DNA of 64,000 nt from the IMG/VR virus record IMGVR_UViG_3300033233_000020, positions 31,071-95,070 of that record. One strand, written 5' to 3'. The position numbers were made by a program, and so were the translations under genes. The notes beneath the pieces are model-generated. The model made no database searches and had not been told where the DNA came from. It was given only the letters and a program-made list of their open reading frames with translations. How positions within the stretch are numbered: the stretch's first letter is position 1; every line of letters starts with the position of its first letter. Source of the DNA: a virus. This document shows positions 1 through 64,000 of the stretch, one piece after another.

Positions 1-631
1 GAGCTTGAACATATCCATACTTAGTGTCAGTAGCTGGATCTTTTGATGCAGCAGTAATAGGAATACCTTCTACCGTTAATACGCGATCTTCAACTACTTC
101 TCCAATGAGTGGTTTAAGAGCTGGCCCACCGTTAACCCCTGGTATGTACAAAGGGGCTGGTAACGGGTTGATAGAAGACCAATTCCCGGCAAGCTGTACG
201 TACCAGTAGTCGGCATCTTCAGTGTAAGAGTCAACTCTTGCCCTTGTTCCTGTGCTGTCAATTACGTTATCAAAACGAAGTAGAGCACTAACGCGACACC
301 CTGTCCAGTGAATACCAAACTCTCTATTAGAAGTAGGAAATCCTTGTAATACGCCAATAATTACAGGGTCATTACCAGGAGCAGGAGTAGTTCCTTCTGG
401 AACTGGTAAGGTGTAACGAAAGGGAAAATTATATGATTTTTGGATTCCTACTGTAACAGCAATTTCATAACCACGTCTCCAACGTGTCCATGCAGACTCT
501 CGGTCCATGGCAACGATGGAGTTCGGTACTGAACCCCTGGAGAATTCAGTAGTAATACGTTTGATAGCACCAAGTTTGTAATCGGTCTGGTTGTTAAAGG
601 TACCAAATTTACCCCCAACTCTTTGTACCAT
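1..631 (-). CDS. Virion-type protein, 3' end cut by window
   Basis: An open frame starts at ATG 631-629 and runs without a stop to the window edge (about 210 residues visible). It begins MVQRVGGKFGTFNN and starts only two bases after the stop of the neighbouring minus-strand gene, so the two are probably co-translated. The product looks globular and mixed alpha/beta, with no recognisable domain. Its place at the distal end of the virion module suggests a structural role, which is inference from context. Confidence 0.75.
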   Translation of the reverse strand, partial: MVQRVGGKFGTFNNQTDYKLGAIKRITTEFSRGSVPNSIVAMDRESAWTRWRRGYEIAVTVGIQKSYNFPFRYTLPVPEGTTPAPGNDPVIIGVLQGFPTSNREFGIHWTGCRVSALLRFDNVIDSTGTRARVDSYTEDADYWYVQLAGNWSSINPLPAPLYIPGVNGGPALKPLIGEVVEDRVLTVEGIPITAASKDPATDTKYGYVQA

Positions 632-633
632 CT

Positions 634-1425
634 TTAATAGAAACCGCCCTGCGCATAGACATGTGCTCCTGGCAGATAACCAGAGATATTAGGACCATCG
701 GCAAACACACCAACGTATACGCGATCACCACGCTCTAGAAAAATGCCTTTATTGCGTAGTGGTGCTGTTTCACCAAGGCCGGTAGTATTACCTGCACTCA
801 TAACAGGAGCAGATAAAGCTGGCATTACATCACTACAATCAACTTGTTGCGTATTGGCCGGAACCTTCTTAGTAAACAACACCTTGTAGTCGCCACTCGC
901 GGGAATTGGTGTAGTGGTACCTCGCGTTTGGTAGAAGACAAAATTTACGGCTGGTTGATTAGCGTAAATTGTTCCACCATAACTGAAGCCAGAGGTAACA
1001 CCCGTTGAGTAAAGAATAGCTGTGTTGATTCCCGTAAGAGTACCTGATCCTGTGTAGGTGTAAAACCCAGCACCAGCAAAAGGTGCTCCTGCTCCAGTAA
1101 GAATACCGGTACTTACGATTTGTGCAATCTGACCGCTAACAAAACTAATGGGAGTACCAGAGGTACCGGAGCTTACCGTGTGATCTACGTCACGGTAATC
1201 ATCGTTGCGGATAATGGTAATGGAATCAATTACGCCGCCACTATTATTATCTTCACTGAGGTTGGCATCCATGTCCACCAAAATAGCTGGGGCCTGACCA
1301 CCTTGTACAACCAAAGTATTTGCTGCACCAGCGATTTGAGTAGTTACTCGAACCGAATCAAATAGAGGCCGGTCAATTAGAAGGGGTTGCTTGTTGGTAC
1401 TAGTACTGGCTATTTGACTAAACAC
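634..1425 (-). CDS. Beta-rich virion structural protein candidate
   Basis: 263 residues from a GTG start at 1425. The sequence is rich in Gly, Thr, Ser, Val and Ile with few charged residues between positions 60 and 200, typical of a beta-sandwich capsid or fibre component. No named domain is recognised. It lies in the minus-strand virion module, directly before another structural candidate. It might be a decoration, spike or connector-associated protein; the sequence does not decide. Confidence 0.75.
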   Translation of the reverse strand: MFSQIASTSTNKQPLLIDRPLFDSVRVTTQIAGAANTLVVQGGQAPAILVDMDANLSEDNNSGGVIDSITIIRNDDYRDVDHTVSSGTSGTPISFVSGQIAQIVSTGILTGAGAPFAGAGFYTYTGSGTLTGINTAILYSTGVTSGFSYGGTIYANQPAVNFVFYQTRGTTTPIPASGDYKVLFTKKVPANTQQVDCSDVMPALSAPVMSAGNTTGLGETAPLRNKGIFLERGDRVYVGVFADGPNISGYLPGAHVYAQGGFY

Positions 1426-1474
1426 CCTGTCTCTGGTAGATTGACAGGGGCCTCCGAAAACTTCTTTTATTCTA

Positions 1475-2038
1475 ATGGTACAAACAACTTTCCAGTGCTT
1501 CCTTTGTGGTGTTTTTTATGAACGCAGTGGCAACACGGCAGCATGGCATAGAAAACGGTTGCGCGACAGAGGATATACGTTTTGCTCAAAAGAATGTGGT
1601 TCTTTTAGGCATGGAGGATACAAAAATAAAACAAGTGAGTACGCTTCTTGGAATGCAATGAAAGATCGTTGTAACAATAAAAACTCCACAGCATACGCAC
1701 GATACGGCGGACGGGGCATTACACACGATCCAGCCTGGGCCGATTTTAAAAAGTTTTTAGAGGATATGGGTCCTAAAGAAAACCCAAAACTAGAACTAGA
1801 ACGTATTAACAACGATAAAGGTTATTACAAAGCGAATTGCCGCTGGGCTACACACAAAGAACAGACACGTAATCGTGGGGGTAAACGAGCAACACGGCTT
1901 TATACTTTCAATAACAAAACCATGTGTATTGCAGACTGGGCAAAAGAAGTGGGCATCAGCCCACAGTCAATGCAAAAAAGACTAAACAAAGGATGGGATT
2001 TGGATAGAGCCTTAACCCCACCCCTTAACAATACTTAA
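1475..2038 (+). CDS. Free-standing HNH-type homing endonuclease
   Basis: 187 residues. The N-terminus has Cys pairs (CFLC near residue 8 and CSKEC near 37) resembling a zinc ribbon. The middle carries the HNH-like signature YGGRGI, then W..F..FLEDMG, then LELERINNDKGYY and NCRWAT.KEQ.RN. The C-terminus (about residues 150-185) looks like a helix-turn-helix of the kind attached to phage homing endonucleases. It is the only plus-strand gene inside a 24 kb minus-strand virion block, which is the usual behaviour of a mobile nuclease gene. Probable role: site-specific DNA cleavage that spreads the gene. Confidence 0.85.
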   Translation: MVQTTFQCFLCGVFYERSGNTAAWHRKRLRDRGYTFCSKECGSFRHGGYKNKTSEYASWNAMKDRCNNKNSTAYARYGGRGITHDPAWADFKKFLEDMGPKENPKLELERINNDKGYYKANCRWATHKEQTRNRGGKRATRLYTFNNKTMCIADWAKEVGISPQSMQKRLNKGWDLDRALTPPLNNT

Positions 2039-2062
2039 CTGCCTACCAAGCTTCCCTTCCTA

Positions 2063-2764
2063 TTAAAGCAGGGAAGGGAAGACTAACCCAGGAAGACCAC
2101 GCGAGAAATCGTCAACAGTAGTGTTGGGATCTGTAGGACCAGATAGTACATTCAAGAGTTCATTGTTCAACAATTTACTGATGGGAGATTGATAGTTAGC
2201 ATTCTCCAAGAAACTCTTTTGTAACATCTGCTGAAATAAATCCGACTTCTTCGGGTCACTTGTTCCTGCAGTGGTTGCTGCAGATGCAATCTGCCCCTGC
2301 CCTGGAAGATCACCAAGAACACGTTGAGCATTTGCGTACAAATCACCACCTTGCTTAAAGCGTGGTAGTGCACCAGCAACTGAAGTCCCAAAGGAATCTT
2401 TGGCGTTCAAAGAGACATTCGGATTCCCACCTAAGACAGTTGCATAAGCACGATCAATTCCCATCTCACCTGGCTTAAAGCCACGGTCAAGAAGAAATTG
2501 AACAGCTTGTGGCATCTGTTCAGCACGGGTGTATTTACCCATGCGTGAAGGATCCAGGTACTTCTTTTGTTCAGAAGGACCAAATTGAATCATCCCATAG
2601 TAGTTGCCGCCAGCACCACCCCGAATATTGGGGTCCATGTTGACGCCTGACTCTAAGGAAAGGAATGCTCCCAGTTCGTATGGATTTAATTTTAGACGTT
2701 GAGCAGCATTAAAAATTGCCTGGCGATCAGCCGTAGGTAAAATGCCAATCTTGCTTCCAGACAT
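2063..2764 (-). CDS. Lytic transglycosylase-like (SLT-type) protein
   Basis: 233 residues. An LSLESG motif places a candidate catalytic Glu at residue 38, followed by GGAGGNYYGMIQFGP around residues 49-63, which fits the ES and GLMQ-like motifs of SLT or lysozyme-like transglycosylases. After about residue 150 the protein becomes low complexity and Gln/Ser-rich. There is no signal peptide, so it may be a virion-associated murein hydrolase that opens the cell wall on entry rather than the lysis enzyme. An AGGAG sequence lies upstream of the ATG. Confidence 0.7.
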   Translation of the reverse strand: MSGSKIGILPTADRQAIFNAAQRLKLNPYELGAFLSLESGVNMDPNIRGGAGGNYYGMIQFGPSEQKKYLDPSRMGKYTRAEQMPQAVQFLLDRGFKPGEMGIDRAYATVLGGNPNVSLNAKDSFGTSVAGALPRFKQGGDLYANAQRVLGDLPGQGQIASAATTAGTSDPKKSDLFQQMLQKSFLENANYQSPISKLLNNELLNVLSGPTDPNTTVDDFSRGLPGLVFPSLL

Positions 2765-2996
2765 CGACGGTACCCTATTCTCCTACCCAATTTGAATTTG
2801 CCTTAAGACCGGGAACAAACACTGCTTGAAGAGCTACGACTAGACTCAGTTTTGCGGTAAGTCGACGGACAAAATTAGGGCAAAGAATCATTGGTTTTTA
2901 GCAACAACACTGGTCTCCGTAGATCTTGTGATCTGTTACCCAGTAGGTGGACTTACACACTAAGGTGCTGCCAAGTGACTCTACTTTAACAAAAGT

Positions 2997-3947
2997 TTAT
3001 TTTGCGCCTGCTTGTTTTAGGAGCTGCTCTTGATAAGCCTTGATCATTTCAGGTGTCACATCTTCGCCACTAAAGTTCATAAGCCGAGGACCTTCTCCAA
3101 GGGCGTAAATGGGACCAGCGGGATTCAGTGCTGGATCTACTTGTGGTACCAATGGTGATGGCCCCATTGTGTACTCACCAGCTCCTCTAGACATACCGGG
3201 GAAAGTACGCTCCATTAGAGGATTAAAAGCAGGAGTAGGAACTTGACCTGTCTGTTTGTAAATGGTATCAAAACCAGACTGTCCAGTTTGAACTTTTGCA
3301 GCTAATTTAGGCTTAGCCTTGGCCCACATCTCCATCCCCATGTCACGAACGGAGTTCATTTCTTCTTGGGTCTTAGCTGCAGACCTAGCCGCCTCATAAC
3401 GTAGCAACTCAGGGTCTTGAGCTGTTAATTGAGCAGTACGAGATAGTTCCTGTTGATACGCACGATCTGCAGGAGAGACTATACCAGGCTGTCCTGTAAA
3501 GGTGTTAAGGGAGTAACCAGCGTTTCCACCACCTCCACCGCCCCCACCAGGTCTAGCTGCATCTGCAAGACGTAACTCAGCACGGCGATAGGATTCACCA
3601 TCAGCACTAGGAGGAATAGAGCCAATCACACCGCGATAGCGCCTTTGATTCGCAGCAACAGCAGTGGGACTAGAGCCAGCATACCCACGTGTCTGTGTAG
3701 AAAATTGATTTTGAATACTTGTTCCAAGATTTTGTAAACTTGTAATGATATTATCGTTTGGGTTAAAAACTTTAGGCACGATATATGCAAGGTCCATTAG
3801 TGTTCCAACCGGCCCTAGCAATCCAGTCGCTCTGGGCACCCCACCTCCACTCTTAGGCATTGTTGTACGAGCGTTTAGACGTTGCCGTGCAATACTACCG
3901 GCATCGCGTCCACTGGGATTACGTAATAAAAAGTCAAGCGGGTTCAT
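2997..3947 (-). CDS. Virion protein candidate with polyglycine linker
   Basis: 316 residues with no recognised domain. An uninterrupted run of eight glycines near residue 137 separates an N-terminal part, with an Ile/Leu-rich stretch around residues 40-60, from a helical charged middle and a Pro-rich C-terminal part. It sits two bases from the next minus-strand gene. A structural or ejected internal protein is plausible from context only. Confidence 0.75.
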   Translation of the reverse strand: MNPLDFLLRNPSGRDAGSIARQRLNARTTMPKSGGGVPRATGLLGPVGTLMDLAYIVPKVFNPNDNIITSLQNLGTSIQNQFSTQTRGYAGSSPTAVAANQRRYRGVIGSIPPSADGESYRRAELRLADAARPGGGGGGGGNAGYSLNTFTGQPGIVSPADRAYQQELSRTAQLTAQDPELLRYEAARSAAKTQEEMNSVRDMGMEMWAKAKPKLAAKVQTGQSGFDTIYKQTGQVPTPAFNPLMERTFPGMSRGAGEYTMGPSPLVPQVDPALNPAGPIYALGEGPRLMNFSGEDVTPEMIKAYQEQLLKQAGAK

Positions 3948-3949
3948 GC

Positions 3950-4411
3950 TTATCTCCAGTTAAGGTTTAAGAAAATACTGGAACCAGTACTTACGTCAGC
4001 AGGGCCAGGCAGCGCCTGGATAAATTCAGCACCGGAACGTTCGTAGCGATACCTGGCCTGGAACGGATCTTTGTAGTTGGGAACGTAAAGGATGTTGGCA
4101 AGTCGATTTGTCTCATAAAGATAAATCTCATCCCATACCTTTAATGCTTCCTTGGCATTACTGGATCTGATCGTACGATCAACGTCACCAGCAATGTTCT
4201 CAATCCGAGTAGAAGGCGAAGTTGCTACTTCGGTTTTCTTCTCGGCTGTGTCGCAGCGACCAACCTGAATAATGATCTTATCGTAGAAATAAGAATCAGG
4301 TACCGTGTTTAAGGATTCCTCCAGGCGAGCATAGTCACCCGCTGGTACAGAAACAACGTAATACCCCAAGTGGTATCTAACTCTACTTTTGTCGAAGTCA
4401 GATAAACGCAC
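3950..4411 (-). CDS. Unrecognised virion-module protein
   Basis: 153 residues from a GTG start at 4411. Mixed alpha/beta with several Tyr/Arg-rich strands (for example YRYERSGAEF near the C-terminus). Its size and position next to other virion genes would suit a head-tail connector or completion protein, but no diagnostic motif is visible, so that is only a suggestion. Confidence 0.75.
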   Translation of the reverse strand: MRLSDFDKSRVRYHLGYYVVSVPAGDYARLEESLNTVPDSYFYDKIIIQVGRCDTAEKKTEVATSPSTRIENIAGDVDRTIRSSNAKEALKVWDEIYLYETNRLANILYVPNYKDPFQARYRYERSGAEFIQALPGPADVSTGSSIFLNLNWR

Positions 4412-4446
4412 TTTTTGCCTTCAGTATTGTTTTATTATAAAAGCAC

Positions 4447-5088
4447 TTATCCAAGCAGGCCTTGTGTTGGTATTAACCTAGATAGCTCTTGGCTTAATAA
4501 CTGTTGCGTCAATGAAGGTTGTTGGCTTTGATTTAGTAATTGTTCAAATAAAGCGTATTGTAATTCTTGATCTTGACTGTCAGGCGCAGCAGATGGTGTG
4601 GCCGCCGCAGAAGCAGGAACAACGCTGGTATTAGTAAGATCAGTTGCTTCCCCCAAGTTTTTCATGTGGCCATAACCTAATTCATATTTGTTATCTCCCG
4701 TTGTCCACGTAGCAAGATTACCATAACCACCAGCATCTTTACGTGGGGTGAATTTAACGTCGCCCTCTACAAAAATTTCAGTCCCTTCTGCTCCAGCAAG
4801 ATCACGTCCTCTGTGATTAGTAGAGGCACCAGGAATACCCGTATTCCTTGGACCAAATCCAGAAGTAACTGTCAACCCAGCGGCGGGATTTAATGTGATT
4901 TCTCCGTTCTTACCTTGAAGATATTTCGGTACTCGATTAGCTCCTATCCTCACGCCCAGGAATTTGCTCTTATGGTATTTTGGGTTTTCGTATTCGCCGG
5001 TAAGTAGGTTCTTTACATACTCATGAAGGTGTGGACCACTAGAAACACCAGTGGAACCTAATTGCCCCAGTCTTGTGATATTCGCCAT
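4447..5088 (-). CDS. Circularly permuted M23/LytM-type metallopeptidase
   Basis: 213 residues. All M23 zinc-peptidase motifs are present but in rotated order. The motif that normally closes the domain (GSTGVSSGPHLHEYV, H20 and H22) is at the N-terminus. The normal beginning follows: SGFGPR at 76-81, NHRGRD with H92 and D96, and GYGHMK with H141. In ordinary LytM/M23 enzymes HxxxD comes first and HxH last. Upstream of the ATG there is no coding space for a lost N-terminal domain. After residue 150 the chain is a Gln/Ser/Leu-rich tail. A virion-associated peptidoglycan endopeptidase is the likely function. Confidence 0.8.
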   Translation of the reverse strand: MANITRLGQLGSTGVSSGPHLHEYVKNLLTGEYENPKYHKSKFLGVRIGANRVPKYLQGKNGEITLNPAAGLTVTSGFGPRNTGIPGASTNHRGRDLAGAEGTEIFVEGDVKFTPRKDAGGYGNLATWTTGDNKYELGYGHMKNLGEATDLTNTSVVPASAAATPSAAPDSQDQELQYALFEQLLNQSQQPSLTQQLLSQELSRLIPTQGLLG

Positions 5089-5161
5089 ATATTAATTTTA
5101 CCAAGAAAAAACCCCGGTCACCCAGGGCAAGTAATGCGCTAAAAGCGGAAAGGTAGATGTG

Positions 5162-5593
5162 TTAAACGCGGATCAGATCGGCTGCCATTACGGATTCCCA
5201 ATCGACCCTTCTAATCTGTTTCAACTGCTCAAGACTGCTGAATTTCTCACCCGATAAAGAAAGTTGAAGATCTTTAATTTCTCGAGCAGTTTTTAGACCA
5301 ATACCCTTAATATGGTCTGCAATCATTTGGGCTGTAGCACCGTTGATGTTAAGTCTTGTGTCGGGAGGGAAAGTACGAGGTGCTTCTTTAGATGCTCGAT
5401 CTTTTACTTGAAGAGTTTTGACTTTTTGAGTCGCTTGCTCATCAGGAAGCAATTCGGTTTTGTACGCGGTATACAGGCGACCATCTTGGTCTTCGACCAT
5501 GAACCAATCACCTGCATCCCACTCACTAACAATTCTTACCCGTGCTCCAGTCTTTTTATGACGATGGAGAATTTCTTCGGTGCTAGTAGCCAT
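5162..5593 (-). CDS. ComEA-like helix-hairpin-helix protein
   Basis: 143 residues. The C-terminal half (about 80-140) reads LNINGATAQMIADHIKGIGL, then KTAREIKDL, F.SLEQLKQI, the pattern of the ComEA-type helix-hairpin-helix that binds DNA through GIG turns. The N-terminal half (10-50) looks like a small beta barrel (RVRIVSEWDAGDWFMVEDQDG). It lies between the M23 peptidase and capsid-proximal genes, so it may bind DNA in the particle or during entry. Role in the phage is inferred. Confidence 0.75.
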   Translation of the reverse strand: MATSTEEILHRHKKTGARVRIVSEWDAGDWFMVEDQDGRLYTAYKTELLPDEQATQKVKTLQVKDRASKEAPRTFPPDTRLNINGATAQMIADHIKGIGLKTAREIKDLQLSLSGEKFSSLEQLKQIRRVDWESVMAADLIRV

Positions 5594-5622
5594 AAGACCA
5601 GATCAATTAACAATCTGGTCTT
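5594..5622. promoter_or_regulatory. 10-bp perfect inverted repeat abutting a start codon
   Basis: AAGACCAGAT and ATCTGGTCTT form a 10-bp stem with a 9-base loop. Read on the minus strand the hairpin ends exactly at the ATG of the HhH gene and has no following T tract, so it is a leader hairpin or protein operator rather than a standard terminator. Confidence 0.7.
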
Positions 5623-5634
5623 AGTTTAGCCTAA

Positions 5635-6429
5635 TCAGCTAACAGTGCGACCAGTTAAGTAGCCATCGATGTCTTCGTAGCCAGGTGCATCGTCAGGAAC
5701 GATGTAGCAAACTTCGACACAGAGGTAACCAGTGCGGCCAGCAGTTGAGTCACCGCTGGAGATGTAGAAACCACCACCAGTTGCTGTGGCGTTACCAGAG
5801 GCCTTGGAGAAGACCTTAAAGGTAGTTGCGCTGGTATAGGTAGCATAAAGTCCGGTGACGGTCGCAGACTGGCCGGTAGCGGTCAGGATGGGCACGTTAC
5901 CAAACGCTTGTACACCACCAGCGAACAAGATCTCACCCACTTGACCACCAGAAACGGTAGAAGCAAGGTTGGCTTGTGCAGTAGGCTCACCGGAATAAGC
6001 AACAGGGCTACCAGCGTTGTCGCGGCCAAAGGAGATCACGTTGCCGGTGGCGGCATAGATACCAGAAGCAACACGACCATCACCCCAACCAGAAGCAACC
6101 GAAATTGCCGTACGATAAACGTAAGCAGATTGGGTGGCGTTACCAGAGATCACCATTCCGGTGATGTCGGTACGGGTATCATCTTGCCGATAAGGCGAAG
6201 GGATGATAACAGAAGCAGTGGAGACAGGACCGCTGCCAGAGGTTGCCGTCACAGGAACGTAACCACGAGCCTGGAAGTAACGATAACCAGGGATAGCCAG
6301 CACCGAAGTGGGGCCACCTTTGGAAGAATCGTCAGTACCGTTTTGGGTATTGTCAATATTCTTATACCAGCTATTCAGGGGTTCAGCCCAGTTGCCGGGA
6401 AAGATTTTTTTAGCTGAAAGATAGGACAT
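5635..6429 (-). CDS. Capsid decoration or minor head protein candidate
   Basis: 264 residues, rich in Gly, Ala, Thr, Ser and Val with regular short strands, consistent with a beta-fold surface protein. It follows the major capsid gene on the same strand after a 29-base gap and has an AGGAGG sequence 7 bases before ATG, one of the strongest ribosome sites in the window. Strong initiation and adjacency to the capsid gene suggest an abundant head component. No domain name is recognised. Confidence 0.8.
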   Translation of the reverse strand: MSYLSAKKIFPGNWAEPLNSWYKNIDNTQNGTDDSSKGGPTSVLAIPGYRYFQARGYVPVTATSGSGPVSTASVIIPSPYRQDDTRTDITGMVISGNATQSAYVYRTAISVASGWGDGRVASGIYAATGNVISFGRDNAGSPVAYSGEPTAQANLASTVSGGQVGEILFAGGVQAFGNVPILTATGQSATVTGLYATYTSATTFKVFSKASGNATATGGGFYISSGDSTAGRTGYLCVEVCYIVPDDAPGYEDIDGYLTGRTVS

Positions 6430-6458
6430 TTATTCCTCCTAATGTAATTTATTTTTTA

Positions 6459-7610
6459 TCAGACGTCGCCGTCGTCTTGCAGGAAGCTGAACGCAGTGGT
6501 AATGAAGTCCTTGTTCAGAATCTCAAAACCAGCGTACAGTTGCCAAATCAGAATGATAAATCGGCTGAAGTCATCGTTATTGTTGATGAGGACTTGAGCA
6601 TTCGGGCCACCGATACCCACGCCAACTGCTTGAGGACCGAAGAAGTAACCTTGAGCGACTTCGTAGGTACCTGCGCCAGGGGTAGTGCCCAGGGTAGCAG
6701 CTTGGTTCTTGGTTGGGAAGTTGGTGGATTCGAAGAACTTCACACCTTCAAACTGAACGCCAGTAGGCATCACAGGTTCACCGGCAAGGAAGTAACCTTG
6801 ACCAGCTTGAGGACCTTGGAAGAAGCTAGCGTTGTTAGGCATCATGGGGTTACCCATGTACATGCCTTGACCAGGATTACCGGAGTAACGTGCAATCTCG
6901 CGGAAGTCAGGGTCACGACGCAGATGCATCATGAACGTGGGGTCGCAAATACAACGATACAGACCATCAGCGAAGGTAGGAACGTTGCGCTTACGCAGGT
7001 CCTTAACAACGGTCAGAAGGTCGGTACGAACTTGGAACTGCTGAACGTTAGCAGTGTACTCGCCTGCGGTGTAAGAAGGGTTCTTGGTCTTGTTACCAGG
7101 GAAGTAGTAACCACCTTGGCTAGAAGATGCGGGACCATTTGCTTCTGCCTTGGACAGTTCGTCAAGGAAGACGCGGTCACGCCAGCGGCGGTAGTCGTCG
7201 AGCAGGGTCAGTGAACCGATGCTCTGGTGGAACATATTCAGGTTACCGGTGTCCAGCAGCATGCGCTGGGCGGTAATCAGAGTTTCACGAGCAATCTTAA
7301 AGGTGCTGGGCTGAGTCGGATCGCCGGGGTCAGCAGGACCGGTGTATTCCTTAAGCACCACAAGGACTTTCTCCTTGGTGATGTTACGGCTGTTGGCGGT
7401 ACCGATGGTCTGGTCAGCGATGCGTTCGCGGCTGTCCTTAGTACCAGGGCTGCCCCAGAACTTGTAACGGTCGAGCTGAACAGTTTGGCCAGGCTGGGAA
7501 GTAAAGTCGTGGACAACCACGGGCTCTACAGCCATCTCGCAAATGTAAGCAGGGTGGGGGCGGTAAAGTTCCGCGCCCAGAATCTTAGGAAAGTCTGTAT
7601 CAAGAAACAC
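6459..7610 (-). CDS. Major capsid protein (HK97-fold type)
   Basis: 383 residues from GTG at 7610 with GGAGG upstream. The pattern fits HK97-fold capsid proteins of the N4 gp56-like kind: an N-terminal arm, a helix-rich segment around 108-165 (ARETLITAQRMLL, DYRRWRDRVFLDEL), a DPTFMMHLRRDPDFREIARY segment near 224, and a C-terminal Gly/Asn strand region ending in helices. Size, SD strength and position among scaffold, portal and decoration candidates agree. Assignment is by pattern and context. Confidence 0.8.
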   Translation of the reverse strand: MFLDTDFPKILGAELYRPHPAYICEMAVEPVVVHDFTSQPGQTVQLDRYKFWGSPGTKDSRERIADQTIGTANSRNITKEKVLVVLKEYTGPADPGDPTQPSTFKIARETLITAQRMLLDTGNLNMFHQSIGSLTLLDDYRRWRDRVFLDELSKAEANGPASSSQGGYYFPGNKTKNPSYTAGEYTANVQQFQVRTDLLTVVKDLRKRNVPTFADGLYRCICDPTFMMHLRRDPDFREIARYSGNPGQGMYMGNPMMPNNASFFQGPQAGQGYFLAGEPVMPTGVQFEGVKFFESTNFPTKNQAATLGTTPGAGTYEVAQGYFFGPQAVGVGIGGPNAQVLINNNDDFSRFIILIWQLYAGFEILNKDFITTAFSFLQDDGDV

Positions 7611-7720
7611 TTTCTTTTATCCTCCAGTGTCGCTGTGGACGATTATTTTATCGGGGAAAGATTCAGACACAAGTGTCTTATCTAACATAAATTTTAGCAG
7701 GCGCTAATTTACTAAGTAAA
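7611..7720 (-). promoter_or_regulatory. Leader of the major capsid gene with palindromes
   Basis: This 110-base gap upstream of the capsid gene contains AGACAC-AA-GTGTCT (7665-7678), the palindrome TTACTAAGTAA (7708-7718) and the GGAGG ribosome site. A promoter or processing site that raises capsid expression is likely, but no clear -35/-10 pair is evident. Confidence 0.4.
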
Positions 7721-8308
7721 TCAAGCGTATTGCAGGCCAGAAATAGACCGCGTTGGGATAGATCGCCGGGCGCCAGGCATGTTGCTGGATTGATAAGCTT
7801 CTGGGTCAGCAATTCCTTGTTGGAAACCAGGCGTACCCATCTCACCAATTGCACCACCAAGGGCAATGCCACCTAAGCCAGCTAAGCCAGCGGAAAGAGG
7901 TACAGCGGCGGCGGCGGCACCAGGAAATGCTGCTGCGTTTAAAGTAGCCGGCAATCCCAATAGATTTGTTCTAGCAATATTGCCCACAGTCTTGGGATCG
8001 TATAAAGTTGCGGCTTGGCCACGACTCATATATTCAGGACTGTTAACAATTCCTTGATTAACACGTTCCCTAATAGAACGATTAGATTGTCCCATAGACT
8101 TATTCAAGCCCTTTTCAACTAATCCTGGAAGGGCTTGTCCATACTTACCAGCAAGTACGCGGGCACCCATCAAACCTGCTGCTCCTCCAAGGCCGCCTGC
8201 AATTGCAGCTAGTCCAGCAGAACCAGGATCTTCACCTTGAGAAAGAGCGTACCCACCCGTGGCTAGGCCAGCGGCAGCGGGTACGCCATACCTAAGATAT
8301 TGGCGCAT
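7721..8308 (-). CDS. Gly/Ala-zipper membrane-type virion protein
   Basis: 195 residues with three long Gly/Ala-rich hydrophobic segments, near residues 8-22, 31-54 and 127-155 (FPGAAAAAVPLSAGLAGLGG), which can pack as Gly-zipper transmembrane helices. No signal peptide is obvious. Proteins of this composition are often carried inside virions and inserted into the host envelope on infection. It belongs to a set of at least five such proteins in the window. Function is inferred. Confidence 0.75.
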   Translation of the reverse strand: MRQYLRYGVPAAAGLATGGYALSQGEDPGSAGLAAIAGGLGGAAGLMGARVLAGKYGQALPGLVEKGLNKSMGQSNRSIRERVNQGIVNSPEYMSRGQAATLYDPKTVGNIARTNLLGLPATLNAAAFPGAAAAAVPLSAGLAGLGGIALGGAIGEMGTPGFQQGIADPEAYQSSNMPGARRSIPTRSISGLQYA

Positions 8309-8312
8309 GGCC

Positions 8313-9266
8313 TCACTCCATCACAAACAGTTTGTTTGCAACAGCTTGAGCAGGAGCTTGGTTGATAACGCGCCAGGCGTTAGCAGGATCACGATCCATT
8401 ACTTCCTTAAAAGTACCCCAGAAATCCTGGGACTGTTGAGGAGAAGATGCAGCAGGAGGTGCAGGGAACTGACCCATTTGTTGCATGGGAGCTCGCGTAG
8501 GATAACCAACCGTTTCCAGTTGACCTTCGTTTTCGTACACAGGGTACGGACCTTCAGGACCAAAGAACTTCAGCGTGTAATCGCTGAGCACATCAGGGTT
8601 AGTAAGGATCTCGTTATATGCAAGATTCTCTTGATGCTCATTAACAGAAAACCGGGCGTAACCAGTCAACGTATTAGTTGCTTCGTGGCCCCATGCCACT
8701 GCGCTGTCCAGCATTGCTTCCAGGTTTAGCGCGTACTGGTTTAGTACTGCCGGAGCTTCCGTTCCGTACGCGTCGACCACCATCCGGCTTTCCGGACTCC
8801 ACTGGAGCACTTCCGCTACCTCGGCCAAGGAGGGACTCGAGGAAGTTTGGGAATAGTTGGGCGAGTAGGTCTGGTTTGTTTGCCAGGTCTGCGGAGCCGA
8901 TTGTTGCGTAGCTGGGCTGCTGACTTGTCCGTAGTTGGCCGGGATAAACTGAGTCGGACTGGCTTGTTGCGAGTACTGTCCCTGGAATGGGGATGGCACC
9001 GGGCTCCCCAGTAGGTTCACTACTTTGTTGAATGCCGACTCCCATGGGTTGCCGTTCTGTTCCGCCGGTTGGGATTGGGGGGCGTACTGAGTAGGCGCTG
9101 ATTGGTAACTGGTAACCCCCTGAGGTGCCATCTGGGGCACTGCTTGGGGATAGGCTGTTCCCACTTGGTAAGGAGCCACTGGTGACGCTTGGGTCACGTA
9201 GCTGCTTGGAGCCACTGCTGGTGCTTGGCTCATCTGTGGGATCGATTGGACGGTAGCGTCCTGCAT
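8313..9266 (-). CDS. Scaffold-like Pro/Gln/Ser-rich protein overlapping the portal gene
   Basis: 317 residues. Residues 1-150 are Pro/Gln/Ala/Tyr-rich and probably disordered; residues 155-315 are helical and acidic (LAEVAEVLQWSPESRMVVDAYG and later DFWGTFKEVMDRDP), as in head scaffolding proteins that sit between portal and capsid genes. The ATG at 9266 has a good AAGGAG 7 bases upstream, inside the portal gene. The first 198 codons overlap the portal's C-terminus in another frame. The start is well supported; the scaffold role is by position and composition. Confidence 0.8.
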   Translation of the reverse strand: MQDATVQSIPQMSQAPAVAPSSYVTQASPVAPYQVGTAYPQAVPQMAPQGVTSYQSAPTQYAPQSQPAEQNGNPWESAFNKVVNLLGSPVPSPFQGQYSQQASPTQFIPANYGQVSSPATQQSAPQTWQTNQTYSPNYSQTSSSPSLAEVAEVLQWSPESRMVVDAYGTEAPAVLNQYALNLEAMLDSAVAWGHEATNTLTGYARFSVNEHQENLAYNEILTNPDVLSDYTLKFFGPEGPYPVYENEGQLETVGYPTRAPMQQMGQFPAPPAASSPQQSQDFWGTFKEVMDRDPANAWRVINQAPAQAVANKLFVME

Positions 9267-11013
9267 AACTCATCTCCTTTTGTAAAGCTTCTAGTGTTCG
9301 ATACAGATAGGGCGTCAGATCTAGACGAGGGTCCGCAGCCATTGGAAGATCCGGAGCTTGCGGGTGAGGGGTCTGCATCATGCCCCCCACGAGACGAGAT
9401 AGTTGGGAGAAAGCTCCCTGCAACTCGTTTACCATCCTGAACGGGAACCCAGATAACATCTCGGCCCGTTCCTCATCTGTTTTTGAAGGGAAGAGGTACT
9501 TCAATGCTTCAATGCTATCAACACCTAATTCCTGAAGGTTTCTAACAACAATTGAGTTGTTCAAGATGTCCTGCGTAGATTCTTCATAAACAGGTCCCAT
9601 CCAACGCCAGAACACTGTAATGTCACCGTCAGGAATAAGTCCTTTGACACCAGGGGGAACCATCTTTGCTTCCACCAGGGCCATCATTATCTTCTTCAGT
9701 TGCTCGTTGTATTGCTTTAATGCATCTTCATAAGCAGCCTCCTCTTCTGGACTAACACCTGCTTCTGGCTGAATAGGCTTCTCAAAACCTGCAGCATTAG
9801 CAAGCGTATCTTTAAACAGTTGCTCCTCCTGGTAGATAATCAACTCAAGGCAACGAGCGATACCGTGACTATAGATAGCATTGGCCTTCTTTTTAGATGT
9901 GGCTGATACGCGACCAAACAGTGACTTGTATTCTGTTGCAGTAACACCAGCGGAAATTGAAAGCTCGTCTACACCGCCAAGCGAGGTACGAATCTCCTCT
10001 CGGTACTGACGAATAAAAGCATTTTGATCTCCACTGATTGCATCTGGAACAATGTAACCAACTCGGTCATTTGGTTCCAGGTTTGCAATAATACGTGGTA
10101 CTCGCAGTTGGCCATCAACACCACGGCTAATGGGATCTGCTTTAAACGTAGACCTAGTTAAATTAGCAGGACTAGAGAAGCCAGAGTTAGCAGCAATAGA
10201 AGGACGTTGAACAACTGAGTCACCACCAGCTTCTATGAGGTCAGTCTTGGGTCTAGAAGAAAGTAGGGTTGGGTTACCAAAGAACTGAATGTTCTTGCGC
10301 ATATTACGCACCAATTCATCATGCGTGACAATGTGATTCGCCATTGAATCAAAATCACCGCTTCCCTCCATTGAGAAGCCCTTAGGATTATTGAGAATCT
10401 CTACGCAGGGAATAAAACGCAACGTATTGGTAAACTTCTTTGTCTTACCAGGAATCATGTAGTTGATGTTGTCAAAAGACATCTCACCTTCTGAGTGAGT
10501 CTCTTCAATTACATCACGTTTAATTGAAAGTCTTATGTATCGCTTTGATCCTGGGGCCTCGCCGGAATTGATATCGTTCAGGTTGTTAGTGCCAATATCT
10601 GCGCCAAAACCATTCCCTCTCCGCACCTTATAGCTATAGATGATCACAACTTCTTCTAGCTCTCCGTCTACGTTGTAAAACGTACGATACTCATGAGACC
10701 TGAAGTAGTAAAGGCGATAATTTGACTTAGTAGGACGAACGTAAAATAAACCCTTACCATCGGCAATAAAATAATCCCAAATGGAATCAAGCCGAGTATC
10801 TAGCTTGTTGTATTTTAAAACGCGATCAATAAAGTCTTTTCGTTGGTTACCAAAATTGTCCTGTGAAGGAAAAAATTCAACTCCTTGGCGGATACCAAAA
10901 AGTTTCATCTGTGCAATATGAGAAGCAACAATACCAGAATCAACGACCGCGTTCCCATCGCGCTCAATGTAAGCGTCAATGATTTCCTTGAGTCGACTGT
11001 TAGCGTTCGCCAT
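8674..11013 (-). CDS. Portal protein with disordered C-terminal extension
   Basis: 779 residues. The first 580 form an alpha/beta domain with long helices (for example KKANAIYSHGIARCLELIIYQ) that fits a podovirus-type head-tail portal; it lies one gene from capsid and close to the large terminase. From about residue 583 the chain becomes Ser/Pro/Gly-rich and is encoded by DNA that also encodes the scaffold candidate. Expected role: dodecameric DNA gate of the capsid. The assignment rests on size, composition and context, not on a single motif. Confidence 0.75.
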   Translation of the reverse strand: MANANSRLKEIIDAYIERDGNAVVDSGIVASHIAQMKLFGIRQGVEFFPSQDNFGNQRKDFIDRVLKYNKLDTRLDSIWDYFIADGKGLFYVRPTKSNYRLYYFRSHEYRTFYNVDGELEEVVIIYSYKVRRGNGFGADIGTNNLNDINSGEAPGSKRYIRLSIKRDVIEETHSEGEMSFDNINYMIPGKTKKFTNTLRFIPCVEILNNPKGFSMEGSGDFDSMANHIVTHDELVRNMRKNIQFFGNPTLLSSRPKTDLIEAGGDSVVQRPSIAANSGFSSPANLTRSTFKADPISRGVDGQLRVPRIIANLEPNDRVGYIVPDAISGDQNAFIRQYREEIRTSLGGVDELSISAGVTATEYKSLFGRVSATSKKKANAIYSHGIARCLELIIYQEEQLFKDTLANAAGFEKPIQPEAGVSPEEEAAYEDALKQYNEQLKKIMMALVEAKMVPPGVKGLIPDGDITVFWRWMGPVYEESTQDILNNSIVVRNLQELGVDSIEALKYLFPSKTDEERAEMLSGFPFRMVNELQGAFSQLSRLVGGMMQTPHPQAPDLPMAADPRLDLTPYLYRTLEALQKEMSYAGRYRPIDPTDEPSTSSGSKQLRDPSVTSGSLPSGNSLSPSSAPDGTSGGYQLPISAYSVRPPIPTGGTERQPMGVGIQQSSEPTGEPGAIPIPGTVLATSQSDSVYPGQLRTSQQPSYATIGSADLANKPDLLAQLFPNFLESLLGRGSGSAPVESGKPDGGRRVRNGSSGSTKPVRAKPGSNAGQRSGMGPRSN

Positions 11014-11073
11014 TAACTATTTATCGCCCTTGATTTTTATATCTTAACAGATTAAAGAAAGTAAATTACTAAA

Positions 11074-11697
11074 TCAAGAAACGGTTTTTCTGTTGAAACC
11101 CGCTTGCTTGGTTTGCTGCATATTTGTCATTGCTTGTATGTAACGACCAATTGGATTCCCTGTGCCAGAAATTAAAAGCTCTTCCGTCTCTGCTGGTTGT
11201 TGTGATACGTTGTCTACTTTGTCTTTATTTTGCATGTTTGTTAGTGCTTGTACGTAGCGACCAAATGAATTCCCTGTACCAGAAAGTAAAGGCTCTTCCG
11301 TCTCTGCTGGTTGCTGTGCTGCGTTGCTTTGTTGATTTATATTTTGCATATTTTCTATTCCTTGTGTGTAGCGGGTAAAAGGCTCTCCAGGGCCTGCAAA
11401 AGGATTAAATACTGTAGACATAGATGCTACATTTCCTATATTCATCGCTGGTTGACCCATTGCTTGAGGTCCAAATACAGCTCCTGGATTTGATTCCATG
11501 ACATCACGAAGATTTTTTATCCGTTGCCCAGTTGGAGTGTTATCCATTCCACGACGCCAAAGTTGATTAACCCCTGGCTGCTGCCCTGGTGGGAAAGGAT
11601 CCCGTGTCCATGTACCCGCAACTGTAGTATCCGGTGCACCGGCATTCCCAATATATCCAGCTTGAACACTCTTTTGCAATGGATTGGAATTAAACAT
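11074..11697 (-). CDS. Virion protein with three internal repeats
   Basis: ATG at 11697 is preferred over a TTG three codons upstream. The C-terminal half has three near-copies of a 35-40-residue unit built on G.G.(P/S)(F/I).RY.QA(L/M)(T)NMQ, separated by QQPAETEE(P/L)L(L/I)SGTG. The DNA copies are also close (11120-11400), so the repeats arose by recent tandem duplication. Function is not recognised; it lies between portal and terminase genes. Confidence 0.7.
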   Translation of the reverse strand: MFNSNPLQKSVQAGYIGNAGAPDTTVAGTWTRDPFPPGQQPGVNQLWRRGMDNTPTGQRIKNLRDVMESNPGAVFGPQAMGQPAMNIGNVASMSTVFNPFAGPGEPFTRYTQGIENMQNINQQSNAAQQPAETEEPLLSGTGNSFGRYVQALTNMQNKDKVDNVSQQPAETEELLISGTGNPIGRYIQAMTNMQQTKQAGFNRKTVS

Positions 11698-11722
11698 TTT
11701 TTTCAAACCTGTTGTTTTTATT

Positions 11723-11908
11723 TTACTCTTCTTTTACTTCGTAACCAGAAGGGTCATGTACTTTGCTCAATACAATACCCTCGCCCTTCAAATCCCAATT
11801 AAGAATATCCCCTTCTTTCCATCCAAGCTCATCAATTAGTTCATCTGGAAACTCAATGAACAATTCCCCTTGTTCATTTTCTTGAACCTCCACAGTGTAA
11901 CTTGTCAT
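11723..11908 (-). CDS. AbrB/MazE-like swapped-hairpin protein
   Basis: 61 residues. GELFIEFPDELIDELGWKEG followed by D.L.W and a short beta hairpin matches the compact AbrB/SpoVT/MazE DNA-binding fold. It overlaps the next gene upstream by four bases (ATGA), giving coupled translation. It could be a small transcription regulator or a structural reuse of the fold; no toxin partner is visible. Confidence 0.65.
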   Translation of the reverse strand: MTSYTVEVQENEQGELFIEFPDELIDELGWKEGDILNWDLKGEGIVLSKVHDPSGYEVKEE

Positions 11909-12198
11909 TTTGTAAAAAGCTTTTCCACTAGCTTATCAAGCTTAAGGTTGATTTGCCTAAAGTTATCATGCATTTCCTGGATTTCCCTTAAGAAGTCAAC
12001 CTTGAGAACGTATTCCAAGGGGAGCCGGCTCACTTGATTTTCTAATGAGTTTAAACGATTCTCTTGCTTACTTAACAATTCGTACACTGTTTTAACCCTA
12101 TCGCTTGCACGTGAAAGTATCTTGTTTGCCACCCAGCTCCCACCTCCAATTGAGGATATTACCGCCGTTAGGACGAGAGCAAAATATTCCGGGCCCAT
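11905..12198 (-). CDS. Holin-like small protein: one TM segment plus coiled coil
   Basis: 97 residues: an N-terminal hydrophobic segment (about 4-27, YFALVLTAVISSIGGGSWVA), then a heptad-rich helix over residues 35-95. This resembles XhlA-like lysis proteins and phage membrane accessory proteins. It sits next to the large terminase. Lysis function is a guess from topology. Confidence 0.6.
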   Translation of the reverse strand: MGPEYFALVLTAVISSIGGGSWVANKILSRASDRVKTVYELLSKQENRLNSLENQVSRLPLEYVLKVDFLREIQEMHDNFRQINLKLDKLVEKLFTK

Positions 12199-12227
12199 CA
12201 GTCAAATACTTTTCTATATTTTACTAT

Positions 12228-13766
12228 CTAAAAATCAATCTGAAGATTCCCTTTACGCATCAAGCCTGTAACGAGCCAGACCAGGGCGTCAACACAGTCA
12301 TCGTGACTGCTTACACCGAAGTTAGTCAACTCTTCAAACATTGCCGTAAAGTTTCGATAACGATTAAAAATGATCTTTCTATCTTCAAACATACCCATGA
12401 TGCCACGGAATCTTGCCAGTTTATCTGCCCTAAAAGCTTTTACGGGATGCCAATTTAAGTTGTATAGTCCTTCATTATTTAAGCAAACTCTTTTGAAGTC
12501 TGATTCCAAAGAAGCCTGATAGGCTACTGCTTCAGACCAAATAGCACACGTTGAATAGGTAGGAAAATACATTCCACCTTCATCCTTACCAATAACAGAC
12601 CAGTCATTTAAAAGCTCTTTCAACTCATCTAGTTTCTCCAAGTTACCCATCACACGTAGTCGCCTGTAATCAATGATGTGGATCTGATCGCCAATGCGAC
12701 CACCCAATACCATCACCGTGTAATCATTCTTTTCTTTGATTCCAGCGGAGAGGTCAACCCCAATACCAAGAGCATCAAATTCAGTTGCTATTTCAGCTTT
12801 AACAATAAGTTCCGGCGTCAGCGACAATTCATTTTGCCTGACAATCTGATTCATGTACTGGAAAGAAAAAGCAATAGGTGCCTGCCTCTTCTTTTCCTTC
12901 AAGTAATCAAGGGACCACATCTCTGGCCAATAGGACTGCTCTTCTCCCGTGATGGGATCATTGTTGATTGCAGATAGAACAATCTGACGCCAATTATTTT
13001 GCTCATTAAAAGTGGTTGCATGGATGTCATCATGCCTAAATCTGGTACCTAGACAAATTGCTCGACCACCTTCAAACATCGTTGGCGCAATAACTGCGTT
13101 CCAGTTATCTTGCATTGTGCGCCTGATATCTGGGTTAGAAATATCGGCACTACTTTTAATAGGGTCATCGATACAAACTAAATGACTACGCTTGGATGTA
13201 ACTGATCCCTTTAGGCCTGCGGCACACAAAGTAAACTGTTCATCACCTGTGTTTTCAATACCCGCAAAACGATAATCAATTGACCAATATTCATTGCTGG
13301 TTACGTTCTTAAGAAGTCGTACAGACGGAAATACTTCTTGATACCGTTTACTTTCAATAATTCGTTTAATGGTTGCCGACTTAGAGCGAGCAATGTCAAC
13401 CGTATAGGACAAGTAAAGAATTTGAAGCGGTTTCTTCGCTGTGGTGTGAACACCAATAGACCATGCTGCAAGCAAACCCAAGACTGTTGATTTGGCTGAA
13501 CCCCTGCTGGCAAGTAGGTCTAGGTTTGGTCCAGCAATCTTGAGTAAACAATCACTGTCTTGGTTTGTTACCAGATGTTGATGCCATTCAAGGTGGTGCT
13601 TCGCTGGTTTCTTTTTGGGATCAATGTACTCGCAGAAAAAAGCAAAATCATCTCTTGCTCTAATCAATGAGTCTTCATCTTTATGTTTGCGTATCTTGTG
13701 ATTATTAGCGGCTGCTTGTGCGTTACGTCTATATGCAAGATGAAGATTTGAAGCCACGTTAGCCAA
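12228..13766 (-). CDS. terL: Terminase large subunit
   Basis: 512 residues from TTG at 13766 (a GTG lies three codons inside). Walker A is LLASRGSAKSTV at about 84-95; the Walker B-like LVCIDDP follows near 200. The RNase H-type nuclease domain has GIGVDLSAG near 335 and the late acidic pair in SSHDDCVDALVW near the C-terminus. It packages DNA into the prohead using ATP and cuts concatemers. Length and motif order fit the family. Two small genes separate it from a possible small subunit. Confidence 0.93.
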   Translation of the reverse strand: MANVASNLHLAYRRNAQAAANNHKIRKHKDEDSLIRARDDFAFFCEYIDPKKKPAKHHLEWHQHLVTNQDSDCLLKIAGPNLDLLASRGSAKSTVLGLLAAWSIGVHTTAKKPLQILYLSYTVDIARSKSATIKRIIESKRYQEVFPSVRLLKNVTSNEYWSIDYRFAGIENTGDEQFTLCAAGLKGSVTSKRSHLVCIDDPIKSSADISNPDIRRTMQDNWNAVIAPTMFEGGRAICLGTRFRHDDIHATTFNEQNNWRQIVLSAINNDPITGEEQSYWPEMWSLDYLKEKKRQAPIAFSFQYMNQIVRQNELSLTPELIVKAEIATEFDALGIGVDLSAGIKEKNDYTVMVLGGRIGDQIHIIDYRRLRVMGNLEKLDELKELLNDWSVIGKDEGGMYFPTYSTCAIWSEAVAYQASLESDFKRVCLNNEGLYNLNWHPVKAFRADKLARFRGIMGMFEDRKIIFNRYRNFTAMFEELTNFGVSSHDDCVDALVWLVTGLMRKGNLQIDF

Positions 13767-13796
13767 CAGCCTTTAACTGCATACTAACTTACTTTC

Positions 13797-13949
13797 TTAT
13801 TTATCGTTCTTTTGCTTCTTGTATTGCCTTGCTTTATCCAAGGCAACCTTACGTTTCTCCGTATCACTCATGTCAGATCCGTCTTCCTTTTTAGTTTCTG
13901 TATTTTTAAAATGCGCTATTAATTGAAGAGGTGTTTTGGGTTTATTCAT
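13797..13949 (-). CDS. Small basic protein, 50 residues
   Basis: The frame starts at ATG 13949-13947 (MNKPKTPLQLIAHFKN) and ends at TAA 13797. Its start overlaps the stop of the upstream gene by one base (TAATG). The C-terminal half is Lys/Arg-rich and helical. It lies between terminase-related genes. Function unknown. Confidence 0.6.
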   Translation of the reverse strand: MNKPKTPLQLIAHFKNTETKKEDGSDMSDTEKRKVALDKARQYKKQKNDK

Positions 13950-14161
13950 TAAACAGAACGAGCTTCTGGCTTACGGGAAACATTTAACAACTCTTGAAAT
14001 TTATCGGGGTCGCCAGGGGTAGGTGCATCTGTTTTTTTGGGTTCTGAACTACGTGCTTGAAGTGGACGATCACCACTGTTTTTTTGTAGTCTTTGGACCA
14101 TACTAAATATGTCTGCTGGGGTAATAAAACCAGCGGTTGGCTTGTTAGCTTTATAGTCCAT
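13949..14161 (-). CDS. Small unrecognised protein
   Basis: 70 residues, starting MDYKANKPTAGFITPADIF. Short helix then a Pro/Lys/Asp-rich tail. It lies between the candidate small terminase gene and terL with overlapping or near-overlapping ends, so it is likely part of one operon. No domain recognised. Confidence 0.65.
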   Translation of the reverse strand: MDYKANKPTAGFITPADIFSMVQRLQKNSGDRPLQARSSEPKKTDAPTPGDPDKFQELLNVSRKPEARSV

Positions 14162-14164
14162 AAA

Positions 14165-14782
14165 TTAATCCTCGAATTGCATCTTAGCCCATACACTCAT
14201 CGATGCTTCATGCAATGGACCTTCAATAGGATCGTCTTTGAAGATTAACATTAACTCTCGAATTGCGCGGTCTGCGCCAGCCATCAATAAACCCTTGTTG
14301 TCCCTGGATGAAGTAAAGGAATCAACCTGAGAAATGGTGCTGCGTAATTCTTTTTGTAGGCTTGCAATACGCGCAACACCTACATCTCTTTTTACTGCAA
14401 AGTTTTCAATATCTTCTCGTAGTTTACGGATGTCTTCCTGCATCTCTCTAATTTCTGAGAGCAAGATTTTAAGGTGATTAGGTTTTGGGAACTTATTGTT
14501 TACCCATGCTTCCGCAGCAACTATGCTGCCGCGATACCCAAGGAACCTGGAGTACAGGTAAACTTGAATAGGGGAGAACGTGTCTTTAGCAAAAGAATAA
14601 AACGAATCTAAGGTAGGAACATCCAGGCCTTCAAGCCAGTAGTCAAATACCTCAATATCGATACGCTCGTTGGGACTGCCCGTAGTCTCGTGCTTCGTCT
14701 GATTCGCCGAAACGCTGGGCTTGTTCTGCGCTTGTGCGCTGTTCTTGGGCGCTCTTTCCGAGACTTTCCCTTTGCTGTGCAC
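14165..14782 (-). CDS. Possible terminase small subunit
   Basis: 205 residues from GTG at 14782, which has GGAGG just upstream. After a Ser/Gln-rich disordered start, residues 45-95 could form helical DNA-binding folds, and residues 100-160 form a long charged coiled coil (KILLSEIREMQEDIRKLRED). DNA-binding head plus coiled coil upstream of terL fits small terminases, but no specific motif is seen. The first 131 bases overlap the upstream gene in another frame. Confidence 0.55.
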   Translation of the reverse strand: MHSKGKVSERAPKNSAQAQNKPSVSANQTKHETTGSPNERIDIEVFDYWLEGLDVPTLDSFYSFAKDTFSPIQVYLYSRFLGYRGSIVAAEAWVNNKFPKPNHLKILLSEIREMQEDIRKLREDIENFAVKRDVGVARIASLQKELRSTISQVDSFTSSRDNKGLLMAGADRAIRELMLIFKDDPIEGPLHEASMSVWAKMQFED

Positions 14783-14897
14783 CCTGGTCCTCCATTTTCT
14801 TTTTGGAAAAATCGTAAGCTACGCCAGCTGCTTGACGATATTTGTCAAGATCAAACCAATCATCATTTTCGTAAGTTGGTGCTGGATCGATAGCCAT
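14652..14897 (-). CDS. Small Gln/Arg-rich protein overlapping the next gene
   Basis: 81 residues, MAIDPAPTYENDDWFDLDKY then a long charged Gln/Glu/Arg-rich helix. Its last 43 codons share DNA with the following gene in another frame. Start ATG at 14897 lies just after the preceding gene. Function unknown; the overlapping part may be less constrained. Confidence 0.6.
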   Translation of the reverse strand: MAIDPAPTYENDDWFDLDKYRQAAGVAYDFSKKKMEDQGAQQRESLGKSAQEQRTSAEQAQRFGESDEARDYGQSQRAYRY

Positions 14898-14911
14898 CTA
14901 AATAATCCTAC

Positions 14912-15121
14912 TCAGAAATTACTCATCATGCCAGCCATACCTTGGGCAAAGGTACCGCGACGATCTTCAACAGCTTTTTGACGCACTTGACGCTTTTTGG
15001 AGCCTTCAAGACGATCAAGCAGTTGTTGGAACTCGACAAGATTAACAGCAGCGTCAGCACCAGTGTTGCCAGCTACACCTTGATTGGATACACCTTGATT
15101 GGATCCACTTTGATTAGCCAT
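14912..15121 (-). CDS. Small virion-module protein
   Basis: 69 residues: a Gly/Asn/Ser-rich start containing the repeated SNQGV, then a charged helix (QQLLDRLEGSKKRQVRQKA) and a Met/Gly-rich end. No domain recognised. Confidence 0.65.
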   Translation of the reverse strand: MANQSGSNQGVSNQGVAGNTGADAAVNLVEFQQLLDRLEGSKKRQVRQKAVEDRRGTFAQGMAGMMSNF

Positions 15122-15164
15122 AACTCCGAGATTTAACTTCTTAAATTATAAGATACCTTATCTG

Positions 15165-15749
15165 TTAAAAGTTGAATGCGGAAACAAGACTACCAAGGAT
15201 GGCGGTACTGCGATCAATTTTTTTACCTTTAATACCGTATTCACCACGAATATTTTCAACGTTTGCTGCACCGGCGTTGATAATACCTTGTAAATCAATG
15301 GCACCTTTGGCGCGAATATTTTCAGCTCCTAGGACACCTTCTAACTCTCTATCCGAAGAATACTTAGTACCTTCAAGATTTAATGCACCTAATCCTAAAG
15401 CAGTGTTTTTCTTTATCCTTTCAACAGCTATTAGCGATTTACCGTTTTCTTTGGCTACATCAATAGAACTCTGAGCATTTAAAACTCCGAGGTTCTGAGC
15501 TAATGTGCCTTGGTATGCACCAGGGGTTAAAAACTCCTCGGAAGAAAAATCACCAAAACCAGGTACGTCTACAGGGGAAGAGTTACCACCCTCTCTTGCA
15601 CCATAACTAACATCAATGCCCATAGACTTAGCTATGGGTATCACACCGCCTTTTATACCTAGCTTTTTCTTGATTAGATTTAAACCAGCAAGATTTAATG
15701 TATCCCTGCCTTTAAGCGCATCTCTTATTTGTTGTTCATTGCTTGCCAT
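15165..15749 (-). CDS. Unrecognised virion-module protein
   Basis: 194 residues, alternating Gly-containing turns and short helices (ALNLEGTKY, GAIDLQGIINAGAANVENI). No transmembrane segment, signal peptide or known motif. It lies six bases from the next upstream gene. A structural role is inferred from context. Confidence 0.7.
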   Translation of the reverse strand: MASNEQQIRDALKGRDTLNLAGLNLIKKKLGIKGGVIPIAKSMGIDVSYGAREGGNSSPVDVPGFGDFSSEEFLTPGAYQGTLAQNLGVLNAQSSIDVAKENGKSLIAVERIKKNTALGLGALNLEGTKYSSDRELEGVLGAENIRAKGAIDLQGIINAGAANVENIRGEYGIKGKKIDRSTAILGSLVSAFNF

Positions 15750-15755
15750 TTTTTA

Positions 15756-16331
15756 CTAACCTCGATACACAAGAGGATCGATCTTTAGCCCATAACGAGC
15801 ACCTGTAAAACCAACTGCTCCCGTATTGGGATCTTTTGTTGGTACAAGTCGCCCGTACATTGCAGATACCGCCTCCTCAGAAGGAGTTTCCGCCTGCGCA
15901 AAATTACTAGCAGGATTTGAGTAGGCCATACCAGCTATCTCTTGCAGAGAAGGGCTTTCTTTTTTGAAATATTCACGTTCTTCAGGATTCATTACTCTTC
16001 CCAGGGCGGAAAGATAAGTTTGCTGTGCCTTATCCAAGGCTTCTTTTTTGGAAGGGCTATAAGTTGCTTTATAAGCATCAGTCCAGGTTCTGCCTCCAGG
16101 TTGGAAAGTTCTTGATTTAGGATACATTTTTCCTATTGTAGCAATATCAAAAGCTGCCTGGCTTGGGTCAGTCCCAGAGGAAAGCACTGATTGAAATAAA
16201 TCAGAAAGCCTGTTTTCTTCTTTTTCACCTAGGCGATCATTGCTGAATATTGTTTTCCAATATTCCTGTGCATCCGGATCCATGTCTGGCGCATCAGGAC
16301 CCCCAAAAATACCACCAAGAAAACTACTCAT
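15756..16331 (-). CDS. Unrecognised virion-module protein
   Basis: 191 residues, MSSFLGGIFGGPDAPDMDPD followed by a largely helical charged body. Its ATG overlaps the stop of the upstream gene (TAATG), suggesting translational coupling. No domain recognised. Confidence 0.7.
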   Translation of the reverse strand: MSSFLGGIFGGPDAPDMDPDAQEYWKTIFSNDRLGEKEENRLSDLFQSVLSSGTDPSQAAFDIATIGKMYPKSRTFQPGGRTWTDAYKATYSPSKKEALDKAQQTYLSALGRVMNPEEREYFKKESPSLQEIAGMAYSNPASNFAQAETPSEEAVSAMYGRLVPTKDPNTGAVGFTGARYGLKIDPLVYRG

Positions 16332-16837
16332 TATGTTCTCCGATAAATAGGGCCATACAAATCTTTTCTAGCAGCAGAAGCAGTGACGCCACGCGTGTTT
16401 AAAAGATTTTCAAAATCCTGTGGTCCATAATAACCAGCTTGCCTGGCACTAGCTTTATCCCTAAGGGATTGCATCTCTCTGCCGTACTCTTGGTTTTTTA
16501 AAAATTCTTGGCCTGCCAGGTTAGCAACAAAGCCAATTTTTGCTTGGCGTTGTGCATTCTTCATAGAAGCTTCTGCTGCTTGGGTAGCCGCACCAGCACC
16601 ATAGAGACTCATGAGCCCACCAGCAATTAAGCCAACAGGGCCTCCTGCCAACCCAAGCAATCCACTAGCAGCCCCACCTGCGGCAGCAGACCCACCTGCG
16701 GCAGCAGCTCCACTTGCGGCAGCAGCCGCCCCTGCACCAGCAGCAGCTCCACCTGCACCAGCAGCCGCCCCTAGCCCACCAAATGCAGAAGCCGGATTAA
16801 AAATGGCGGGATTAAAACCAGAAAAAGAACCAAACAT
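16331..16837 (-). CDS. Ala/Gly-zipper membrane-type virion protein
   Basis: 168 residues. Residues 17-85 are almost wholly Ala and Gly, with short near-repeats (GAAAGAGGAAAGAG, then AAAAASGAAAAGG), ending in a hydrophobic GLAGGPVGLIAGGLMSLYG. The C-terminal half is charged and helical. A strong AGGAGG precedes the ATG, so expression is probably high. It may be an internal virion protein that inserts into host membrane; function inferred. Confidence 0.75.
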   Translation of the reverse strand: MFGSFSGFNPAIFNPASAFGGLGAAAGAGGAAAGAGAAAAASGAAAAGGSAAAGGAASGLLGLAGGPVGLIAGGLMSLYGAGAATQAAEASMKNAQRQAKIGFVANLAGQEFLKNQEYGREMQSLRDKASARQAGYYGPQDFENLLNTRGVTASAARKDLYGPIYRRT

Positions 16838-16849
16838 CTAATCAACCTC

Positions 16850-17374
16850 CTAAAAGTATTTTACCACTTGAGGTGCTTGAAAATTCTCTGTCTGTCTTCC
16901 GAAAGCAGTTGCAGCTTCTCGGCCATACATCTGCCCTGCGTTTGCAATTTGACCAGGAATATTAGTAATTGTTTTAAGTAAGTTTGTAGCTACTAACTCT
17001 TGAAATTCAAGGGGTCTTGCTTTTAATCGGTTAGCGAATTGCCTTTGCTCAGTCATATCTAAAATCTTAGAATAATTCTCTAACAGCTGATTGTCACTTT
17101 GCTGTCTCATTTGATTACCAAAAAGCTGAGCCATGGCCATGCTACGTGCAGTTTCATCAGGAATAGCATTAGCTGCATTGACAGCAGCTTGAAAATCCTG
17201 ACCACCAAATCCACCCATATTACTAGATATTCCTTGTGGAGGCTCTAGTAGTGTTACCGGTGTGGTTACCGTGGGATCTAGTTTAGTTCTAAACGCGTTA
17301 CTGTAATTTGGGTCAAAACCCTGGAACCCACTAGCAAGAAGATTACCAAAAGCTTGTGAAGAAGCAGATGCCAT
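16850..17374 (-). CDS. Helical virion-module protein
   Basis: 174 residues. Residues 60-150 are helical with many Gln, Asn and Met (ETARSMAMAQLFGNQMRQQS). No membrane segment and no known domain. It lies between two Gly/Ala-zipper proteins and may partner with them. Confidence 0.7.
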   Translation of the reverse strand: MASASSQAFGNLLASGFQGFDPNYSNAFRTKLDPTVTTPVTLLEPPQGISSNMGGFGGQDFQAAVNAANAIPDETARSMAMAQLFGNQMRQQSDNQLLENYSKILDMTEQRQFANRLKARPLEFQELVATNLLKTITNIPGQIANAGQMYGREAATAFGRQTENFQAPQVVKYF

Positions 17375-17379
17375 GTTAT

Positions 17380-18333
17380 TTACCCGAATGCGATACTAGG
17401 TGCTTGAAGGTTAGCACTTGCGTAAGGATTAGATTGCAATGCAGTACGTAACGTTGCACCCATCTCAGCCTGACTGCCTGTTGCTAGTTTACCAGCGGTT
17501 GCCAAGGTTCCAAGCATCGCATACTGTTGGCCTTGTGTAGCCATCAATGCTTGCTGACGTACTAGGTTAGCATTGTTCATCTTTTGAATCAAAGGATTCA
17601 TCCTTTGCATATCAAGATAATCTTGCTCACTATTGAACAAACGTAAATCTTTAATATTGCTGGTTTGAATTCCTTGAGCACGACCAAATAAATCAAGTCC
17701 TTGATCAGCCATTAAATACTGTTCAGCAAGTTGATTTTTTAAATCATCTTTCCCAGTAATAGGATCACCAGTTAAAGAACGCTTGGTACTTTCAGCTAGC
17801 TGTGCTCCAATATTACCACTAATCATGCCACCAGCTACAGGCAAAGCAGCTTGCCCTAATTTACCTAGTAGACCAACAATGCCAGGAGCTTTGGCAACTC
17901 CACCAAGAACAGCCTTACCTAAACCAACACCAACAGCAGAACCCAGTAAACCTCCACCAAGAGCACCTAAAGCGCCTGTTGGACGGCCAGCTTGTGCTTC
18001 TTCTACTGCGGTGAATACAGGAGCGATGGTACCGCCTATTAAACCAACGCGGCCCATAGGAATATTTTGTAACGTCCCTGGCAATTGACCCAATGCTGCG
18101 CGAGCACGTGTAAGTTGTTCTTGCGCAAAATCTTTTGCGTTATTAAAACGAGAAGCTTGTACGTTTTGCTGTGTAATATCAACGTCACTTAAAAAGGGTT
18201 GTGACGTACCTGCTACAGAACGCCTTTGCTTAAGGGTTATATCCTCAAGAGGTGAACGCGCACCATAAGTGTTAACTCCCCCTAGGTCAACACCTGCTTG
18301 TAATGCAGCTAACTGTTCGGGAGTAAGGGCCAT
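17380..18333 (-). CDS. Gly-zipper membrane-type virion protein
   Basis: 317 residues. A long hydrophobic Gly/Ala/Val region spans about 105-195 (GRVGLIGGTIAP, ALGGGLLGSAVGVGLGKAVL, AALPVAGGMISGNIGA), enough for three or four membrane passes, flanked by polar helices. Like its neighbours it resembles proteins ejected into the envelope. No named family. Confidence 0.75.
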   Translation of the reverse strand: MALTPEQLAALQAGVDLGGVNTYGARSPLEDITLKQRRSVAGTSQPFLSDVDITQQNVQASRFNNAKDFAQEQLTRARAALGQLPGTLQNIPMGRVGLIGGTIAPVFTAVEEAQAGRPTGALGALGGGLLGSAVGVGLGKAVLGGVAKAPGIVGLLGKLGQAALPVAGGMISGNIGAQLAESTKRSLTGDPITGKDDLKNQLAEQYLMADQGLDLFGRAQGIQTSNIKDLRLFNSEQDYLDMQRMNPLIQKMNNANLVRQQALMATQGQQYAMLGTLATAGKLATGSQAEMGATLRTALQSNPYASANLQAPSIAFG

Positions 18334-18363
18334 CTATACATGTATTACATTAATTAAATTCTA

Positions 18364-19293
18364 TCACTGCATATCTTGTTGGTATTCAACAAGCGTTGGT
18401 AATCTTGGTCGATTACCTTGTGCGATTGCTTCGTTGATAACGGTACCAATCGCAGCACCAGCAGCAGAACCTAAGCCTGCGCCAACAATGCCCCTACGGA
18501 AGGCCTGCTTGGGTCCAGGAGCTGTCCTGATTGCTGCTGCGGTACCAGCTAAGCCAGCAGCCGCTGTTGTGGCTGAGGCTATGTTTACGGGGTAACCAAG
18601 GACACGTAACTCTGGGACGCCTTCTAAGTTCTCAGGTGTGGCTTTGACTAGCCCCATGAGACCTTTGTCTTGATAATAATTCCGCATAAACTGACTATAA
18701 CGCTCAGGCGTTAAGTCAGGAATATCTTCTTTTGCTGTTTCATATTTTAGTGGTCGGCCGGAGCGACCCAAAAAGAAACGTTCAAATAATTCAAGACCTG
18801 GTTGAGTGGTTTCCCTACGATCTTCTGAACCTTCTTCTGCGTAACTCTGAGCGTATCCCTTGGGACGAAACATCTCGCCGACATTGGTAATGTCATAGTT
18901 ACCTGCAAGTGCTGTGGCTGGTAACGCAATAGCGGAACCAATCAGACCGGTCTTTAGTGGACCCAGCTCCTTGTAAGTTTCTTTACCAATGGTCTTTTCA
19001 ATTCCTTTCTCAAGTATTGCAAGCGGATGGTTGTACCGCCAATAAACACCACGTGTACCATCATTGGTGATGTCTGTGGCAATACGTGCTGCCATAGCAC
19101 CAACTGCTTGAAGAGGAGTCTCCTTAAAAGAAACACCCCTACTTGCTAATTCTTTTTTGTAAGGACTGGCAAGATTTAAAACACTTGGATATGCTTCGTT
19201 TGCTGCTTTGCTTGATTCCGCACTCTTACGTGCGCCAAGTAACACTTGTCTACCACCATGTAACAGTGCTTGAAAGGGACCTGGATTAGACAC
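18364..19293 (-). CDS. Membrane-type virion protein
   Basis: 309 residues, hydrophobic segments near 110-130 (TGLIGSAIALPATALAG) and 235-290 (IASATTAAAGLAGTAAA and IVGAGLGSAAGAAIGTVI). Its start overlaps the end of the next upstream gene by eight bases. Part of the Gly/Ala-zipper group; role inferred. Confidence 0.75.
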   Translation of the reverse strand: MSNPGPFQALLHGGRQVLLGARKSAESSKAANEAYPSVLNLASPYKKELASRGVSFKETPLQAVGAMAARIATDITNDGTRGVYWRYNHPLAILEKGIEKTIGKETYKELGPLKTGLIGSAIALPATALAGNYDITNVGEMFRPKGYAQSYAEEGSEDRRETTQPGLELFERFFLGRSGRPLKYETAKEDIPDLTPERYSQFMRNYYQDKGLMGLVKATPENLEGVPELRVLGYPVNIASATTAAAGLAGTAAAIRTAPGPKQAFRRGIVGAGLGSAAGAAIGTVINEAIAQGNRPRLPTLVEYQQDMQ

Positions 19294-19864
19294 CGACTAT
19301 AGCCCCCATCTGACGACCGATACCAGCGATGTCATATTGCTGTGGATTTAAGGCATCTTCAAGAGCACTACGCAGGGCGACATTTTCAAGACCTTGTGCC
19401 TGAAGCATGGTGCCAGGGAAATAAGAGTTGGGTGCACCACCGGCAAGCATACCCTTGTTAATTAAATCCCTTTGGACATTTTGCTGAAGAATCTGTTGTT
19501 GCTGTAAAGCTTGATCCTGTGGTGGGATGTACGGTTTCTCTAGAGAAGATACAGCTAAACCAGATAGAACAGACGCAACAATGTTGGTGGGTATCTCTAG
19601 GGAAGAGCGTGGGTTCTCGGTTCGTATCTTACCAGTTGCCGTATCTTTTATCTGCACTGGTGACTTGGGGCGCAAACCACGCACTGCAAGAGTTGCTGGA
19701 TATGAAAATAAAAAGTCTGCCGCACCGTATTTTAATGCTGCCCCAGGATCACCAGCCAATAAACCCATGCCTGTAGTGAGGGCTGCACTGATACCAGCAT
19801 CCATAGCCACTCCAGGATTCTTCTTGATCAGGTTCATTAAACCCTGGAAAACCTGGCCTTTCAT
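19286..19864 (-). CDS. Membrane-type virion protein
   Basis: 192 residues. Hydrophobic stretches at about 17-60 (AGISAALTTGMGLLAG, FLFSYPATLAV) and 92-105 (NIVASVLSGLAVSS), then a Gln-rich helix (QDQALQQQQILQQNVQRD). It overlaps the following gene and probably acts with it. No named family. Confidence 0.75.
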   Translation of the reverse strand: MKGQVFQGLMNLIKKNPGVAMDAGISAALTTGMGLLAGDPGAALKYGAADFLFSYPATLAVRGLRPKSPVQIKDTATGKIRTENPRSSLEIPTNIVASVLSGLAVSSLEKPYIPPQDQALQQQQILQQNVQRDLINKGMLAGGAPNSYFPGTMLQAQGLENVALRSALEDALNPQQYDIAGIGRQMGAIVGV

Positions 19865-19899
19865 ATACGTATCTTTTTACTTATTATACGAGACTTAAA

Positions 19900-20472
19900 T
19901 TAAGTATTCTCAGGACGCTCTTCTTTTTTCTTATCAAATCCTGATTCACCGGACAACAAGCTTGCAACAGACACGTTGCCATCCGCTTCATTTTCTACGC
20001 GGCTTTCAGCAGCAGCCATAATATTACCCTTGGGATCTGGATTACGTACACTGGGAAGTGGGTTTCTAACTTTATCTTTTTGTGAAATTGTTGGGCTTAA
20101 ACGATAAGCATCTACCCAAGTCTCTTTGAAATCAGGAGCAGATTTAAAATTCATATTTGTCCTGGCGCGGCCTAGATCAAAATCAAATAACTCAGAACGT
20201 TCAGTATCAAAACGACCAAGGCCAGCAAAGACCTCATACTCTTCTGGTTGATTGCCTACAAAATTAAGACGAGGATTAAGAGCAAGCTTTCGTGTTACTA
20301 GTTTGTTACTTAGTTCTCTTGCGCCAAACCTATTAATATTAAAGGGAGGTTCGCCTTCAGAAGATTTAGCTTGAAATGAATCAGCGTAGTCAACTTTCTT
20401 TTGCTTTAGAAAAGATTGCCCTACTTCATCAATGTAATCAGAAGGATTACTTAGTCGGCTATCTCTTGGCAT
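19900..20472 (-). CDS. Soluble virion-module protein
   Basis: 190 residues, charged throughout, with no membrane segment. Phe/Asn/Arg-rich middle and an acidic Ser/Lys tail. Its start overlaps the stop of the upstream small gene. No domain recognised. Confidence 0.7.
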   Translation of the reverse strand: MPRDSRLSNPSDYIDEVGQSFLKQKKVDYADSFQAKSSEGEPPFNINRFGARELSNKLVTRKLALNPRLNFVGNQPEEYEVFAGLGRFDTERSELFDFDLGRARTNMNFKSAPDFKETWVDAYRLSPTISQKDKVRNPLPSVRNPDPKGNIMAAAESRVENEADGNVSVASLLSGESGFDKKKEERPENT

Positions 20473-20702
20473 TAGCTATTTTCCTTTTCAGATTTTTTCT
20501 TCTTATGTAAGCCTACTAGCGTTTGACGCAACCGCGCTTGTTTCACCGTTTTTTCGTCATACTTATCAGGGCTGCCCAATACGTTTGACTGAAGTTGTGC
20601 CGATGTGATACCACGGCGCTTTGCTTTTGCTGTAAATGCACCTTCCTTCATCTCAGTCTTTTGAATCCACTTCTTATCTTTTTTCTTTTTATTGTCAGCC
20701 AT
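20472..20702 (-). CDS. Small lysine-rich protein
   Basis: 76 residues from ATG 20702 (a TTG two codons upstream is possible). MADNKKKKDKKWIQKTEMKE, then ARLRQTLVGLHKKKKS. This resembles the small basic proteins found near structural genes in many phages; it may bind DNA. Its ATG overlaps the stop region of the 1191-residue gene. Confidence 0.65.
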   Translation of the reverse strand: MADNKKKKDKKWIQKTEMKEGAFTAKAKRRGITSAQLQSNVLGSPDKYDEKTVKQARLRQTLVGLHKKKKSEKENS

Positions 20703-20704
20703 GA

Positions 20705-23700
20705 TCAACCCCTCTGGTAAAACACATTGCGTTGAATGGGTTTTACAGTCTGACTTAGTGGAACCATTCTACCCTGCCTACGCACCATACGTTCCTTGGG
20801 TTGACGATCAGCAAAACTCCAAGTATCGACTTCATCTTCGTCAAGTAAATCTTTACGTGGATTCTTTTTAAGCACGTAGTTTTCTGCTGTATCCCGCTCC
20901 AAGGCTTTTGTATAGAAATCTAAAGCAGAGTCAGGTGTGTAACCCCTGGGCGAAAGGGGATTAGTTTCCAGTACTCCTGGTATCACGGGTTGATCACTCC
21001 CTCCTGGTACGCGCACTTTATTTATTGCTCTGTTAATAGTCGGCCCCGGTTGTACACCGCGCTTATAAGCAGCTTGTGCCATCAGTTTATTACCAAAATC
21101 CTGAAGTTGTGCACCAGTTGTACCATAACGGGAAACAGTTTCTGATTCACTCAGGTTACCAAGGCCAGCGGGGATAACCCCCATGCCTTCACCAAGATTT
21201 AACGCACCACGAACAACGCGTCCCCCAGGAGTTAAGTTTGCATTTAAAGCAAGTTGATTACGCTCTTGTAATTGACGTTGAGAAGTTGGTTCAAGTAAAA
21301 CTTTAAGTTGCCCTGGAGTATACTGATAGTTTCCTTCAAGGACACGAGATGCAGGCCCCGATGCAGCAGCGGCTGATCCTGTGTATGGATTAGACGTACG
21401 TGCTGTAGAACCTGTGCTAATTCTTGCGTTTCTAGCTCCAGGGGTTTCCATTTCCCTGCGTAACTTAGACATCAAGGAACCAACTTGAGTATTAGCTGTT
21501 CCCGTAAAATTAACACCTTGATTTTGTGCTAATTCAATAAGCCTTTGTTGGGAAGTAGTACTTATACGTGGCGTAAAGAACGCAACGTTTCTTTTATCCG
21601 GATAATCTTCCCCAATGGTCATGGGATCAACACCACCGCCACCCGTGGTTTCATAACGCCCTGGGATTGGAATTTTTTCATCATCAGTTGCATATACAAT
21701 GTAACCGCCCCGATTAGTTACCATCTTGCCTTTTTCATCGCGCAAAGGAACTAATCGACCATCTGAATCAACTTTAAATTTCTTACCGTAAACCGGAGTA
21801 TTTTTTTCAGTTTTTAAAAGATTCATTGCAAACGTAGTACCGGCTTTGTCTATACCGTAATCACCTTCTTTTAAAATAGGAAGATTAATTCCTTTTTTAT
21901 TCATCAAGAAATTATCAATTCTTTCTGTAATAAAATTTTGATAATGATAAGGCTCGCCTATATCAGCCAAGGTAAGACCTTGCTTAAGTCCTGTGGTTAA
22001 TAGCTCCGGATCTACACGCCGCAGATAAGCAGCCTTTTCTTTGGGATTATTGAAATATGCGTCTTTAGCAGCTTCTGCTTCATCCTGTAGTTCAGAACGA
22101 GATAAAGTTAGTTTTGTAAGGGGCGCATTTGGAACATCAACAAAGGGACTGCCTGCCGCATCTGGCTTAACGCCAGGAATGCGACTACGACGATAACCAA
22201 CTAATGGCTCTTCTTCGTCCAGGAGTTCTTTACCTGGTGCAGAATACAACAAACCATCATCACCCTTTATTACACCTGAATTCTTTCGCCATTCTGATAC
22301 TGGTTGGGTCGTGAGAAACTGGCTAACATTAACTTGATCTGATTGAGAACCACCAACAAGCTTGCTTCCCTGTGTGTTGATATCTGCAGATACTACCCTT
22401 TTGTTTTGCCGATTACCGACTTCAAGCGATTTAAGATAGCTGCTCAAATTAGCATCAGCATTTAATTTACCTTTTAATGCATTTGCTTCTTCAAAAGAAA
22501 TAGCATCAGCATTTAATAAAGCGTTGATGTTTTTAATTTCTTCTTCATAACTTGGCGCGGCAACTATACCTCTCGTCTGAGCATTATCTGCATCCCGGCG
22601 CAAGGGAAGAACAACGTCCTGGAACCGCTCCTCACGTTCAGATCCAGAAGCAGCCCCTCTCATTGTTTGGGTAGCTCCAGGGATCATAGTTGTTCCTTGG
22701 TTGGTTTTTTCTTTAAACGCTTCTGTCTCAATTAAAAGATTACCAACACCTTCCGTGTCTCCATATTCAGCGCCACCATACTTACCGCCCGTCATCACTT
22801 CGGTTGGATCAATATTTACATCATCAACCATTTGAACAAAATTACCTGTATTGGGATCACGTACAAGACCTGCTTCATTTAACTGTTCTATTTGCCTGAG
22901 TTGCTGCCAATCTGTAGTGTCAACAAGATTTGTCAACCCTTCACCACCAGCGCCTCTGGTCTGTTTGGAATAAGTAGGACTACCTGGCATCGAAGCTGCT
23001 GCGCCACCAGCAATTTCAAAGGTTGGGTTTGCACTCACACGACCCGCTCGCTCCTCAGGGGCTTCTCCAAGATACTTTTTAAGATCTTCAGTTTTGATAT
23101 TAGGATTCAGAAACATATCTCGCATTTCCCTTGGATAAGACACCGAAGCCATGGTGCGATCTAGGATCTCTTGCGGGCTAAGACGATTTATACCAATGCC
23201 TTCACGTCCAGCAGAATCAGAAAATTCAGCAAGCCTGACTTGATTCCCACGAACGTTTACTCCTAATGCTCTTAATTTTTTAGCATCTTCAGCAGAGCGA
23301 AGTGAAAGAGTACCTGTTAAGTCAGCAGCAATTCTACCACCTTTTTCGTAGATATTTTCTTGATACCTTCGATTTGCATTTCCCATCTCTTCTAACAGTT
23401 CTTCTGTCTCCCAAGGGTTACTTGTAAGTACGGAGGGCTTCCTTTTAACTTGATCAACAGGGGAACCATCTGGTAATTGAGAAGCAACGCGAGCAGCTTC
23501 AGCAGAAACATTTTCTGCTTGTCGACTAAACCTTACAAAATCGGTATCTGGTTTGGTGTGTTGCGTGACGTTCCCAGTAGTTTGGTCAACAGGAACACCA
23601 TCTGGTAATTGAGAAGCAACACGATTGATTGGCTCATCTTGCTCCATCATCCAATTACGTTGCTCACTTGCAATATCTTCAAGTATTTCAATTTGGCCTA

Positions 23701-24280
23701 GATCAAGATCTTCATTACGTTGTAATTGATTTTTTACACGGCCTGTTGCTTGGTCTTCCCCAGACTCCAAAGCAGCTATAGCTTGTCTTACATTGAACCC
23801 ACCAGTTGTCTGTTGTTGATCAACAAGAGTATTGGCGATATCTACTTTGCTAAGAACATCAGCCACTGCATCATCAACTGCGGAGCTAATATCCACTGCT
23901 TGTTTTACAGGTGCTACTGGAGCATCCATAACGACTTTTGAAGGTGCTACGGATGTTGGTTTGGTCCTCCCGGCTTCCCTTATTTGTTCTGTGTCATATT
24001 TTGATAAATCAAATGAGGAAACACCCGACTGACCGGTCGCCTTGCCAGATCGCAACATGCGTCGAGCAGCAAGACCTGCTCCAGTAAGCCCAGCAAGACC
24101 TAAACCTATTCCAAGTCCAAGAGCTAAGGGGTTGCTGTTACTGGATTCTTGTGATTTAAGTTGATTGCGCCGAAATTCCAAAACCTCAGGCGCTTGTTGA
24201 GCACGTTCTTCCGGTGATTCTGGGTAAGGTTGTCCCGTTGCACGGGAATAAGCGTAAAAATCAGCAGGAGCAAGTGCCAC
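20705..24280 (-). CDS. Giant 1191-residue internal virion protein candidate
   Basis: The largest protein in the window, from GTG 24280. Residues about 50-75 form one Gly-rich transmembrane candidate (PLALGLGIGLGLAGLTGAGL). The rest is hydrophilic, Asn/Gln/Arg-rich and mostly without compact motifs. A motif RVASQLPDG.PVDQ occurs twice near 215-270, with matching DNA. Size, single TM and first position in the virion operon suggest an ejected internal protein, comparable in role to T7 core proteins. No domain was recognised. Confidence 0.75.
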   Translation of the reverse strand: MALAPADFYAYSRATGQPYPESPEERAQQAPEVLEFRRNQLKSQESSNSNPLALGLGIGLGLAGLTGAGLAARRMLRSGKATGQSGVSSFDLSKYDTEQIREAGRTKPTSVAPSKVVMDAPVAPVKQAVDISSAVDDAVADVLSKVDIANTLVDQQQTTGGFNVRQAIAALESGEDQATGRVKNQLQRNEDLDLGQIEILEDIASEQRNWMMEQDEPINRVASQLPDGVPVDQTTGNVTQHTKPDTDFVRFSRQAENVSAEAARVASQLPDGSPVDQVKRKPSVLTSNPWETEELLEEMGNANRRYQENIYEKGGRIAADLTGTLSLRSAEDAKKLRALGVNVRGNQVRLAEFSDSAGREGIGINRLSPQEILDRTMASVSYPREMRDMFLNPNIKTEDLKKYLGEAPEERAGRVSANPTFEIAGGAAASMPGSPTYSKQTRGAGGEGLTNLVDTTDWQQLRQIEQLNEAGLVRDPNTGNFVQMVDDVNIDPTEVMTGGKYGGAEYGDTEGVGNLLIETEAFKEKTNQGTTMIPGATQTMRGAASGSEREERFQDVVLPLRRDADNAQTRGIVAAPSYEEEIKNINALLNADAISFEEANALKGKLNADANLSSYLKSLEVGNRQNKRVVSADINTQGSKLVGGSQSDQVNVSQFLTTQPVSEWRKNSGVIKGDDGLLYSAPGKELLDEEEPLVGYRRSRIPGVKPDAAGSPFVDVPNAPLTKLTLSRSELQDEAEAAKDAYFNNPKEKAAYLRRVDPELLTTGLKQGLTLADIGEPYHYQNFITERIDNFLMNKKGINLPILKEGDYGIDKAGTTFAMNLLKTEKNTPVYGKKFKVDSDGRLVPLRDEKGKMVTNRGGYIVYATDDEKIPIPGRYETTGGGGVDPMTIGEDYPDKRNVAFFTPRISTTSQQRLIELAQNQGVNFTGTANTQVGSLMSKLRREMETPGARNARISTGSTARTSNPYTGSAAAASGPASRVLEGNYQYTPGQLKVLLEPTSQRQLQERNQLALNANLTPGGRVVRGALNLGEGMGVIPAGLGNLSESETVSRYGTTGAQLQDFGNKLMAQAAYKRGVQPGPTINRAINKVRVPGGSDQPVIPGVLETNPLSPRGYTPDSALDFYTKALERDTAENYVLKKNPRKDLLDEDEVDTWSFADRQPKERMVRRQGRMVPLSQTVKPIQRNVFYQRG

Positions 24281-24383
24281 TTATTGCAATAACCATGTTT
24301 CTATACACTTATTTTAAATGTAAAAATTTAAAACGGATCAAATGCTATAGACTATATAGATACTGAGTACCGCACCAAGGCAA
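24281..24383. promoter_or_regulatory. Divergent promoter region between virion and early modules
   Basis: Genes point away from this 103-base AT-rich gap. On the plus side, TATAGACTATATAGAT (24346-24361) is a plausible -10 region about 25 bases before the next ATG. The minus side is an A/T-rich tract around TTTAAATG. This is the main switch point of transcription direction in the window. Confidence 0.55.
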
Positions 24384-24614
24384 ATGCCAAGATATGGTGA
24401 AAAGACAGACAACGATATGTTGTTTGAACGCGCAGTTGCCTTTAAGGCTATCGCTACCAAGGCAGAAGAGCTTGGGGAAAAAGGAGCACTACCTTTTGAA
24501 GTACGTTCTTTCATCCAAGGGGCAAATAAAGAACTTGCAAATCAAGTGCCTGACCCTGAAATGTACAGCAAAGCGTTAAAAGTTGCAGCAACACAAAAAG
24601 TTAACAGAAGTTAA
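24384..24614 (+). CDS. Small soluble protein, first early gene
   Basis: 76 residues, helical (MLFERAVAFKAIATKAEELG), charged, no domain recognised. It is the first plus-strand gene after the divergent promoter and is followed by a good terminator, so it is probably an independent early transcript. Confidence 0.75.
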   Translation: MPRYGEKTDNDMLFERAVAFKAIATKAEELGEKGALPFEVRSFIQGANKELANQVPDPEMYSKALKVAATQKVNRS

Positions 24615-24645
24615 ATAAAATAAACGCAAATTTGGGGTAAAAATT

Positions 24646-24665
24646 AGGGCTAAGGCCCTTTTTTA
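24646..24665 (+). terminator. Rho-independent terminator
   Basis: AGGGC-TAAG-GCCCT stem-loop followed by six T. It follows the first early gene. The 250 bases after it up to 24918 hold no gene; they are AT-rich and end in a conserved leader hairpin. Confidence 0.8.
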
Positions 24666-24870
24666 CTGACATTTTTTAATGTAAATAATTTTTTATAGTT
24701 TTTATTCAACATGTAATCTGTATTTGTACTAGGACGTTTTTGTACATACAAAAAGCCTCACTTTTTTACCTATTAGGGGTAAGATTTACTCAACCCTTCT
24801 CACATACCCTACCCGAATATAAGTACGTAGAGAAAAAAAGAAAGGCGGGATGGGTTGAATAAGAGTAACG

Positions 24871-24895
24871 GGGGCTGCGCATCCGAGCAACGCAG
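24871..24895 (+). repeat. Leader hairpin family 1, copy 1
   Basis: GGGGCTGCGCATC followed by 7 variable bases and CGCAG: a CTGCG/CGCAG stem 23 bases before the next ATG. A second 25-base copy is at 25335. The conserved side and identical spacing suggest an RNA element of the leader. Confidence 0.65.
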
Positions 24896-24918
24896 AAAAC
24901 CAACGCACTTTCAGTCAA

Positions 24919-25209
24919 ATGACACCAGCAACAACAGCAACAGCACCAACAGCTAAGTGGAAGCATAACTGGCGTGAATCAACTGGCAACAGGCCAGTAG
25001 ACGCCAAGCTTTTCCACAGCTATGTGGAACAAGCGTATGAATTACTTAAGGAGTTTACTTCAGCAGACTTCTTATACCACGATGTGCGAGAGGTTTGCCA
25101 ACCACAGTATCTGTTCAGTGTCGTATCTGACATGACTGAGTGTAAGCTCAGCATGAAGATATATAACACTGAGTCAGGACTACGCGTCATTACCATCCAT
25201 AAGGTATAA
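24919..25209 (+). CDS. Unrecognised early protein
   Basis: 96 residues: Thr/Ala-rich start, then KLFHSYVEQAYELLKEFTSA and a beta-rich end (CKLSMKIYNTESGLRVITI). No Shine-Dalgarno sequence; the leader carries the family 1 hairpin. Function unknown. Confidence 0.75.
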   Translation: MTPATTATAPTAKWKHNWRESTGNRPVDAKLFHSYVEQAYELLKEFTSADFLYHDVREVCQPQYLFSVVSDMTECKLSMKIYNTESGLRVITIHKV

Positions 25210-25334
25210 TACCAGCCAATAAGCTGTCGTTCACCCCAAACCCCTTGCTATCACTACGTTCTTATACCCATTTAGGCTAAGTATCTAGGTGGGGCAAATA
25301 AGATTGTCGTAGCAATTAGGGCTATGTATAAACA

Positions 25335-25359
25335 GGGGCTGCGCATCTGTAACACGCAG
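25335..25359 (+). repeat. Leader hairpin family 1, copy 2
   Basis: Same GGGGCTGCGCATC block and CGCAG partner as at 24871, again 24 bases before an ATG. Because the element lies inside the longest open frame, it argues that translation begins at 25384 and not at 25324. Confidence 0.65.
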
Positions 25360-25383
25360 ACAACTCACTTGCCTATCAACATC

Positions 25384-25605
25384 ATGGATTACAACTTTTG
25401 GGATCCTAGTAAAGACTCCCTTTGGGGAGTTTACGAGAAAGGACAATGCGTTTATGTTTATTGCTCCAAGCTTGAAGCTCAATTTGCTGCCGAAGACATT
25501 GGCGGTCAATTGGTTGAAGTCAGCAATCAAGAGCTGCCAGACTTTTGGTTTTACAACGCAGGTCTCAATTTAATTCGCACAGGTTGTTATCACCAAGTCT
25601 ACTGA
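25384..25605 (+). CDS. Small unrecognised early protein
   Basis: 73 residues from ATG 25384 (MDYNFWDPSKDSLWGVYEKG). Beta-rich with aromatic residues and no membrane segment. The start is chosen because the conserved leader hairpin precedes it. No domain recognised. Confidence 0.7.
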   Translation: MDYNFWDPSKDSLWGVYEKGQCVYVYCSKLEAQFAAEDIGGQLVEVSNQELPDFWFYNAGLNLIRTGCYHQVY

Positions 25606-25614
25606 ACTGTAGTA

Positions 25615-25677
25615 CTCCGTTTGCGGAGGGCCAGGTGCAACTCCTGGCTTCAGTTATTGCCTCCAGCGGAGATAGGC
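25615..25677 (+). ncRNA. Triple-hairpin leader element, copy A
   Basis: Hairpin 1 CTCCG-TTTG-CGGAG; hairpin 2 GCCAGG-TGCAACT-CCTGGC with a 7-base loop; linker CAGTTATTGC; hairpin 3 CTCC-AGC-GGAG. It begins just after a stop codon and ends 21 bases before the next start. Copies B and C share the order, loop sizes and linker while stem bases differ. No T tract follows, so it is not a terminator. Confidence 0.65.
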
Positions 25678-25698
25678 ACCGCACACACGGAGAACACC

Positions 25699-25917
25699 GT
25701 GACCAACACTACTACAGCTACACTTCCTACCAGGGAAGAGCTAGCTAACACGGCCTACGATCTCATCCAGTTCTGGATGGAGTCAGGCCACTCGCAACTA
25801 CTAAGCCGTGAGCAAGCACTTGAGATTGCCGCATGGGGTCTCAAGATTGCTGGCGAACGCGAGTTGCAAGCCCAAGTTCTTGCGGAGCTTGTAGAGCTTC
25901 CCGAGAACTACGGCTGA
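25699..25917 (+). CDS. Small helical early protein
   Basis: 72 residues from GTG 25699 (MTNTTTATLPTREELANTAY), a helical charged protein (EQALEIAAWGLKIAGERELQ). The upstream frame to 25621 overlaps hairpin element A, so GTG is preferred. Function unknown. Confidence 0.6.
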   Translation: MTNTTTATLPTREELANTAYDLIQFWMESGHSQLLSREQALEIAAWGLKIAGERELQAQVLAELVELPENYG

Positions 25918-25980
25918 TCCGTCAAAGCGGAAGGCAGGGTGCAATTCCCTGCTCAGCAATTACCACTCACTGAGAGTGGT
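25918..25980 (+). ncRNA. Triple-hairpin leader element, copy B
   Basis: TCCG-6-CGGA; GCAGGG-TGCAATT-CCCTGC; linker CAGCAATTACC; ACCACTC-ACTGA-GAGTGGT. It starts directly at the stop of the upstream gene and ends 13 bases before ATG 25994. Hairpin 2 loop keeps the TGCAAYT pattern of copy A with different stem pairs, which is covariation. Confidence 0.7.
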
Positions 25981-25993
25981 CAACTCAACCGTC

Positions 25994-26182
25994 ATGTCTA
26001 ACTACAAAACATTCAGCTTCGCTGTCACAGGCGTTGTAGCAACCATGGCTATTGTTTGTCACCTTGGTGTACAAGCACTAGACAAGGCTACAGCCGAACA
26101 ATGCAAGACACATGCATGGCCTCAGGTTGCACATCAAGTCCACATGGACTGGTGTGCAGACAATGGCTATGCAACCAACTGA
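25994..26182 (+). CDS. Small single-pass membrane or exported peptide
   Basis: 62 residues. N-terminal hydrophobic segment (FSFAVTGVVATMAIVCHLGV) then a short polar domain with two Cys (EQC and DWC) that could form a disulphide outside the cytoplasm. A longer frame from 25976 overlaps the leader hairpin and is less likely. Function unknown. Confidence 0.65.
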   Translation: MSNYKTFSFAVTGVVATMAIVCHLGVQALDKATAEQCKTHAWPQVAHQVHMDWCADNGYATN

Positions 26183-26183
26183 G

Positions 26184-26246
26184 TCCGTAAACACGGCACT
26201 GGGAGGTGTAAGTCCTCCCCCAGTTATTACCACCCACTGAGGGTGG
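26184..26246 (+). ncRNA. Triple-hairpin leader element, copy C
   Basis: CCG-6-CGG; GGGAGG-TGTAAGT-CCTCCC; linker CAGTTATTACC; CCACCC-ACTGA-GGGTGG. It lies between stop 26182 and ATG 26261. Hairpin 3 has the same ACTGA loop as copy B with several changed base pairs. Confidence 0.7.
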
Positions 26247-26260
26247 TTACACCACTGACC

Positions 26261-26413
26261 ATGGCTATCCGCAAAGCTATCGCCACTCAACTCTCCAATG
26301 CTGCCAAGGCTTTGGAGAAAGACCAGACTAAAGAGCAAGCCGGTAGGTTAATCAACAGCATGCGCATTGGCTTAGCTAATGTCATCATGCCTAACATACC
26401 GCTGGCTAAATAG
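26261..26413 (+). CDS. 50-residue helical peptide
   Basis: ATG 26261 to TAG 26413: MAIRKAIATQLSNAAKALEK then a helical, moderately basic tail ending PNIPLAK. Bounded by a leader element on each side, which supports it as a real gene despite its size. Function unknown. Confidence 0.6.
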   Translation: MAIRKAIATQLSNAAKALEKDQTKEQAGRLINSMRIGLANVIMPNIPLAK

Positions 26414-26451
26414 TACGCACGTACTACTCCCCTCCCACCCGCAAGGGTGGG
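26411..26451 (+). promoter_or_regulatory. Two leader hairpins
   Basis: TAGTAC-GCAC-GTACTA (includes the preceding stop codon) and CCCACCC-GCAA-GGGTGGG. No T tract follows. They end 22 bases before the next ATG, matching the placement of other hairpins in this module. Confidence 0.6.
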
Positions 26452-26473
26452 CACACACCCCTAACTAATCACC

Positions 26474-26659
26474 ATGCTTCAACCTATTCTTGCGATTGTC
26501 ATGGGCACTGGTGCTGGCATGCTTCTAACCGTCGCCGGGCAGAAGCTACTCAACCAGCATTACCAGGAAACATGCCCATCCAAACCTACACATCAGCTAG
26601 TATCTATCACCAGCTTTATCGGTGATGCAGACTACTGTATCAACAAGAGTTGGCTCTGA
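26474..26659 (+). CDS. Small single-pass membrane peptide
   Basis: 61 residues: an N-terminal hydrophobic segment (ILAIVMGTGAGMLLTVAG), then a short polar part with two Cys (ETC, DYC). The layout resembles the protein at 25994, so the two may be distant paralogues. Function unknown. Confidence 0.65.
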   Translation: MLQPILAIVMGTGAGMLLTVAGQKLLNQHYQETCPSKPTHQLVSITSFIGDADYCINKSWL

Positions 26660-26665
26660 CACTTC

Positions 26666-26692
26666 TTGTCCTAAGCATGACATTAAACTGCT
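26666..26692 (+). repeat. Dispersed leader hairpin family 2, copy 1
   Basis: TTGTC-8-GACA followed by TTAAACTGCT. Compared with other copies the outer pair C-G is replaced by T-A, a compensatory change that keeps the stem. It lies 29 bases before ATG 26722. Confidence 0.7.
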
Positions 26693-26721
26693 ACCAACTC
26701 AACCTAACCCAACTAAAGACC

Positions 26722-26934
26722 ATGTCTCAATCTATTTTCGAAATTGAAAACGCATACGTATGCGTCGTGAATGGTGAACCAGAACTATTTGAGACACAAC
26801 AACAAGCAGAAGATCATGCCATGGAACTTAGCTTTGCATGGTATGACGCACAGCTTGATGTCCCTGCTCCGCGATTAGCAGTTATGTCAGTCACCAACTG
26901 GCTAAACCTGCAATCACGATTAGCACTCGTCTGA
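26722..26934 (+). CDS. Small unrecognised early protein
   Basis: 70 residues from ATG 26722 (MSQSIFEIENAYVCVVNGEP). Mixed alpha/beta, acidic. The start is chosen because the conserved leader hairpin lies upstream of it inside the longer open frame. No domain recognised. Confidence 0.7.
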   Translation: MSQSIFEIENAYVCVVNGEPELFETQQQAEDHAMELSFAWYDAQLDVPAPRLAVMSVTNWLNLQSRLALV

Positions 26935-26942
26935 TGTTTGCC

Positions 26943-26980
26943 CAGAGGGCTTCGGCCCTCTCTGCAGATTTCATATCTGC
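26943..26980 (+). promoter_or_regulatory. Two leader hairpins, one with UUCG loop
   Basis: AGAGGGC-TTCG-GCCCTCT, a very stable tetraloop hairpin, followed at once by GCAGAT-5-ATCTGC. They occupy the gap between two genes and end 27 bases before ATG 27008. No T tract follows. Confidence 0.65.
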
Positions 26981-27007
26981 TACTCAACTACAACCCAACT
27001 AGGAACT

Positions 27008-27250
27008 ATGTCTCCTTCAAGCGTTGAACATCTACTCACCCAGCAAGCTCGCCTTCTGGCACGTAGAGAAACACCAGTCATCGACCAAGAGCTTGAGAAC
27101 TTACGCCAATCGGCATTGGAAGTATTCTTCCAGTGGCAAGATGGCTTATGTGAGTTCCAAGATCTAACACCTTTCGTTGCCATCCTTGAGAAGAAGGTTG
27201 ATCTCAACCAGTCACTACTCAAGTGGGAACAAGAACACATCACTGACTGA
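27008..27250 (+). CDS. Small helical acidic protein
   Basis: 80 residues, helical throughout (SSVEHLLTQQARLLARRETP, IDQELENLRQSALEVFFQW). No domain recognised. The next gene starts two bases after its stop. Confidence 0.7.
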   Translation: MSPSSVEHLLTQQARLLARRETPVIDQELENLRQSALEVFFQWQDGLCEFQDLTPFVAILEKKVDLNQSLLKWEQEHITD

Positions 27251-27252
27251 TC

Positions 27253-27426
27253 ATGGAACAGTTAACTCTTCAACAAACGGCATTACTCAACCGTTACCAC
27301 CGTATTTATGCGGCATGGTTAAAGGTTGAGACTTATGAAATGGATGTCATGCTCTGCGCAGCTTACGCTTCCGCACTTGACACCTGCCTTGCTGCTGACT
27401 TTAATCCTTTTGATTACCCTGAATAG
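27253..27426 (+). CDS. 57-residue helical protein
   Basis: ATG 27253 to TAG 27426: MEQLTLQQTALLNRYHRIYA with two likely helices and an acidic end. Starts two bases after the previous stop, consistent with an operon. Function unknown. Confidence 0.6.
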   Translation: MEQLTLQQTALLNRYHRIYAAWLKVETYEMDVMLCAAYASALDTCLAADFNPFDYPE

Positions 27427-27444
27427 ACTGATCTCTGCACTTAA

Positions 27445-27485
27445 CCCTGAGTAACACCAGGGCTTTCTGCAGGGTTCACCCCTGC
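27445..27485 (+). promoter_or_regulatory. Two leader hairpins
   Basis: CCCTG-8-CAGGG and GCAGGG-TTCAC-CCCTGC. They lie in the only gap between neighbouring genes and end 26 bases before ATG 27512. Confidence 0.6.
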
Positions 27486-27511
27486 TCAACACTCACATCA
27501 TTCACAGCACC

Positions 27512-27745
27512 ATGAAAGCATTACTCCTTGCATTAGTTCTGACAACACCCGCCATTGCTCAATCTATTGATCCTATTGCATATGGCGAAAGGTATTGTCT
27601 ATTACGTAAATTGAATATTGATTCTGCAACGGCACGTAAAACTGCTGTTGAATACAGCTATGATACACACCGTAGCCTGGTAAATAGCAAAGAAGATATT
27701 TCTGCTGCTGCTAAATACACAGTTAAGAACTGTCCTGACTTCTAA
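27512..27745 (+). CDS. Small secreted protein
   Basis: 77 residues with a clear signal peptide (MKALLLALVLTTPAIA, probable cleavage before QSID). The mature part has two Cys (RYC, KNC) likely to pair in the periplasm. A periplasmic early phage protein might affect superinfection or envelope state, but that is a guess. Confidence 0.7.
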   Translation: MKALLLALVLTTPAIAQSIDPIAYGERYCLLRKLNIDSATARKTAVEYSYDTHRSLVNSKEDISAAAKYTVKNCPDF

Positions 27746-27774
27746 CCTGAACTACTCACACCTTTGTTAACAGC

Positions 27775-27966
27775 ATGAAACAAATCATCTCACTTGGTAA
27801 CAACCGCTACATTCACCTAGACACTTATGGTGGATACAGGGAATCCCCTCTGTCTAAACTCGTCATGACAACCCTTGTACTAGCTATTGCAGGAATTACT
27901 GCAGGAGCTATGGTTGGCATTGACAGCACCAAGATCAACCCACCTACTCAACACCAAACCAAATGA
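27775..27966 (+). CDS. Small single-pass membrane protein
   Basis: 63 residues with a hydrophobic segment at about 28-48 (LVMTTLVLAIAGITAGAMVG). Overlaps the next gene by four bases (ATGA). No domain recognised. Confidence 0.65.
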   Translation: MKQIISLGNNRYIHLDTYGGYRESPLSKLVMTTLVLAIAGITAGAMVGIDSTKINPPTQHQTK

Positions 27967-28196
27967 ACACCTATGTAGCACTCATTGCAGATGACAGTGG
28001 CAGATACTGTCACGTCTATGGCACTGCAAACACATGGCATAATTACGTAGACCAACTCGAAGAGCTGGGCTGCGAAGTTGTCGAAAATCAAACCGACGAC
28101 TATGACATACAAGACCTTGGTACCATCGACGATGAAATAGGCGTGGTACCCATCACCAAGCTACTAACATCCACTGACTTTATCCCCTGCAGATAA
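27963..28196 (+). CDS. Small unrecognised protein
   Basis: 77 residues, acidic, beta-alpha (YVALIADDSGRYCHVYGTAN, YVDQLEELGCEVVEN). Overlaps both neighbours by four bases and one base. No domain recognised. Confidence 0.7.
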   Translation: MNTYVALIADDSGRYCHVYGTANTWHNYVDQLEELGCEVVENQTDDYDIQDLGTIDDEIGVVPITKLLTSTDFIPCR

Positions 28197-28570
28197 TGAA
28201 TAACCCACAACATCCCATCACCCCACCGCCGGAGCTGGTGCAGCAGTGGTTGTGCTCAGACGACTACCTGTGGGGTCCGCTTGAGCAGACGTCCATCACC
28301 ATCACGACCAACCGGCTCCAGAACGTCGCCGCCCAAGCCGCCCAATGGGGCGCCGACCAGGAGCTGGAGGGGTGTTGTAGGTGGTTGCCGAAGCTACCCC
28401 CGTGGAGCGCAAACGACCTGCGCAAGCATCGCCGCCCCAAGCCGCCGAGCTTGAAGGAGCAGGCGCTAACTGCGCTACACGCTGTTGCAACAGGATCTAA
28501 TGACACCCGTGAGCAACACCAAGACCTTGACACTATTCGCCAAGCATTAGAGGCATTACCTAATGACTGA
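28196..28570 (+). CDS. Synechococcus/cyanophage-type small protein, PITPPPELVQQWL family
   Basis: 124 residues. The N-terminus HPITPPPELVQQWL and the block NVAAQAAQWGADQELEGCCR are of a kind seen in picocyanobacteria and their phages. A second family member is at 35035. The DNA of the middle part is clearly more GC-rich than neighbouring genes, suggesting recent transfer. Molecular role unknown. Confidence 0.75.
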   Translation: MNNPQHPITPPPELVQQWLCSDDYLWGPLEQTSITITTNRLQNVAAQAAQWGADQELEGCCRWLPKLPPWSANDLRKHRRPKPPSLKEQALTALHAVATGSNDTREQHQDLDTIRQALEALPND

Positions 28571-28730
28571 ACGTGAAAACTTCTACAAGTGGATAAAAAC
28601 CTGTCCACTTACTGACTACAAAATATGTGAGGCAACTCTAACTTCTGTGTCATATGAATTTAACTTCAACACTGTTGAACCAGACATTGATCAACTCATT
28701 GATGATGTATTGATTCATCTAGAGAAATAG
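28563..28730 (+). CDS. 55-residue acidic protein
   Basis: ATG 28563 overlaps the end of the previous gene by eight bases; stop TAG 28730. MTERENFYKWIKTCPLTDYK then an acidic helix (DIDQLIDDVLIHLEK). Function unknown. Confidence 0.6.
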   Translation: MTERENFYKWIKTCPLTDYKICEATLTSVSYEFNFNTVEPDIDQLIDDVLIHLEK

Positions 28731-28751
28731 CCAATACTACCCATGTATTGG
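28731..28751 (+). promoter_or_regulatory. 7-bp leader hairpin
   Basis: CCAATAC-TACCCAT-GTATTGG begins at the base after the preceding stop codon and lies 31 bases before the next ATG. A 7-base loop again; no T tract. Confidence 0.6.
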
Positions 28752-28782
28752 CACATCTTCTAATACATAACCAGACCTGAGC

Positions 28783-29031
28783 ATGTCTATAAACTGCTCC
28801 GCAAAACCCACATTCAATCCCCTGCAAATCATGCAATCAACCTCTGACTTCATTGATGAGCAACGCAATGCTGACATGCTTGATGCACTGGCAGACATTG
28901 CATACGAACAAGAACAAGCTATGCGTGAATCCGAGCAAAGCGATTGGGATGGCATCGATGAAATATCTGATGCCGAACGCAATGCTTGTGATCACTACAA
29001 CGAACGTTATGTAATCACTACCCATGACTAA
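28783..29031 (+). CDS. Small acidic protein
   Basis: 82 residues from ATG 28783; a second ATG at 28831 is possible. Acidic helical centre (DEQRNADMLDALADIAYEQE). Ends inside the next gene's start region. No domain recognised. Confidence 0.65.
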   Translation: MSINCSAKPTFNPLQIMQSTSDFIDEQRNADMLDALADIAYEQEQAMRESEQSDWDGIDEISDAERNACDHYNERYVITTHD

Positions 29032-29461
29032 CAAAGCACCACAAGATGAGGATCTAATACTCATCGCTGTAGCAATCTGCTACACACTATTCACTTTACT
29101 ATTCCAACTCATTTCAGAACTATGGCACTCCTACCTGAACAACTACTCATTGCCGAAGTCGTTGGCTACGAACCCGTCACCAATGACGAAGGCATGCAAC
29201 AATACCCAGCCGACGTTGACTTTCAAGATGCACCCAAAGGTGCCATCCCCTGTACAGGAAACGTCTACAAGAACAAGAAGGGCGTCCTCCGTTGCTACTG
29301 GATTCCAGCCGGTGGCAACTACTCGTCAGAGGAAGGGGACGAACTCACAGGTTGGTACGACGTACCTGACCTCGAAGACATCGAAGAATGGACTTTCGAC
29401 TCAGTCTGCTTCACACCCTGTGACGACGAAGTCGAACCTGACCACCCCGATAGCTGGCTAA
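29024..29461 (+). CDS. Possible membrane protein overlapping the next gene
   Basis: The first 33 codons, before any overlap, encode a credible membrane peptide (DLILIAVAICYTLFTLLFQL) starting eight bases before the previous stop. From 29122 on the frame shares DNA with a more convincing gene and its Thr/Ser/Pro-rich translation may be just an open shadow. The N-terminal segment is probably real; the full length is doubtful. Confidence 0.45.
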   Translation: MTNKAPQDEDLILIAVAICYTLFTLLFQLISELWHSYLNNYSLPKSLATNPSPMTKACNNTQPTLTFKMHPKVPSPVQETSTRTRRASSVATGFQPVATTRQRKGTNSQVGTTYLTSKTSKNGLSTQSASHPVTTKSNLTTPIAG

Positions 29462-29481
29462 GTATCCTTGGCCTTATCTAA
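29122..29481 (+). CDS. Acidic unrecognised protein
   Basis: 119 residues with balanced alpha/beta composition (MALLPEQLLIAEVVGYEPVT, CTGNVYKNKKGVLRCYWIPA) and a strongly acidic Trp-containing C-terminus. The even composition makes this the better-supported frame of the overlapping pair. No domain recognised. Confidence 0.7.
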   Translation: MALLPEQLLIAEVVGYEPVTNDEGMQQYPADVDFQDAPKGAIPCTGNVYKNKKGVLRCYWIPAGGNYSSEEGDELTGWYDVPDLEDIEEWTFDSVCFTPCDDEVEPDHPDSWLSILGLI

Positions 29482-29498
29482 TTAATTAGATTACGCAT

Positions 29499-29705
29499 TT
29501 AAGGAGCAAACTTCTGCATTTGATTTAATAATCTAATATCTGCTTGTTTTTTTATTACAGGAATGCTTTCATTATTTACAATAGACTCTAAAAAGCTTAT
29601 CACTTTATCTTGCGATGGCATAGAACCATGAGCTTTCATGTATTCTTGTTGCCATCCTTGCAGAAAAGGACTATTACTTATTGAATATCGACCAGCAATT
29701 AACAT
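29499..29705 (-). CDS. Small minus-strand protein in early module
   Basis: 68 residues, helical (FLQGWQQEYMKAHGSMPSQD). It is the only minus-strand gene between 24.4 and 47 kb and its DNA is AT-rich compared with neighbours, so it may be an insertion. It resembles short virion-module proteins in style; no domain recognised. Confidence 0.55.
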   Translation of the reverse strand: MLIAGRYSISNSPFLQGWQQEYMKAHGSMPSQDKVISFLESIVNNESIPVIKKQADIRLLNQMQKFAP

Positions 29706-29737
29706 CTTATTTACACTATAGATGTTAATATTTTAAC

Positions 29738-29795
29738 CCTGGGCAACCACAATCGCTAAGCACATAGCTTAGAAAGATATGGTGTAAGTCCCAGG
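29738..29795 (+). ncRNA. Leader element with TGTAAGTCCC motif, copy D
   Basis: Outer stem CCTGGG/CCCAGG encloses CTAAG-7-CTTAG and the block GGTGTAAGTCCCAG, which resembles the hairpin 2 block of copy C and a related sequence at 34243. It ends 16 bases before ATG 29812. Confidence 0.55.
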
Positions 29796-29811
29796 ATCAA
29801 CCCTCAATTCA

Positions 29812-30096
29812 ATGCAAACCTACCCCGAGTATCCAGTGTCTGACCACGCAAACATCCTACGCATCATCAAGGAACTCAACGAGATCCTTACACGTGAATC
29901 CAAGCGTTACGAAATGGATGAGCACCTGACTCCATCTATGCGCAGCTTATTGGAGGAGGAGATCATTCCTGCACTAGAGAATGAAATCAATTGGGAACCA
30001 AGTGATGCAGACCTTGGCTATGGTGGTGAACCACCTATGACTGCTGATGAAATGCACACTGCTGCATGGCAACAGCACCAAGAACTACATAGGTGA
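29812..30096 (+). CDS. Helical acidic protein
   Basis: 94 residues, mostly helical (ANILRIIKELNEILTRESKR, MRSLLEEEIIPALENEINWE) with a Gly/Met-rich turn and helical end. No domain recognised. The 360 bases after it are non-coding and structured. Confidence 0.7.
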   Translation: MQTYPEYPVSDHANILRIIKELNEILTRESKRYEMDEHLTPSMRSLLEEEIIPALENEINWEPSDADLGYGGEPPMTADEMHTAAWQQHQELHR

Positions 30097-30140
30097 GATA
30101 CTTGTAATCCGAGTAACTACCATCTATTCATAATCCGAAT

Positions 30141-30197
30141 AACAAAGGGCTGGTACGCATTAGTACCTAAGCCTGGTGCGGCCAGGCACCCTTTGTT
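30141..30197 (+). ncRNA. Predicted three-way-junction RNA in a 360-base gene-free gap
   Basis: P1 AACAAAGGG/CCCTTTGTT (9 bp) closes two perfect hairpins, GGTAC-GCATTA-GTACC and GCCTGG-TGCGG-CCAGGC. The loops contain GCA and TGC, which could kiss. It is flanked upstream by a direct repeat TAATCCGARTAAC (30105 and 30131) and downstream by TCCC-AAC-GGGA (30209-30219) and the palindrome CACTGGCCAGTG (30229-30240). The rest of 30097-30455 has a C-rich tract near 30320 and GTAAGTC/GACTTAC at 30370-30400, with no gene. No match to a known riboswitch or ribozyme is recognised. Confidence 0.6.
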
Positions 30198-30455
30198 AAA
30201 CGACGGAATCCCAACGGGAAGAATAGATCACTGGCCAGTGAGGTCTCGAGAACCACACAAAGTCTAACTTTTAATCAAACTTAACTAACTCAGTACAAAT
30301 ACCCAATGAGACTAAGAGATCCCCCCTGCACCCCCCTGGCAACCCACCACCAGCACTATTAGATTTAGAAGTAAGTCCCATGTAATACACATAAGACTTA
30401 CTTGCTCTTCCTTGACATCCCTGATAGACTACCAACTCATTCACCCACTCATCTC

Positions 30456-30683
30456 ATGCCACTCATGTCACCACTCAACGACGCACCTAAGCCACGCATT
30501 CCAGATGCCATCGACAAGCAACGGCTGCAAGCAATGCAGCTCGTAGCAAAGATGAAAGAATCTGCGGATAAGTACGGCGTTGGTTTCGTCGGCGGCTTCA
30601 TCAGCCCCAACGGACAAAAGTTCATGATGACAAACATGAACGAAGATGACACCAACGCACTCTTGCCGGATGACCTTAAGTGA
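30456..30683 (+). CDS. Small early protein
   Basis: 75 residues from ATG 30456 (MPLMSPLNDAPKPRIPDAID); ATG 30465 is an alternative. Central helix (KQRLQAMQLVAKMKESADKY) then Gly-rich strands and an acidic end. No domain recognised. Confidence 0.65.
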   Translation: MPLMSPLNDAPKPRIPDAIDKQRLQAMQLVAKMKESADKYGVGFVGGFISPNGQKFMMTNMNEDDTNALLPDDLK

Positions 30684-30919
30684 TTTACAAATCAATCACT
30701 GATCGTTACGAAAAGATATGGCAGATTACTGCAGAGGTAATTGCCCATCCTCACCGTACGATTACACCTCATGACAAACATCGTGCAACCGTTCTCATCA
30801 GCTTCTTATCCGGAGATGATGAGATGGTTGAATACATTCATTCTCAAATGAATGAAGATGATTTCAAACAGACCAAACAAATCCGCACCTTTGTACATGA
30901 CAAAAAAATCACCCATTAA
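30680..30919 (+). CDS. Small helical early protein
   Basis: 79 residues from GTG 30680, overlapping the previous stop by four bases (GTGA). Helical and His-rich (AEVIAHPHRTITPHDKHRAT). No domain recognised. Confidence 0.65.
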   Translation: MIYKSITDRYEKIWQITAEVIAHPHRTITPHDKHRATVLISFLSGDDEMVEYIHSQMNEDDFKQTKQIRTFVHDKKITH

Positions 30920-31094
30920 CTTTGACAGAACCATCGCAGGTGTCAACATCACCGAGAATGGTATCAAGTCGTACACTAAATCGTTTCAGCTTGGTCCCTT
31001 CCAGCTGACACTTAATGCTCGTGACTCTGGCGTACATGGATCTATATCCTTGCCAGGCACAGGCTTGAGTAAGAGAAACATTAAGATAATCTAA
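30897..31094 (+). CDS. DUF4236-like small protein
   Basis: 65 residues from ATG 30897. The chain of short strands ending SISLPGTGLSKRN resembles the DUF4236 pattern, in which a PGTGLS motif closes a small beta domain. Function of that family is unknown. It overlaps the previous gene by 23 bases. Confidence 0.55.
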   Translation: MTKKSPINFDRTIAGVNITENGIKSYTKSFQLGPFQLTLNARDSGVHGSISLPGTGLSKRNIKII

Positions 31095-31098
31095 AGAT

Positions 31099-31125
31099 AC
31101 GTCCTGAGTATGACGTTAAACTGCT
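31099..31125 (+). repeat. Dispersed leader hairpin family 2, copy 2
   Basis: ACGTC-CTGAGTAT-GACGT then TAAACTGCT. Starts four bases after a stop codon and ends 27 bases before ATG 31153. Confidence 0.75.
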
Positions 31126-31152
31126 CATCACTCACCTTCAACTACCACTGCA

Positions 31153-31347
31153 ATGACTACAGCAAAACCATTTGAATCTAATCTCAACATACTTGACCGC
31201 GTTCATGTTGCAAATTGTGCAGCAGAACGTGCACGTATGTACTGCACCGATACCGAAAGGTTCAACGGTGAGTTTGCTACAGTACGCATGTGGACAAACT
31301 ACAAGTGTTTCATCTCGAACTACGGTAGCTACGTAGAAACTTACTAA
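31153..31347 (+). CDS. Small unrecognised protein
   Basis: 64 residues with three Cys and a helical middle (HVANCAAERARMYCTDTERF). Its stop overlaps the next ATG by one base (TAATG). Preceded by a family 2 hairpin. No domain recognised. Confidence 0.65.
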   Translation: MTTAKPFESNLNILDRVHVANCAAERARMYCTDTERFNGEFATVRMWTNYKCFISNYGSYVETY

Positions 31348-31604
31348 TGTCTGTCTTATCTATTCACGACACATCAATTGATAACAACCATGTCACAGTT
31401 ACAGCAGTTGTGGAAGACATGCATCTCCTACGCAGAGCAACTCGCGATGACCCTGATCAATGGGGTCCAGGCCTTTGTTCAACATCTTTTGAACTGGCTG
31501 ACGACCAATCAATCCCTACTGATGAAGATGGCTTCTGCAGCTATCTTGATCAGCTTGACCCCCAATGGCAACTCGTTGACCTCTCTGATCGCTACCTAAC
31601 ATGA
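31347..31604 (+). CDS. Small acidic protein
   Basis: 85 residues, strongly acidic towards the C-terminus (ELADDQSIPTDEDGFCSYLD). Coupled to both neighbours by overlaps. No domain recognised; an acidic DNA-mimic role is possible but unsupported. Confidence 0.65.
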   Translation: MSVLSIHDTSIDNNHVTVTAVVEDMHLLRRATRDDPDQWGPGLCSTSFELADDQSIPTDEDGFCSYLDQLDPQWQLVDLSDRYLT

Positions 31605-31804
31605 TTGGCTTCTCCTTTGAATTCAAACGATGGTATGTAGTAGTACGTGGCCCCAAGGGTACCGTCTACTTAGCCTTTGGCTTTGCTAAGCAAATGCCTG
31701 TGTTCACACCAGCTAAAACTATGACTCTCCAAGAGTACATAGATGATTACAATGATGCCATCGTATTCACTAACGAAAGTGGTGAAGAGTTAATGCGCAT
31801 CTAA
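31601..31804 (+). CDS. Small beta-rich protein
   Basis: 67 residues (FEFKRWYVVVRGPKGTVYLA), overlapping the previous gene by four bases (ATGA). Followed by a family 2 hairpin. No domain recognised. Confidence 0.65.
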   Translation: MIGFSFEFKRWYVVVRGPKGTVYLAFGFAKQMPVFTPAKTMTLQEYIDDYNDAIVFTNESGEELMRI

Positions 31805-31808
31805 TCTA

Positions 31809-31835
31809 ACGTCCTGAGTATGACGTTAAACTGCT
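31809..31835 (+). repeat. Dispersed leader hairpin family 2, copy 3
   Basis: Identical to the 31099 copy over the hairpin and tail. Starts five bases after a stop codon and ends 28 bases before ATG 31864 of the PcfJ-like gene. Confidence 0.75.
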
Positions 31836-31863
31836 CACACAATAAATCCACCCTTAACTCACC

Positions 31864-33573
31864 ATGCAGTTCCAACTACCCACAAATTTACAAACTGAGT
31901 TGATTGCGTATGATCCACAGCTCAAGGCTTTGGCTCGTACTCAAAAGCAATCAACAACCAAGAAATCTAAATACCCACTGGGTAATCCTATTGATCTTAT
32001 CCCTAATGAAATCATTACAGCAGAGAGAGTACAAGATGCCATTGATGCAATCAACAAGGCACCAGCCCCTGGTCGTTACCGCGAGTTCACCAAAGTAACG
32101 TCGACAGGTACAATAACCCACGCAGTCCTTTACCACTACGAACAAGTATGGTACGCAGCCTGGCTGCCACCTAAGGGCAAGGAAGCTGACTATATCTATG
32201 GCTATACCTATGCATACAAAGATACAGCTACTGTACGCAAGTTATTGCCACGTGCTTTAAACATGGCAAAAGATGATTGTGTAAACAAACCATCTGGTAG
32301 ATGTACGTTTGTTACTTATACACAACAAGTAACCAAACAAGATGTCATCAATGGAAGAGATACATATAATTGGAACATACCAAACATGCAACGATACGCG
32401 CAAAAATCACAAAATATGCGCGAACCTATTGATCGTTTTGAAAACCAAATTGAAATGTCTATACCTCAATGGAAAGACTCTAGAAATATATTCGAACGTA
32501 TCAAAACCACATGTATTGCAGAGTTATTTACACGTGATTTCCATACTGAATACTGGAAAGACATAAACAAATCCAAGTGGTTACCTTCTGTTGATATTAT
32601 CTTTAGCTTTATTAACAACCAAGATGTACACAGCTCATACAACTTATTCGCTGAAGATCTTTATGGTTATAAAAGTATCTTGCACATATTAGATACACCA
32701 TACTTTCGTAAGTGGATCCAAAACAAATGCAATGAATCTATAGAATCATTTAACAATCCAGATACTGATACAAAGATATCAATTACACAACCATGGCTTA
32801 TGATCTTTCATCTGTGTAAACAGATCAAAACCGTACACAATATCTGGGGAAATGCATGTCCTCTTGATTACTATCAAACAAACCTCAATGCTTTACTCAG
32901 TGTTAGTTATAACTCTGGTTACAGTAAAGACTATGCTTATCCGTGGCTAGTTAAACATATGCCTGTCGCTTCATTCTTTTCACTAGTAAATAAATTTTAC
33001 GAGACAAAGATAGACAACACGTCATCTTATTATTTTACAAACAGAATTGGAATATATCAATATCCTTTTAGGGAACTAGAAGATACATTGTCAATGGTTG
33101 AAACAATCCTCAAAGACAAAGGAGAACTAGCGCCACCAAAACGCTGGCGTATTACTGAGTTCCATGACTATGTACAAGCAGAAGCTTGGAAGATAACTAA
33201 TGTAAATCAAAGGCTACCACAAGACCTATTCCCTGTACCAGTCAAGGTTCAACACAATGAACAGAACTGGACATTCATTCAACCTATCGATACACACCAA
33301 CTTGCAGCCTGGGGTCAAGCCGTACGCAATTGCGTCGGCAATGCCACAGGTTATGCAGAAGGTGTACGCAAGAAACAACACTTTATTGTTCTATGCATGA
33401 TCAACAACCAACCACAGTTCACAGTCCAACTTAAAGTAAGTATGGGCATGATGACCGTTGATCAGATCGCTGGTGTCTCCAATGCCAGGCTAACGGATGA
33501 GCAACGTGAGTCTTATACAAAAGTATTTGGACAAGCGTTGCAACAACGTGAGGAAGTGCTAGCATCTGCTTAG
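31864..33573 (+). CDS. PcfJ-like protein
   Basis: 569 residues. The C-terminal region (about 470-560) has HQLAAWGQAVRNCVGNATGY, then V..KQHFIVLCMINNQPQF and VDQIAGVSNARLT, matching the PcfJ-type domain known from conjugative plasmids and phages, whose biochemical role is unsettled. The N-terminal 440 residues are a helical, Tyr/Trp/Asn-rich extension without a recognised domain. No Shine-Dalgarno sequence. It is the largest gene of the early block. Confidence 0.75.
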   Translation: MQFQLPTNLQTELIAYDPQLKALARTQKQSTTKKSKYPLGNPIDLIPNEIITAERVQDAIDAINKAPAPGRYREFTKVTSTGTITHAVLYHYEQVWYAAWLPPKGKEADYIYGYTYAYKDTATVRKLLPRALNMAKDDCVNKPSGRCTFVTYTQQVTKQDVINGRDTYNWNIPNMQRYAQKSQNMREPIDRFENQIEMSIPQWKDSRNIFERIKTTCIAELFTRDFHTEYWKDINKSKWLPSVDIIFSFINNQDVHSSYNLFAEDLYGYKSILHILDTPYFRKWIQNKCNESIESFNNPDTDTKISITQPWLMIFHLCKQIKTVHNIWGNACPLDYYQTNLNALLSVSYNSGYSKDYAYPWLVKHMPVASFFSLVNKFYETKIDNTSSYYFTNRIGIYQYPFRELEDTLSMVETILKDKGELAPPKRWRITEFHDYVQAEAWKITNVNQRLPQDLFPVPVKVQHNEQNWTFIQPIDTHQLAAWGQAVRNCVGNATGYAEGVRKKQHFIVLCMINNQPQFTVQLKVSMGMMTVDQIAGVSNARLTDEQRESYTKVFGQALQQREEVLASA

Positions 33574-33585
33574 CTCGCACAGCTT

Positions 33586-33615
33586 GCCGGTCCTATCCTC
33601 GTAAGTAGGGCCGGT
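33586..33615 (+). promoter_or_regulatory. Strong hairpin between genes
   Basis: GCCGGTCCTA and TAGGGCCGGT pair (10 bp with one G-T) around a 10-base loop. No T tract follows; it ends 8 bases before ATG 33623, so it could mask the start or act as a processing site. Confidence 0.6.
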
Positions 33616-33622
33616 ACCACCT

Positions 33623-33847
33623 ATGACTGAACACACTGACGAACAACTCCTAGCCATGGCAATGGCAAACTTAGGAGGATACATTCATGACAACTCACCA
33701 CACTATGTATTAATAGAAGATCCACGTAACGAAGATGACTTTGATACGTGGAGCTATGGTACAGAACCATTACCTAATGACCACACTTGGCGTTCTACAT
33801 CAGTCGATGTAGATGTAAGCCCAAGTGACGCAGACGTGACGGAATAG
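33623..33847 (+). CDS. Small acidic protein whose 3' end overlaps a tRNA
   Basis: 74 residues (MTEHTDEQLLAMAMANLGGY), acidic at the C-terminus (VDVDVSPSDADVTE). Its last six codons, including the TAG stop, are the first 18 bases of the tRNA-Leu gene. Translation and tRNA maturation from the same transcript would compete. No domain recognised. Confidence 0.65.
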   Translation: MTEHTDEQLLAMAMANLGGYIHDNSPHYVLIEDPRNEDDFDTWSYGTEPLPNDHTWRSTSVDVDVSPSDADVTE

Positions 33848-33915
33848 GTATACGTAACGCACTTAAAATGCGTCGGCCATTGGCCTTGCGGGTTCAAGTC
33901 CCGCCGTCTGTACCA
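33830..33915 (+). tRNA. trnL-UAA: tRNA-Leu(UAA) with encoded CCA
   Basis: 86 bases. Acceptor GCAGACG pairs with CGTCTGT (first pair G-U); D arm ACG/CGT with loop GAATAGGTATA; anticodon stem ACGCA/TGCGT with loop CTTAAAA (anticodon TAA); class II variable arm GGCC-ATT-GGCC; T arm GCGGG-TTCAAGT-CCCGC; discriminator A; CCA encoded. This matches a leucine tRNA of cyanobacterial type. It would read UUA codons, which are used in the AT-rich phage genes. Confidence 0.95.
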
Positions 33916-33937
33916 ATTATTTACTTAACAAAACATT

Positions 33938-34222
33938 ATGTCTGATTTTAAAACTTTTGGTTCTTGTCTCACTTGTCCTCATTGTTCAAGTGAATATTTA
34001 CATCTTCGTGAAGTTCATGTAATGGCTCGTGACGGTGAGTCTAATGAATACGGTTTATGCATGGATATAAATGTAGAACAATCCACATTTAAATGTGGAA
34101 CTTATATTGACGAAAATACAAGTAAACGTGATGCAACTACATTAACTTTTTGGTGCGAACTATGTGGAAAAGATTCTCAATTAACGTTTGCTCAGGAAAA
34201 AGGACTGACAGCAATTAAATAA
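33938..34222 (+). CDS. Zinc-ribbon-like small protein
   Basis: 94 residues with CPHC near 18-21 and CELC near 75-78, a separated zinc-ribbon pair, with beta-rich intervening sequence. Could bind nucleic acid or act as a small transcription factor. Function unknown. Confidence 0.65.
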   Translation: MSDFKTFGSCLTCPHCSSEYLHLREVHVMARDGESNEYGLCMDINVEQSTFKCGTYIDENTSKRDATTLTFWCELCGKDSQLTFAQEKGLTAIK

Positions 34223-34227
34223 TTATT

Positions 34228-34253
34228 TGGGCATTGCTTGCATGTAAGTCCCA
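34228..34253 (+). ncRNA. Leader element with TGTAAGTCCC motif, copy E
   Basis: TGGG/CCCA outer pairing around TGC-TT-GCA, containing ATGTAAGTCCCAG as in copy D. It lies 38 bases before ATG 34292. Short, so support is weaker than for copies A-C. Confidence 0.4.
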
Positions 34254-34291
34254 GACAGTAAACCAACTGTAATTTATCTTCAATCAACACA

Positions 34292-34654
34292 ATGACATTC
34301 CTTGCTGCCTTCAAGCATCTCATCCCTAACTTCCACGCATACTCAGATGATGAACGCCGTTACAACATCGGTGCTACCTGGACTGCAGCCGATGGGCTGC
34401 AGGACTATCACAACCTTGAGATGCGCTACGTGCGTAACTCAGAGCAGCTTGCTCTCCAGGGGCAGCCACAACCTGATGGCTCATGGAAGTATGTCGAGCC
34501 TAATGGGTGCGTACATACCATGACTGCAGAGCGGGCACAGGCATTCATGCAACAAACACATGAGCATGCCAACATCATGTGCACAATGCTCGACCGCTTA
34601 CGTGAAGCTGGCCTCATGGATAACATCGTTGACACTGAGGCAAAAGCAGCCTAA
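34292..34654 (+). CDS. Unrecognised early protein
   Basis: 120 residues: an alpha/beta protein (FKHLIPNFHAYSDDERRYNI, TMTAERAQAFMQQTHEHANI), slightly more GC-rich than neighbours. Followed by a terminator. No domain recognised. Confidence 0.7.
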   Translation: MTFLAAFKHLIPNFHAYSDDERRYNIGATWTAADGLQDYHNLEMRYVRNSEQLALQGQPQPDGSWKYVEPNGCVHTMTAERAQAFMQQTHEHANIMCTMLDRLREAGLMDNIVDTEAKAA

Positions 34655-34676
34655 GCTCTTAGCCGAAGCTCTTTAT

Positions 34677-34703
34677 CCCCTTGTGTAACAGCAAGGGGCT
34701 TTT
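34677..34703 (+). terminator. Rho-independent terminator
   Basis: CCCCTTG and CAAGGGG pair around an 8-base loop, followed by CTTTTA. It lies between two genes, 9 bases before the next ATG, so it may attenuate rather than fully end transcription. Confidence 0.65.
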
Positions 34704-34712
34704 ACTTACACA

Positions 34713-35042
34713 ATGCAACCACAAAATCCAAACACTGGAATCAACCTTGATCTTGTTGATGATGTTGTTTATCGGATACCAGAGTGGACATGGTTTGTTG
34801 TTAAGGATCGCTTAGTCACAGACTTAGTAGATGCTATGACAACTACAATACTTGAACGTCTTACTGGTGATCCAGTTGGTGATGATCGTGCCCAAGAAAT
34901 TCTTTATGATTACTATGCATCATCTGACAGAAACAAAGATCTAATTGTTGATTCATTTAAGATCATTGGTGAAGAACAAACTTTGTATTCACTTGATTCT
35001 CTTCAACTAGACAAAATTACTGAGCCTACTAACAATGACTAA
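34713..35042 (+). CDS. Acidic helical protein
   Basis: 109 residues (VKDRLVTDLVDAMTTTILER), acidic, no known domain. Overlaps the next gene by eight bases. Confidence 0.7.
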   Translation: MQPQNPNTGINLDLVDDVVYRIPEWTWFVVKDRLVTDLVDAMTTTILERLTGDPVGDDRAQEILYDYYASSDRNKDLIVDSFKIIGEEQTLYSLDSLQLDKITEPTNND

Positions 35043-35523
35043 CCAACACCCCATCACCCCACCGCCGGAGCTGGTGCAGCAGTGGCTCGCTGAGCCAGAA
35101 TACGTTTCTGGATGGAGCGGCAAATGTATGCTGATCAGCATCACCGATCACCGGCTCAGCAACATCGCCGCCAAGGCCGCCCAATGGGGTGCCGACCAAG
35201 AGATGGAGGCCAGGCAGCAGAAGATTCGCTCCGGCCCTGAATCGCCACTAGTGGAGCGCGTCGCTGATGCAATCGCAGCACAGGCCACCTCTGCTGGCAT
35301 CGTCAACGACCGCCCTGCCCGCGCCGCGATCCTTGTGGTGGCGGCGTGGTTGCGAGAAAAGGGCTACGGATCGTGGGTGACACTTGAACAGGAGGCCAAC
35401 CGATGGTTGACTACGCCCGCGCCGTCCTCGCCCGCTGGGGCACACCCGCCAACACTATTAACCAGGAGGACTACGACTGATGGAGGAGCATTACGAATGG
35501 GAGCTGCAAGATTCCAGTGGTGA
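35035..35523 (+). CDS. PITPPPELVQQWL-family protein with probable frameshift
   Basis: Paralogue of the 28196 protein in its first 60 residues (HPITPPPELVQQWL, AAKAAQWGADQE). Up to EQEANRWL near 35412 the frame looks normal; afterwards it becomes Pro/Thr/Arg-rich and runs into the next gene. In the -1 frame the DNA encodes DYARAVLARWGTPANTINQE and stops at TGA 35478-35480, exactly overlapping the next ATG (TGATG). That is the arrangement expected of the intact gene, so a frameshift around 35405-35415 is likely (mutation, sequence error or programmed). GC-rich and probably acquired. Confidence 0.7.
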   Translation: MTNQHPITPPPELVQQWLAEPEYVSGWSGKCMLISITDHRLSNIAAKAAQWGADQEMEARQQKIRSGPESPLVERVADAIAAQATSAGIVNDRPARAAILVVAAWLREKGYGSWVTLEQEANRWLTTPAPSSPAGAHPPTLLTRRTTTDGGALRMGAARFQW

Positions 35524-35686
35524 ATGGGTGGCAGGCGGATCGGCCAATGATCAAGTCGCCGTGCATCGAGAAGGTATGCACTATCTGGCTGTCTACTTAC
35601 AAGACGGGCCGCACCTACTCACGATCCGCAAGCATCAAGTGCTCACGATCATGCAAGCAACCATCCCCACAAGTGAGGAGAACTAA
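35480..35686 (+). CDS. Small protein with immunoglobulin-like strand pattern
   Basis: 68 residues: EWELQDSSGEWVAGGSANDQ then HYLAVYLQDGPHLLTIRKHQ, short strands suggesting a small beta fold. Its ATG overlaps the -1-frame stop of the previous gene, and its stop overlaps the next start by one base. Function unknown. Confidence 0.7.
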   Translation: MEEHYEWELQDSSGEWVAGGSANDQVAVHREGMHYLAVYLQDGPHLLTIRKHQVLTIMQATIPTSEEN

Positions 35687-35931
35687 TGACTGAACTATCC
35701 CCCGCCGTGCAGGCGGTCGAAAACGCATACTTTAACGCTGACGGTTTTGGTTACCGAAACGGTCTCGCCGCCGCCCTGCGGGCTGCTGCTGATCAGGTCG
35801 TACCTGATAAATCTCATCCCAAAGAATCTCAATTTTGGGATGATGAAGCAGAGCAGGAGTGGCAAAACAATCGCCATGTTCGCCTCCAATTCCTCGCCAT
35901 CGCCGCCGAGCTGGAGGGTAATGAACTGTAG
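35686..35931 (+). CDS. Cyanophage-type small protein
   Basis: 81 residues (LSPAVQAVENAYFNADGFGY, RNGLAAALRAAADQV), similar in style to short proteins common in Synechococcus phages. Helical. GC-rich like the two preceding genes, so 35.0-35.9 kb may be one transferred block. Function unknown. Confidence 0.7.
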   Translation: MTELSPAVQAVENAYFNADGFGYRNGLAAALRAAADQVVPDKSHPKESQFWDDEAEQEWQNNRHVRLQFLAIAAELEGNEL

Positions 35932-36268
35932 GTACTGCAACTCAACTAACACACGTGTCACAGTTACTCGACAACATCCCAATGAAACAAGACGGTATTG
36001 CAGGTGCCTTGACTGTGAGGCTCACTACAAAACTATAGAGACATACGCGGTATCAAAGCGTGGTGCACTACCAGGGGTAAAGCAACATGGGAACTGCCGT
36101 GTCAAAGGTGAGCAAGTTGGTACTGCTGTACTAACAGAGGCAAACGTTCTAGAGATTAGAAGGCTTGCTTCTGACAATCAAACGTATATCCAAATCTCTA
36201 AACGATTTGGCATACACAAAGACACCGTTTACAAAATCATCAAACGCAAAACTTGGTCTCATGTCTAA
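35921..36268 (+). CDS. Zinc ribbon plus helix-turn-helix protein
   Basis: 115 residues from ATG 35921. The N-terminal ribbon has CRYC and CRCLDC spaced as in NrdR-like zinc ribbons; the C-terminal 45 residues (VLEIRRLASDNQTYIQISKR, FGIHKDTVYKII) form a clear helix-turn-helix. Probable small DNA-binding protein. A paralogue with the same order lies at 36566. Confidence 0.75.
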   Translation: MNCRYCNSTNTRVTVTRQHPNETRRYCRCLDCEAHYKTIETYAVSKRGALPGVKQHGNCRVKGEQVGTAVLTEANVLEIRRLASDNQTYIQISKRFGIHKDTVYKIIKRKTWSHV

Positions 36269-36563
36269 GAAACAATCCATTCCTAAGTTCCAGATCGGTG
36301 ACCGTGTCGCTGAAAAACCAAAGCCTCGCGCTATCTATGCAAAGACTGCGGCAACAATTGAGCGCATCAAACCGTATACAGTTCAACGGTATGGTACAGT
36401 ACTTGACACGGTGTACAACAACACCAGAGGTAAAGTTGCTGTGCCTTACGTCAAGATTATGTGGGATGGTGCACAATCACCAGTCACCCATGCACAGTGC
36501 CGCATCTGTTTAGAGAAAGATCTAACAGCGGTAACCATTGATTACTTCAATGCAAGAGATTAA
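36261..36563 (+). CDS. Small basic beta-barrel-like protein
   Basis: 100 residues from ATG 36261, overlapping the previous stop by eight bases. FQIGDRVAEKPKPRAIYAKT, then strands VQRYGTVLDTVY and VPYVKIMWDG, suggest an SH3/KOW-like fold. It sits between the two zinc-ribbon paralogues. Function unknown. Confidence 0.65.
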   Translation: MSKKQSIPKFQIGDRVAEKPKPRAIYAKTAATIERIKPYTVQRYGTVLDTVYNNTRGKVAVPYVKIMWDGAQSPVTHAQCRICLEKDLTAVTIDYFNARD

Positions 36564-36565
36564 TT

Positions 36566-36907
36566 ATGCACTGTACTAACTGTGAAAAGTTTGATGCTCG
36601 TATTGTTGAGTCTCGATTACGTCTAGATGGTACACGCTATAGAAGGTATGCATGTAACAATTGTTCACGTCGATGGACAGTCAACCAGGCAAACGCAGCA
36701 AACCCACGGCCAAGGCTACCTAACACAGGTTACAAAACACAACAAGTAAATCGTAAACTAACTAACATGGAAGTGGCTGAGATCATAATGTCTCCGCTTA
36801 CCAACAGGGAACTAGCTTGTATCTACCCTATATCACATCAATCAATTCAAAAGATACAAGCCGGGAAAACATATCGTGAAGTTTATTTGGTGTTAAAGGA
36901 ACATTAA
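36566..36907 (+). CDS. Zinc ribbon plus helix-turn-helix protein, paralogue
   Basis: 113 residues. CTNC near 3-6 and CNNC near 30-33 form the ribbon; the C-terminal part (MEVAEIIMSPLTNRELACIY, SHQSIQKIQAGKTY) is a helix-turn-helix. Same domain order as the 35921 protein, so a gene duplication is likely. Probable DNA-binding regulator. Confidence 0.75.
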   Translation: MHCTNCEKFDARIVESRLRLDGTRYRRYACNNCSRRWTVNQANAANPRPRLPNTGYKTQQVNRKLTNMEVAEIIMSPLTNRELACIYPISHQSIQKIQAGKTYREVYLVLKEH

Positions 36908-36908
36908 A

Positions 36909-37223
36909 ATGAATACTACCTTACGTCACAGGCACAATCGAATGAGAGAATCTGAGTTATCAAAAGACGGTAAATCCTTTCACCCTGTTATTAAAAATGT
37001 AGCTCGTGCAATAAGCGACTGGCATTCAGAGCACGATTGGTTTTTTCAAACTGATCGAGCCATTCGTACTATTGATGCTATTGCTGTCGAGCTAAACAAG
37101 GAAGGACACAAGGAAGCTGCCAAGTATTTAGGCAGGATAATTGATGGCAATGAACTTAAAGCTAAGTCTCCAGACTTAGCTGAAACTACAGAAGAAACAA
37201 AGTTTAGTGCTTTGTATTTTTGA
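36909..37223 (+). CDS. Helical unrecognised protein
   Basis: 104 residues, helical and His-rich at the start (NTTLRHRHNRMRESELSKDG), with AARTIDAIAVE-like helices in the middle. Starts one base after the previous stop. No domain recognised. Confidence 0.65.
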   Translation: MNTTLRHRHNRMRESELSKDGKSFHPVIKNVARAISDWHSEHDWFFQTDRAIRTIDAIAVELNKEGHKEAAKYLGRIIDGNELKAKSPDLAETTEETKFSALYF

Positions 37224-37228
37224 TTATT

Positions 37229-37254
37229 CGTCCTGAGTATGACGTTAAACTGCT
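37229..37254 (+). repeat. Dispersed leader hairpin family 2, copy 4
   Basis: CGTC-CTGAGTAT-GACG then TTAAACTGCT, five bases after a stop codon. The following leader is longer than for other copies: ATG 37309 is 54 bases downstream. Confidence 0.75.
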
Positions 37255-37308
37255 TAAGTATTACAGATAAGTTTTACTTATCTTCACATCTAACTCAACT
37301 CATCTAAA

Positions 37309-38073
37309 ATGAAACTTCTTAAATTCTCCACCGGTAACGCCAAGCTTGGTAAGCGTTTGATCTTCAGCATCCCATCGGGCTACACTTGCCCAGGTGCTGG
37401 TGTATGCAAGACTTTTGCTGACCGTGTCACAGGCAAGATTCTTGACTTGCCACAGTTCAATGGGACCATCGCAGATGAGTTTCGTTGTTTTGCGGCAATG
37501 TCGGAGACCAGGCCAAATGTACGAGATGCACGTTGGTACAACTGGGACTTACTCAAGGAAGTAATGTATTCATCTGACAACCAGACTAGTGCGCTAACCG
37601 GGTTGATAGAACTATCTATTGCAGTACAACCGGTTCTTGATCTTTGTAGGATCCATGAGGGAGGTGACTTTTGGACTGAGCTATACATGAAAGCTTGGCT
37701 TAATGCTGCACGTAACCACAGCAACCGTAAGTTCTATGCTTATACCAAGTCTTTGAACATGTGGTTAAACCTTAAGCAAGACATCCCATCAAACTTTTAC
37801 CTTACTGCATCAGTAGGTGGTACTCTTGATGCCATGATCCCAGGTAATCTAGATACCTTTAAGCGTGTTGCTTATGTTGTGTACACAGAACAACAAGCGG
37901 CTGAACTAGGCCTAGAGATTGACCATGATGATGAGCATTGCTTTGGTGACAAACCGTTTGCATTACTGGTTCATAGCTCCCAGCGGGCAGGATCACTTGC
38001 TTCTCAAGCGTTAACTCAACGCAGGAAGGATGGCATGTGGACTGGGTACAACAAAGCAAAAGTTGCAGCATAA
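37309..38073 (+). CDS. Gp88-like protein
   Basis: 254 residues matching the Gene product 88 family pattern: FSTGNAKLGKRLIFSIPSGY then TCPGAG.C at the N-terminus, RIHEGGDFW near 119, FYAYTKSLNMW near 144, LTASVGGTLDA near 170, and GLEIDHDDEHCF followed by FALLVHSSQ.AGS. The conserved Cys, His and Asp suggest a metal-dependent enzyme, but no activity is established for the family. It precedes the polymerase and may belong to DNA metabolism. Confidence 0.8.
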   Translation: MKLLKFSTGNAKLGKRLIFSIPSGYTCPGAGVCKTFADRVTGKILDLPQFNGTIADEFRCFAAMSETRPNVRDARWYNWDLLKEVMYSSDNQTSALTGLIELSIAVQPVLDLCRIHEGGDFWTELYMKAWLNAARNHSNRKFYAYTKSLNMWLNLKQDIPSNFYLTASVGGTLDAMIPGNLDTFKRVAYVVYTEQQAAELGLEIDHDDEHCFGDKPFALLVHSSQRAGSLASQALTQRRKDGMWTGYNKAKVAA

Positions 38074-38108
38074 CCCTTGCATTTGTGTGGAAGGTCTGTA
38101 GTATTTAC

Positions 38109-38360
38109 ATGATCTTCCACATTGTTATGCCCTACGTTATCTCCACAGTTGAAGACAATGTTAATTACTGCATCACTGCAGATAAAGAAACCATGTCATT
38201 CCAATTGATTCCTGTAGAATCAGATTCAGATTTATCACACGTGTTTAGCCATCCTTACCAAAGCGGTGCGTTAAATATCCTTCGTTGGATCCAAGCTAAT
38301 GACCAAGCTCTCGCCAGTAAAGACCTCGTCATTTCCGATGAAGGACGATTCCGGCACTAA
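38109..38360 (+). CDS. Small unrecognised protein upstream of DNA polymerase
   Basis: 83 residues from ATG 38109 (MIFHIVMPYVISTVEDNVNY). Mixed alpha/beta. Its 3' end overlaps the polymerase reading frame by 23-62 bases depending on the polymerase start. No domain recognised. Confidence 0.65.
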   Translation: MIFHIVMPYVISTVEDNVNYCITADKETMSFQLIPVESDSDLSHVFSHPYQSGALNILRWIQANDQALASKDLVISDEGRFRH

Positions 38361-40164
38361 GAAATTTTTTGTGTTCGATTTGGAAACTGACGGTCTGTAC
38401 GATGAAGTTACAACGATTCACTGTCTGGTCTTACATGATCTCAACAGAGACCAGACTTTTACTTATGGGCCTGACAGCATTGCTGCTGGTCTTGAGCAGC
38501 TGGCTACCGCTCATGTTCTAATAGGACAGAACATTTTATTTTTTGACATCCCTGTGATACGTAAGCTGTATCCGTTCTATACCTTTGCGGCTGCTCGTAT
38601 TATTGACACACTCATTACAACACGACTCATCTGGCCTAAGGAAAAACTCTATGACATGGACACAGAACAATATACGCAGGTTCCACCGAAGCTGCGGGGT
38701 TCGGCATCGCTCAAAGCATGGGGCTATCGCCTATCAGATTACAAGATTAGCTTTAAAGATTTCAAAAAGTACAGCGAAGAGATGTTGGCATACTGCATTC
38801 AGGATGTTAATGTCACTACGCAATTGTTTAGGCACACGCAGAAACAGTCATGCTCTGAGGCGGCGCTCAAACTGGAACATGATTTTGCTTTGGCAATTGA
38901 AAAACAAATTAGGTCAGGTTTTCCTTTTGATGTGGATGCATGTCTTGATCTGGTGGATAATCTCAGAACAAAACAGGCGACGCTCGAAGCTAACTTGAAG
39001 GAACTATTCCCACCTAAAAAGATCGAGACAGTATTTATTCCTAAGGTAAACAATGCAAGTCGTGGTTATGTCAAGGGCCAACCGTTTACTAAAGTCATAC
39101 ATGAAGAATTTAATCCTGGGTCGCGTCAACAAATTGTAGATCGTCTGCAAACTAAGTACGGATGGGTGCCAGAGAAGTCAACAGAGAAAGGAAACCCGAT
39201 CTTAGATGATGACGTACTAAGTGCATTGCCATACCCAGAGGCTAAGCCCTTAGCTGAGTACATGTTGATTAAGAAAAGACTTGGTCAGATTGCTGATGGT
39301 AATAATGCTTGGCTTAAGTTAGTTAATGATAAGACCGGATGCATGCACGGTGATGTCGTAACTAACGGGTGTATTACAGGACGATGCGCACACCGCAACC
39401 CAAACATGGGGCAGGTTCCCGCTGGTTACTCAGAGTACGGTAAAGAATGCCGTGGATTATTTCATGCACCTGATGGCTGGACCTTGATTGGTGTAGATGC
39501 TAAAGCTTTAGAACTGCGTTGTCTTGCTGGTTACCTTGCCCATTGGGATGGCGGAGAGTATGCACGTGTAGTAACAGATGAATCAATTGACATTCACGTG
39601 TTTAATAAAAAGATGTTTGGTGTGCCTACCAGAGACATAGCAAAGCGTTTGCTGTATGGCTTGTTGTATGGATGTGGTGCACTCAAAGCGGGAACAATTA
39701 TTGATCCGAATGAAAAGAATGAATTAGTTTTGCGTGAACTAGGAAGTACCGCAATCAATTCATTCATGAAAGGTATACCCGCATTGAAAGAACTTAAGAA
39801 CAGAATTGCAAATAACATTGCAGCTCGTGGTTACCTTATTGGTTTAGATGGTAGACCACTTTTTTGTAGATCTGATTTCAAAGGATTGAATGTATTACTA
39901 CAAGCATCTGGTGCACTAATAATGAAACAAGTTGTTATTGAACTGCATAACAAGATGTACGGCCTTGGTTATATTTACGGTCATGACTGGCAGCAAAACG
40001 CTATGATCCATGACGAAATTCAGGTATCTTGCCCACCAGCTATGGTGGATACCCTGACAACCGTTGCATTAGAAGCGTTCCCTGCATCGCAACAATTCTT
40101 TAACTTCCAGTGTCCTATTGAAGGGGATGCTCATGTAGGATACTGCTGGTCTGATACTCATTAA
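38299..40164 (+). CDS. Family A DNA polymerase with 3'-5' exonuclease
   Basis: Up to 621 residues; ATG 38338 (MKDDSGTKKFF) is an alternative start just before the exonuclease domain. Exo I is FDLETDG (D27, E29), Exo II GQNILFFDIP, Exo III YCIQDVN. Polymerase motifs: TGRCAHRNPNMGQVP, motif A GVDAKALELRCLAGY, motif B RLLYGLLYGCG, motif C HDEIQVS. The DGGEY after motif A is T7-polymerase-like. It replicates the phage genome with the SSB and primase-helicase encoded elsewhere in the window. There is no 5'-3' nuclease domain. Confidence 0.95.
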   Translation: MTKLSPVKTSSFPMKDDSGTKKFFVFDLETDGLYDEVTTIHCLVLHDLNRDQTFTYGPDSIAAGLEQLATAHVLIGQNILFFDIPVIRKLYPFYTFAAARIIDTLITTRLIWPKEKLYDMDTEQYTQVPPKLRGSASLKAWGYRLSDYKISFKDFKKYSEEMLAYCIQDVNVTTQLFRHTQKQSCSEAALKLEHDFALAIEKQIRSGFPFDVDACLDLVDNLRTKQATLEANLKELFPPKKIETVFIPKVNNASRGYVKGQPFTKVIHEEFNPGSRQQIVDRLQTKYGWVPEKSTEKGNPILDDDVLSALPYPEAKPLAEYMLIKKRLGQIADGNNAWLKLVNDKTGCMHGDVVTNGCITGRCAHRNPNMGQVPAGYSEYGKECRGLFHAPDGWTLIGVDAKALELRCLAGYLAHWDGGEYARVVTDESIDIHVFNKKMFGVPTRDIAKRLLYGLLYGCGALKAGTIIDPNEKNELVLRELGSTAINSFMKGIPALKELKNRIANNIAARGYLIGLDGRPLFCRSDFKGLNVLLQASGALIMKQVVIELHNKMYGLGYIYGHDWQQNAMIHDEIQVSCPPAMVDTLTTVALEAFPASQQFFNFQCPIEGDAHVGYCWSDTH

Positions 40165-40166
40165 AC

Positions 40167-40343
40167 ATGGAGTCAACTGAACTTCTCATCAATAAAAAAT
40201 CTGATTTAAAAATTGTTTGTCCTGAGCACGGGACACACGACCAGTACATTAGTAGCGCCATTAAAGGATATGAAGGCTATTGGTGCATGTTGTGTTGGCT
40301 TAAAAGTCTTGGTGATCCACTACCAATAAGTCCGTGGTCATAA
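40167..40343 (+). CDS. 58-residue zinc-knuckle-like protein
   Basis: ATG 40167, two bases after the polymerase stop, to TAA 40343. CPEH near 18-21 and CMLC near 40-43 could bind one zinc. Ends PLPISPWS. A family 2 hairpin follows. Function unknown. Confidence 0.65.
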   Translation: MESTELLINKKSDLKIVCPEHGTHDQYISSAIKGYEGYWCMLCWLKSLGDPLPISPWS

Positions 40344-40359
40344 TCAAAAAATAGTTTTT

Positions 40360-40385
40360 CGTCCCAAGTATGACGTTAAACTGCT
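40360..40385 (+). repeat. Dispersed leader hairpin family 2, copy 5
   Basis: CGTC-CCAAGTAT-GACG then TTAAACTGCT; the stem is unchanged while the loop differs from copies 2-4. It lies 22 bases before ATG 40408 of the SSB gene. Confidence 0.75.
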
Positions 40386-40407
40386 TTAACACTACCCTTT
40401 TGATTTC

Positions 40408-41217
40408 ATGAATCAAACATTTGTTTGCGCTCAAACAACCGAAGTCCCTCGCGAAGTTGCCATCAGTGCTACTAACTACGCTATGCGTTGTGCAGTATTG
40501 TTGCCTCCCGTTGGGAACAAAGCTCCAACTTCAATCGAACTTAATGTCTATGGAAAAAGTGCAGAACGTTTCGCTCGTACAACTCGAGGGGCGCAGATCT
40601 ACATTCACGGCGCCAAGCTACGTTTCGATCTGGAGTCCCGTACGTATTCTTTGCATGGAGGAATCATTGCAACGGTGGATGAATCATTCCCGATCCTTAA
40701 CACCGTTATCCTCAGTGGACGTTGCGTTAAAGACATCGATCAAGAAGACGCACGTGCTTTTAAAACAACCGCTGATAAGTTAATGATTTGTAATCAAACT
40801 CTTTCAGTTAACACTGGAAGAAATCAAGCAGATCTATTTAACTTCTATGCAATTAACACTGCACAAGATAAGTTAAATAACGCTGAGCTTTTGGTTAACT
40901 TCACACGTAAAGGTGTGGGTCTTACTATCCAAGGCAAGCTGACTACCGATGCCTGGGTTGATGCAACAACCAAGGAGAAACGGACAGCCACCAAGATTCA
41001 ATTGGTGAACATGACCCTGTCACCTAAAGGCAATGATGGTTCCAAGGCAATCCAGCCGCAAGCAACGGTTGCATCTGAGGGAGAAGCTGCTACCCTATGG
41101 GGTGGTAAGAGTGCTGAAGACGAATCAGACGCTTGGACCAAGACCTCTGGTGGTAGCCTGCCTGATCTTCCTGGTCAGTACGGCCCAGTACCTGAACTAG
41201 CTCACGAACCATTCTAA
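40408..41217 (+). CDS. ssb: Single-stranded DNA-binding protein, tandem OB folds
   Basis: 269 residues. Residues about 95-205 carry a bacterial SSB-like OB fold (ILSGRCVKDID, LSVNTGRNQADLFNFYAIN, ELLVNFTRKGVGLTIQGKL, ATKIQLVNMTLSP). Residues 5-90 contain a related OB-like unit (IELNVYGKSAERFARTTRGA, QIYIHGAKLRFD). The disordered C-terminus ends PELAHEPF, like the partner-binding acidic tip with terminal Phe of SSBs. Expected to coat replicating single strands. Two OB units in one chain is longer than ordinary SSB. Confidence 0.8.
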   Translation: MNQTFVCAQTTEVPREVAISATNYAMRCAVLLPPVGNKAPTSIELNVYGKSAERFARTTRGAQIYIHGAKLRFDLESRTYSLHGGIIATVDESFPILNTVILSGRCVKDIDQEDARAFKTTADKLMICNQTLSVNTGRNQADLFNFYAINTAQDKLNNAELLVNFTRKGVGLTIQGKLTTDAWVDATTKEKRTATKIQLVNMTLSPKGNDGSKAIQPQATVASEGEAATLWGGKSAEDESDAWTKTSGGSLPDLPGQYGPVPELAHEPF

Positions 41218-41226
41218 TTTAAACTA

Positions 41227-41457
41227 ATGATTGATTTTAAAATTGATTCTGAAAATCCGCATTTATTGCATACAGCAATAGCATACGATTTTTTCTTTGA
41301 AAACTATGGTAAATTTCTTGACGCTGCAGTTGCAGCAGGAAAGAATGACATAGAGTTGGTTGATGAAATGGAAAGAATATTAGATCTTTCTTTTGAAATG
41401 GCCAACATGTTTACATCAAAAGTACAACAAGAACAAAAGATTGATGACAACATTTAA
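41227..41457 (+). CDS. Small acidic helical protein
   Basis: 76 residues (DFFFENYGKFLDAAVAAGKN, ELVDEMERILDLSFEMANMF), acidic and helical. Overlaps the next gene by 14 bases. No domain recognised. Confidence 0.65.
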   Translation: MIDFKIDSENPHLLHTAIAYDFFFENYGKFLDAAVAAGKNDIELVDEMERILDLSFEMANMFTSKVQQEQKIDDNI

Positions 41458-41683
41458 TCAATTTAAGTTTGAAAAGACTGACAGCAATTCAACACTTACT
41501 CTTGAAGTAGGTGCTGATGGTTGCCAAGAGATTGTAGATGAGTTTATTCGTTTTATGCGTGGATGTAGCTTTATAGATGTAAACATCTATGACGCTATGG
41601 AAAATGCAGTCGAAGAACACACTGCTTATCAAAAGCACATTAACCAAGCTGCCAAGCTTGGTCTTCATGTACCAGGTGAATAA
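41444..41683 (+). CDS. Small unrecognised protein
   Basis: 79 residues from ATG 41444 (MTTFNQFKFEKTDSNSTLTL), beta-alpha-alpha. Preferred over a longer frame that overlaps the preceding gene. A family 2 hairpin follows. Function unknown. Confidence 0.65.
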   Translation: MTTFNQFKFEKTDSNSTLTLEVGADGCQEIVDEFIRFMRGCSFIDVNIYDAMENAVEEHTAYQKHINQAAKLGLHVPGE

Positions 41684-41693
41684 GTAAGTCGTC

Positions 41694-41720
41694 ACGTCCT
41701 AGGCAAGACGTAAAACTACC
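41694..41720 (+). repeat. Dispersed leader hairpin family 2, copy 6
   Basis: ACGTC-CTAGGCAA-GACGT then AAAACTACC: same stem, variant loop and tail. It lies 23 bases before ATG 41744. Confidence 0.7.
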
Positions 41721-41743
41721 TACCACCCATCTCTGACTTAATT

Positions 41744-42847
41744 ATGACAACCACTCCGGTTGATATGATGAGTAAAGCTTGGATCGATAAGATCGAAGCT
41801 GAAACAAAACCCTCTGAACAAACCTTTAACACATCTAAGAAAATGGCTGTAAAGAAAACTTCTTCTTCCTTGGCTACACGTGGACTGGATTCATTCCTTG
41901 CTTTTCAATCCAAAGAATTTATTTCAGGTTACCAAAACCTCGTCACCCTCCAGCCCCTTAACAAATCCAAGACACGAGGTTGGTTCGTGCGGAACTCAGA
42001 CCTTGACACTTGCGGATGGAGTGCCACTGACAATCAATTTGCTAAAGGTTCAGTTCTCTGGAACTACAAGCAAACTTTTGGTATGGCTCCCAATACTTCA
42101 GTGGAAGAAGGACTCAATTTCACTGAGCCTCGTTTACAAATCCTTTTGCGTTCCCCACTTATGGTTGAGGAAGCTACAGGGATGAGGCAAACGATTGGTA
42201 CGTTTGACAATCCTGATGTCAAAGAACTATGGGATGCAGACAAGCTAGCTGCTGATCTTGCCAACAGCAAAGGCGAGATGTACAAACGTAAGTACAGTGT
42301 ACGTACAAAGTACTTGGTGTACATTCTTACCGAAGACAATGCACGTGCCCACAAGATTCCAATGGTACTTACCTTGAAGGGATTGAATGGCACTGATGTA
42401 TCAGAGAAGGTAAAGCTGTACGAAAAAGAAATGTCTAAGTGTTTGAGCAAGGCGCTGGACTCTGAGATCCCTCTAGCATTTAACGAAAAGTTTTATGCCA
42501 CTACTGTGTTTGCTCCCGTACTTGCTAACGAGATGCGTGGTGCCAACAATGTAGAGATCTGTGCTATTGAATCGTTTGACATTCCAGAATACACCGATCA
42601 AGCAACTGCTGTTGAATCGTTGAGCCGTATGTCAATTCCAGACGAAGATCGTGCTTCTACCTGGAAGTATCAAGAAATGTTCAATGATTACATAAATCAA
42701 CATTCACGGCAAGATGCTGAAAAGCTAGGTGGTGCCTATGGTATCAAGCCTGGCGTACAGATTCTTCCTGCAAATCGTGGCGAAGCAGTTGATGTAAAAG
42801 CATTGCCTGCTCGTGATGAAACTACAGGTGAGGATTTTTCTCTCTGA
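41744..42847 (+). CDS. Large unrecognised early protein, possibly DUF5895-like
   Basis: 367 residues, preceded by a family 2 hairpin and followed by a terminator. GWFVRNSDLDTCGWSATDNQ near 79-98 recalls cyanobacterial proteins of the DUF5895 kind, but I am not sure of the match. The rest is mixed alpha/beta without catalytic signatures. Position after the SSB and polymerase suggests a replication or early accessory role. Confidence 0.7.
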   Translation: MTTTPVDMMSKAWIDKIEAETKPSEQTFNTSKKMAVKKTSSSLATRGLDSFLAFQSKEFISGYQNLVTLQPLNKSKTRGWFVRNSDLDTCGWSATDNQFAKGSVLWNYKQTFGMAPNTSVEEGLNFTEPRLQILLRSPLMVEEATGMRQTIGTFDNPDVKELWDADKLAADLANSKGEMYKRKYSVRTKYLVYILTEDNARAHKIPMVLTLKGLNGTDVSEKVKLYEKEMSKCLSKALDSEIPLAFNEKFYATTVFAPVLANEMRGANNVEICAIESFDIPEYTDQATAVESLSRMSIPDEDRASTWKYQEMFNDYINQHSRQDAEKLGGAYGIKPGVQILPANRGEAVDVKALPARDETTGEDFSL

Positions 42848-42870
42848 GTTAAGACTCTGAGGTAGATATT

Positions 42871-42898
42871 GGGCCAGGCGTCAAGCTTGGCCCTTTAC
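42871..42898 (+). terminator. Rho-independent terminator
   Basis: GGGCCA and TGGCCC pair around an 11-base loop, followed by TTTACTTT. The remaining 240 bases up to 43138 hold no convincing gene, only AT-rich leader with TTGCAATTCTC-type short repeats. Confidence 0.7.
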
Positions 42899-43138
42899 TT
42901 TCCAAAAGTATTTTCTTCATCAATCCACATATGACTCCCTGCCTTTGTGTTGCAACTGTCAACAACAGAATTGCAATCTCTCGCAATTAACTTACGGAGT
43001 TGCATTCGTTAATCATTCGTTGAGTTTTTTCTTTCCAAAACAAATCATTAATGCTTGGAGCTAGCTCCATACCATCAAACACACCACTGGATTCTTCCAT
43101 TGGTTTTAAGCAATCAATTCATTCTACCTAAAACAATC

Positions 43139-44104
43139 ATGTCTACACAACTGCTTGAACTTAATGCAGCGCAAACTTTAATTTACAATCGCAGTAATTT
43201 ACGTCGTGCTGTCAAAGATTTTGATGATACGGAAATCGCCGGCATTAGCTTGCGAGATAATCTTGTGGTTGTGGTTCGTACTGATGGTAGTGAGCAAATT
43301 TACCCACGGAAAATAGTTGTTGCTGCCTACCAGGAATACACGAGCCGTCTTAAACATTTCTTTTCTTACCTTGGACCTAACTACCGTGGACCATCGATCT
43401 GGCACAACAACGGCTACGTACTCTTCAAGGGATGGACATACGGCCATGCCCTTGGACACATTACTGCTAATGCAAAACTACAAGCGTCGTGGGCCGATAA
43501 GTTTATCCATATCAATGATCAAACAAAACTGGAGGCGTTACTACAATCAGAACATACGGACATTGGGTATCTCATTGCCCCTGAAGGCTTCCGTCATATG
43601 CAATCAATTGAACTCGGCTCTGCTCTTAATGATTCTCCAGGTGATGACGCTGAGTCACAAGCTGAGAATGATAAGCCTAAAGAATATGCGCCGTATTGCT
43701 CATGCGGATCGTTCAAGAAACAACTAAATAATTTAGTTAATTTCCAACAGGAGATTCTTGGGTACAGGCCGACATGTATCCACATGACCTGGCTGCACAA
43801 GTACAGAGCCCTTCTCTCTGAGCGGTCTAGGGTCAGGACAGAGGTGCGTGGCGGTGCAGCGGTAAAGTGTGTAGCATGGGCTTACGCCCCGCCTGAAGAC
43901 CACATCAGCAAGGGACGCTTTGTTCTATTGCATACCAACTCAGGATCTATGGCACCCATCAGCCACTGGCGTTCCTACAAATCAAACGAGGTGTTTACTG
44001 AAGAACATGCATGGGATCTATTCTTTAATATGCTTGAGGCTGACTATGTACCATTCCCTTTGACATCCTTGCCCCAACTATCTTCTGCGCTTAAGAAAAA
44101 ATGA
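43139..44104 (+). CDS. SWIM-zinc-finger protein
   Basis: 321 residues from ATG 43139 (a TTG at 43055 is less likely). Residues 190-226 contain CSCGSFKKQ and, 25 residues later, CIHMTWL: the CxC...CxH pattern of SWIM zinc fingers, which bind DNA or protein. The N-terminal 150 residues contain beta strands and a Trp-rich part; the C-terminus is Ser/Lys-rich. Likely nucleic-acid-binding; exact role unknown. Overlaps the next gene by four bases. Confidence 0.7.
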   Translation: MSTQLLELNAAQTLIYNRSNLRRAVKDFDDTEIAGISLRDNLVVVVRTDGSEQIYPRKIVVAAYQEYTSRLKHFFSYLGPNYRGPSIWHNNGYVLFKGWTYGHALGHITANAKLQASWADKFIHINDQTKLEALLQSEHTDIGYLIAPEGFRHMQSIELGSALNDSPGDDAESQAENDKPKEYAPYCSCGSFKKQLNNLVNFQQEILGYRPTCIHMTWLHKYRALLSERSRVRTEVRGGAAVKCVAWAYAPPEDHISKGRFVLLHTNSGSMAPISHWRSYKSNEVFTEEHAWDLFFNMLEADYVPFPLTSLPQLSSALKKK

Positions 44105-44319
44105 CTGACACCTTTGACCCAGCTAGTTGGGTATACAAGTTACACATTGAAGTTATTAATGAAGAAGACGGATCTGCTACCATTCAAATTGAATGGGATG
44201 AAACAGATTCTGAGCTTGACTATTGGAATAGCTTAGGTAAAGAAGGGCAAGAAAAATTTATTATAGATGCTCTTTATGCTTCATTTGAAAACCTTGGACT
44301 CACTACCAATGACACTTGA
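44101..44319 (+). CDS. Small acidic protein
   Basis: 72 residues (YKLHIEVINEEDGSATIQIE, WDETDSELDYWNSLG), acidic, beta then alpha. Overlaps both neighbours. No domain recognised. Confidence 0.65.
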   Translation: MTDTFDPASWVYKLHIEVINEEDGSATIQIEWDETDSELDYWNSLGKEGQEKFIIDALYASFENLGLTTNDT

Positions 44320-44638
44320 CACCTACGGATTACCAGAAGAAGAGTACCTTTCTGTCTTTGAAGAAAAAGCTGAGTTTGCTTGTAAAGCATTGAATATTGT
44401 ATTGAAGGTAGCAAAAAGTCAAAACATAGATCTTAGTCTTAAATTGTTTTGGGATTTGTACCAGGAGATTGGCTATGCAACAGATGATGCATGCCGTGTA
44501 AAACAAAAACAAGAAGACCCTGAAGCACTTGAAGCGCGTAGTTATTCATCAAGTACTTATCCCACAACGGCTGCAGTTTTTGCTGAGGTGCAAAAACTAG
44601 AAAAGTTAATACAATCTGTTATCGAATCAAAAGAATAA
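44309..44638 (+). CDS. Helical unrecognised protein
   Basis: 109 residues from ATG 44309 (MTLDTYGLPEEEYLSVFEEK). Helical with a Ser/Tyr-rich linker. A family 2 hairpin begins four bases after the stop. No domain recognised. Confidence 0.65.
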   Translation: MTLDTYGLPEEEYLSVFEEKAEFACKALNIVLKVAKSQNIDLSLKLFWDLYQEIGYATDDACRVKQKQEDPEALEARSYSSSTYPTTAAVFAEVQKLEKLIQSVIESKE

Positions 44639-44642
44639 AGTA

Positions 44643-44669
44643 ACGTCCTAGGTATGACGTAAAACTACC
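44643..44669 (+). repeat. Dispersed leader hairpin family 2, copy 7
   Basis: ACGTC-CTAGGTAT-GACGT then AAAACTACC, the same tail variant as copy 6. It lies 24 bases before ATG 44694. Confidence 0.7.
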
Positions 44670-44693
44670 CATCACCACACAACAACACACATC

Positions 44694-44816
44694 ATGTTTG
44701 AATTTCTTACCACTGTTATTGCACCAAAAGTTATTCAAGTTTTTACTGAGCTTGCATGGGCAGCATGCGCAGCACTACTGGTCTATACAGTAAACAAAGT
44801 ATGGAAGGCTGTATGA
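44694..44816 (+). CDS. 40-residue membrane peptide
   Basis: MFEFLTTVIAPKVIQVFTEL, then a hydrophobic segment (AWAACAALLVYTV) and a basic end. Overlaps the next gene by four bases (ATGA). A family 2 leader hairpin supports it as real. Function unknown; a holin-like or host-membrane effector is possible. Confidence 0.6.
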   Translation: MFEFLTTVIAPKVIQVFTELAWAACAALLVYTVNKVWKAV

Positions 44817-45094
44817 AATATGTACAAACAATTAAATCAATCATGGTTTATCCGGAAGGGGAGCCCTGGTTTCATGAGTCTGCTACCGAGGTATCTCTTG
44901 AGGATGAGGGCGGTGGCTATTATGTAGTACTTACTCAATGTCCCGATAGTCCAGAACCTGCTCAGGTTCGCTTAGACCCTGAGGAATTAGATGCAGTCTA
45001 CTGTGCAGCTAAGCAACTATTAAATTCAACACAACACAACAATGACAACCTCCCAACTTACACAGGCGAACTTAAACAAGCTAAATGTTCTTAA
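44813..45094 (+). CDS. Small acidic protein
   Basis: 93 residues from ATG 44813 (MKYVQTIKSIMVYPEGEPWF). Beta-rich then helical (LDPEELDAVYCAAKQLLN). Overlaps the following Gp157-like gene by 53 bases. No domain recognised. Confidence 0.65.
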   Translation: MKYVQTIKSIMVYPEGEPWFHESATEVSLEDEGGGYYVVLTQCPDSPEPAQVRLDPEELDAVYCAAKQLLNSTQHNNDNLPTYTGELKQAKCS

Positions 45095-45761
45095 ACTGTA
45101 TGAGCACTATGTTGCTATCGAAAGGTCTCTGCCTCTTCTCACTCCAGAGTCGCAAGACCTGGCGCAATCTGAATTGGAGCAGTGCCTGGCGCTACGTTCG
45201 GAAAAGATTGATCGTCTTTACTACGCATGGGCGCACCACGAGGATGCAGTAGAACGTGCTAAGAAAGAACAAGAGCTTCTTGCAGCAGCAAGGAAGCACC
45301 ATGAATCTCAAGTCACACAGATCAAAGCACTGATCAACTGGCTGAGGAGGTCAGCACCTATTGATGGCAACAAGATCAAAGGTAAAGACTATGAGTTCAC
45401 CTTAAGCAAAAAGAAAACACCTACGGTACTAGTGTCTTCTGAGGTCCAGGATTGGACGGAGGAGGAGCAACAAAAATACTGTATTATCGAAACAGTTACT
45501 ACAACCAAACATACTGTGGTAACTTCAATTGATGGGAAGGTTCTTGAAGAAGATACCAAACCATCGATCAAGACTGAAACCATCCCTAATCTCAATGCCC
45601 TCCTCAATGCTTATCAAAAAGGACAACACATCCCATCCGGTGTCAAGATCCAACAAGACTACAACATCAGGAGAGCGCGAATCTTGGTCAAGCGATCAGT
45701 GGAGTTATCTCCATCCGCATATCCAAGCGAGTTTTTATCAGAACCTGATCCCGCCTTCTGA
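45042..45761 (+). CDS. Siphovirus Gp157-like protein
   Basis: 239 residues. A long N-terminal coiled coil (about 10-110, KLYEHYVAIERSLPLL, KIDRLYYAWAHHEDAVERAK) precedes a short beta region (KDYEFTLSKKKTPTVLV) and a late LLNAYQKGQHIPSGVKIQ. This order matches the Gp157 family, linked with host nuclease inhibition or phage resistance in some phages. The C-terminus overlaps the next gene by 155 bases. Confidence 0.6.
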   Translation: MTTSQLTQANLNKLNVLKLYEHYVAIERSLPLLTPESQDLAQSELEQCLALRSEKIDRLYYAWAHHEDAVERAKKEQELLAAARKHHESQVTQIKALINWLRRSAPIDGNKIKGKDYEFTLSKKKTPTVLVSSEVQDWTEEEQQKYCIIETVTTTKHTVVTSIDGKVLEEDTKPSIKTETIPNLNALLNAYQKGQHIPSGVKIQQDYNIRRARILVKRSVELSPSAYPSEFLSEPDPAF

Positions 45762-46002
45762 CCTGGATGACGCACATATCTTGTGCCGTTGCCATGAGCA
45801 GGCCATTGCAGACTTCCAGATGCAAATCGAAATGATTGAACTGGAACTTGCAATGCTTACTGATGATGGTGACGTGCTCCCATACAATGAGAGTAAGGCA
45901 CAAGAGTTAGAGGAACGCAAGCTTAAGTTAATGACAGGCAAACGCTTTCAAACTAATGCACGTAATGCCTACTGGTATTACCTGATGAAAGCTAAAAACT
46001 GA
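45607..46002 (+). CDS. Coiled-coil protein overlapping the Gp157-like gene
   Basis: 131 residues from ATG 45607. Residues 60-125 form a charged helix (MQIEMIELELAMLTDDGDVL, KAQELEERKLKLM). The first 51 codons share DNA with the preceding gene; other starts within the overlap are possible. No domain recognised. Confidence 0.6.
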   Translation: MLIKKDNTSHPVSRSNKTTTSGERESWSSDQWSYLHPHIQASFYQNLIPPSDLDDAHILCRCHEQAIADFQMQIEMIELELAMLTDDGDVLPYNESKAQELEERKLKLMTGKRFQTNARNAYWYYLMKAKN

Positions 46003-46035
46003 TAGCTGTAAACTTAAGTAAAGACAAAGGGTTCC

Positions 46036-46299
46036 ATGACTGAAGATAATCAGCTTATCAATTTGATTGCTGGTTTTACCAGTGGTGGAACTCCTTTACA
46101 AGCAACAGTAGGTAGTAAGGCTGAGTGGATGGTAACCATCTTGACAGCATCCATGCTGGCAAATGAAACGCTAGCAGCATCCATGGTTCCAGAAGAGATG
46201 GTGGATGCTGCCATCAACTATATGAATGTAATACAAGAGCGCCTCTCGTACTACGAAGGTGCTAAGCTGCATTCCCTTGAACGTCTGTTAAACAACTGA
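46036..46299 (+). CDS. Small helical protein
   Basis: 87 residues (KAEWMVTILTASMLANETLA, EMVDAAINYMNVIQERLSYY), a helical protein with no membrane segment. No domain recognised. Confidence 0.65.
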   Translation: MTEDNQLINLIAGFTSGGTPLQATVGSKAEWMVTILTASMLANETLAASMVPEEMVDAAINYMNVIQERLSYYEGAKLHSLERLLNN

Positions 46300-46348
46300 C
46301 CAAGTCCAAGCATTGGTGCTAAGGTACCTATGTTCTTACTCTCCAATA

Positions 46349-46549
46349 ATGGAACCGATCCCCACTCCAACCATCACAGTTTCTTTTGCAATAGATCTTG
46401 AATTAAAGTACGATCCTTTTAAAGGCAAGTCTCCCGTGCAGTTTGCTGCCTTGGTAGAAGATGATCTACATGATGCATTGATGGACTTTCGTCCTGAAAC
46501 CCTTAGCGCATACACCTCAATCACTGCAATCAACGAAGACAATGTCTGA
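46349..46549 (+). CDS. Small beta-rich protein
   Basis: 66 residues from ATG 46349 (MEPIPTPTITVSFAIDLELK). Alternating strands then a helix. Overlaps the next gene by eight bases. No domain recognised. Confidence 0.6.
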   Translation: MEPIPTPTITVSFAIDLELKYDPFKGKSPVQFAALVEDDLHDALMDFRPETLSAYTSITAINEDNV

Positions 46550-46784
46550 TCACAACCAAGGCAGCACTCTATTTGATTGGGATGTAAAAAAAGAGCAGCG
46601 CAAAGCTGACTTTATGGAACACCTTTTTGATGTCTATAAGCCTAGTAACAATTGCTACACAGGTTTGTGGCAAAAGTTTTGCATGGGTGAAGCAGGTGAG
46701 TACTGCAAGAACATGTACTACGAGCAACTAGAAGCTATCCAAAACTACTTGGAAACAATTGAAGTCAAAGAAGTAAATGAGTGA
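46542..46784 (+). CDS. Small unrecognised protein
   Basis: 80 residues (MSDHNQGSTLFDWDVKKEQR), charged, helical, with three Cys. Overlaps both neighbours by eight bases. No domain recognised. Confidence 0.65.
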   Translation: MSDHNQGSTLFDWDVKKEQRKADFMEHLFDVYKPSNNCYTGLWQKFCMGEAGEYCKNMYYEQLEAIQNYLETIEVKEVNE

Positions 46785-47016
46785 AGAAACTAATAAATCT
46801 CAACGTCCTAACTGGATATGCGATCCGTGTGGGCAACTATACGGCAGGTGGTACCAGGGGAATTACAGTGGACCATTGAAGCATTGCGCTACATATCACA
46901 ATGGAACATGTGATATCTGTTTAGACAAAACATCAGTTACAGAACCACGGGACTACGGTCACGTGGTTCGTGATTGGAAATACAGATACGAGGTAGATAG
47001 TAAGCGAAGCCAGTAA
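46777..47016 (+). CDS. Zinc-ribbon phage protein
   Basis: 79 residues with CDPC (about 15-18), LKHCATYH (34-41) and CDIC (46-49), then the W-rich RDYGHVVRDWKY. This Cys/His arrangement is of a kind frequent in phage proteins of unknown function. It may bind nucleic acid. Last plus gene of the early block. Confidence 0.7.
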   Translation: MSEETNKSQRPNWICDPCGQLYGRWYQGNYSGPLKHCATYHNGTCDICLDKTSVTEPRDYGHVVRDWKYRYEVDSKRSQ

Positions 47017-47020
47017 ATAT

Positions 47021-47365
47021 TTAATTGCCAGCAGCAATTGAAAACAATACGGTTGCTGTAGTACCGCCTGTTTCAGAAACAAAAATAGGTTGAATATACT
47101 TTACAGGATGATTAGCTGTGTTGTAATGAAAAGTTCCGTTTGCAGTAATAGTCTGGTTAGCAATTATCTTTGACCAGTTTGTGCCATCAATTGAACCGTT
47201 TAACGCCACAACCACGTTAGTGTTAATGTCTGCTACCGTAGCAAACAAACTAAAGTTCTTTGAGACAATAGAAGGCGGCAAGTAAACAGATGTGGACTCG
47301 CCAGAAGCAGGCGCTGATAATACAGGATAGTTATTGAAAAGAATATCTGGAGGACGTACTGACAT
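47021..47365 (-). CDS. Beta-sandwich structural protein candidate
   Basis: 114 residues, nearly all short strands rich in Thr, Val, Asn and Ser (FSLFATVADINTNVVVALNG, SIDGTNWSKI). Similar composition to discoidin-like or fibre domains. It points against the early block and may be a late virion gene. Function inferred. Confidence 0.65.
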   Translation of the reverse strand: MSVRPPDILFNNYPVLSAPASGESTSVYLPPSIVSKNFSLFATVADINTNVVVALNGSIDGTNWSKIIANQTITANGTFHYNTANHPVKYIQPIFVSETGGTTATVLFSIAAGN

Positions 47366-47456
47366 ACTTTTGTTTTTTCTGTTTTAATTTTACTGCATAA
47401 AACTATAGCCAACCTTCAATCAACTCCTGATAAACTAGAAGTATTGATACGGCGTT
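47366..47456. promoter_or_regulatory. Divergent intergenic region
   Basis: AT-rich gap between a minus gene and a plus gene. It contains TTTTGTTTTTTC near the minus start and AAACTATAGCC and GATAAACTAG on the way to the plus ATG; these are candidate -10 boxes only. Confidence 0.4.
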
Positions 47457-48017
47457 ATGTACACAGCATATCCAACGCAACCACCCCAGATGGGGGTTGA
47501 GTCACCCCAGGCTGGTGTAGTACCAGAGCCTCAGGCCAAGCCTAAAGGTCCTGCTAAATCAAAAGCTAATGGCGACATAGGTGCTTTTATACAACAGTGC
47601 ATTAGTCTTTGTTCTTACCTAAAAGAACTGGAGACTCAATCTCATTTGATTCATTTGAATTATGAGGGATCAAACTTCTTGGGTGTTCATGCATTCTTAA
47701 AAGAACAATACGAAGCACACCTTGAGCAGTTCGATACAGTTGCTGAATTTATTCGCAGCATGGATTACATGATGCCAATGTGTGGCTCTGGACTCAGAGA
47801 CTCAGCACCTGTCATGCAATCAGTAACCTCGTATAAAGGTACTGACATGCTTGGTGTGTATTACAAGAACCTTGAAGAGCTAGGTATGAAAGCTAAGAAG
47901 CTAGAAGCCGTAGCTGAGAAAGTGCATGCTATTGACATCCAGAACTATATGGCTGACCTTGTGGGCCAGGCATTTAAGGCGGCTTGGCAAATCAAAGCGA
48001 CGTTGCGGAATAGCTGA
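47457..48017 (+). CDS. Dps-like ferritin-family protein
   Basis: 186 residues. The stretch at 66-101 aligns with the E. coli Dps ferroxidase region AHWN...NF.AVH...D...AER: ours has IHLNYEGSNFLGVHAFL, QFDTVAEFIRSM. Ligand positions H66, H78, D93 and E97 are kept, but the Asp equivalent to Dps D67 is Lys82, so the iron site may be altered. A Lys-rich disordered N-terminus (KPKGPAKSKANG) resembles the DNA-binding tail of Dps. Expected role: iron/peroxide handling or DNA compaction. Overlaps the next gene by one base. Confidence 0.75.
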   Translation: MYTAYPTQPPQMGVESPQAGVVPEPQAKPKGPAKSKANGDIGAFIQQCISLCSYLKELETQSHLIHLNYEGSNFLGVHAFLKEQYEAHLEQFDTVAEFIRSMDYMMPMCGSGLRDSAPVMQSVTSYKGTDMLGVYYKNLEELGMKAKKLEAVAEKVHAIDIQNYMADLVGQAFKAAWQIKATLRNS

Positions 48018-48889
48018 TGGGAGATTTTTTTCAACAATTTTTAAACACAGCAAGAGCTAAATACAAAGAAGCGGATAAGGCTGCGGGTGGTTGGCTGCCA
48101 GGAGGCGGTGTTGCGTCTCCTTTAACGCAAGCAAAACAAGAGGGAGAACGTAATATGGCTAATCAAATCCGGCAGCAATCCCAACAATATGTCGGTCAAC
48201 CAGGGCGGCTTGCTGGTAAAGGACAACTTTCAAATGTCGTTAGAGCTACTACACAAGCAGGTACCAATCCAGTTTCAGTTGCTTTAGGCGATCCAAAAGC
48301 AGTTGAAAAAGTAAGTCAATATTATGCGCAATATCCGGAGATGCAAAATGAATTTGATCTTAATACAAATATGTTCTTGCGTTATCTCTCAGGTACCGGA
48401 GCGGATGGCTTAAAAGTTGCACCAGATGTGGGCAAACAATTGTATTCGGATATTCAAAAACAAGAACAAAAATTCAGAGATCCGCAGTATCGAGAAATGC
48501 AAATTTCTGCTTTTTCGCAAAACCCTGAATACATAAAAGAAAATCTTTTGAAAGGACGTATCCCTGTTTATTACGGTGGCGTATCAGATGCTGTAAGCCC
48601 ACACAAATCCACACTTCCTATTGACAAAGGAGAACGTTGGCAACTTCAAAATTCTTTAGGTGCTCACTGGGCTAATCCTGTTGGAAATAACTATGCGATA
48701 CAAGGAGAAAAATACAATTTTGTTTATGCGCCTATTGCAAAAGGCGGTCGAGAAGACCGTCAAAACATGTCTTTCTTACCAATAACACCAGCAGATATGG
48801 GAAGAAATCTTGTTTCAAAAGGTTTTGGTAATCCTTTTACGTATAACTTAAACGTCAGTCCATCTGGTGACGTAAAAGTTTATCCTTAG
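48017..48889 (+). CDS. Unrecognised protein coupled to the Dps-like gene
   Basis: 290 residues; TGATG overlap with the previous stop. Amphipathic N-terminus (DFFQQFLNTARAKYKEADKA), Gln-rich helical centre and a C-terminal half with short strands. No domain recognised; style resembles the virion-module proteins, so it may be packaged. Confidence 0.7.
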   Translation: MGDFFQQFLNTARAKYKEADKAAGGWLPGGGVASPLTQAKQEGERNMANQIRQQSQQYVGQPGRLAGKGQLSNVVRATTQAGTNPVSVALGDPKAVEKVSQYYAQYPEMQNEFDLNTNMFLRYLSGTGADGLKVAPDVGKQLYSDIQKQEQKFRDPQYREMQISAFSQNPEYIKENLLKGRIPVYYGGVSDAVSPHKSTLPIDKGERWQLQNSLGAHWANPVGNNYAIQGEKYNFVYAPIAKGGREDRQNMSFLPITPADMGRNLVSKGFGNPFTYNLNVSPSGDVKVYP

Positions 48890-49134
48890 TCAGCCCAGTG
48901 CTCAAGCCTATGGCAGTTGCAGCATAGAGGAATACATTTAACCATCTCTTCTTCAATGCGTTTCCATCCATACCCATGATTTACCATGTTGGAGATGTTA
49001 TGGTCTTTATCTCCCAGGTGGTGGAACTCTAAGATGCGGTGATCATCTATGCTGCAGTGCTGACATTTTAAAGTCTTTTTGTACTCAAGAAATTTTTTTC
49101 GATGTGCATCGATACGTTGTTTGACTTTTGACAA
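48886..49134 (-). CDS. HNH endonuclease
   Basis: 82 residues. CQHC, then ILEFHHLGDKDHNISNM, then CIPLCCNCHRLEHW give the Cys pair, HH and N..H arrangement of a compact HNH nuclease with structural zinc. Convergent with its plus-strand neighbour, overlapping by four bases. Probably a homing-type nuclease. Confidence 0.85.
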   Translation of the reverse strand: MSKVKQRIDAHRKKFLEYKKTLKCQHCSIDDHRILEFHHLGDKDHNISNMVNHGYGWKRIEEEMVKCIPLCCNCHRLEHWAD

Positions 49135-49316
49135 CTATTCCAATGCCTTACTACGCCACTAATTATAAATAGATTTGTTATGAAGTAGGTTATGAAAACT
49201 ATTGTTTGGATGCCGGCCACTAGGTCGGCATCTTTAGTTTGGTGTGATGCCTTTTCTCCTAAGGCAAGAGCCCATAGCTTCCACAACTTTTTCAAGCGTT
49301 GACCTTTAGAATGCAT
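49068..49316 (-). CDS. Small conserved cyanophage-type membrane protein
   Basis: 82 residues. RLKKLWKLWALALGEKAS followed by AGIQTIVFITYFITNLFIIS and GVVRHWN. Small proteins of this kind, with a basic Trp-rich start and one TM segment, are common in cyanophages. The last 22 codons overlap the HNH gene. Function unknown. Confidence 0.65.
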   Translation of the reverse strand: MHSKGQRLKKLWKLWALALGEKASHQTKDADLVAGIQTIVFITYFITNLFIISGVVRHWNSCQKSNNVSMHIEKNFLSTKRL

Positions 49317-49342
49317 AGAATAAATACAAGTGCTTTAAGTAT

Positions 49343-49618
49343 ATGCGTCTGCGTCCTGGTTTTGATATCGACATTAATTTAGTAGATGACTACGGTGACA
49401 TCTACGTAGGACCACTTGTAATCTCCTGGTGCAACCAAGGGGATGGTGAACATGGATCCTTTGGTCTTAACTGGAGCGATAAGTGGCACCTGTATATGAC
49501 GTACTATGAACCATGTGATACGTTTACCGGTTCAACCCATGGCTGGCCAGGCTTTGTAGATTGGGAGCTATGTGTATATAACGATCAAGCAAGGTTTATC
49601 AAGATTACAAAAAATTAA
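49343..49618 (+). CDS. Small Trp/Gly-rich protein
   Basis: 91 residues (GPLVISWCNQGDGEHGSFGL, NWSDKWHLYM). Beta-rich with many aromatic residues. Stands alone between opposite-strand genes and a non-coding block. No domain recognised. Confidence 0.65.
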   Translation: MRLRPGFDIDINLVDDYGDIYVGPLVISWCNQGDGEHGSFGLNWSDKWHLYMTYYEPCDTFTGSTHGWPGFVDWELCVYNDQARFIKITKN

Positions 49619-49700
49619 AGCACCTATCACACCTGATAAATATAGCTATGCAACCGTTGACAATCCACAAGATTTCATATCTTTTCTGGGTAATTAAAAA

Positions 49701-49773
49701 TCAACTGTGCTGGAATCGAACCAGCTATCCAACTCCCTTGTCGGGGTGTCCTTACCAATGGACTACCAGTTGA
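49701..49773 (-). tRNA. tRNA-like element without a valid anticodon arm
   Basis: On the minus strand: acceptor-like TCAACTG/CAGTTGA, a perfect D arm GTCC-ATTGGTAA-GGAC with the GG of a D loop, and a perfect T arm GCTGG-TTCGATT-CCAGC. Total length (73) and arm spacing fit a tRNA, but the 17 bases where the anticodon arm should be do not pair in any register and give no clear anticodon. It may be a decayed tRNA, a tRNA mimic, or part of the larger structured RNA next to it. Confidence 0.5.
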
Positions 49774-49789
49774 GTTAACCCTCTGTTTG

Positions 49790-50110
49790 AGCATCATTGA
49801 TAACTAAATGAGAATGCCTGCAAGCCTGTGCGCACAGTGTAAAGCCGTTCTCGTTACCAAGCTAAGCTTGAGGGTGTGTACTAATCCGTTGAGCTTGCCT
49901 ATAGGTCCCCGGCTCACCAGTGGATTTAACTGGCAGAAGTGATCAACCCCCTGGCCTGCAAACACAGGACTTAATTACGCAAACACGGCGACTGGAAATT
50001 TCCGGTCCGTGCGCTGCTTTCCGTATCATAACAGAAAACCCCAGGTTCTCACACCTGAGGTCATGTTCCAATACCCGTTCCATCTGGGATGGACTCTTGT
50101 ATTCTAAATT
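49790..50110. ncRNA. Highly structured non-coding block
   Basis: The 500-base gap 49619-50118 has no gene but dense secondary structure. A 43-base imperfect hairpin runs 49810-49852 (GAGAA...TTCTC with core CTGTG-CG-CACAG). CACGG...CCGTG (49984-50011) encloses the palindrome GGAAATTTCC. CAGGT-6-ACCTG is at 50043-50058 and CCC-9-GGG near 50073. Together with the tRNA-like element this suggests a large structured RNA. Strand is undecided. Confidence 0.5.
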
Positions 50111-50118
50111 ACTTTTTC

Positions 50119-50868
50119 TTATTCTTTAAACAGCTTTAAGGTTTCTAGTAGCCAATTTTTTTTATAGCTCTTTACTTTTCTTGGTGCACCATCAACATAT
50201 TGAATGCGCGTGGGGGGCTCCTCGTCAAACTGTTGCCTGTAGCTATTTGCTACAAACTTTCCAACAATGCTTGCTTTGTTGCGCTCCAGGCGTTTTTGAA
50301 ATTGTTCCATATATGCATCACTAATGGTCATTTCCTCATCCCCTGGAGGCAAGAGAAAATCAGAATTGACACGCATTGCGTTGTTACGGGCAAGATCTGA
50401 AAACAAAATCTTGTCGCGATCATCAAAACATCCAAGATCTTTAATAAAATCAACTGATTCTCTGAGAAGATTCAGTACGTTTGTACCAGAAATAGGTGGT
50501 TGTAGTGCTGAAGGTGTGGTTGCTTGGCGATTAAGTTCACCCAAGAACCATTTATCCATCCATACCCTAAATGGTGTTGATATCCAGCGAGCTAGATCAA
50601 CCGCGATTAAGGGATGAATCCATGTTTCACCGCCCTCGCTACCGCCAATTTTAGACTCAACCAAACCGTAGACCGGGATTCGGTCTTCGGTCGACAGCGT
50701 CTCTAGGTACTCGTTGGTTTGATTTAATTCTCGGTATTTAGTCCAACGTTTGCCATTTGCCTTGCACATGGCGGTGGCATTGACGTAGCCATCTGTGGTG
50801 CGCCGAGAAATGGGCGTACCGTTCCAGGAACGAACATCAAGCGCGTCTTGTGATGCTAGGATTTCCAT
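50119..50868 (-). CDS. KilA-N domain protein
   Basis: 249 residues. The N-terminal 110 residues match the KilA-N DNA-binding fold: ISRRTTDGYVNATAMCKANG, then KRWTKYRELNQT, GGETWIHPLIAVDLARW and WMDKWF. The C-terminal half has charged helices without a known domain. KilA-N proteins act as antirepressors or regulators in many viruses. A bidirectional terminator follows the start region upstream. Confidence 0.85.
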   Translation of the reverse strand: MEILASQDALDVRSWNGTPISRRTTDGYVNATAMCKANGKRWTKYRELNQTNEYLETLSTEDRIPVYGLVESKIGGSEGGETWIHPLIAVDLARWISTPFRVWMDKWFLGELNRQATTPSALQPPISGTNVLNLLRESVDFIKDLGCFDDRDKILFSDLARNNAMRVNSDFLLPPGDEEMTISDAYMEQFQKRLERNKASIVGKFVANSYRQQFDEEPPTRIQYVDGAPRKVKSYKKNWLLETLKLFKE

Positions 50869-50880
50869 GATGCGTTAACT

Positions 50881-50909
50881 AAAGGACGGGGTGACAACCG
50901 TCCTTTTTT
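50881..50909. terminator. Bidirectional terminator
   Basis: AAAGGACGG and CCGTCCTTT pair around an 8-base loop, with T6 on the plus side and A-rich flank on the other. It separates the KilA-N gene from the lysine-rich gene group. Confidence 0.75.
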
Positions 50910-50963
50910 CATGGTAGCAGATTCCAGGGGGGCAACCCAGTCCTAGAAACACCGTAGTGCAGA

Positions 50964-51131
50964 CTATTTTTTCTTGGCCGCAGCCTCTTTCTTCTTAGCA
51001 ATCATTTCCTTGAACTTGTTACGTGCTGCAGTTTGCTTGTCTGATGCACCACCTTTTCCTTTAGGAGGAACTGGTTTGCCTTTAGGTGGTACTGCTTTGC
51101 CTTTAGCAACAGGTGGTTTCTTAGCAGCCAT
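50964..51131 (-). CDS. 55-residue Lys/Pro-rich protein
   Basis: MAAKKPPVAKGKAV with repeated VPPKGK units, then a basic helix (NKFKEMIAKKKEAAAKKK). ATG 51131, stop TAG 50964. Resembles histone H1-like tails; probably binds DNA. First of three adjacent lysine-rich genes. Confidence 0.65.
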   Translation of the reverse strand: MAAKKPPVAKGKAVPPKGKPVPPKGKGGASDKQTAARNKFKEMIAKKKEAAAKKK

Positions 51132-51163
51132 GATCTTTATTAGATTAGCTTCTTTATTTTAAG

Positions 51164-51364
51164 TCACTTCTTCTTGGGAGTCCTAGCTTTTTTGCTAGCT
51201 TTCTTTGCTGCTTCTGTGTTAGGTACAAACTGTTTACCTTGTTTGCTGCCGGCTTTTTTCTTTGCATCAGTCTTGGTACGTTCCTCTTTGGAGAGGGAAG
51301 CCCATGCCTTTTCAGGTAAGTAGCGTTTGGTTTGCCCAGATTGAATCGCTTTATCAGCTGGCAT
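51164..51364 (-). CDS. Lysine-rich small protein
   Basis: 66 residues; ASLSKEERTKTDAKKKAGSK and a tail ending KKARTPKKK. Overlaps the upstream gene by one base. Probably DNA-binding; function unknown. Confidence 0.65.
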   Translation of the reverse strand: MPADKAIQSGQTKRYLPEKAWASLSKEERTKTDAKKKAGSKQGKQFVPNTEAAKKASKKARTPKKK

Positions 51365-51648
51365 TACTTTGACTCCTTATATTTTTTGGCCGCAGACTTT
51401 GCTTTGGTTCGTTTTTCGTACTCATCTTTGGTGGACCACTTTTCTTTCCCCCACTTCTCTAGAGATTTTTGTTTCTCACCTTTACCGCCTTTGTATCCAC
51501 CACCTGTTTTTTCATACTCTTGGACTAAAAGTTGACTTTTCCTAGCACTCCATTGACCTGGCTTACCGCCTTTGGAGCCAGCCATTACGCGATCTTTAAT
51601 GTTCTCGCGCAACTCAGGTTTGGAGTACTTGTTTGTGTCCTGAGCCAT
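51364..51648 (-). CDS. Lysine-rich protein of a virus-associated type
   Basis: 94 residues. MAGSKGGKPGQWSARKSQLL, then EYEKTGGGYKGGKGEKQKSL and WGKEKW are of a pattern I associate with small basic proteins of large viruses and cyanophages. Likely DNA-binding. One-base overlap with the previous gene shows co-translation. Confidence 0.65.
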   Translation of the reverse strand: MAQDTNKYSKPELRENIKDRVMAGSKGGKPGQWSARKSQLLVQEYEKTGGGYKGGKGEKQKSLEKWGKEKWSTKDEYEKRTKAKSAAKKYKESK

Positions 51649-51688
51649 AATAAACTTGTGAATAAATATTTAATTATCTACTAATCTG

Positions 51689-52249
51689 TTAATAAGGTGG
51701 CATCCCCATAGGTGGCATTCCTGTGGGCATACCCATAGGTGGCATTCCTGTGGGCATACCCATAGGCATTCCCATCAGTTGCATCCCTGGAGGTTGTTTG
51801 TTAAGGTGCACTCCATACGAATATTTGTCTCGGTTGGGATCGTTGAGTCCTAGCTGAAGAGCAGCGGTACTTGGATCATTAGAAACATTACGTTTGCGGA
51901 ACCCAAGGAAACCTTCTGGTTGTCTGGTATTAGCGTTATAAGCACCTGAGGCTTCAAGATAGAGTGCGTTCCTAGCATCACCAATAGGAATAGTTGCTGA
52001 ACCGCGAATAGATTGAGTGGTTGGATCTACGCTTGCGTTAATATCAGTACCATAGACATTACTATACCCAATGCCAAGATTTAAAGGGGGTGGTGGCATG
52101 CCCATTGGGTTGAAGCCCATGGACATTCCCCCACCAAGAGCCCCTGCTCCACCAGGGGGAAAAGCAGGTAAAGGAGTGATAGGTTGATCAGTAGTTGATA
52201 AATTGCGAGCGCGATCTAAATGCTTCTGGAATAATGCAGGATCAGCCAC
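51689..52249 (-). CDS. Protein with Met/Pro/Gly tandem repeats
   Basis: 186 residues from GTG 52249. The centre (55-145) is beta-rich (NLGIGYSNVYGTDINASVDP); the C-terminus is a tandem repeat of the unit MGMPTGMPP, also repeated at DNA level around 51700-51770. A second Met/Pro/Gly stretch is near 40-55. Structural role possible. Overlaps the upstream gene by eight bases. Confidence 0.65.
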   Translation of the reverse strand: MADPALFQKHLDRARNLSTTDQPITPLPAFPPGGAGALGGGMSMGFNPMGMPPPPLNLGIGYSNVYGTDINASVDPTTQSIRGSATIPIGDARNALYLEASGAYNANTRQPEGFLGFRKRNVSNDPSTAALQLGLNDPNRDKYSYGVHLNKQPPGMQLMGMPMGMPTGMPPMGMPTGMPPMGMPPY

Positions 52250-52391
52250 TTTTATTTTGTCTTTCTTTAATTATACGCTCCCACTTACAAGGACGAACAG
52301 CCTTAGCCCAATCTTTGTAAGGATTGGGGATCAGTTCTTCTAGCTTCCAAAAATAATCTTGGAGGCGTTCTTCGTTAGAAGAGTGGGTCAT
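52242..52391 (-). CDS. 49-residue basic protein
   Basis: Best start is ATG 52391 (MTHSSNEERLQDYFWKLEEL), overlapping the previous gene by 17 bases; basic Trp-containing C-terminus. A longer start at 52439 is possible. Function unknown. Confidence 0.55.
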   Translation of the reverse strand: MTHSSNEERLQDYFWKLEELIPNPYKDWAKAVRPCKWERIIKERQNKSG

Positions 52392-52614
52392 CTGCAGGAT
52401 GTGCGGGCATGTTGCCGCTACCCTTGGGAGAACCGGCAAACTTATTCATCATTTCATCCATGCACTCTAGAGATTCACAGCGCACTAGGAGGTCGGCTAG
52501 TGTGTTGATCGTCAGGCTGTGCTCAGACCGTGCCGCAAAAGCCAGGGCATCACGCAGGCTGCTCGTTGCTTGATTCACTGACTCCTTGACTTGGGTACTG
52601 AGGGCCATCTGCAT
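52375..52614 (-). CDS. Small helical protein
   Basis: 79 residues from ATG 52614 (MQMALSTQVKESVNQATSSL); ATG 52608 and 52653 are alternatives. Helical body (ALAFAARSEHSLTINTLADL, CMDEMMNKFAG) and a Pro/Asp tail. Overlaps both neighbours. No domain recognised. Confidence 0.55.
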   Translation of the reverse strand: MQMALSTQVKESVNQATSSLRDALAFAARSEHSLTINTLADLLVRCESLECMDEMMNKFAGSPKGSGNMPAHPADDPLF

Positions 52615-52753
52615 TTCCGTTGGTCTCTTCAGTATAGCTATTGTCGGAGGCATTTAGCTTAGAGAGTAAAAGACTTTGGAGAAGCTGGGTGTGAGTACTA
52701 AGAAACTCTTTGTTTTGGTCAATGATACCAATGTATTCTGAAGGGCTAGCCAT
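52550..52753 (-). CDS. Small helical protein
   Basis: 67 residues: IIDQNKEFLSTHTQLLQSLL helix followed by an acidic, Ser/Asn-rich disordered tail that overlaps the next gene. No domain recognised. Confidence 0.55.
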   Translation of the reverse strand: MASPSEYIGIIDQNKEFLSTHTQLLQSLLLSKLNASDNSYTEETNGNADGPQYPSQGVSESSNEQPA

Positions 52754-52791
52754 GGTTTGTAAATACGGTTGACACTAATAAAGAGTAGGGT

Positions 52792-53382
52792 TTATTCCCA
52801 AGGCTCCTCCCAGAGCCATCCAATTTGATAACCAAAGATGTAGGGTGCAATGCCAAGGGATTCCATTAGTTCATTGATGAGTCGCCCTTTGCCTATCAAG
52901 TTACCGTTTAAAGTTTGAAAGTTGTCATCAACAACAATTAAAGTCCCAGGGCGGATGATGTTTTTGGCGGCACATAACTCTTTGAGGTGATGAGCTGCTG
53001 GTGCCCAATCATTGTTCCAATCTTCGATGTTGTAAGAGTCCAGGTAAAGGAGGTCAACGCGACCTTCCATTTCACCCAAGGCTTCTACAGAATCACGCTC
53101 AATGATTAGAGCTTCTGTTGTTGCATTACGTGCTAGCTGACATGCTTTTGGATCATTGTCAATTGATATTAGGTTGCCACCATGGCATTCGATGTACTTG
53201 TCGAAGAGAAGGGTGGAGCAACCGTCGCCTTCATAATTGTTTTCTTCCCGGTACGTACCTGTTTCTATGATTGTTGGATGTTTAATTTCACCTAAGAATT
53301 CAAACATAGTTTCAAACGAAGTCCTCCTTTTGTTTAGACGTGGAGAAATATCGTCAAAATATTTACGCCAAGTACTAGTCAT
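52792..53382 (-). CDS. Class I SAM-dependent methyltransferase
   Basis: 196 residues. Motif I is IIETGTY (about 38-44), the acidic end of strand 2 is LISIDND, DLLYLDSYN is the post-II/motif IV region, and LIVVDDN follows. The order fits Rossmann methyltransferases of the Methyltransf_24 kind. Substrate unknown; capsule or surface sugar modification or small molecules are possible. Start overlaps the preceding 51-residue gene (TGATG), linking it to the Hli operon. Confidence 0.8.
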   Translation of the reverse strand: MTSTWRKYFDDISPRLNKRRTSFETMFEFLGEIKHPTIIETGTYREENNYEGDGCSTLLFDKYIECHGGNLISIDNDPKACQLARNATTEALIIERDSVEALGEMEGRVDLLYLDSYNIEDWNNDWAPAAHHLKELCAAKNIIRPGTLIVVDDNFQTLNGNLIGKGRLINELMESLGIAPYIFGYQIGWLWEEPWE

Positions 53383-53537
53383 CAGATGTCAGTCCGTATG
53401 TAGGGAAGATTTTCTGCCTTAAGTGTAGCTTCAAAATTATCTGCATCAACCGTTTCAACGTCTTCGATCACACGATATTTGAAATCAGCACCTCTGATTT
53501 CAGAGTCAATGTAGAAGCGGGTTAAGTTAATGGACAT
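53382..53537 (-). CDS. 51-residue protein between Hli and methyltransferase genes
   Basis: MSINLTRFYIDSEIRGADFK, ending LPYIRTDI. ATG 53537 overlaps the hli stop (TAATG) and TGA 53382 overlaps the methyltransferase start, so the three are translationally coupled. Beta-rich; function unknown. Confidence 0.65.
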   Translation of the reverse strand: MSINLTRFYIDSEIRGADFKYRVIEDVETVDADNFEATLKAENLPYIRTDI

Positions 53538-53737
53538 TAGTTGAAGAGGCCAATAATTTCAAAGATTGATTTCTTGGTTGCAAACTCTGCCATCAAGACA
53601 GAAATAATGGTGAGCATGGCAATGCGTCCATTAACGCGCTCAGCGTACCAAAGGAAGTCATCTGGGTGGGTGGGGATGTCTAGCAGGTTGAGATCTGGGC
53701 AATATTCTTTGGTTAGCTCAGTAAAAAATTCTTTCAT
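53537..53737 (-). CDS. hli: High-light-inducible protein (Hli/Scp)
   Basis: 66 residues. The C-terminal helix AERVNGRIAMLTIISVLMAE contains the chlorophyll-binding ExxNGRxAM motif (E33, N36, G37, R38, A40, M41), followed by the usual FEIIGLF. The protein binds chlorophyll and carotenoid in thylakoids and protects photosystem II during infection. It is a familiar auxiliary gene of cyanophages and the best evidence of a cyanobacterial host here. The N-terminal 28 residues are an unrelated acidic extension. Confidence 0.93.
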   Translation of the reverse strand: MKEFFTELTKEYCPDLNLLDIPTHPDDFLWYAERVNGRIAMLTIISVLMAEFATKKSIFEIIGLFN

Positions 53738-53738
53738 C

Positions 53739-53831
53739 TCAACGGAATATGAACGCTAGAAGTAAGTCTATAGCAACTAGAAGTAAAACGGCAGCGGCTA
53801 CGGCCGTATAGAAGGAAGATAGTTCGTCCAT
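53739..53831 (-). CDS. 30-residue single-TM peptide in the hli operon
   Basis: ATG 53831 to TGA 53739, one base before the hli ATG. MDELSSFYTAVAAAVLLLVA followed by IDLLLAFIFR: one hydrophobic helix with a short acidic N-terminus, the topology of very small photosystem subunits, but matching none that I recognise. Placement suggests a thylakoid partner of the Hli protein; this is inference. Confidence 0.55.
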   Translation of the reverse strand: MDELSSFYTAVAAAVLLLVAIDLLLAFIFR

Positions 53832-53877
53832 AAAAACTGAAAACCTACTAGAATATAGGTAATATACTCGTCTTTTC
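53832..53877. promoter_or_regulatory. Divergent promoter region of hli operon and exonuclease gene
   Basis: 46 bases between divergent genes, with TATAGGTAATATACT (53854-53868) as overlapping -10-like elements for both strands, and CCTA-8-TAGG symmetry. The spacing is too short for two independent full promoters, so regulation is probably shared. Confidence 0.5.
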
Positions 53878-54729
53878 ATGGCGGCGACTGCAACTACAGA
53901 AAATCCGCTCTACGTACAAATCAAACAACATCCTGATTTGTTGGCGGAACTTAATGCTCAGCCTGCCAGGGTTACGATCAATGGTAAGAGGCACTACAAT
54001 ACTCCGTTCTATACGGGGCCGGTACCGTCAGTAACCACTATAATTTCTGAGACTGCATCAGAAGCCAACAAAAAAAAGTTGGAGATGTGGGCTAAGAATA
54101 ATCCGGGGGTGAAGGAGGCCGCTGCTGAGCGCGGCACCTGTATCCACTCTTGTATGGAGCACTATCTCAAGAAGGAAGAGTTTGAAGTCCCAGAGGAGTA
54201 TTCCGAATTTTGGGGTGGTATGCCCCAGATGTTGGACTTGTTTGAGGAAGTGATCTGGGCTGAGACGCCCCTACAGGACAAGCATCAATTTGCTTTGTCT
54301 TCTGATGGGGTGGGCAGGGTATGGGGCTGGGATAAAGAAGACAGGGGCTGGTGTGGATCTCCTGACATTATTGGGGTGGCAAGTGGCAAGCTTACGCTGG
54401 CAGATTTGAAGACCTCTGTAAAACCCTACTCTCGTTACTGGCCCAAGAACTTGGAGAAAGGATCGCCTGAATGGCGGAACTTACTTGCAGGCAACATGAA
54501 ATTTAATAAGACATGCCTGCAGCTCGGGGCTTATGACCTGGGTATTGAGCAGAGCTTGGGCATGACAGTTCAGCAGGCAGCAATCCTGGTGTCGACGCCT
54601 GAACGCACTCAACTCTTTAAGATCACCAGGAATCACCTCAATATTATGAGGGAGAAGTGGTTGAAAGTAGTAGAGGAGTACTATAGCCAGATCGAGCGTT
54701 GTGGAATATATGATGCTGATTTGGTATAA
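53878..54729 (+). CDS. RecB-like (PD-(D/E)XK) exonuclease
   Basis: 283 residues. Motifs in order: RGTCIHSCMEH (H90), IWAETPL (E129), GWCGSPDIIGV (D163) and LADLKTS (D176, K178), the arrangement of RecB/Cas4-type nucleases. T7-like cyanophages carry a comparable exonuclease that degrades host DNA and supports recombination. It directly precedes the primase-helicase. No Shine-Dalgarno sequence. Confidence 0.85.
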   Translation: MAATATTENPLYVQIKQHPDLLAELNAQPARVTINGKRHYNTPFYTGPVPSVTTIISETASEANKKKLEMWAKNNPGVKEAAAERGTCIHSCMEHYLKKEEFEVPEEYSEFWGGMPQMLDLFEEVIWAETPLQDKHQFALSSDGVGRVWGWDKEDRGWCGSPDIIGVASGKLTLADLKTSVKPYSRYWPKNLEKGSPEWRNLLAGNMKFNKTCLQLGAYDLGIEQSLGMTVQQAAILVSTPERTQLFKITRNHLNIMREKWLKVVEEYYSQIERCGIYDADLV

Positions 54730-54760
54730 AAATACCAACAGGAAATGAGACTAATGAGAC
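54721..54760 (+). promoter_or_regulatory. Hairpin over stop codon followed by TGAGAC pair
   Basis: TTGGTAT-AAAA-ATACCAA spans the stop of the exonuclease gene. Eight bases later come two copies of TGAGAC (54746 and 54755), a hexamer also arranged as dyads at 60.3-60.6 kb. Possible shared operator. Confidence 0.45.
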
Positions 54761-54841
54761 TTGCTGATCTCAAGGAAATAAACCTTGTTTAGGTGGTTTA
54801 CTAGGCGTAGGATAAGAAGACAAGAAAAACAAAAAACCTCG

Positions 54842-55027
54842 ATGGAGATTTCGGTCTCGGTCGGAGAGTGGATCCAGGCACTGTCCTGCCGCATGTCTAA
54901 TGCGGTAGATGGTGACTGCTTTTTACTCCCTACCCACATGCACTTACATGCTTTTGAAACCCTAAAAGAACAAGAGCAATTTGCTGAGAAAAAGTTTAGA
55001 GTAAAGTTAGCTTCCAACGTTCACTAG
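54842..55027 (+). CDS. Small unrecognised protein
   Basis: 61 residues from ATG 54842 (MEISVSVGEWIQALSCRMSN). His-rich middle (THMHLHAFETL), then a charged helix. Stop lies two bases before the primase ATG. No domain recognised. Confidence 0.65.
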   Translation: MEISVSVGEWIQALSCRMSNAVDGDCFLLPTHMHLHAFETLKEQEQFAEKKFRVKLASNVH

Positions 55028-55029
55028 AA

Positions 55030-57690
55030 ATGACAAGCAAAAATTCAATGGCTCTGCTGCCAGGGCAGATAAGGCTTGACTACCTTTCGATTGATTGGCC
55101 TCTCACTCCCTTGGGAGCACACAAAAATCCATATGTACAGGGCTGGCAAAACAAACCGCACACCCCACAAGAAATTGAAATTGAGTTGGGTGAGGGACAG
55201 TGCAAAGCAGTTGGCTTGATTAGTGGACCAGCCTTCAATAAACCCTATGGCTACGTCTGGGTTGATGTCGATGGTGCAAGCGTATACCCACTAGTCGAAA
55301 AGATCTCGGGGCAATCATTTAATGAGGCCTTGCCGCCAACACTGACAATCTGTAGTGGTAAAGAGGGGCGAGAACGCAAGCTTTACAAACTTCCTAAAGA
55401 TGCATGGAAGGTATTTGTCAGGAACAAGTACGTCTGGTATGCCGATGGTGACAAAGAAAAGCTAGAGATTCTATGGGGTAAGCACCAGGGCGTCTTGATG
55501 GGGTCTCACCCTGAGACTGACGGTTACTTTACGGCACCTGACCAGGGATATGAGTGGGTAAGCAAATTACCTACGTTACCTAGCTGGATTTTGTGTGGCA
55601 TTACTGAGAAGAACGAACGGCAAGGGAAACCCAATACTGATATCGCTCGTGTTGTTGGCCCAGGATTTGCGTTAAATACCCGTATCCCAGTGGAGCGGGA
55701 TATGAAGATTGCGAGGGAGGCAATGCGGGCCATGCCACCAGAAGCAACTGATGACTATGACATCTGGATCATGGTTGGGCAATCGCTTCATGCATTGGAT
55801 GAAACAATGCTTGATGAATGGGATGAGTGGTCCAGGCAGTCGGACAAGTATCGGGAAGGTGAATGTCTGAAGCGTTGGCGTTCTTTCACTAAAGGTGGTG
55901 GACGCAGCATGGGATCTTTGATTCACATGGCGCAGCAAAATGGTTGGCAGCCACCAAGTGAGCACCAAGGTATGAATGTCGATGATGACATGCTTGAGCA
56001 TGTGTCCAAACAACTAGATCAAATCTCAGAGGAATTTGAAGTGCCTATTACTGAACATGAACGCACTGCGGTAAACAAGAAACCAATCAAGCGGAAAACT
56101 ACTGACAAACAGTCGGGGGGAGGAGGTTCTGACAAGGAAGATAACAAGAAAAACAGGAGCAAAGATAACGACTCTTCTGATGTTATTACTGGGGTTCTTT
56201 TACAAACGTACAAAGGTAACCTGCGTTATAGCCGAATGCACAACCAGTTCTTCATGTATGGAGCTAAGCATCCAGGGCTTTGGTCTTCGTTGGGAGAGTT
56301 AGATATGAAAGGACGCATACGTGAAGAACTAGAAGCAATTAAAATAACTTTCCTACCAAATGGCTACACAATTCATACAATTAATGATGTTTTTGCGCAG
56401 TTAAAAATCACGTTGATGTTTGAGGATTGGCACGAGGGATCTGACTACTTGCTGTTCTCCAATGGGATCTTGGATGTTCAAAGACGTACTCTGTTGCCTT
56501 TTGATAGAGAAATGTATATGACACAACGGTTCCCCTATGAGTACAACCCGGCTGCGGAATGTGAAGAAATTGTTAAATGGCTGAAGCAAACACAGGATGG
56601 TGACTGGGGTAGGGTCCAGGTGTTGAGAGCTTGGTTGAGGGCTGTACTGCTGGGGTGTTCTGATATTCAGAAGTTTGTGGAAATTGTTGGCCCTGGTAAA
56701 TCAGGCAAATCAACCTATGCAAACTTGGCCCATGCTCTGGTGGGTGACGAGAATGCAACCATCTCAAGCCTGGAACACCTTGAAAAGAACAGGTTTGAAA
56801 CGGCGAACCTGTATAAGAAGAAGCTACTACTGTTCAATGATGTTGAACGGTATGGCGGTTCGGTATCAGTGTTGAAGGCGTTGACAGGTGGTGACCTTCT
56901 GCGTAATGAACAGAAGTTTCAAACGGATGCACAAAAACCTTTTAAGTTTGGTGGCCTTGTGATGATTACGGCTAACGAGCCAATTCAAACTACGGACCCA
57001 ACTTCGGGGCTTGCCAGGCGGCGGTTGACAATTCCTTTTAACAACCCATTTAAAGGTACGGCTGCCCAACAGCATGTGCTTATTGATATGGATGGGAAGG
57101 GTAATGCATACGGTAAGTTTGCTCCTTTGCTACCAGGACTGGTCAACTGGGTCTTGGATTTGTCTCATGTTGAGATGAAGGAGCTGCTAATGGAGACAGC
57201 AAAGACAGTACCTTTTTATGTTGGGTATCAGACGGAGCAAGTGCTTAAGTCCAATCAACTGTTGGACTGGATGCATCATTCAGTTGTATTTGAATTTAAT
57301 GTGGCAAGTGCAGTGGGCTTTGCAAAGCCTGCTCCACAAGGAAGCTCAGGTGTTTATGTCAACCACGACAAGTGGTTGTATGCTTCGTATTCTGAATTCT
57401 GTAAGTATTCAAATACAAATATCCTGGGCCGCAGTCGATTTGAAAGTCTGCTGATGGACGTATGTGTGCATCAGTTGGGACTAAATGTTTATCGGCTTAA
57501 GAATTCAAGAGGTATGAGGGTTGTCAACTTGATGATCCGCAGCAATGACCCACGCATGAAAGAGTACCCCTCCATTGTTGAGCTGGGATTAAACAAGGCT
57601 AAGTACCGAGAGTTTTATGGTCCCAAGTCACAGATAGAGTATGCGAAGGGGGATGCGACAATGGAAGATAACATCCAATTAAACGAATGA
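55030..57690 (+). CDS. Primase-helicase (prim-pol-like N-terminus, SF3 helicase)
   Basis: 886 residues. The N-terminal region contains GYVWVDVDG near 74-82, the paired-acid motif of archaeo-eukaryotic primases. Around 245-310 a PriCT-like module reads WIMVGQSLHALDE, EWDEWSRQ and CLKRWRSF. A Ser/Lys/Asp linker follows, then a D5-type N-terminal segment. The SF3 helicase has Walker A GPGKSGKST at about 554-562, Walker B KKLLLFNDVE, and ITANEP...ARRRLTIPF with an arginine finger. It unwinds and primes DNA for the family A polymerase. ATGA overlap with speD. Confidence 0.9.
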   Translation: MTSKNSMALLPGQIRLDYLSIDWPLTPLGAHKNPYVQGWQNKPHTPQEIEIELGEGQCKAVGLISGPAFNKPYGYVWVDVDGASVYPLVEKISGQSFNEALPPTLTICSGKEGRERKLYKLPKDAWKVFVRNKYVWYADGDKEKLEILWGKHQGVLMGSHPETDGYFTAPDQGYEWVSKLPTLPSWILCGITEKNERQGKPNTDIARVVGPGFALNTRIPVERDMKIAREAMRAMPPEATDDYDIWIMVGQSLHALDETMLDEWDEWSRQSDKYREGECLKRWRSFTKGGGRSMGSLIHMAQQNGWQPPSEHQGMNVDDDMLEHVSKQLDQISEEFEVPITEHERTAVNKKPIKRKTTDKQSGGGGSDKEDNKKNRSKDNDSSDVITGVLLQTYKGNLRYSRMHNQFFMYGAKHPGLWSSLGELDMKGRIREELEAIKITFLPNGYTIHTINDVFAQLKITLMFEDWHEGSDYLLFSNGILDVQRRTLLPFDREMYMTQRFPYEYNPAAECEEIVKWLKQTQDGDWGRVQVLRAWLRAVLLGCSDIQKFVEIVGPGKSGKSTYANLAHALVGDENATISSLEHLEKNRFETANLYKKKLLLFNDVERYGGSVSVLKALTGGDLLRNEQKFQTDAQKPFKFGGLVMITANEPIQTTDPTSGLARRRLTIPFNNPFKGTAAQQHVLIDMDGKGNAYGKFAPLLPGLVNWVLDLSHVEMKELLMETAKTVPFYVGYQTEQVLKSNQLLDWMHHSVVFEFNVASAVGFAKPAPQGSSGVYVNHDKWLYASYSEFCKYSNTNILGRSRFESLLMDVCVHQLGLNVYRLKNSRGMRVVNLMIRSNDPRMKEYPSIVELGLNKAKYREFYGPKSQIEYAKGDATMEDNIQLNE

Positions 57691-58037
57691 GTAAAGGCAG
57701 GCACTTGATCCTGGATCTCTATGGTTGTGACCCAGGTATCCTTGATGATTATGATGAGTTGACGCGCCTGCTTGAAGCAGCTTTGAATATGGCGGGTGCT
57801 ACTATCCTTCGTATCTTTGGTGAGAAGTTTGAGCCGCAAGGCGTCACCATACTGGCGTTGCTTGCTGAGTCTCATGCGTCCATTCATGCGTGGCCTGAGT
57901 TGGGATATGCAGCAGTCGACTTATATACATGTGGTACTGCAACCGCGACCGATAAGGCTGCAGAATTTTTAATCCATAAACTTGGTTGTAAACACCATGT
58001 GCAACAAGATCTTATTCGGGATTCAGCAAAAAACTAA
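57687..58037 (+). CDS. speD: S-adenosylmethionine decarboxylase proenzyme
   Basis: 116 residues. LLAESHASIHAWPEL contains the self-processing site between E61 and S62, where Ser becomes the pyruvoyl cofactor; H67 and C82 (DLYTCG) match the other catalytic positions. It makes decarboxylated SAM for spermidine synthesis. Length fits the short prokaryotic class. Known as an auxiliary gene in some cyanophages; here it is translationally coupled to the primase-helicase, so polyamines may support DNA replication or packing. Confidence 0.93.
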   Translation: MSKGRHLILDLYGCDPGILDDYDELTRLLEAALNMAGATILRIFGEKFEPQGVTILALLAESHASIHAWPELGYAAVDLYTCGTATATDKAAEFLIHKLGCKHHVQQDLIRDSAKN

Positions 58038-58040
58038 AGT

Positions 58041-58934
58041 TTAATAAGCCGTGTTTAATTGGCTCTCTAGTTTTTTAATTTTTTTATCTTTTTCTGTTTC
58101 CATGCCAAGTGAGCCAGCTAACATCCCAGTAAGACCAAGACCGGTAACGGCGCCTACTTCATCTCCTATAAGACGCCCTACTGCACGTCCAACGTGCTCT
58201 CCTGTGATGGGTTTTGAATCTTTAAGCAAAGATTCAAACGCAGCTCCAATATTTATATCTGTTCCAGGGACTGTTTTGTTTTTGGTAAGTAGGGCCATTT
58301 TCACAATATTATTATCCATGTTTGCAGCGGCCTGTGTGTTGATTAAATTCTCAACTTGATTAAAGCCTTGATCCATTAAATTCTGAGCTGTTGCTCCCAT
58401 TTGTTTGCGTTGTTCAGGAGAAAGATTCTCAAGCGTCTCCAGTACCGAACGTCCTTGTCCGACTGTGGTAACAGTGTTGTGATATTTTTTAAAAATCTCA
58501 GGATCAACACCATATTTGCCGGCAAAGACTTGTGGACTTTGTAGAGCTTCGTGTAAAAGTTGAGAAGAAGTTTGACTTTTTAATTCTTGTTTGATTTGAC
58601 CTTTGCCAAAACGTAAGGTTTCTTGGGCTCCTTTAGCAAGTGTCTTTTGTCCCATTCCCCTGCCAAAGCCCGCGAGAAGTCCTTCTTGATTTTTTAAAAC
58701 ATTTGGGTTAATGCGTTTTCCTAGTGCGGCTCCTATGTGTTTACCTAATAATCCAATACCAAAGCCGCCAGCTACAGCTCCTACTGTTTGTAAAGCAACT
58801 TGTGGCAATGAGACATCAGTGCCCATTAAGCTTAAACCAGCCGGAACACCTACAAACAAACCTTCTTGAAATTCATTAAAAACTTCATTCTGCTGAAGCT
58901 GCATAAGCTTGCCAGCAAGTTCTGCTTTTTTCAC
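58041..58934 (-). CDS. Gly-zipper membrane-type virion protein
   Basis: 297 residues. Hydrophobic Gly-rich segments at about 28-68 (FVGVPAGLSLM, VGAVAGGFGIGLLG) and 255-280 (VGAVTGLGLTGMLAGSLG) flank a helical charged centre. It resembles the Gly/Ala-zipper group at 7.7 and 16-20 kb, which suggests an outlying virion gene among replication genes. Function inferred. Confidence 0.7.
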   Translation of the reverse strand: MKKAELAGKLMQLQQNEVFNEFQEGLFVGVPAGLSLMGTDVSLPQVALQTVGAVAGGFGIGLLGKHIGAALGKRINPNVLKNQEGLLAGFGRGMGQKTLAKGAQETLRFGKGQIKQELKSQTSSQLLHEALQSPQVFAGKYGVDPEIFKKYHNTVTTVGQGRSVLETLENLSPEQRKQMGATAQNLMDQGFNQVENLINTQAAANMDNNIVKMALLTKNKTVPGTDINIGAAFESLLKDSKPITGEHVGRAVGRLIGDEVGAVTGLGLTGMLAGSLGMETEKDKKIKKLESQLNTAY

Positions 58935-59000
58935 TGTCTAGTTTTTTACTAGTCTACTTTGTTTTATTTTTAGTATAGTTAGACAAGACGTCTTCTGTTA
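58935..59000. promoter_or_regulatory. Divergent promoter region with palindrome
   Basis: Contains TAGTATAGT (58972-58980) as a plus-strand -10 candidate, the palindrome AAGACGTCTT (58985-58994) between it and the ATG, and CTAG-7-CTAG near the minus start. The palindrome sits where a repressor would block initiation. Confidence 0.5.
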
Positions 59001-60269
59001 ATGACTAACAAACCTAAGCTCCTGTGGATTGCAGACTTTGCTGCAATGACCGGATTTGGACGGGTAAGTGGTGCAATCTTGCCGCGTATCAAAGATAAGT
59101 ATGACATCACGGTGCTGGCATGTAACTGGCATGGGGATCCAACGCCTGAGCAGAAAGATTTCCGTATGTTTCCAGCGGCTAATCGTTTTCAGCAAGCACC
59201 GTTTGGCGAAGATCGCATCCGTGAAATCGTAGAGCGTGAGCAGCCAGATATTATTTTTACGTTGAACGATCCTTGGATTGCTTCAGAGCAATATCGACGC
59301 ATTCAAGACTTGCATCAACAGAAAAAATTTAAGTTCTGTGGTTACATGACCATGGATTCTTACGATTGGCTAGGTGGTATTGATCCTCATATCAGTGAGT
59401 GGGACTCGCTCATTACCTTTACGGAATTTGGTGCCTACGAATTCCTTAAGGCAGGCATAAACAAACCTATCACTGTTATCCCCCATGGCCTAGATAGCTC
59501 TGTCTTCTACCCCAAGGACAAGAAAGAGGCACGTAAAGAGTTAGGGCTATCGGAAGACATCTTTATTTGTTTCAACGGCCAACGTAATCAGCCGCGTAAA
59601 CGAATGGACATTACCATTGCTGCTTTTGCATTGTTTGCAGTGGGTAGACCAGATACTCAGTTGTACATGCATTGTGGACTCAAAGATCAGGGCTGGGATC
59701 TGATGCCGTTGTTCGCACGTGAGATGAAGCGTAATGGACTGGATCCCAACCATCGCATCATCATGACTGCTAATACACCACAGCCTCCAAACGTATCAGT
59801 GGAGATGCTGAATACCATCTACAACGTTGCTGACGTTGGTATCAACACCACTAAAGGAGGGGGCTGGGAGCTTGTCAACTTTGAGCATGCCGCCTGCCGT
59901 GTAGCGCAGGTGGTACCGAACCATACGAGCACCAAGGAGATTTTTGAGGGGCACGGAGAGCTGATTCGTTGCGACCACATTGACGTTGACCCAAACTATG
60001 GACGAGATATGCCGTGCCCTTCGGTTGAGCACCTCGCTGAAATCTTGGCGAATTTGTATGAGGATCGGGAACACCTTGATCAAGTTGCTCAGTTTTGCTA
60101 CGACCGAGTGACGGAACCCCAGTTTAAGTGGGACAACATTGCTGATCAATTTGATGTGGAGTTCCAGGGGGTGTTGCGAGCTGAACCTTTGGTGAGTGCA
60201 GAGTCTGTCTCATCGGAGAAAAAGGGGAAGTGTAAGAAGAAGAGGAAGAAGGTATTGGTTGGTGACTGA
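59001..60269 (+). CDS. Glycosyltransferase, group 1 (GT4-like)
   Basis: 422 residues. The N-terminal Rossmann-like half starts LLWIADFAAMTGFGRVSGAI with PDIIFTLNDPW near 89. The second half has VIPHGLDSSVFYP near 160, FICFNGQRNQPRKRMDI near 188 and the donor-binding GVGIN.TKGGGWELVNFEHA segment near 275-298, the E-x7-E region of GT-B enzymes. The chain ends in a Lys-rich tail. It may modify host or phage surface glycans or glycosylate virion protein or DNA; the acceptor is unknown. Confidence 0.88.
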   Translation: MTNKPKLLWIADFAAMTGFGRVSGAILPRIKDKYDITVLACNWHGDPTPEQKDFRMFPAANRFQQAPFGEDRIREIVEREQPDIIFTLNDPWIASEQYRRIQDLHQQKKFKFCGYMTMDSYDWLGGIDPHISEWDSLITFTEFGAYEFLKAGINKPITVIPHGLDSSVFYPKDKKEARKELGLSEDIFICFNGQRNQPRKRMDITIAAFALFAVGRPDTQLYMHCGLKDQGWDLMPLFAREMKRNGLDPNHRIIMTANTPQPPNVSVEMLNTIYNVADVGINTTKGGGWELVNFEHAACRVAQVVPNHTSTKEIFEGHGELIRCDHIDVDPNYGRDMPCPSVEHLAEILANLYEDREHLDQVAQFCYDRVTEPQFKWDNIADQFDVEFQGVLRAEPLVSAESVSSEKKGKCKKKRKKVLVGD

Positions 60270-60294
60270 GAACCAAGGCTATGACTGAGTTTTT

Positions 60295-60319
60295 ACCCTG
60301 GCGAAAGCTGGGGTTTTTT
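60295..60319 (+). terminator. Rho-independent terminator
   Basis: ACCCTGGC-GAAA-GCTGGGGT stem with GNRA tetraloop followed by T6, 25 bases after the glycosyltransferase stop. Among the clearest terminators in the window. Confidence 0.85.
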
Positions 60320-60331
60320 GTTGCAAAGCTA

Positions 60332-60640
60332 GTCTCAAAGTGAGACAGGTACAGAGATTGATGCGACTGGGCCTAATTTCTCTTTAAGTAATGGAACAGC
60401 CTTATCCCAGATTTATATTTAGGGATGTGTAAGATTTTTGAGACACATGTGAGTCTCATGAGATTCATCTTACACATCCACTTCTTACACATCGGATGAG
60501 GCTGTTCAATTAGTACTAGAGTAATAGGGGGGTTTAAGTCCATACTCTGCACTTAAAAGGGCAATTCTCATGCCTTGTCTCAAGTGAGAAATATGAGACA
60601 CCTTTTGCACCAAGCCTTTTGACGGAATCTTACACATCCA
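60332..60640. repeat. Repeat-dense non-coding block, origin or operator candidate
   Basis: No gene lies between 60270 and 60648. The hexamer GTCTCA/TGAGAC occurs six times as three dyads: 60332-60346, 60439-60458 and 60577-60599. TCTTACACATC occurs at 60468, 60483 and 60628, and inverted at 60424; the inverted and first direct copy form a 13-bp stem (60423-60435 with 60467-60479) enclosing the second dyad. This iteron-like layout suits a replication origin or a multi-site operator. Confidence 0.65.
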
Positions 60641-60648
60641 CTTTTTCT

Positions 60649-61326
60649 ATGGCAAACGTAATGCGTGGCTACAAACCAGTAAAAGAGCAAGTCAACTTTC
60701 GGTACTTACGCTCCACAGATACCAAGGCACTGGAAAGGTGGGGTTACTACCGGGGTTTCCCCTGTGCTTTTGGTCATACCATTCGCGATTCAACAAATCA
60801 CTGGTGTTATGAGTGCGTATTAAAAATCAAAAGTAATTTCTGTGGGTTCGATCTGAACTATTTACACCTGGACTACAAGGCTTCAATGCACCGGTTGTGG
60901 CAGCGTGTCCAGATCGGCAGTTGGGATGAGTGCTGGGACATCTCGGACCCTGGTACCAAGGGGCTCAAGCGCGTCTGGATGCCTTCTCACCGCTCCTTTA
61001 CGGACAATACACTCGGCAATAACATCACCGTTCAGAAGGCCATCTATGCTTGCACCTGGGGGGATGTAGGTAGTCTCAGGGTAAGTCGCACGTGCAACAA
61101 TCCAAGATGCTGCAACCCGCTTCATATGGTCAGTAGCTGGAACCGTAAAACACCTCCTAAGGTTGTTTCACCTTTCTGTACTGAGTATGAAGTTGAGAAA
61201 CTGATGCTGCTTGCTGACCTGGAACGTAAAGGCATGGATGCCAATAAAGTAATCCAACGCGAGTTTAGGGCTAGCATCACTGCTCCCAAGGATGCTCAAA
61301 TTGACCCCAAGTACAATGAAGAGTAA
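60649..61326 (+). CDS. HNH-type zinc-binding endonuclease
   Basis: 225 residues from ATG 60649. FPCAFGHTIRDSTNHWCYEC near 43-62 is a zinc ribbon; SRTCNNPRCCNPLHMVS near 150-166 is the C.N..C.NP.H motif of the HNH_3 kind. Basic and Trp-rich. Probably a mobile or regulatory DNA nuclease. The longer frame from 60619 would run through the repeat block and is less likely. Confidence 0.75.
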   Translation: MANVMRGYKPVKEQVNFRYLRSTDTKALERWGYYRGFPCAFGHTIRDSTNHWCYECVLKIKSNFCGFDLNYLHLDYKASMHRLWQRVQIGSWDECWDISDPGTKGLKRVWMPSHRSFTDNTLGNNITVQKAIYACTWGDVGSLRVSRTCNNPRCCNPLHMVSSWNRKTPPKVVSPFCTEYEVEKLMLLADLERKGMDANKVIQREFRASITAPKDAQIDPKYNEE

Positions 61327-61346
61327 CCCCAGATACTGGCAGTGAA

Positions 61347-62285
61347 GTGGCAAGAAGCCAGGAAATCCAACGTCAACGTACACAAAATAATCCTCTTGTT
61401 TTAGGCAGCTTTGATACGACCACGCTTAAATACTTGAAGGGAAGCCTGGGACCGCTGAATCAACTTGTAGGTAAAGCTGACACTAGCCAACAATCAAACG
61501 GCGGATTTGGCGGCGGGGCTTACAATCATTGGTTCCAAATTAATTTAGAGGCTAGTGCCTGGATAATTGTTGTTAAATCTGGGCCAAAACCAAATTATAT
61601 TCAGACTTCTGTTTATGATTTAGATAAAAAACCTATTGAAGGCAGGGGAATATTTCAAGGAGATTCTATTATTACTGATACTGGCACTGCTCTTTTTTAC
61701 CCCTATTTAAATACGGTAATGGGGGCCCAGTCTGATCTTTATAGTACATTTGATTCGGTACGTTTAGATCGTGGCGACGAAAGATATTATCCCTTGGAAG
61801 CCGGTAGATACTTGCTTTGCGTATCAACAACCAGGAATGAAATTATAGGTTATGAAATTGGACTGATAATTGAATTTCCAATAGATCAAATATTTTTTGC
61901 TTTAGAAGATGAAGGCGAAATTTCTTTGCTTTTAAAAGAAACAGCGATTGATTTTTCACGTACTATTAATATTATTTCTCCAATTACTGTTGATACGATT
62001 ATTAACACAGATAGCAATCGACCCAACGGTTTTACCGAAGATACAAGTCAAATAAATGCAGGTGTTACCGTGACTGTTTTATTTGGATCGGAATGGTTTA
62101 TTGGTGCCCCCGTGCCCTCGAGTCAAGCAAATGAATTCACTGTTATCTTAGAGCCCGGCAGCAATCTGTATTATGATACCATTCATGATCATTCCCTTGA
62201 AGAATGGCAAAGCAGCTGGGAATCTACGCATCAAGATACGGATAAATTTCCAGAAGTATTTATCCCTTTAACCAATAGGTTGTAA
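61347..62285 (+). CDS. Beta-rich fibre or spike candidate
   Basis: 312 residues from GTG 61347. Regular strands and turns, with LEASAWIIVVKSG, LEAGRYLLCVSTTRNE and repeated ITVDTII-type strands; few Cys and no signal peptide. The composition suggests a receptor-binding or other surface protein. Unlike most virion genes it is on the plus strand. Function inferred. Confidence 0.65.
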   Translation: MARSQEIQRQRTQNNPLVLGSFDTTTLKYLKGSLGPLNQLVGKADTSQQSNGGFGGGAYNHWFQINLEASAWIIVVKSGPKPNYIQTSVYDLDKKPIEGRGIFQGDSIITDTGTALFYPYLNTVMGAQSDLYSTFDSVRLDRGDERYYPLEAGRYLLCVSTTRNEIIGYEIGLIIEFPIDQIFFALEDEGEISLLLKETAIDFSRTINIISPITVDTIINTDSNRPNGFTEDTSQINAGVTVTVLFGSEWFIGAPVPSSQANEFTVILEPGSNLYYDTIHDHSLEEWQSSWESTHQDTDKFPEVFIPLTNRL

Positions 62286-62350
62286 TATATTCTTTGTAAA
62301 TCGTACATATAGGGATCTAAAATGTTTATAGGATTTTAAATAGTTTGCTC

Positions 62351-62491
62351 ATGGATTTCCTCTATCATCCTGCCTTTTGGATTATTGTATCTGCTGCTTC
62401 TGAGTTAATTGCTCTGTCTCCTTTAAAAAGCAACAGCATTATTCAATTGGTATTACGTGCCATTTATTCAGTTAAACTGGGAAAGTTCTGA
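62351..62491 (+). CDS. 46-residue cyanophage-type membrane peptide
   Basis: MDFLYHPAFWIIVSAASELI followed by ALSPLKSNSIIQLVLRAI. Hydrophobic N-terminal half and an LKSNS motif of a kind seen in short cyanobacterial and cyanophage peptides. ATG 62351 to TGA 62491, closed by a terminator-like hairpin. The rest of 62286-62587 shows no other gene. Confidence 0.6.
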   Translation: MDFLYHPAFWIIVSAASELIALSPLKSNSIIQLVLRAIYSVKLGKF

Positions 62492-62507
62492 CTAAACTTG
62501 TGGGCAG

Positions 62508-62526
62508 CAGTATTAATTAAATACTG
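62508..62526. terminator. Convergent terminator hairpin
   Basis: CAGTATT-5-AATACTG stem with TTTA after it on the plus strand, between a plus-strand peptide gene and minus-strand lysis genes. Weak T tract, so efficiency is uncertain. Confidence 0.5.
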
Positions 62527-62587
62527 TTTACTACTGGGTCTCAAAATGCTATTACCTAATAACAATAACAATGTTAGAGAGCTAAAT

Positions 62588-63124
62588 CTATTTAGATGTT
62601 AGGATTGACCAGCCAGTGTTGCGGCCATCAACCTCCCAACGTGGGAGCCAATTTTTTTTAGTGTATTGAATATTTTTACCTGCAGTGGAGGAATTGCTGA
62701 CGTATCCACCAGATGACATATTACCTTCCCCAAAGGGATCATGTAATACCAAATGGGTAGGTGTAAAACCACACACTACGCCCCAATGACCACCACCTGT
62801 TGGTTTAGCTGCCGTGCCATGATGCAACCATCCGCAAGCAACAGGTCTGTTGTTACGTATCTCATTTTCTAATAGAGTTAAATTTCCATTAGTTACAAAT
62901 TTTGCTTTAAGTCCCAGAGATTGAAGTGTTTTTAACTGTGCGGAACTATCCGTGGTATCTCCAAATTTTTGTCTTATTGCATTGTATTCATCATCTGTTT
63001 TTATCTTTCCATAAAAAGCGGCAACCATTGCGCAAGAAGAAGAAAAGCACTCACGATTTCCCTGCCCTGATTTATTGTCAAGCTGATAAAAATAAGGAAC
63101 CACTAAAGTTTGCGTGGTAGTCAT
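62588..63124 (-). CDS. C39-like cysteine peptidase, endolysin candidate
   Basis: 178 residues. VPYFYQLDN and RECFSSSCAMVAAFYG give the Gln and nucleophile Cys26 region; GGGHWGVVCGF supplies His114 and LHDPFG supplies Asp130, the catalytic order of C39-type papain-like peptidases. There is no signal peptide. Such domains occur in phage cell-wall hydrolases, so lysis or entry is plausible. It overlaps the upstream gene by four bases (ATGA). Confidence 0.75.
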   Translation of the reverse strand: MTTTQTLVVPYFYQLDNKSGQGNRECFSSSCAMVAAFYGKIKTDDEYNAIRQKFGDTTDSSAQLKTLQSLGLKAKFVTNGNLTLLENEIRNNRPVACGWLHHGTAAKPTGGGHWGVVCGFTPTHLVLHDPFGEGNMSSGGYVSNSSTAGKNIQYTKKNWLPRWEVDGRNTGWSILTSK

Positions 63125-63666
63125 GGCTGCGTAAGGGTTACGCGCAAGCGTGTTTCTGGGACGCCTGGCAATGCGCTATTGCGTACGTCTTTGTAGCCGT
63201 ACTTACGGCCTTGAAGGATGATTTCATCTTCCCGGCCGAAGTTCTTGATTGTTACTTGCTGAAGGTGGTTGAGGGGATGACACTGGAAGCCATGTTTTTC
63301 GGAGCACTTCGCCACGTCAATCTTGTTGGTGAAGGTAAAGACATCTTTCGCTGTGTCCTTTTTGAAGTCCACGATGCCGCCATCGCGCTTGCTGATGATG
63401 ACACCTTGAGGGCCAAAGGTTAGGGAGTCGGAGCCGGTGCTGCCGTTGAAGCGCCAGGAAGTGTAGATGCCACGGTCGAGGTAGAAGCCAGTGACGCCTT
63501 CTTTGCCTGTTTTCATTTGCAGGCCCGCCAAGTGATTGGTGGGAGCACTAGTAGCAATGCGGACGATGCCTTGCTTGACCGTGAAGGTAGAGTAGGCACG
63601 TTGCGCTGGAATCAAGGCGTTCCAGTTGAGCGTGGCTAGGAGAATAGAAAGCAGTGCTGGATTCAT
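63121..63666 (-). CDS. Exported protein coupled to the C39 peptidase
   Basis: 181 residues. The first 23 residues (MNPALLSILLATLNWNALIP) look like a weak signal peptide or membrane anchor; the rest is beta-rich with two Cys (AKC, QC). DNA here is more GC-rich than in most of the window. No domain recognised; it may assist lysis or be a surface protein. Confidence 0.7.
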   Translation of the reverse strand: MNPALLSILLATLNWNALIPAQRAYSTFTVKQGIVRIATSAPTNHLAGLQMKTGKEGVTGFYLDRGIYTSWRFNGSTGSDSLTFGPQGVIISKRDGGIVDFKKDTAKDVFTFTNKIDVAKCSEKHGFQCHPLNHLQQVTIKNFGREDEIILQGRKYGYKDVRNSALPGVPETRLRVTLTQP

Positions 63667-63693
63667 GGGGATGTTAATAAAAAGGAGTGATAC

Positions 63694-64000
63694 TCACTGC
63701 CACGGCAAACCAGATGCTTTACTGGGCGCGTGTTGCTCATCAAGTTGTGCTTGCAGGGCTGCCTCTACCTCTTCTACCTTTTCGGCGCCGCCAAGTTTTT
63801 CCTGCACCCAGCCAATGACGATCTCGGGGGTGAGGTCGGCAAAGGGGATAATAGCGTCTTCAGGAGCTTCAAAGCCAATGCTGCCGTAAGCGCCGGCAGA
63901 GTAGGTGCCGTCATTGGCATCTACGGTGTAGTGGGCAGTGAAAACAATGCCGTCAGCAGCATGACGCTCAAGCTGGGCAATGTTCCAAGTGGTGATAGTA
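63694..64000 (-). CDS. Conserved phage protein, 5' end cut by window
   Basis: The frame is open from the window edge to TGA 63694. Visible residues include TWNIAQLERHAADGIVFTAH, then YTVDANDGTYSAGAYGSIGF and IGWVQEKLGGAEKVEEVEAA, ending SKASGLPWQ. This matches a small conserved phage family (I associate it with DUF7936) of unknown function found with structural genes. Confidence 0.75.
   Translation of the reverse strand, partial: TITTWNIAQLERHAADGIVFTAHYTVDANDGTYSAGAYGSIGFEAPEDAIIPFADLTPEIVIGWVQEKLGGAEKVEEVEAALQAQLDEQHAPSKASGLPWQ

Follow-up and report, generated by a model that had tools for sequence, protein, structure and literature searches.

Evidence for a circularly permuted M23 peptidase domain in a cyanophage family and in tape-measure proteins of other phages

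Sequence comparison supports a circularly permuted M23 (LytM-type) peptidase domain in a protein of 213 residues encoded in the window that we analyzed (64,000 nucleotides, part of a 95,070-base IMG/VR virus record of an S-EIV1-like freshwater cyanophage). Ordinary M23 profiles recognize both halves of the domain, with their order swapped, in a single small chain from a conserved family, and they match the chain without a break once it is doubled; this bears out the circular permutation proposed in the initial annotation. We consider it probable that the protein is a permuted zinc metallopeptidase with a C-terminal docking tail that is carried in the virion and opens the cell wall for DNA entry. 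We found no permuted M23 domain in the literature searched (a search that did not reach the original S-EIV1 paper).

Gene, motif order and profile matches

The putative permuted peptidase gene and its parts are listed below, all on the minus strand.

4447..5088 (-): putative permuted M23 peptidase gene (P0001), whole; ATG start, 213 aa
4978..5073 (-): normally C-terminal M23 piece, now first, residues 6-37 (GxxGSTGvSSGPHLH...NP); ordinary-M23 profile 96-125, PDB 9m7n 876-907
5023..5037 (-): GPHLH, residues 18-22 (by analogy, H20 water-activating and H22 a zinc ligand); from conservation, with roles from the available part of PMC9662197
4894..4977 (-): linker from old C-terminus to old N-terminus, residues 38-65; no profile match between 37 and 66, pLDDT about 95
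4657..4893 (-): normally N-terminal M23 piece, residues 66-144 (SGFGPR...HRGRD...GGYGN...GYGHM); profile 5-82, Pfam PF01551
4801..4815 (-): HRGRD, residues 92-96 (H92 and D96 putative zinc ligands by analogy); invariant in 82/82 sequences
4666..4668 (-): H141, corresponding by analogy to the central catalytic His; invariant in 82/82
4450..4641 (-): C-terminal tail, residues ~150-213, two helices, proposed docking or packaging tail; pLDDT 36-61
5111..5128 (-): terminator-like hairpin, 23-40 nt upstream of the peptidase gene, from a hairpin search

The protein carries GQLGSTGVSSGPHLH near its start, followed by SGFGPR...NHRGRD...GGYGN...GYGHM and a low-complexity tail. According to the available part of PMC9662197, M23 enzymes coordinate zinc through two His and one Asp from the H(x)nD and HxH motifs; the first His of HxH is a non-ligand with a proposed part in water activation, and a further His is found about 30 residues ahead of it. 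All five of these residues are present in the window protein, re-ordered: the HxH motif is H20-L-H22, the HxxxD motif is H92-RGR-D96, and GPHLH, HRGRD and H141 stand at the residues given in the initial annotation. H141 comes after HxH rather than some 30 residues ahead of it because of the permutation, and doubling the chain puts it at the expected place in the profile. The resulting order (HxH, HxxxD, His) is unlike that of M23 (HxxxD, central His, HxH), so we file the protein as a permuted variant and not as an ordinary member; it looks to work like an M23 enzyme and to descend from M23, with the family-defining motif order unmet. An in-frame stop lies one codon ahead of the ATG and the terminator-like hairpin lies further upstream, so that no domain is missing upstream of the open reading frame, in agreement with the earlier claim that there is no upstream coding space.

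The Pfam Peptidase_M23 model (PF01551) matches the protein in two stretches at 29.1 bits (cut-off 28.7), and phmmer against the PDB aligns residues 61-142 with 776-860 of 9m7n and residues 6-37 with 876-907 of the same chain; 3slu gives the same two swapped pieces. We also built an ordinary-M23 profile from the domains of cellular loci (from 73 ordinary loci, duplicates removed). Its positions 5-82, the part from HxxxD to the central His, match residues 66-144 at 60.6 bits, and positions 96-125, the HxH part, match residues 6-37 at 16.8 bits (best of 200 shuffles, 8.4), so that the N-terminal place of the HxH piece, ahead of HxxxD and the central His, is confirmed by profile as well as in the open reading frame. 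This profile has no match between residues 37 and 66. When the first 155 residues are doubled, one continuous match covers profile 5-125 at 82.4 bits (best shuffle, 6.3). The new ends fall in the loop that separates the strand of the central His from the GxxGxTG...HxH hairpin, and a linker of about 28 residues bridges the former termini; as a result, the closing HxH strand is made first. M23/LytM proteins (PF01551; lysostaphin, LytM, ShyA, NMB0315) have the HxxxD, HxH, central His, GGYGN and GxTGxStGPHLH signatures in common with the window protein, which differs from them in having the HxH piece first, new ends before GxxGxTG, and the linker.

The AlphaFold2 model of the window protein (35 aligned sequences) has a mean pLDDT of 77, with blocks at 95-96 over residues 21-70, 72-93 elsewhere in 1-150, and a poor tail. 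Strands are placed at 4-10, 20-27, 73-76, 95-98, 104-108, 113-116, 124-129 and 135-145, and the linker (38-65) is modeled as a helix with short strands; the prediction is thus of a domain modeled with confidence from about residue 1 to 150, its strands following the rotated order that was expected. The AlphaFold model of a relative with Asp at residue 22 (L044) has block means of 90-98 over 1-150. Foldseek and VIA-align are taken here as chain-order aligners that penalize a permuted domain, and Foldseek against the PDB gave no M23 chain in the best 50 of 218 matches (E up to 10; best E 0.39) for the window model or in the best 50 of 286 (E up to 10; best E 0.25) for the L044 model. Among the matches listed by VIA-align, the window model hit unrelated folds only (up to Z 4.1), and the L044 model hit lectins (Z 4.6 and 4.3), ShyA (Z 3.9, rmsd 3.4 over 83 aligned residues, and 3.7) and Csd3 (Z 3.5 and 3.4), these two M23 proteins scoring lower than, or level with, lectins that are unrelated. 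Foldseek against BFVD returned three credible matches (probability 0.99-1.00): A0A510E7V3_3, H6WFX6 of S-TIM5, and a tape-measure fragment.

Permuted and ordinary M23 domains across phages and cells

Besides the features already annotated, relatives with Asp in place of H22, the permuted domain in tape-measure proteins, and a shared C-terminal tail were observed. Part of the window is similar to the DNA of Synechococcus phage S-EIV1 (KJ410740), at 82% identity over 26% of 25 kb. The family was gathered by scans with the window protein (35 loci), the S-EIV1 protein (45 loci) and their alignment (80 kept of 331 relatives); together with S-EIV1 this makes 157 loci, some of them the same contig twice, with 84 distinct proteins. 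The permuted order is found in 81 of these 84 (32 with HLD, 28 with HKH and 21 with HLH), the remaining three having a different N-terminal domain, and all 35 relatives from the window-protein scan match from residue 1. The permuted order is inherited across the phage family. Fifteen positions were counted in the 81 permuted proteins plus the window protein (n=82); G8, H20, P36, S76, G79, R81, H92, D96, G109, G123 and H141 are invariant, and residue 22 is His in 50 (HKH or HLH) and Asp in 32 (HLD). The S-EIV1 protein AHV82231.1 belongs to the same family, sits at the same place and has the same permuted order (GAHLD, HEGID, LLH). It differs from the window protein in being of the Asp type at residue 22 and is annotated simply as 'peptidase M23 family'; it has no Pfam match at E up to 1.

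A tblastn search with a distant family member (L079) retrieved 24 records from Acinetobacter phages, most of them under a tape-measure annotation; residues 21-102 of the query align collinearly. In gp80 of Acinetobacter phage R3177 (Pfam TMP_3) the motifs read LVGISGQSGIGTGPHLDVRY...SSNYGPRKAPTKGASSFHKGIDF...LKLLHQSP, and the tape-measure domain of Moraxella phage Mcat20 is similar; the ordinary-M23 profile matches each half once in both proteins, in swapped order. The permuted order was seen in 154 of 155 IMG/VR tape-measure loci examined (with some contigs counted twice and 48 distinct domain strings in all), the remaining locus (L337) being broken inside the domain. The rotated order for which the initial annotation had suggested searching phage proteins thus occurs in the cyanophage family and in tape-measure loci alike, and the aligned tape-measure forms have Asp at the position of the second His ligand. 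We note that the Moraxella phage tape-measure genes L249 (667-3222) and L337 have a stop or frame change inside the permuted domain.

That ordinary members have the opposite order, as first annotated, holds for 77 of 80 cellular relatives (73 by pattern and four variant spellings: L167, L179, L189 and L238) and for all nine phage M23 proteins fetched as controls. No permuted M23 was found among the 80 cellular relatives, of which the other three are beyond judging (L193 is without HxH; L194 and L228 are cut by a contig end). The S-TIM5 virion protein AEZ65701 (L254:7229-10222) has GAHLH at 538 before HTGVD at 591 and Phage_lysozyme2 at its C-terminus, and an extra M23- or barrel-like piece at 430-464 makes its permuted order ambiguous. 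A tree of 72 rows places permuted and ordinary domains on two sides of one branch, with one state change (support 79/68); this tree comes from a short alignment, leaves out 14 of 86 rows (all of the HLD type and covering fewer than 95 columns) and has a very long S-TIM5 branch. As judged from these sequences, a single origin of the permutation is allowed, not shown.

Gene neighborhood, shared tail and domain exchange

The peptidase gene lies in a structural module with the following neighbors.

6459..7610 (-): major capsid protein (MCP); phrog_1357 E 1.2e-19, 94.5% identical in S-EIV1
5635..6429 (-): conserved neighbor (p5635); no Pfam or PHROG match, syntenic
5162..5593 (-): helix-hairpin-helix (HHH) protein, directly upstream of the peptidase; HHH_3 E 3e-4, syntenic
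3950..4411 (-): phrog_29158 protein (p29158), directly downstream of the peptidase; E 1e-84, syntenic
2063..2764 (-): lysozyme-like partner gene, same module; Phage_lysozyme2 at E 0.054 only, phrog_4928 E 8e-7, homologue in many syntenic loci

The order MCP, p5635, HHH, peptidase, phrog_29158, orf316, lysozyme-like, p634 recurs through the 157 loci: 35 have MCP, p5635, HHH, M23, p29158, orf316 and p634, and 31 have the lysozyme-like gene too. In a minority of loci p29158 is ahead of the peptidase. Of 155 family loci, 144 have a hairpin with T-rich sequence after it no more than 110 nt ahead of the peptidase gene; through it the peptidase may be expressed separately from the capsid genes or at a lower level than they are. 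Elsewhere in the window, a gene at 62588-63124 (-) encodes a C39/C70-like papain-type cysteine peptidase (Pfam E 1e-8 and 5e-8) that may be a second enzyme for the wall or for lysis, and a MazE-like antitoxin-domain protein (E 2e-5) overlaps a DUF2730-like protein with an N-terminal hydrophobic stretch (11723-11908 (-) and 11905-12198 (-)).

In locus L079, the last ~73 residues of the peptidase share 49% identity with the tail encoded by the neighboring gene (E 3e-17), in which Pfam finds an SLT domain (E 1e-6). Tail matches between peptidase and partner were also found in L074-L077, L085 and L125 (E 2e-16 to 3e-8) and in S-EIV1 (E 0.004); in the window's own sequence (in L089) the peptidase tail matches that of 2063-2764 weakly (E 0.02). 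Overall, 60 of 151 loci gave matches at E up to 0.05. Some matches were to opposite-strand open reading frames (e.g. in L067, L095, L101 and L107), and these we took as chance. The mean tail score was 49.0 for same-phage pairs (28 distinct pairs, including two M15-like proteins, L083 and L084), as compared to 35.6 for different-phage pairs and 23.8 for shuffled ones (99th percentile 36.4), and the partner from the same phage ranks first in only 3 of the 28 comparisons. The similarity of the tails of two module enzymes points to a common docking or packaging tail, which the peptidase and its lysozyme- or SLT-like neighbor would both carry.

Three relatives, L081 (3427-4113), L083 (4584-5267) and L084 (4626-5312), have another domain in place of the permuted M23 at the same locus and keep the tail, which is 68-70% identical to that of S-EIV1 over residues 141-248. 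The swapped-in domain takes up their first ~138 residues and has the motifs GYHPVGMAIDV...GHDTHVH, i.e. an HxxxxxxD...HxH pattern that we take to be M15-like. Its only Pfam match is a weak one to Extensin-like_C (E 0.27), and a sequence search of the PDB gave no match to it. The flanking genes are close to those of the window (90.9% identity for the HHH gene and 98.9-99.3% for the phrog_29158 gene), and the case is one of domain swapping in nature among phages that are close relatives. The catalytic domain alone is exchanged, in keeping with a plug-in wall enzyme whose anchor stays fixed.

Proposed function, alternatives and implications

By analogy with characterized M23 enzymes, we propose that the chain would fold as an ordinary M23 domain, with zinc bound by H22, H92 and D96 and water activated by H20 and H141, and that the permuted enzyme would cut a peptide cross-link of cyanobacterial peptidoglycan. 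The peptidase would ride in the virion with the lysozyme- or SLT-like module enzyme, both docked by the similar C-terminal tail, and the virion-carried enzymes would open the wall and let the DNA enter. A virion location is suggested by the tails and by the position of the gene beside capsid and structural-module genes. Virion-associated phage M23 proteins described in PMC9662197 (phi29 gp13, Tal2009 and CwlP) have the same likely role, i.e. wall opening by a virion protein; permutation of such enzymes goes unmentioned in the available part of that paper ('permut', 0 occurrences).

The protein could instead be an endolysin, made late for progeny release and absent from the virion. Its best matches include PHROG lysis families, its gene has its own terminator-like boundary, and many phage M23 enzymes are endolysins (PMC9662197, available part), but we regard this reading as improbable: the gene lies in the structural module, the tail resembles that of another module enzyme, the same permuted domain occurs inside tape-measure proteins of other phages, and the C39/C70-like cysteine peptidase could serve lysis. 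Slightly less probable still is a degenerate M23 fold with a structural or binding role and no catalysis. An Asp in place of the second His ligand, as in 32 of the 82 family members and in the aligned tape-measure forms, would suit it, but the five motif residues are intact in the window protein, the other residues are invariant across the family, and HxD also occurs in ordinary-order M23 proteins (L189 and L253).

A domain-swapped oligomer, in which the active site of each subunit takes its N-terminal piece from a neighbor, is quite unlikely in our judgment. The sequence reads alike for pairing within and between chains, but the models of a single chain have high confidence throughout the domain, the two pieces are separated by a long linker, and the tape-measure forms have each half once per chain. 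Mis-assembly, a wrong start codon or a frameshift can be dismissed with near certainty, because the same order is seen in 81 of 84 distinct proteins, from many samples and including the isolate S-EIV1; nothing was found in favor of such an artefact. The virion-carried permuted peptidase is the reading that we prefer.

M23 is a common wall-peptidase family recognized by two motifs in a fixed order. NlpC/P60 proteins, another group of wall peptidases, are papain-like cysteine enzymes unrelated to M23. Their superfamily includes groups with circularly permuted catalytic domains (the LRAT-like and YaeF/G6R groups, as described in the available part of PMC6403190). The existence of a natural, conserved permuted lineage of M23 suggests that new termini in the loop ahead of HxH are tolerated by the fold. 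Permuted M23 enzymes come out split, or are overlooked, when annotation relies on profiles, as with the S-EIV1 protein.

The same permuted domain is used in both stand-alone and tape-measure settings, in unrelated bacterial viruses, and we tentatively entertain, at somewhat under even confidence, the following scenario. One old permutation may have founded a virion-M23 lineage, comprising stand-alone, tail-docked enzymes in cyanophages and mid-tape-measure inserts in Acinetobacter and Moraxella phages (perhaps also the S-TIM5 virion protein). The moved ends would permit splicing into, or hanging from, virion proteins in ways that the ordinary order forbids, and a shared C-terminal tail, exchangeable between them, would direct the partner wall enzymes of one phage to the particle. 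Two unrelated wall enzymes that carry a similar tail in the same phage offer a testable case of a virion-targeting tag.

Follow-up and report, generated by a model that had tools for sequence, protein, structure and literature searches.

T4-type phages are said to carry PeSLs, mobile promoter/stem-loop cassettes (work attributed to Arbiol in 2010 and Comeau in 2014), and in phage T7 hairpins between the early genes serve as RNase III sites at which the polycistronic mRNA is processed. Halovirus HF2 has two classes of repeats in many of its gene gaps, conserved across the virus genus and carrying promoters (PMC8707807). In plant mitochondria, mRNA ends are set where RNase P and RNase Z cut tRNA-like folds next to genes (t-elements, or tRNA punctuation; PMC11658184), and three phage RNAs other than tRNAs, phage M3 RNA, C4 RNA and T4 gene 32 mRNA, are given as RNase P substrates (PMC11143913). 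Phage early genes are tiny, change fast and stand in long blocks, and the puzzle is how these are swapped without damage to the operon.

The stretch of DNA analyzed here, a window of 64,000 nt, belongs to a relative of Synechococcus phage S-EIV1, a cyanobacterial virus, and it too has stem-loops between small, variable early genes, as the PeSL cassettes do. The S-EIV1-like contigs share a repertoire of five families: H, T (tRNA-like), E1, K (a hairpin with an internal loop) and PK (a pseudoknot). Across 107 sequences 557 copies were counted (H 120, E1 72, PK 56, K 132, T 177). The hairpins of the early block belong to a recurrent intercistronic RNA repertoire of S-EIV1-like cyanophages. Each element occupies a standard slot, which overlaps or closely follows the stop codon of one small gene and ends about 20–30 nt ahead of the next start. 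From the sequences, we give about an even chance to the reading that the elements act there as RNA punctuation. The features of the window are the following.

24871–24895, + strand: E1 element, GGGG and a 5-bp hairpin (CTGCG/CGCAG) with an 11-nt loop, 23 nt before ATG 24919
25335–25359, + strand: second E1 copy, also with a 5-bp stem and an 11-nt loop, 24 nt before ATG 25384
25601–25656, + strand: T element 1 (tRNA-like), model R2, E 1.1e-5, then a pseudoknot-type module to about 25700
25911–25979, + strand: T element 2 with hairpin CCACTC..GAGTGG, E 4.3e-18
26177–26245, + strand: T element 3 with hairpin CCACCC..GGGTGG, E 4.5e-10
26411–26451, + strand: S element, hairpins 26411–26426 (upstream TAG stop inside) and 26434–26451
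26656–26694, + strand: divergent PK copy, next gene start 26722
26934–26981, + strand: H element (strand a 26936–26941, hairpin 26944–26961, strand c 26963–26969, strand d 26975–26980), 27 nt before ATG 27008, match E 6.4e-12
27431–27486, + strand: H element (a 27433–27439, hairpin 27445–27462, c 27468–27474, d 27480–27485), 26 nt before ATG 27512, match E 8.5e-15
28730–28752, + strand: 8-bp hairpin adjoining the TAG stop of the preceding gene and followed by a PK element
28772–28801, + strand: PK element, next gene start likely 28831 (or 28783, inside PK)
29738–29795, + strand: K element, CCTGGG..CCCAGG with a conserved TGTAAGT internal loop
31099–31127, + strand: PK element, S1 ACGTC/GACGT and S2 TGAGT/GCTCA
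31809–31837, + strand: PK element
33830–33915, + strand: tRNA-Leu(UAA), CCA encoded (ARAGORN/Rfam), upstream TAG (33845–33847) inside, ATG 22 nt after
34227–34255, + strand: K element, short variant

The perfect hairpins reported in a preliminary description of this DNA were recovered in the gaps at 26411 (26411–26426 and 26434–26451), 26943 (26944–26961, with a UUCG loop, and 26964–26980), 27445 (27445–27462 and 27469–27485) and 28731 (28730–28752). As described there, they lack a T tract, a terminator-type scan of the + strand flagging none of them, and they keep a near-constant distance to the next start, measured at 22–30 nt. The gaps at 26943 and 27445, listed there as separate sites, in fact hold two copies of one family, H, whose lowest-energy fold is one longer hairpin instead of two. 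The hairpins at 26411 and 28731 are rarer than the family elements, and S was seen in the window, S-EIV1 and one related locus (L007) only. An element does not precede every cistron, the gap at 27746 holding none.

Each gap was judged singly for stability against 200 dinucleotide shuffles, with one longer gap skipped in the middle module and one in the virion module, and with three start codons placed 1–3 nt off. Gaps 26414, 26935 and 27427 were more stable than their shuffles (z −2.3, −2.7 and −2.8, each 3/200), and gap 28731 gave z −1.6 (12/200). The gaps with the 24871 and 25335 hairpins showed no such stability (z −0.2, 75/200, and z −0.9, 32/200), and RNAfold left the 25335 hairpin out of its chosen fold; these two hairpins are nevertheless real by conservation, as members of E1 with its 72 copies, a conserved but weak element of ordinary energy. 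As to the claim that most gaps hold hairpins, 10 of 16 gaps of the early block reached 6/200 or less, and the middle module resembles it (7/13 tested). Judged by energy alone, the early block differs from the virion module (4/13 gaps tested) to a moderate degree.

None of the five families was found in the virion module of the window, H and T were absent from the virion part of S-EIV1, and the distant relative B23 had neither H nor T within 49 kb. An exact H pattern run against GTDB genomes matched two Brocadiaceae MAG contigs. No element scored above the Rfam gathering score in a search of the block extended up to E 5, and a known riboswitch or ribozyme was rejected on this ground; a search of open-access literature gave no description of these elements. 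Nine small proteins had no Pfam match and the 569-aa protein gave a PcfJ-like match.

The architecture of H is built on three strands, the middle one (c) covarying with both flanking strands, a and d, so that column 47 covaries with column 6 and also with column 60. In an alignment of 34 copies (33 out of 40 selected ones and one further copy from the window), 95.4% of a:c cells and 100% of c:d cells were paired, and covariation was 0.578 against 0.194 in shuffles that ignore relatedness among copies (0/500). By its sequence H can thus form either one long hairpin (a:c) or two hairpins (c:d). Among 87 distinct K inserts, 65 had a stem P2 of at least 3 bp (shuffling expectation 0.30), and the PK stems add to the covariation evidence.

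T mimics the top half of a tRNA, with a 7-nt T-loop, 12 nt from the loop to the helix end and the upstream stop in its outer stem; it has the T-loop and 12-bp T-stem/acceptor stack of tRNA-like processing signals, and one small stem in place of the D and anticodon arms. The T loop also resembles the T-loop hairpins of cobalamin riboswitches and twister-sister ribozymes. In 32 of 60 picked copies 95.2% of the pairs were formed, 13 of 15 having changed on both sides, and the outer stem holds the stop codon of an open frame in 144/177 copies, against 9/172 in shifted controls. Among T-loop hairpins with a downstream ATTRCC, the loop and this motif are 12 or 13 nt apart in 177/183, a distance constrained within one related family, since T was found partly by this flank. 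A CCA-like 3′ end on T was considered and rejected: the RCC that follows ATT opens the next stem, and its R covaries (GCC..GGC 98, ACC..GGT 16).

Placement is strongly strand-dependent. An open reading frame lay within 110 nt in the sense direction for 116/120 H, 71/72 E1, 55/56 PK, 128/132 K and 172/177 T copies, against 46, 19, 28, 53 and 86 in antisense (gene starts after T were called crudely, as the first ATG/GTG). The median distance from element end to start codon was 25 nt for H, 23 for E1, 27 for PK and 29 for K. Orthologous genes may carry different families and one family is used before many unrelated genes; 15 of 30 clusters with at least four members carry two families or more, mainly by exchange of T with H and of K with PK, so that interchangeability is incomplete. 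The shared design proposed earlier, with a fold at constant distance, is supported by the tight spacing in four families, the sense placement, the covariation and the exchange before orthologues, but its units, far from being generic hairpins, fall into distinct families, each with its conserved sequence, and can pair in alternative ways.

We infer from this anatomy a role as RNA punctuation: the elements would insulate or process cistrons, and a gene with its leader would be a portable cassette because the layout is self-contained. The fold would keep the upstream terminating ribosome apart from the downstream initiating one, and might protect or define mRNA ends. The terminating ribosome sits over strand a of H and stem P1 of T, so the folding of both is expected to reflect whether the gene before them is translated.

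A bolder version, which we hold only tentatively, is that early mRNA is punctuated by tRNA mimicry: host tRNA-processing enzymes would cut T and the tRNA-Leu, H, K, PK and E1 would be non-tRNA folds evolved for the same slot, and each cut or fold would sense upstream translation, the terminating ribosome blocking the fold because the upstream stop lies inside the T outer stem and adjoins strand a of H. A genuine tRNA-Leu occupies the intercistronic slot in 17 of 60 loci and in the window; of the 17 cases where a stop was found, 14 have it within the tRNA, and an ATG follows at a median of 20.5 nt (n=16). Such a tRNA enclosing the upstream stop favors processing at one place, and T, like it, would probably be recognized by tRNA-processing enzymes. 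ARAGORN and Rfam found this tRNA-Leu as the one tRNA of the early block and recognized no T element. The T outer stem often begins with A-U, the common loop, UGCAAAC, is without the usual second U, and one small stem replaces the D and anticodon arms; RNase P or Z may therefore act on T poorly. Cutting of T by RNase P would also take away the upstream stop codon, which counts against processing.

It is rather unlikely that the elements are translation-initiation modules in place of a Shine-Dalgarno (SD) sequence, with the fold docking beside the 30S subunit, at its edge, during initiation and a C/A-rich, unstructured leader of the S1-dependent type, even though the constant medians (23–29 nt) fit this. 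The leaders of H, PK and K are of that kind, with G at about 5.5% and few or no SD-like 4-mers (12/116, 0/55 and 0/128), T and E1 leaders being less so and not especially G-poor; SD sequences precede 4/26 early genes vs 13/23 virion genes. Enrichment of C and A around −15, reported for cyanobacterial non-SD genes (PMC5397173), also agrees. However, early-block genes without an element have similar leaders, so the leader might be enough alone, several unrelated folds would each need to dock, and T is often followed instead by a pseudoknot and a hairpin bearing GGAG.

That the elements are primarily boundaries of recombination cassettes, as PeSLs are, whose shared DNA allows the gain, loss or swap of small early genes, with RNA structure secondary, is likewise improbable. 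In one locus (L009) the H is a chimera of the first and second H of another (L010) and the T a chimera of its two T copies, each lacking one gene-bearing stretch; L007 has duplicate H copies on both sides of an inserted ORF; and junctions of gene-sized indels coincide with an element in 23 of 65 cases (7.8 expected). When gene boundaries are taken as the reference, a modest excess is left (20/44 vs 624/2185 boundaries with an element, p 0.018, related genomes being counted as independent). Stems diverge in sequence yet keep pairing, which recombination by homology does not need, and the start-codon spacing is tight.

Weak terminators or attenuators setting early-operon polarity, with the a:c/c:d choice of H as the switch, are very unlikely. 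Mutually exclusive covarying pairings are typical of attenuators, and some H copies in relatives have 3–4 T (e.g., TTTTC) after the hairpin, but many copies have TTAC or CTCT, no window copy passes the + strand terminator scan, and a U tract is absent from K, PK and E1. That these are ordinary hairpins arising by chance in G+C-rich gaps can be practically dismissed, being already refuted for H, T, K and PK and opposed by covariation, sense placement and family exchange, although neither the E1 gaps nor the 28731 gap clearly exceeds shuffled stability.

If punctuation is the right reading, gene swapping would be explained by an RNA slot of standard form whose contents can be exchanged, which would also provide ready-made operon insulators for engineering cyanobacteria, and T would be a tRNA mimic carried on mRNA and recurring along the operon of a phage. 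The covarying three-strand H is a candidate ribosome-responsive switch that is directly testable, such tests being feasible because S-EIV1 is an isolate with a cultured host.

Compared with the known systems, the elements differ from intrinsic terminators in that no U tract directly follows the window stems on the + strand. They share with the T7 RNase III sites the setting of intergenic hairpins among early genes, but their stems, mostly 5–12 bp, are short for RNase III, which argues against this enzyme. Like the HF2 repeats they fill many gene gaps and are conserved among relatives, but those carry promoters (PMC8707807), whereas these are folded RNAs. Phage RNAs with tRNA-like features are shared with the non-tRNA RNase P substrates, although the accessible portion of PMC11143913 has no repeated intercistronic family of the T kind. 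With plant mitochondrial t-elements (PMC11658184) they share tRNA-like folds beside genes, here together with a genuine intercistronic tRNA-Leu; T differs in being a top half plus one small arm, with the upstream stop inside and only putative cleavage, repeated before many phage genes. An early promoter like that of the PeSL unit is lacking here: a sigma-70-type scan of the block gave 8 sites vs 13.5 expected from shuffles, so that such promoters were rejected, and E1 was discarded as a clear transcription start, its GGGG being preceded only by a short conserved stretch (NTANCG). Both systems have repeated intercistronic stem-loops that border small, variable early genes, with a link to gene shuffling that is only possible for the elements here, but those described here comprise several unrelated covarying folds, free of a U tract and held at a tight spacing from the start codon.

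The window covers 64 kb of a virus record 95 kb long. The named relative closest to it is Synechococcus phage S-EIV1 (KJ410740), which a 25-kb query matched over 54% of its length at 80.7% DNA identity. The early block (24.3–31.9 kb) is syntenic with S-EIV1 and five IMG/VR loci. Families of intercistronic RNA elements were recognised by reading the matching gaps in S-EIV1 and relatives, and further contigs came from IMG/VR pattern scans. The working set, taken from among the matches listed in IMG/VR, comprises 107 sequences (1.1 Mb) with at least two families each, known duplicates being removed. It contains 177 copies of T (tRNA-like), 132 of K (internal-loop hairpin), 120 of H (three strands, of which c can pair with either a or d), 72 of E1 (GGGG plus a 5-bp hairpin) and 56 of PK (pseudoknot), which are not independent because the set includes related phages.

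Gaps of at least 20 nt were folded, each against 200 dinucleotide shuffles. A result of at most 6/200 shuffles was reached by 10 of 16 early gaps, by 7 of 13 tested in the middle module and by 4 of 13 tested in the virion module, one longer gap being skipped in each of these two modules. The preliminary description had placed hairpins at six sites: those at 26414, 26935 and 27427 clearly beat their shuffles, 28731 is borderline, and 24871 and 25335 show no excess. A terminator scan of the + strand flags none of the listed hairpins, and comparison with the corresponding gaps of S-EIV1 and its relatives shows that they recur as families. A typical intrinsic terminator (AGGGCTAAGGCCCT and a T run, 24646–24659) ends the gene preceding the early block.

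Covariance models (E < 0.01) confined H and T of the window and S-EIV1 to the early block, with none in the remaining 30 kb of S-EIV1 or in 49 kb of B23, a distantly related phage. Apart from tRNAs, Rfam gave only hits at chance level on the early block. A conserved structured stretch at 30097–30461 (GGTACGCATTAGTACC, TGGTGCGGCCAGGCACC; z -3.3) is common to S-EIV1 and two related loci (L007 and L008); it has no counterpart in Rfam and appears to be a small RNA in its own right. At 30330–30460, a conserved C-rich stretch (CCCCCTGCACCCCCC), followed in several relatives by CTTGACA..TAGACT, is a possible promoter or origin. The 569-aa protein of 31864–33573 has a PcfJ-like match in Pfam, a weak one (E 7.8e-6), and a distant homologue in Synechococcus phage B23.

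H occurs twice in the window:

26934–26981, H element
27431–27486, H element

All three strands were found in 95 of 110 candidate contexts (55 distinct a–c–d triplets). In 34 copies, hairpin 1, between a and c, shows changes on both sides in 8/9 pairs; strand c is paired in 95.4% of cells with upstream strand a and in 100% with downstream strand d, and one of its columns covaries with both partners (UA/CG/UG/GC with a, GC/AU/CG with d). Over the 55 triplets, pairing is 0.71 for a:c versus 0.59 shuffled (0/2000 shuffles as high) and 0.78 for c:d versus 0.64. The enforced a:c conformer is the more stable in 81/95, and the two lie less than 3 kcal/mol apart in 39/95. Strand a immediately follows the upstream stop, a position in which it would lie under a terminating ribosome. 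In L009 (4828–4904), L010 (3700–3776) and L008 (6875–6956), hairpin 1 of H copies contains a palindrome related to GATACGAATTCGTATC, which recurs at other places in these phages.

Among T-loop hairpins with ATTRCC within 30 nt downstream, the loop-to-ATTRCC distance is exactly 12 nt in 146/183 and 13 nt in 31/183. The outer stem of T is fully paired in 156/177 copies, against a mean of 98 and a maximum of 110 with swapped halves. In 144/177 copies (9/172 in controls) an open frame has its stop codon within this stem, and stems with UGA and with UAA each have matching 3' strands. A plain hairpin or a pseudoknot follows on the 3' side, the second stem of the pseudoknot being fully paired in 67/68. 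K combines a constant GGGC..NN / TRTAAGT internal loop with a variable closing stem. PK folds as an H-type pseudoknot; its stem 1 shows compensatory changes (GTC/GAC to GAC/GTC), and its stem 2 has TGAGY/RCTC. Distinct E1 copies carry CTGCG/CGCAG (51) or ATGCG/CGCAT (2), and the two-hairpin element at 26411 was seen in three phages only, among the sequences compared.

In sense orientation nearly all elements have an ORF of at least 35 aa starting within 110 nt; in antisense the frequency is about half of this or lower. The median element-to-start distance is 25 nt for H, 23 for E1, 27 for PK and 29 for K, T being left out because its start-codon call is unreliable. The window and 17 of 60 scanned loci carry a tRNA-Leu(UAA) in the same block. 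For 17 of these 18 tRNAs a stop could be located nearby, and in 14 it falls inside the tRNA (7, 12, 15 or 31 nt past the first base); 16/18 are followed by an ATG within 120 nt (median 20.5 nt). A real tRNA therefore occupies the same slot as the elements. At 33574–33622 a nearly perfect 12-bp hairpin (z -3.4) ends only a few nucleotides ahead of the next ATG, unlike the element slot. G makes up about 5.5% of the leaders of H, PK and K, and an SD-like 4-mer is present in 12/116 leaders of H, 0/55 of PK and 0/128 of K; among window genes such 4-mers precede 4/26 early and 13/23 virion genes. These G-poor, SD-poor leaders fit the non-SD, S1-type leaders described in cyanobacteria (PMC5397173).

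The proteins downstream of elements form 97 clusters, and at least two families precede 15 of the 30 clusters with four or more members (for example T 28, H 18, E1 2; or K 17, PK 14, E1 4). By family, T precedes 50 clusters, E1 21, K 20, H 15 and PK 13. Between two related loci, L009 and L010, the junctions of missing gene stretches fall within an H element and a T element. Overall, 23/65 indel junctions touch an element, against 7.8 under random placement; at gene boundaries the enrichment is modest (20/44 versus 28.6% background, p 0.018). The window also holds paralogous G+C-rich genes (28196–28570 and 35035–35523; 76% DNA identity over 176 nt), and the record has a third, short match at another place.

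The elements belong to families, pair, keep a common slot and spacing, and exchange with one another before genes of the same cluster; the slot itself may insulate or process cistrons. Neither ARAGORN nor Rfam recognises T as a tRNA, which counts against processing, and this reading is weakened further because cutting would lose the upstream stop codon. Processing is supported by the tRNA that sits in the slot and by T, which keeps the tRNA ruler: the T-stem/acceptor stack of tRNA, described as 5 + 7 bp and as the part read by RNase P (PMC4919913), is split in T as 7 + 5 (loop UGCAAAC) or 5 + 7 (loop AUCGAAU). Cleavage by RNase P has been described for some phage RNAs and mRNAs (PMC11143913), and in plant mitochondria both RNase P and RNase Z are reported to cut t-elements (PMC11658184).

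Follow-up and report, generated by a model that had tools for sequence, protein, structure and literature searches.

Junctions between small genes in a cyanophage genome carry what is, with near certainty from comparison of related sequences, a family of structured RNA elements in which a tRNA-like three-way junction is followed by a separate 3' module (P4). The three local members lie in a 64,000-nucleotide stretch of DNA (the window) from an IMG/VR virus record of 95 kb. The virus is a relative of Synechococcus phage S-EIVl (KJ410740), with terminase pieces 88–92% and DNA polymerase 89% identical. In the family fold, a closing stem P1 (RRCUG/CAGYY) bounds a junction that contains two hairpins, P2, which resembles a D arm, and P3, which resembles a T arm; the junction is followed by N-UU and then by P4.

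The local elements

A sequence-only reading of the window had described three copies of a row of three hairpins, and the copies lie where it placed them (25615, 25918 and 26184; copies A, B and C in Table 1). Its first hairpin (CCG..CGG) corresponds to P2, and its second, whose resemblance to a T arm proved real, is P3: the stems around the 7-nt loop (GCCAGG/CCTGGC, GCAGGG/CCCTGC and GGGAGG/CCTCCC) differ, yet all pair. The linker CAGYWATTRCC is likewise present. The closing stem P1 had been missed, and the hairpins are not a simple succession but a P1-closed tRNA-like junction with a separate module behind it. A third structure does follow in every copy, with the expected loop ACTGA in copies B and C, whereas in copy A it is an H-type pseudoknot. 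Each copy sits between small genes, as had been read, starting on the stop codon of one small ORF and ending 13–16 nt before the next start.

Minimum-energy folds of all three cores consist of P1, P2 and P3 (z-scores −2.2 to −2.9), and copy B folded together with P4 reaches −4.2. Copy A belongs to a class with a GTAGTA joint that is present in related phages; in copy C the elbow pair is A-U in place of G-C. Open reading frame starts listed inside the elements (25621, 25976 and 26243) were dismissed as mechanical.

Table 1. Features of the three elements, in window coordinates
Feature	Position	Strand	Detail	Basis
Copy A, tRNA-like part	25601–25655	+		sequence, minimum-energy fold, CM match
Copy A, P1	25601–25606 / 25649–25654	+	ACUGAA / UUCAGU	
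Copy A, P1, alternative register	25605–25609 / 25651–25655	+	AACUG / CAGUU	
Copy A, P2	25615–25619 / 25624–25628	+		
Copy A, P3	25630–25635 / 25643–25648	+	T-loop UGCAACU 25636–25642	
Copy A, embedded stop of upstream gene	25603–25605	+	UGA	
Copy A, A-UU and pseudoknot-type P4	25656–25682	+		both helices covary in 32 distinct sequences
Copy A, P4 helix 1	25659–25662 / 25674–25677	+	GCCU / AGGC	
Copy A, P4 helix 2	25666–25669 / 25679–25682	+	GCGG / CCGC	
Copy A, start-codon hairpin	25686–25701	+	CACGG-AGAACA-CCGUG, with GGAG motif; GTG start 25699–25701	sequence, variants in related leaders
Copy B, tRNA-like part (main class)	25912–25958	+		covariation set, CM match, minimum-energy fold
Copy B, P1	25912–25916 / 25954–25958	+		
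Copy B, P2	25917–25921 / 25928–25932	+		
Copy B, P3	25933–25939 / 25947–25953	+	T-loop UGCAAUU 25940–25946	
Copy B, embedded stop of upstream gene	25915–25917	+	UGA	
Copy B, predicted elbow pair	25927 / 25942	+	G-C	G19-C56-type covariation in family
Copy B, A-UU and P4	25959–25980	+		sequence, fold, N-UU-RCC conservation
Copy B, P4 hairpin	25962–25980	+	ACCACUC-ACUGA-GAGUGGU; next gene's ATG 25994	
Copy C, tRNA-like part (GTCCG class)	26177–26225	+		sequence, CM match, fold, elbow covariation
Copy C, P1	26177–26181 / 26221–26225	+		
Copy C, P2	26185–26188 / 26193–26196	+		
Copy C, P3	26201–26206 / 26214–26219	+	T-loop UGUAAGU 26207–26213	
Copy C, embedded stop of upstream gene	26180–26182	+	UGA	
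Copy C, A-UU and P4	26226–26247	+		sequence, fold
Copy C, P4 hairpin	26229–26247	+	ACCACCC-ACUGA-GGGUGGU; next gene's ATG 26261	

Family size and covariation

The pattern GGTGYAANYCC-N2-10-CAGNNATTRCC matched more than 119 stretches of viral contigs, most of which show the same extended element, and a structural scan of 1.2 Mb of related viral DNA recovered 216 unique elements, with none in shuffled DNA; members are almost all metagenomic. The short motif TGYAANTCC alone occurs at chance level in the window (8 seen, 5 expected). Because the search pattern itself had fixed part of the conservation, we ran an independent scan that required only the T-loop, paired stems and an in-frame stop in P1, with no requirement on the 3' side. 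This returned 144 elements against none in shuffled DNA, and TTRCC follows 139 of them.

Covariation among homologues is strong. In a set of 78 unique ungapped cores (A2; P1 in columns 1–5/43–47, P2 in 6–10/17–21 with loop UNNAAG, P3 in 22–28/36–42 with loop UGCAANY, then A-UU-RCC), pairing holds in 97.2% of cells and both sides have changed in 191, while sliding the partner strand by 1–3 columns lowers pairing to 24–48%. Conserved U-G and G-U pairs occur, and the first pair of P1 is the least conserved (paired in 62 of 78). A tree-aware test with a home-made null gave five significant covarying pairs, all of them P3 base pairs and none off-structure; P1 and P2 stay below significance because they vary too little in the main class.

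Likeness to tRNA

Stacked on each other, P1 and P3 amount to 12 bp in 71% and to 11–13 bp in 97% of the 144 elements, 12 bp being the combined length of the acceptor and T arm of tRNA; the 12 layers are kept while the split between the two stems moves (5+7, 6+6 or 7+5). Some members depart from this, with 13 layers in the stack or with ATCRAAT as the T-loop. The T-loop fits U54-x-Y56-R57-A58-N-Y60, closed by G53-C61. Its position 56 and the final base of the P2 loop covary as in a 19-56 contact (C with G, U with A), and position 55 does so with the P2-loop base just before that one as in an 18-55 contact (G55 with A or C, U55 with G); one member with U55U56 (L030) has G18A19. These two contacts between D-loop and T-loop form the tRNA elbow (PMC4810234). 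The 19-56 rule holds without exception among correctly parsed members with a P2 hairpin, and a complete scan of the viral contigs for U56 gave no counter-example among real members; five of the six C-C rows returned by the script were hairpin misreadings when checked by eye, and the remaining rows off the rule come from classes whose D region differs.

Divergent members have canonical T-loops (TTCGATT, TTCGACT or TTCAATC) or four arms, and for one of them tRNA is the best Rfam match, at 18.8 bits below the gathering score of 29. We rejected the reading of the elements as tRNA genes, since ARAGORN calls none of them and recognises no full cloverleaf, and the Rfam tRNA score is sub-threshold. 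The anticodon arm is absent in most classes, which disfavours a role in decoding; some classes have a second hairpin. N-UU follows the stack in nearly all members and none has CC directly after N, so that the features of an RNase Z substrate are present: an elbow, an acceptor-like stem and a discriminator without CC after it. The elements are intergenic and lack CCA, and a CCA end would be possible only after cutting. ATTGCC was also considered as a general signature after true tRNAs and set aside, being mostly coincidence with the next gene.

The 3' module

About half of the P4 modules are hairpins, as in copies B and C, and the other half are H-type pseudoknots, as in copy A. In 32 distinct pseudoknot sequences, 99.2% of cells pair, with the second helix at 100%, against 46% at most in slid controls. 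P4 is tied weakly to either neighbouring gene and is thus not confidently assignable to the downstream one. An intrinsic terminator was rejected, as mixed sequence without a U run follows P4 and about half of the modules are pseudoknots. Many pseudoknot leaders then show a further hairpin that pairs the GTG or ATG start with bases beside the GGAG motif; related leaders have CACGG/CCGTG or CATGG/CCATG, the start codon covarying with its partner.

Embedded stop codons and gene neighbours

The element begins inside the upstream coding frame, whose in-frame stop sits in the 5' strand of the acceptor-like P1, in most members 3 nt into the element. Upstream of the P1 UGA, the frame is open for at least 40 codons in 87% of the first set. 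Over 181 elements the stop is UGA in 155, UAA in 24 and UAG in 2, and changes from UGA to UAA are compensated on the opposite strand of P1 (L108, L066, L016). The next start lies 57–93 nt past the stop in most members. Stop-codon readthrough was discarded, as neither frame nor open length past the stop is conserved.

Across 176 elements, 65 families of upstream genes and 63 of downstream genes meet in 141 combinations. Members of one upstream family tend to have the same element class (0.499 versus 0.323 permuted, 0/1000), which is not so for downstream families (0.327, 446/1000 permutations); the contrast is large, though obtained with rough start choice, class labels and family clustering. 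Because the stop codon of the upstream gene lies within the element and the two assort together, the element is as much a 3' end of that gene as a leader of the next one. The suggested family holds up as a phage RNA family absent from Rfam.

Distribution among cyanophages

The family is carried by relatives of S-EIVl. In these phages each record holds 1–7 copies, all in one small-gene array, and the S-EIVl genome has its own. Most carriers encode a polymerase and a terminase like those of S-EIVl (the terminase at 64–92% identity, in some cases interrupted by inserts); two others have a distant polymerase alone (37–38%). The matches to terminase (KJ410740 54083–56617; G005, G016) and DNA polymerase (G007) fall into separate pieces within a single longer open frame, an arrangement reminiscent of inteins. 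The matches listed from bacterial genomes include chance matches and AdoCbl-II riboswitches and no true member, and plasmids gave no match.

Related elements precede the capsid gene in T7-like cyanophages (the metagenomic L059 group, S-CBP42, P60, Syn5 and S-TIP28), with less standard forms in the same junction of P-SSP2 and S-CBP3. The L059 group, S-CBP42, P60 and Syn5 have the same 12-nt strand followed by A-UU-GCC at this junction; the P60 element, which has an 8-nt loop, was read by eye. In NATL1A-7 the capsid-gene junction holds a real tRNA-Gly, and in other contigs such an element stands before psbA. The capsid and psbA elements may be homologous to the S-EIVl-clade family or convergent with it. 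In five T7-like cyanophage sequences (L254, L257, L258, L261 and L375) the tRNA-like element is replaced by a pre-capsid hairpin whose conserved loop reads CACCTCAGAGTCGGA; behind it come ATTGGC-like sequence and an additional capsid leader that is conserved and structured. In S-TIP28, P-SSP2 and SS120-1 the capsid gene has a Glutamine-II riboswitch a few hundred bases upstream (L255 210–262, L260 394–447, L254 381–432).

Proposed mechanism and alternatives

The shape of the elements makes it quite possible, though we advance it tentatively, that each is a tRNA mimic that punctuates a polycistronic phage mRNA between two genes and is cut by the host's RNase Z. P1 could fold after termination, when the ribosome has departed; for as long as the upstream gene is being translated the stem would stay open, and cutting may, speculatively, be ribosome-gated. 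RNase Z, the tRNA 3' endonuclease, would recognise the elbow and the 12-bp stack and cut after N, with predicted sites after A25959 in copy B and A26226 in copy C. The upstream message would keep its stop codon and gain a tRNA-like 3' end that the CCA enzyme might extend, and the 5' end of the downstream message would now lie two nucleotides before P4, with the message's own ribosome-binding site beyond that module; so placed, P4 would protect this message from 5'-end-dependent decay. RNase Z holds the tRNA elbow with a flexible arm, cuts after the discriminator and is inhibited by a C directly after it (PMC7479834, PMC4810234). The archaeal enzyme needs a mature 5' end (PMC7479834), a requirement that would call for RNase P to act first and thus weighs against RNase Z alone.

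RNase P might itself read the mimic, cutting at the 5' edge of P1, alone or with RNase Z, and freeing a tRNA-like RNA of about 48 nt. RNase P measures 12 bp from the T-loop, the distance to the 5' edge here, and cuts model substrates made of acceptor and T arm (PMC11143913); as cited there, the bacterial enzyme also cuts the tRNA-like structure of TYMV (via PMC11143913), and RNase P stacks on the 19-56 pair where this is exposed (PMC4810234). We nevertheless consider this unlikely: the first P1 pair, at the very edge, is the least conserved (62/78), no G is favoured at +1, and a 5' cut would strip the message of its stop codon, making it non-stop. RNase Z is preferred since its cut, on the 3' side, would part the genes with P4 at the new 5' end. 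The single-stranded AUU could also be a target of RNase E, which needs no tRNA fold, and neighbouring junctions in the same phage have plain hairpins, which means that tRNA likeness is not needed at every junction.

The stop inside the fold, the 57–93 nt to the next start, the many next genes without a Shine-Dalgarno motif and the ribosome's binding of tRNA elbows (PMC4810234) would also suit a translation element, in which the tRNA-like fold holds or recruits the terminated ribosome for reinitiation on the next gene. This is improbable given that element class assorts with the upstream gene and not with the one whose start would be driven, that there is no conserved frame relation to that start, and that many downstream leaders have a GGAG motif of their own. 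Selection mainly as homology for small-gene shuffling, as in T4-type cassettes or integron attC sites, would fit the 141 gene-family combinations and the travelling of the element with its upstream gene; it would preserve neither pairing amid stem change nor the covariation of tertiary contacts, and the conserved U-G and G-U pairs argue for RNA over single-stranded DNA, making this quite improbable as the main cause, although shuffling may be a by-product of the elements. Least of all do we expect a riboswitch, with the junction binding a metabolite to control the downstream gene. A three-way junction docked loop to loop does stand ahead of a start codon, about half of the elements continue into a pseudoknot and a start-codon hairpin, and the T-loop hairpin string is common to some AdoCbl-II riboswitches; the main-class junction, however, has no unpaired nucleotides for a pocket, the downstream genes are unrelated small ORFs (63 families), and there is no cobalamin core.

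Extending punctuation beyond the S-EIVl clade is more tentative again: unrelated cyanophages may share one signal, stop-bearing elbow mimics that tRNA-processing enzymes of the host would cut only when the upstream ribosome is gone and that would give every gene in a shuffled cassette array, along with capsid and psbA, a processed, end-protected mRNA of its own.

Relation to known RNAs

This is apparently an undescribed phage RNA family, absent from Rfam: in Rfam 15 no match to the elements was at or near gathering score and none up to E=10 was credible, the only matches elsewhere being true tRNAs and Glutamine-II, and no earlier description was found in the open-access literature. A cobalamin (AdoCbl-II) riboswitch was rejected, with no covariance-model match on the elements up to E=10 and no cobalamin core. 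The AdoCbl-II riboswitch (RF01689) shares with the phage family a T-loop hairpin with GGUGCAAAUCC, but its topology differs, and there the common string lies in a weakly conserved hairpin.

The best-known tRNA mimics are those of plant RNA viruses, and the best-known tRNA punctuation is mitochondrial; in plant mitochondria, t-elements are tRNA-like folds that act as RNase P and RNase Z processing signals. Repeated intergenic hairpin cassettes border shuffled small genes in T4-type phages, but those cassettes combine an early promoter with a stem-loop, whereas the present family is defined without a promoter and its fold is tRNA-like. Early genes of T7 are separated by intergenic RNase III sites, which split the polycistronic mRNA and leave end-protecting hairpins; these too are structured intergenic signals, but long imperfect duplexes rather than an elbow and a 12-bp stack.

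Mitochondrial transcripts likewise have tRNAs or tRNA-like folds between the genes of one transcript, as processing signals for RNase P and RNase Z (PMC3593211, PMC10941002). The phage elements differ in belonging to DNA phages, in mostly lacking the anticodon arm, in holding the upstream stop within the acceptor-like stem and in being followed by a dedicated hairpin or pseudoknot; their processing, moreover, is predicted. Viral tRNA-like structures such as that of turnip yellow mosaic virus also reproduce the D-loop/T-loop elbow in an otherwise different fold (PMC4810234, PMC5723415). An elbow mimic within a predicted viral transcript, which marks a viral tRNA-like structure, is found here as well; those structures, however, are found at the 3' terminus of RNA virus genomes and finish with CCA, while the phage elements are intergenic, repeated, carried by dsDNA phages and followed by N-UU-RCC, with no CCA end.

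The family, hundreds strong, would combine tRNA mimicry and punctuation in DNA phages of an ecologically important host. If so, mRNA processing in cyanobacterial phages could be tested in cultured phages (Syn5, P60, S-CBP42 and S-EIVl), and the elements would form a naturally occurring set of minimal substrates for RNase Z and RNase P, suggest a route to separate expression of tandem small phage genes and serve as a sequence mark for locating shuffled accessory-gene arrays.

Other structures in the window

The next junction (26408–26456) is laid out alike but is not tRNA-like: the stop codon lies in a hairpin, UAGUAC-GCAC-GUACUA, which is followed by CCCACCC-GCAA-GGGTGGG and then a start. The TGTAAGTCCC strings at 29781 and 34243, once taken for fragments of the element, exist but lack the fold and are not members. 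That at 29781 belongs to a second conserved intergenic structure (29732–29796; CCTGGGCA..ACCA-hairpin-TGGT..GTAAGTCCCAGG) with about 80% identity in S-EIVl, a shorter form of which lies near 34228–34254. Two long noncoding stretches, 30100–30262 and 25221–25360, have no Rfam match, are strongly conserved with S-EIVl and look structured. A true tRNA-Leu(UAA) gene, followed by CCA, lies at 33830–33915, about 7.6 kb downstream of the elements.
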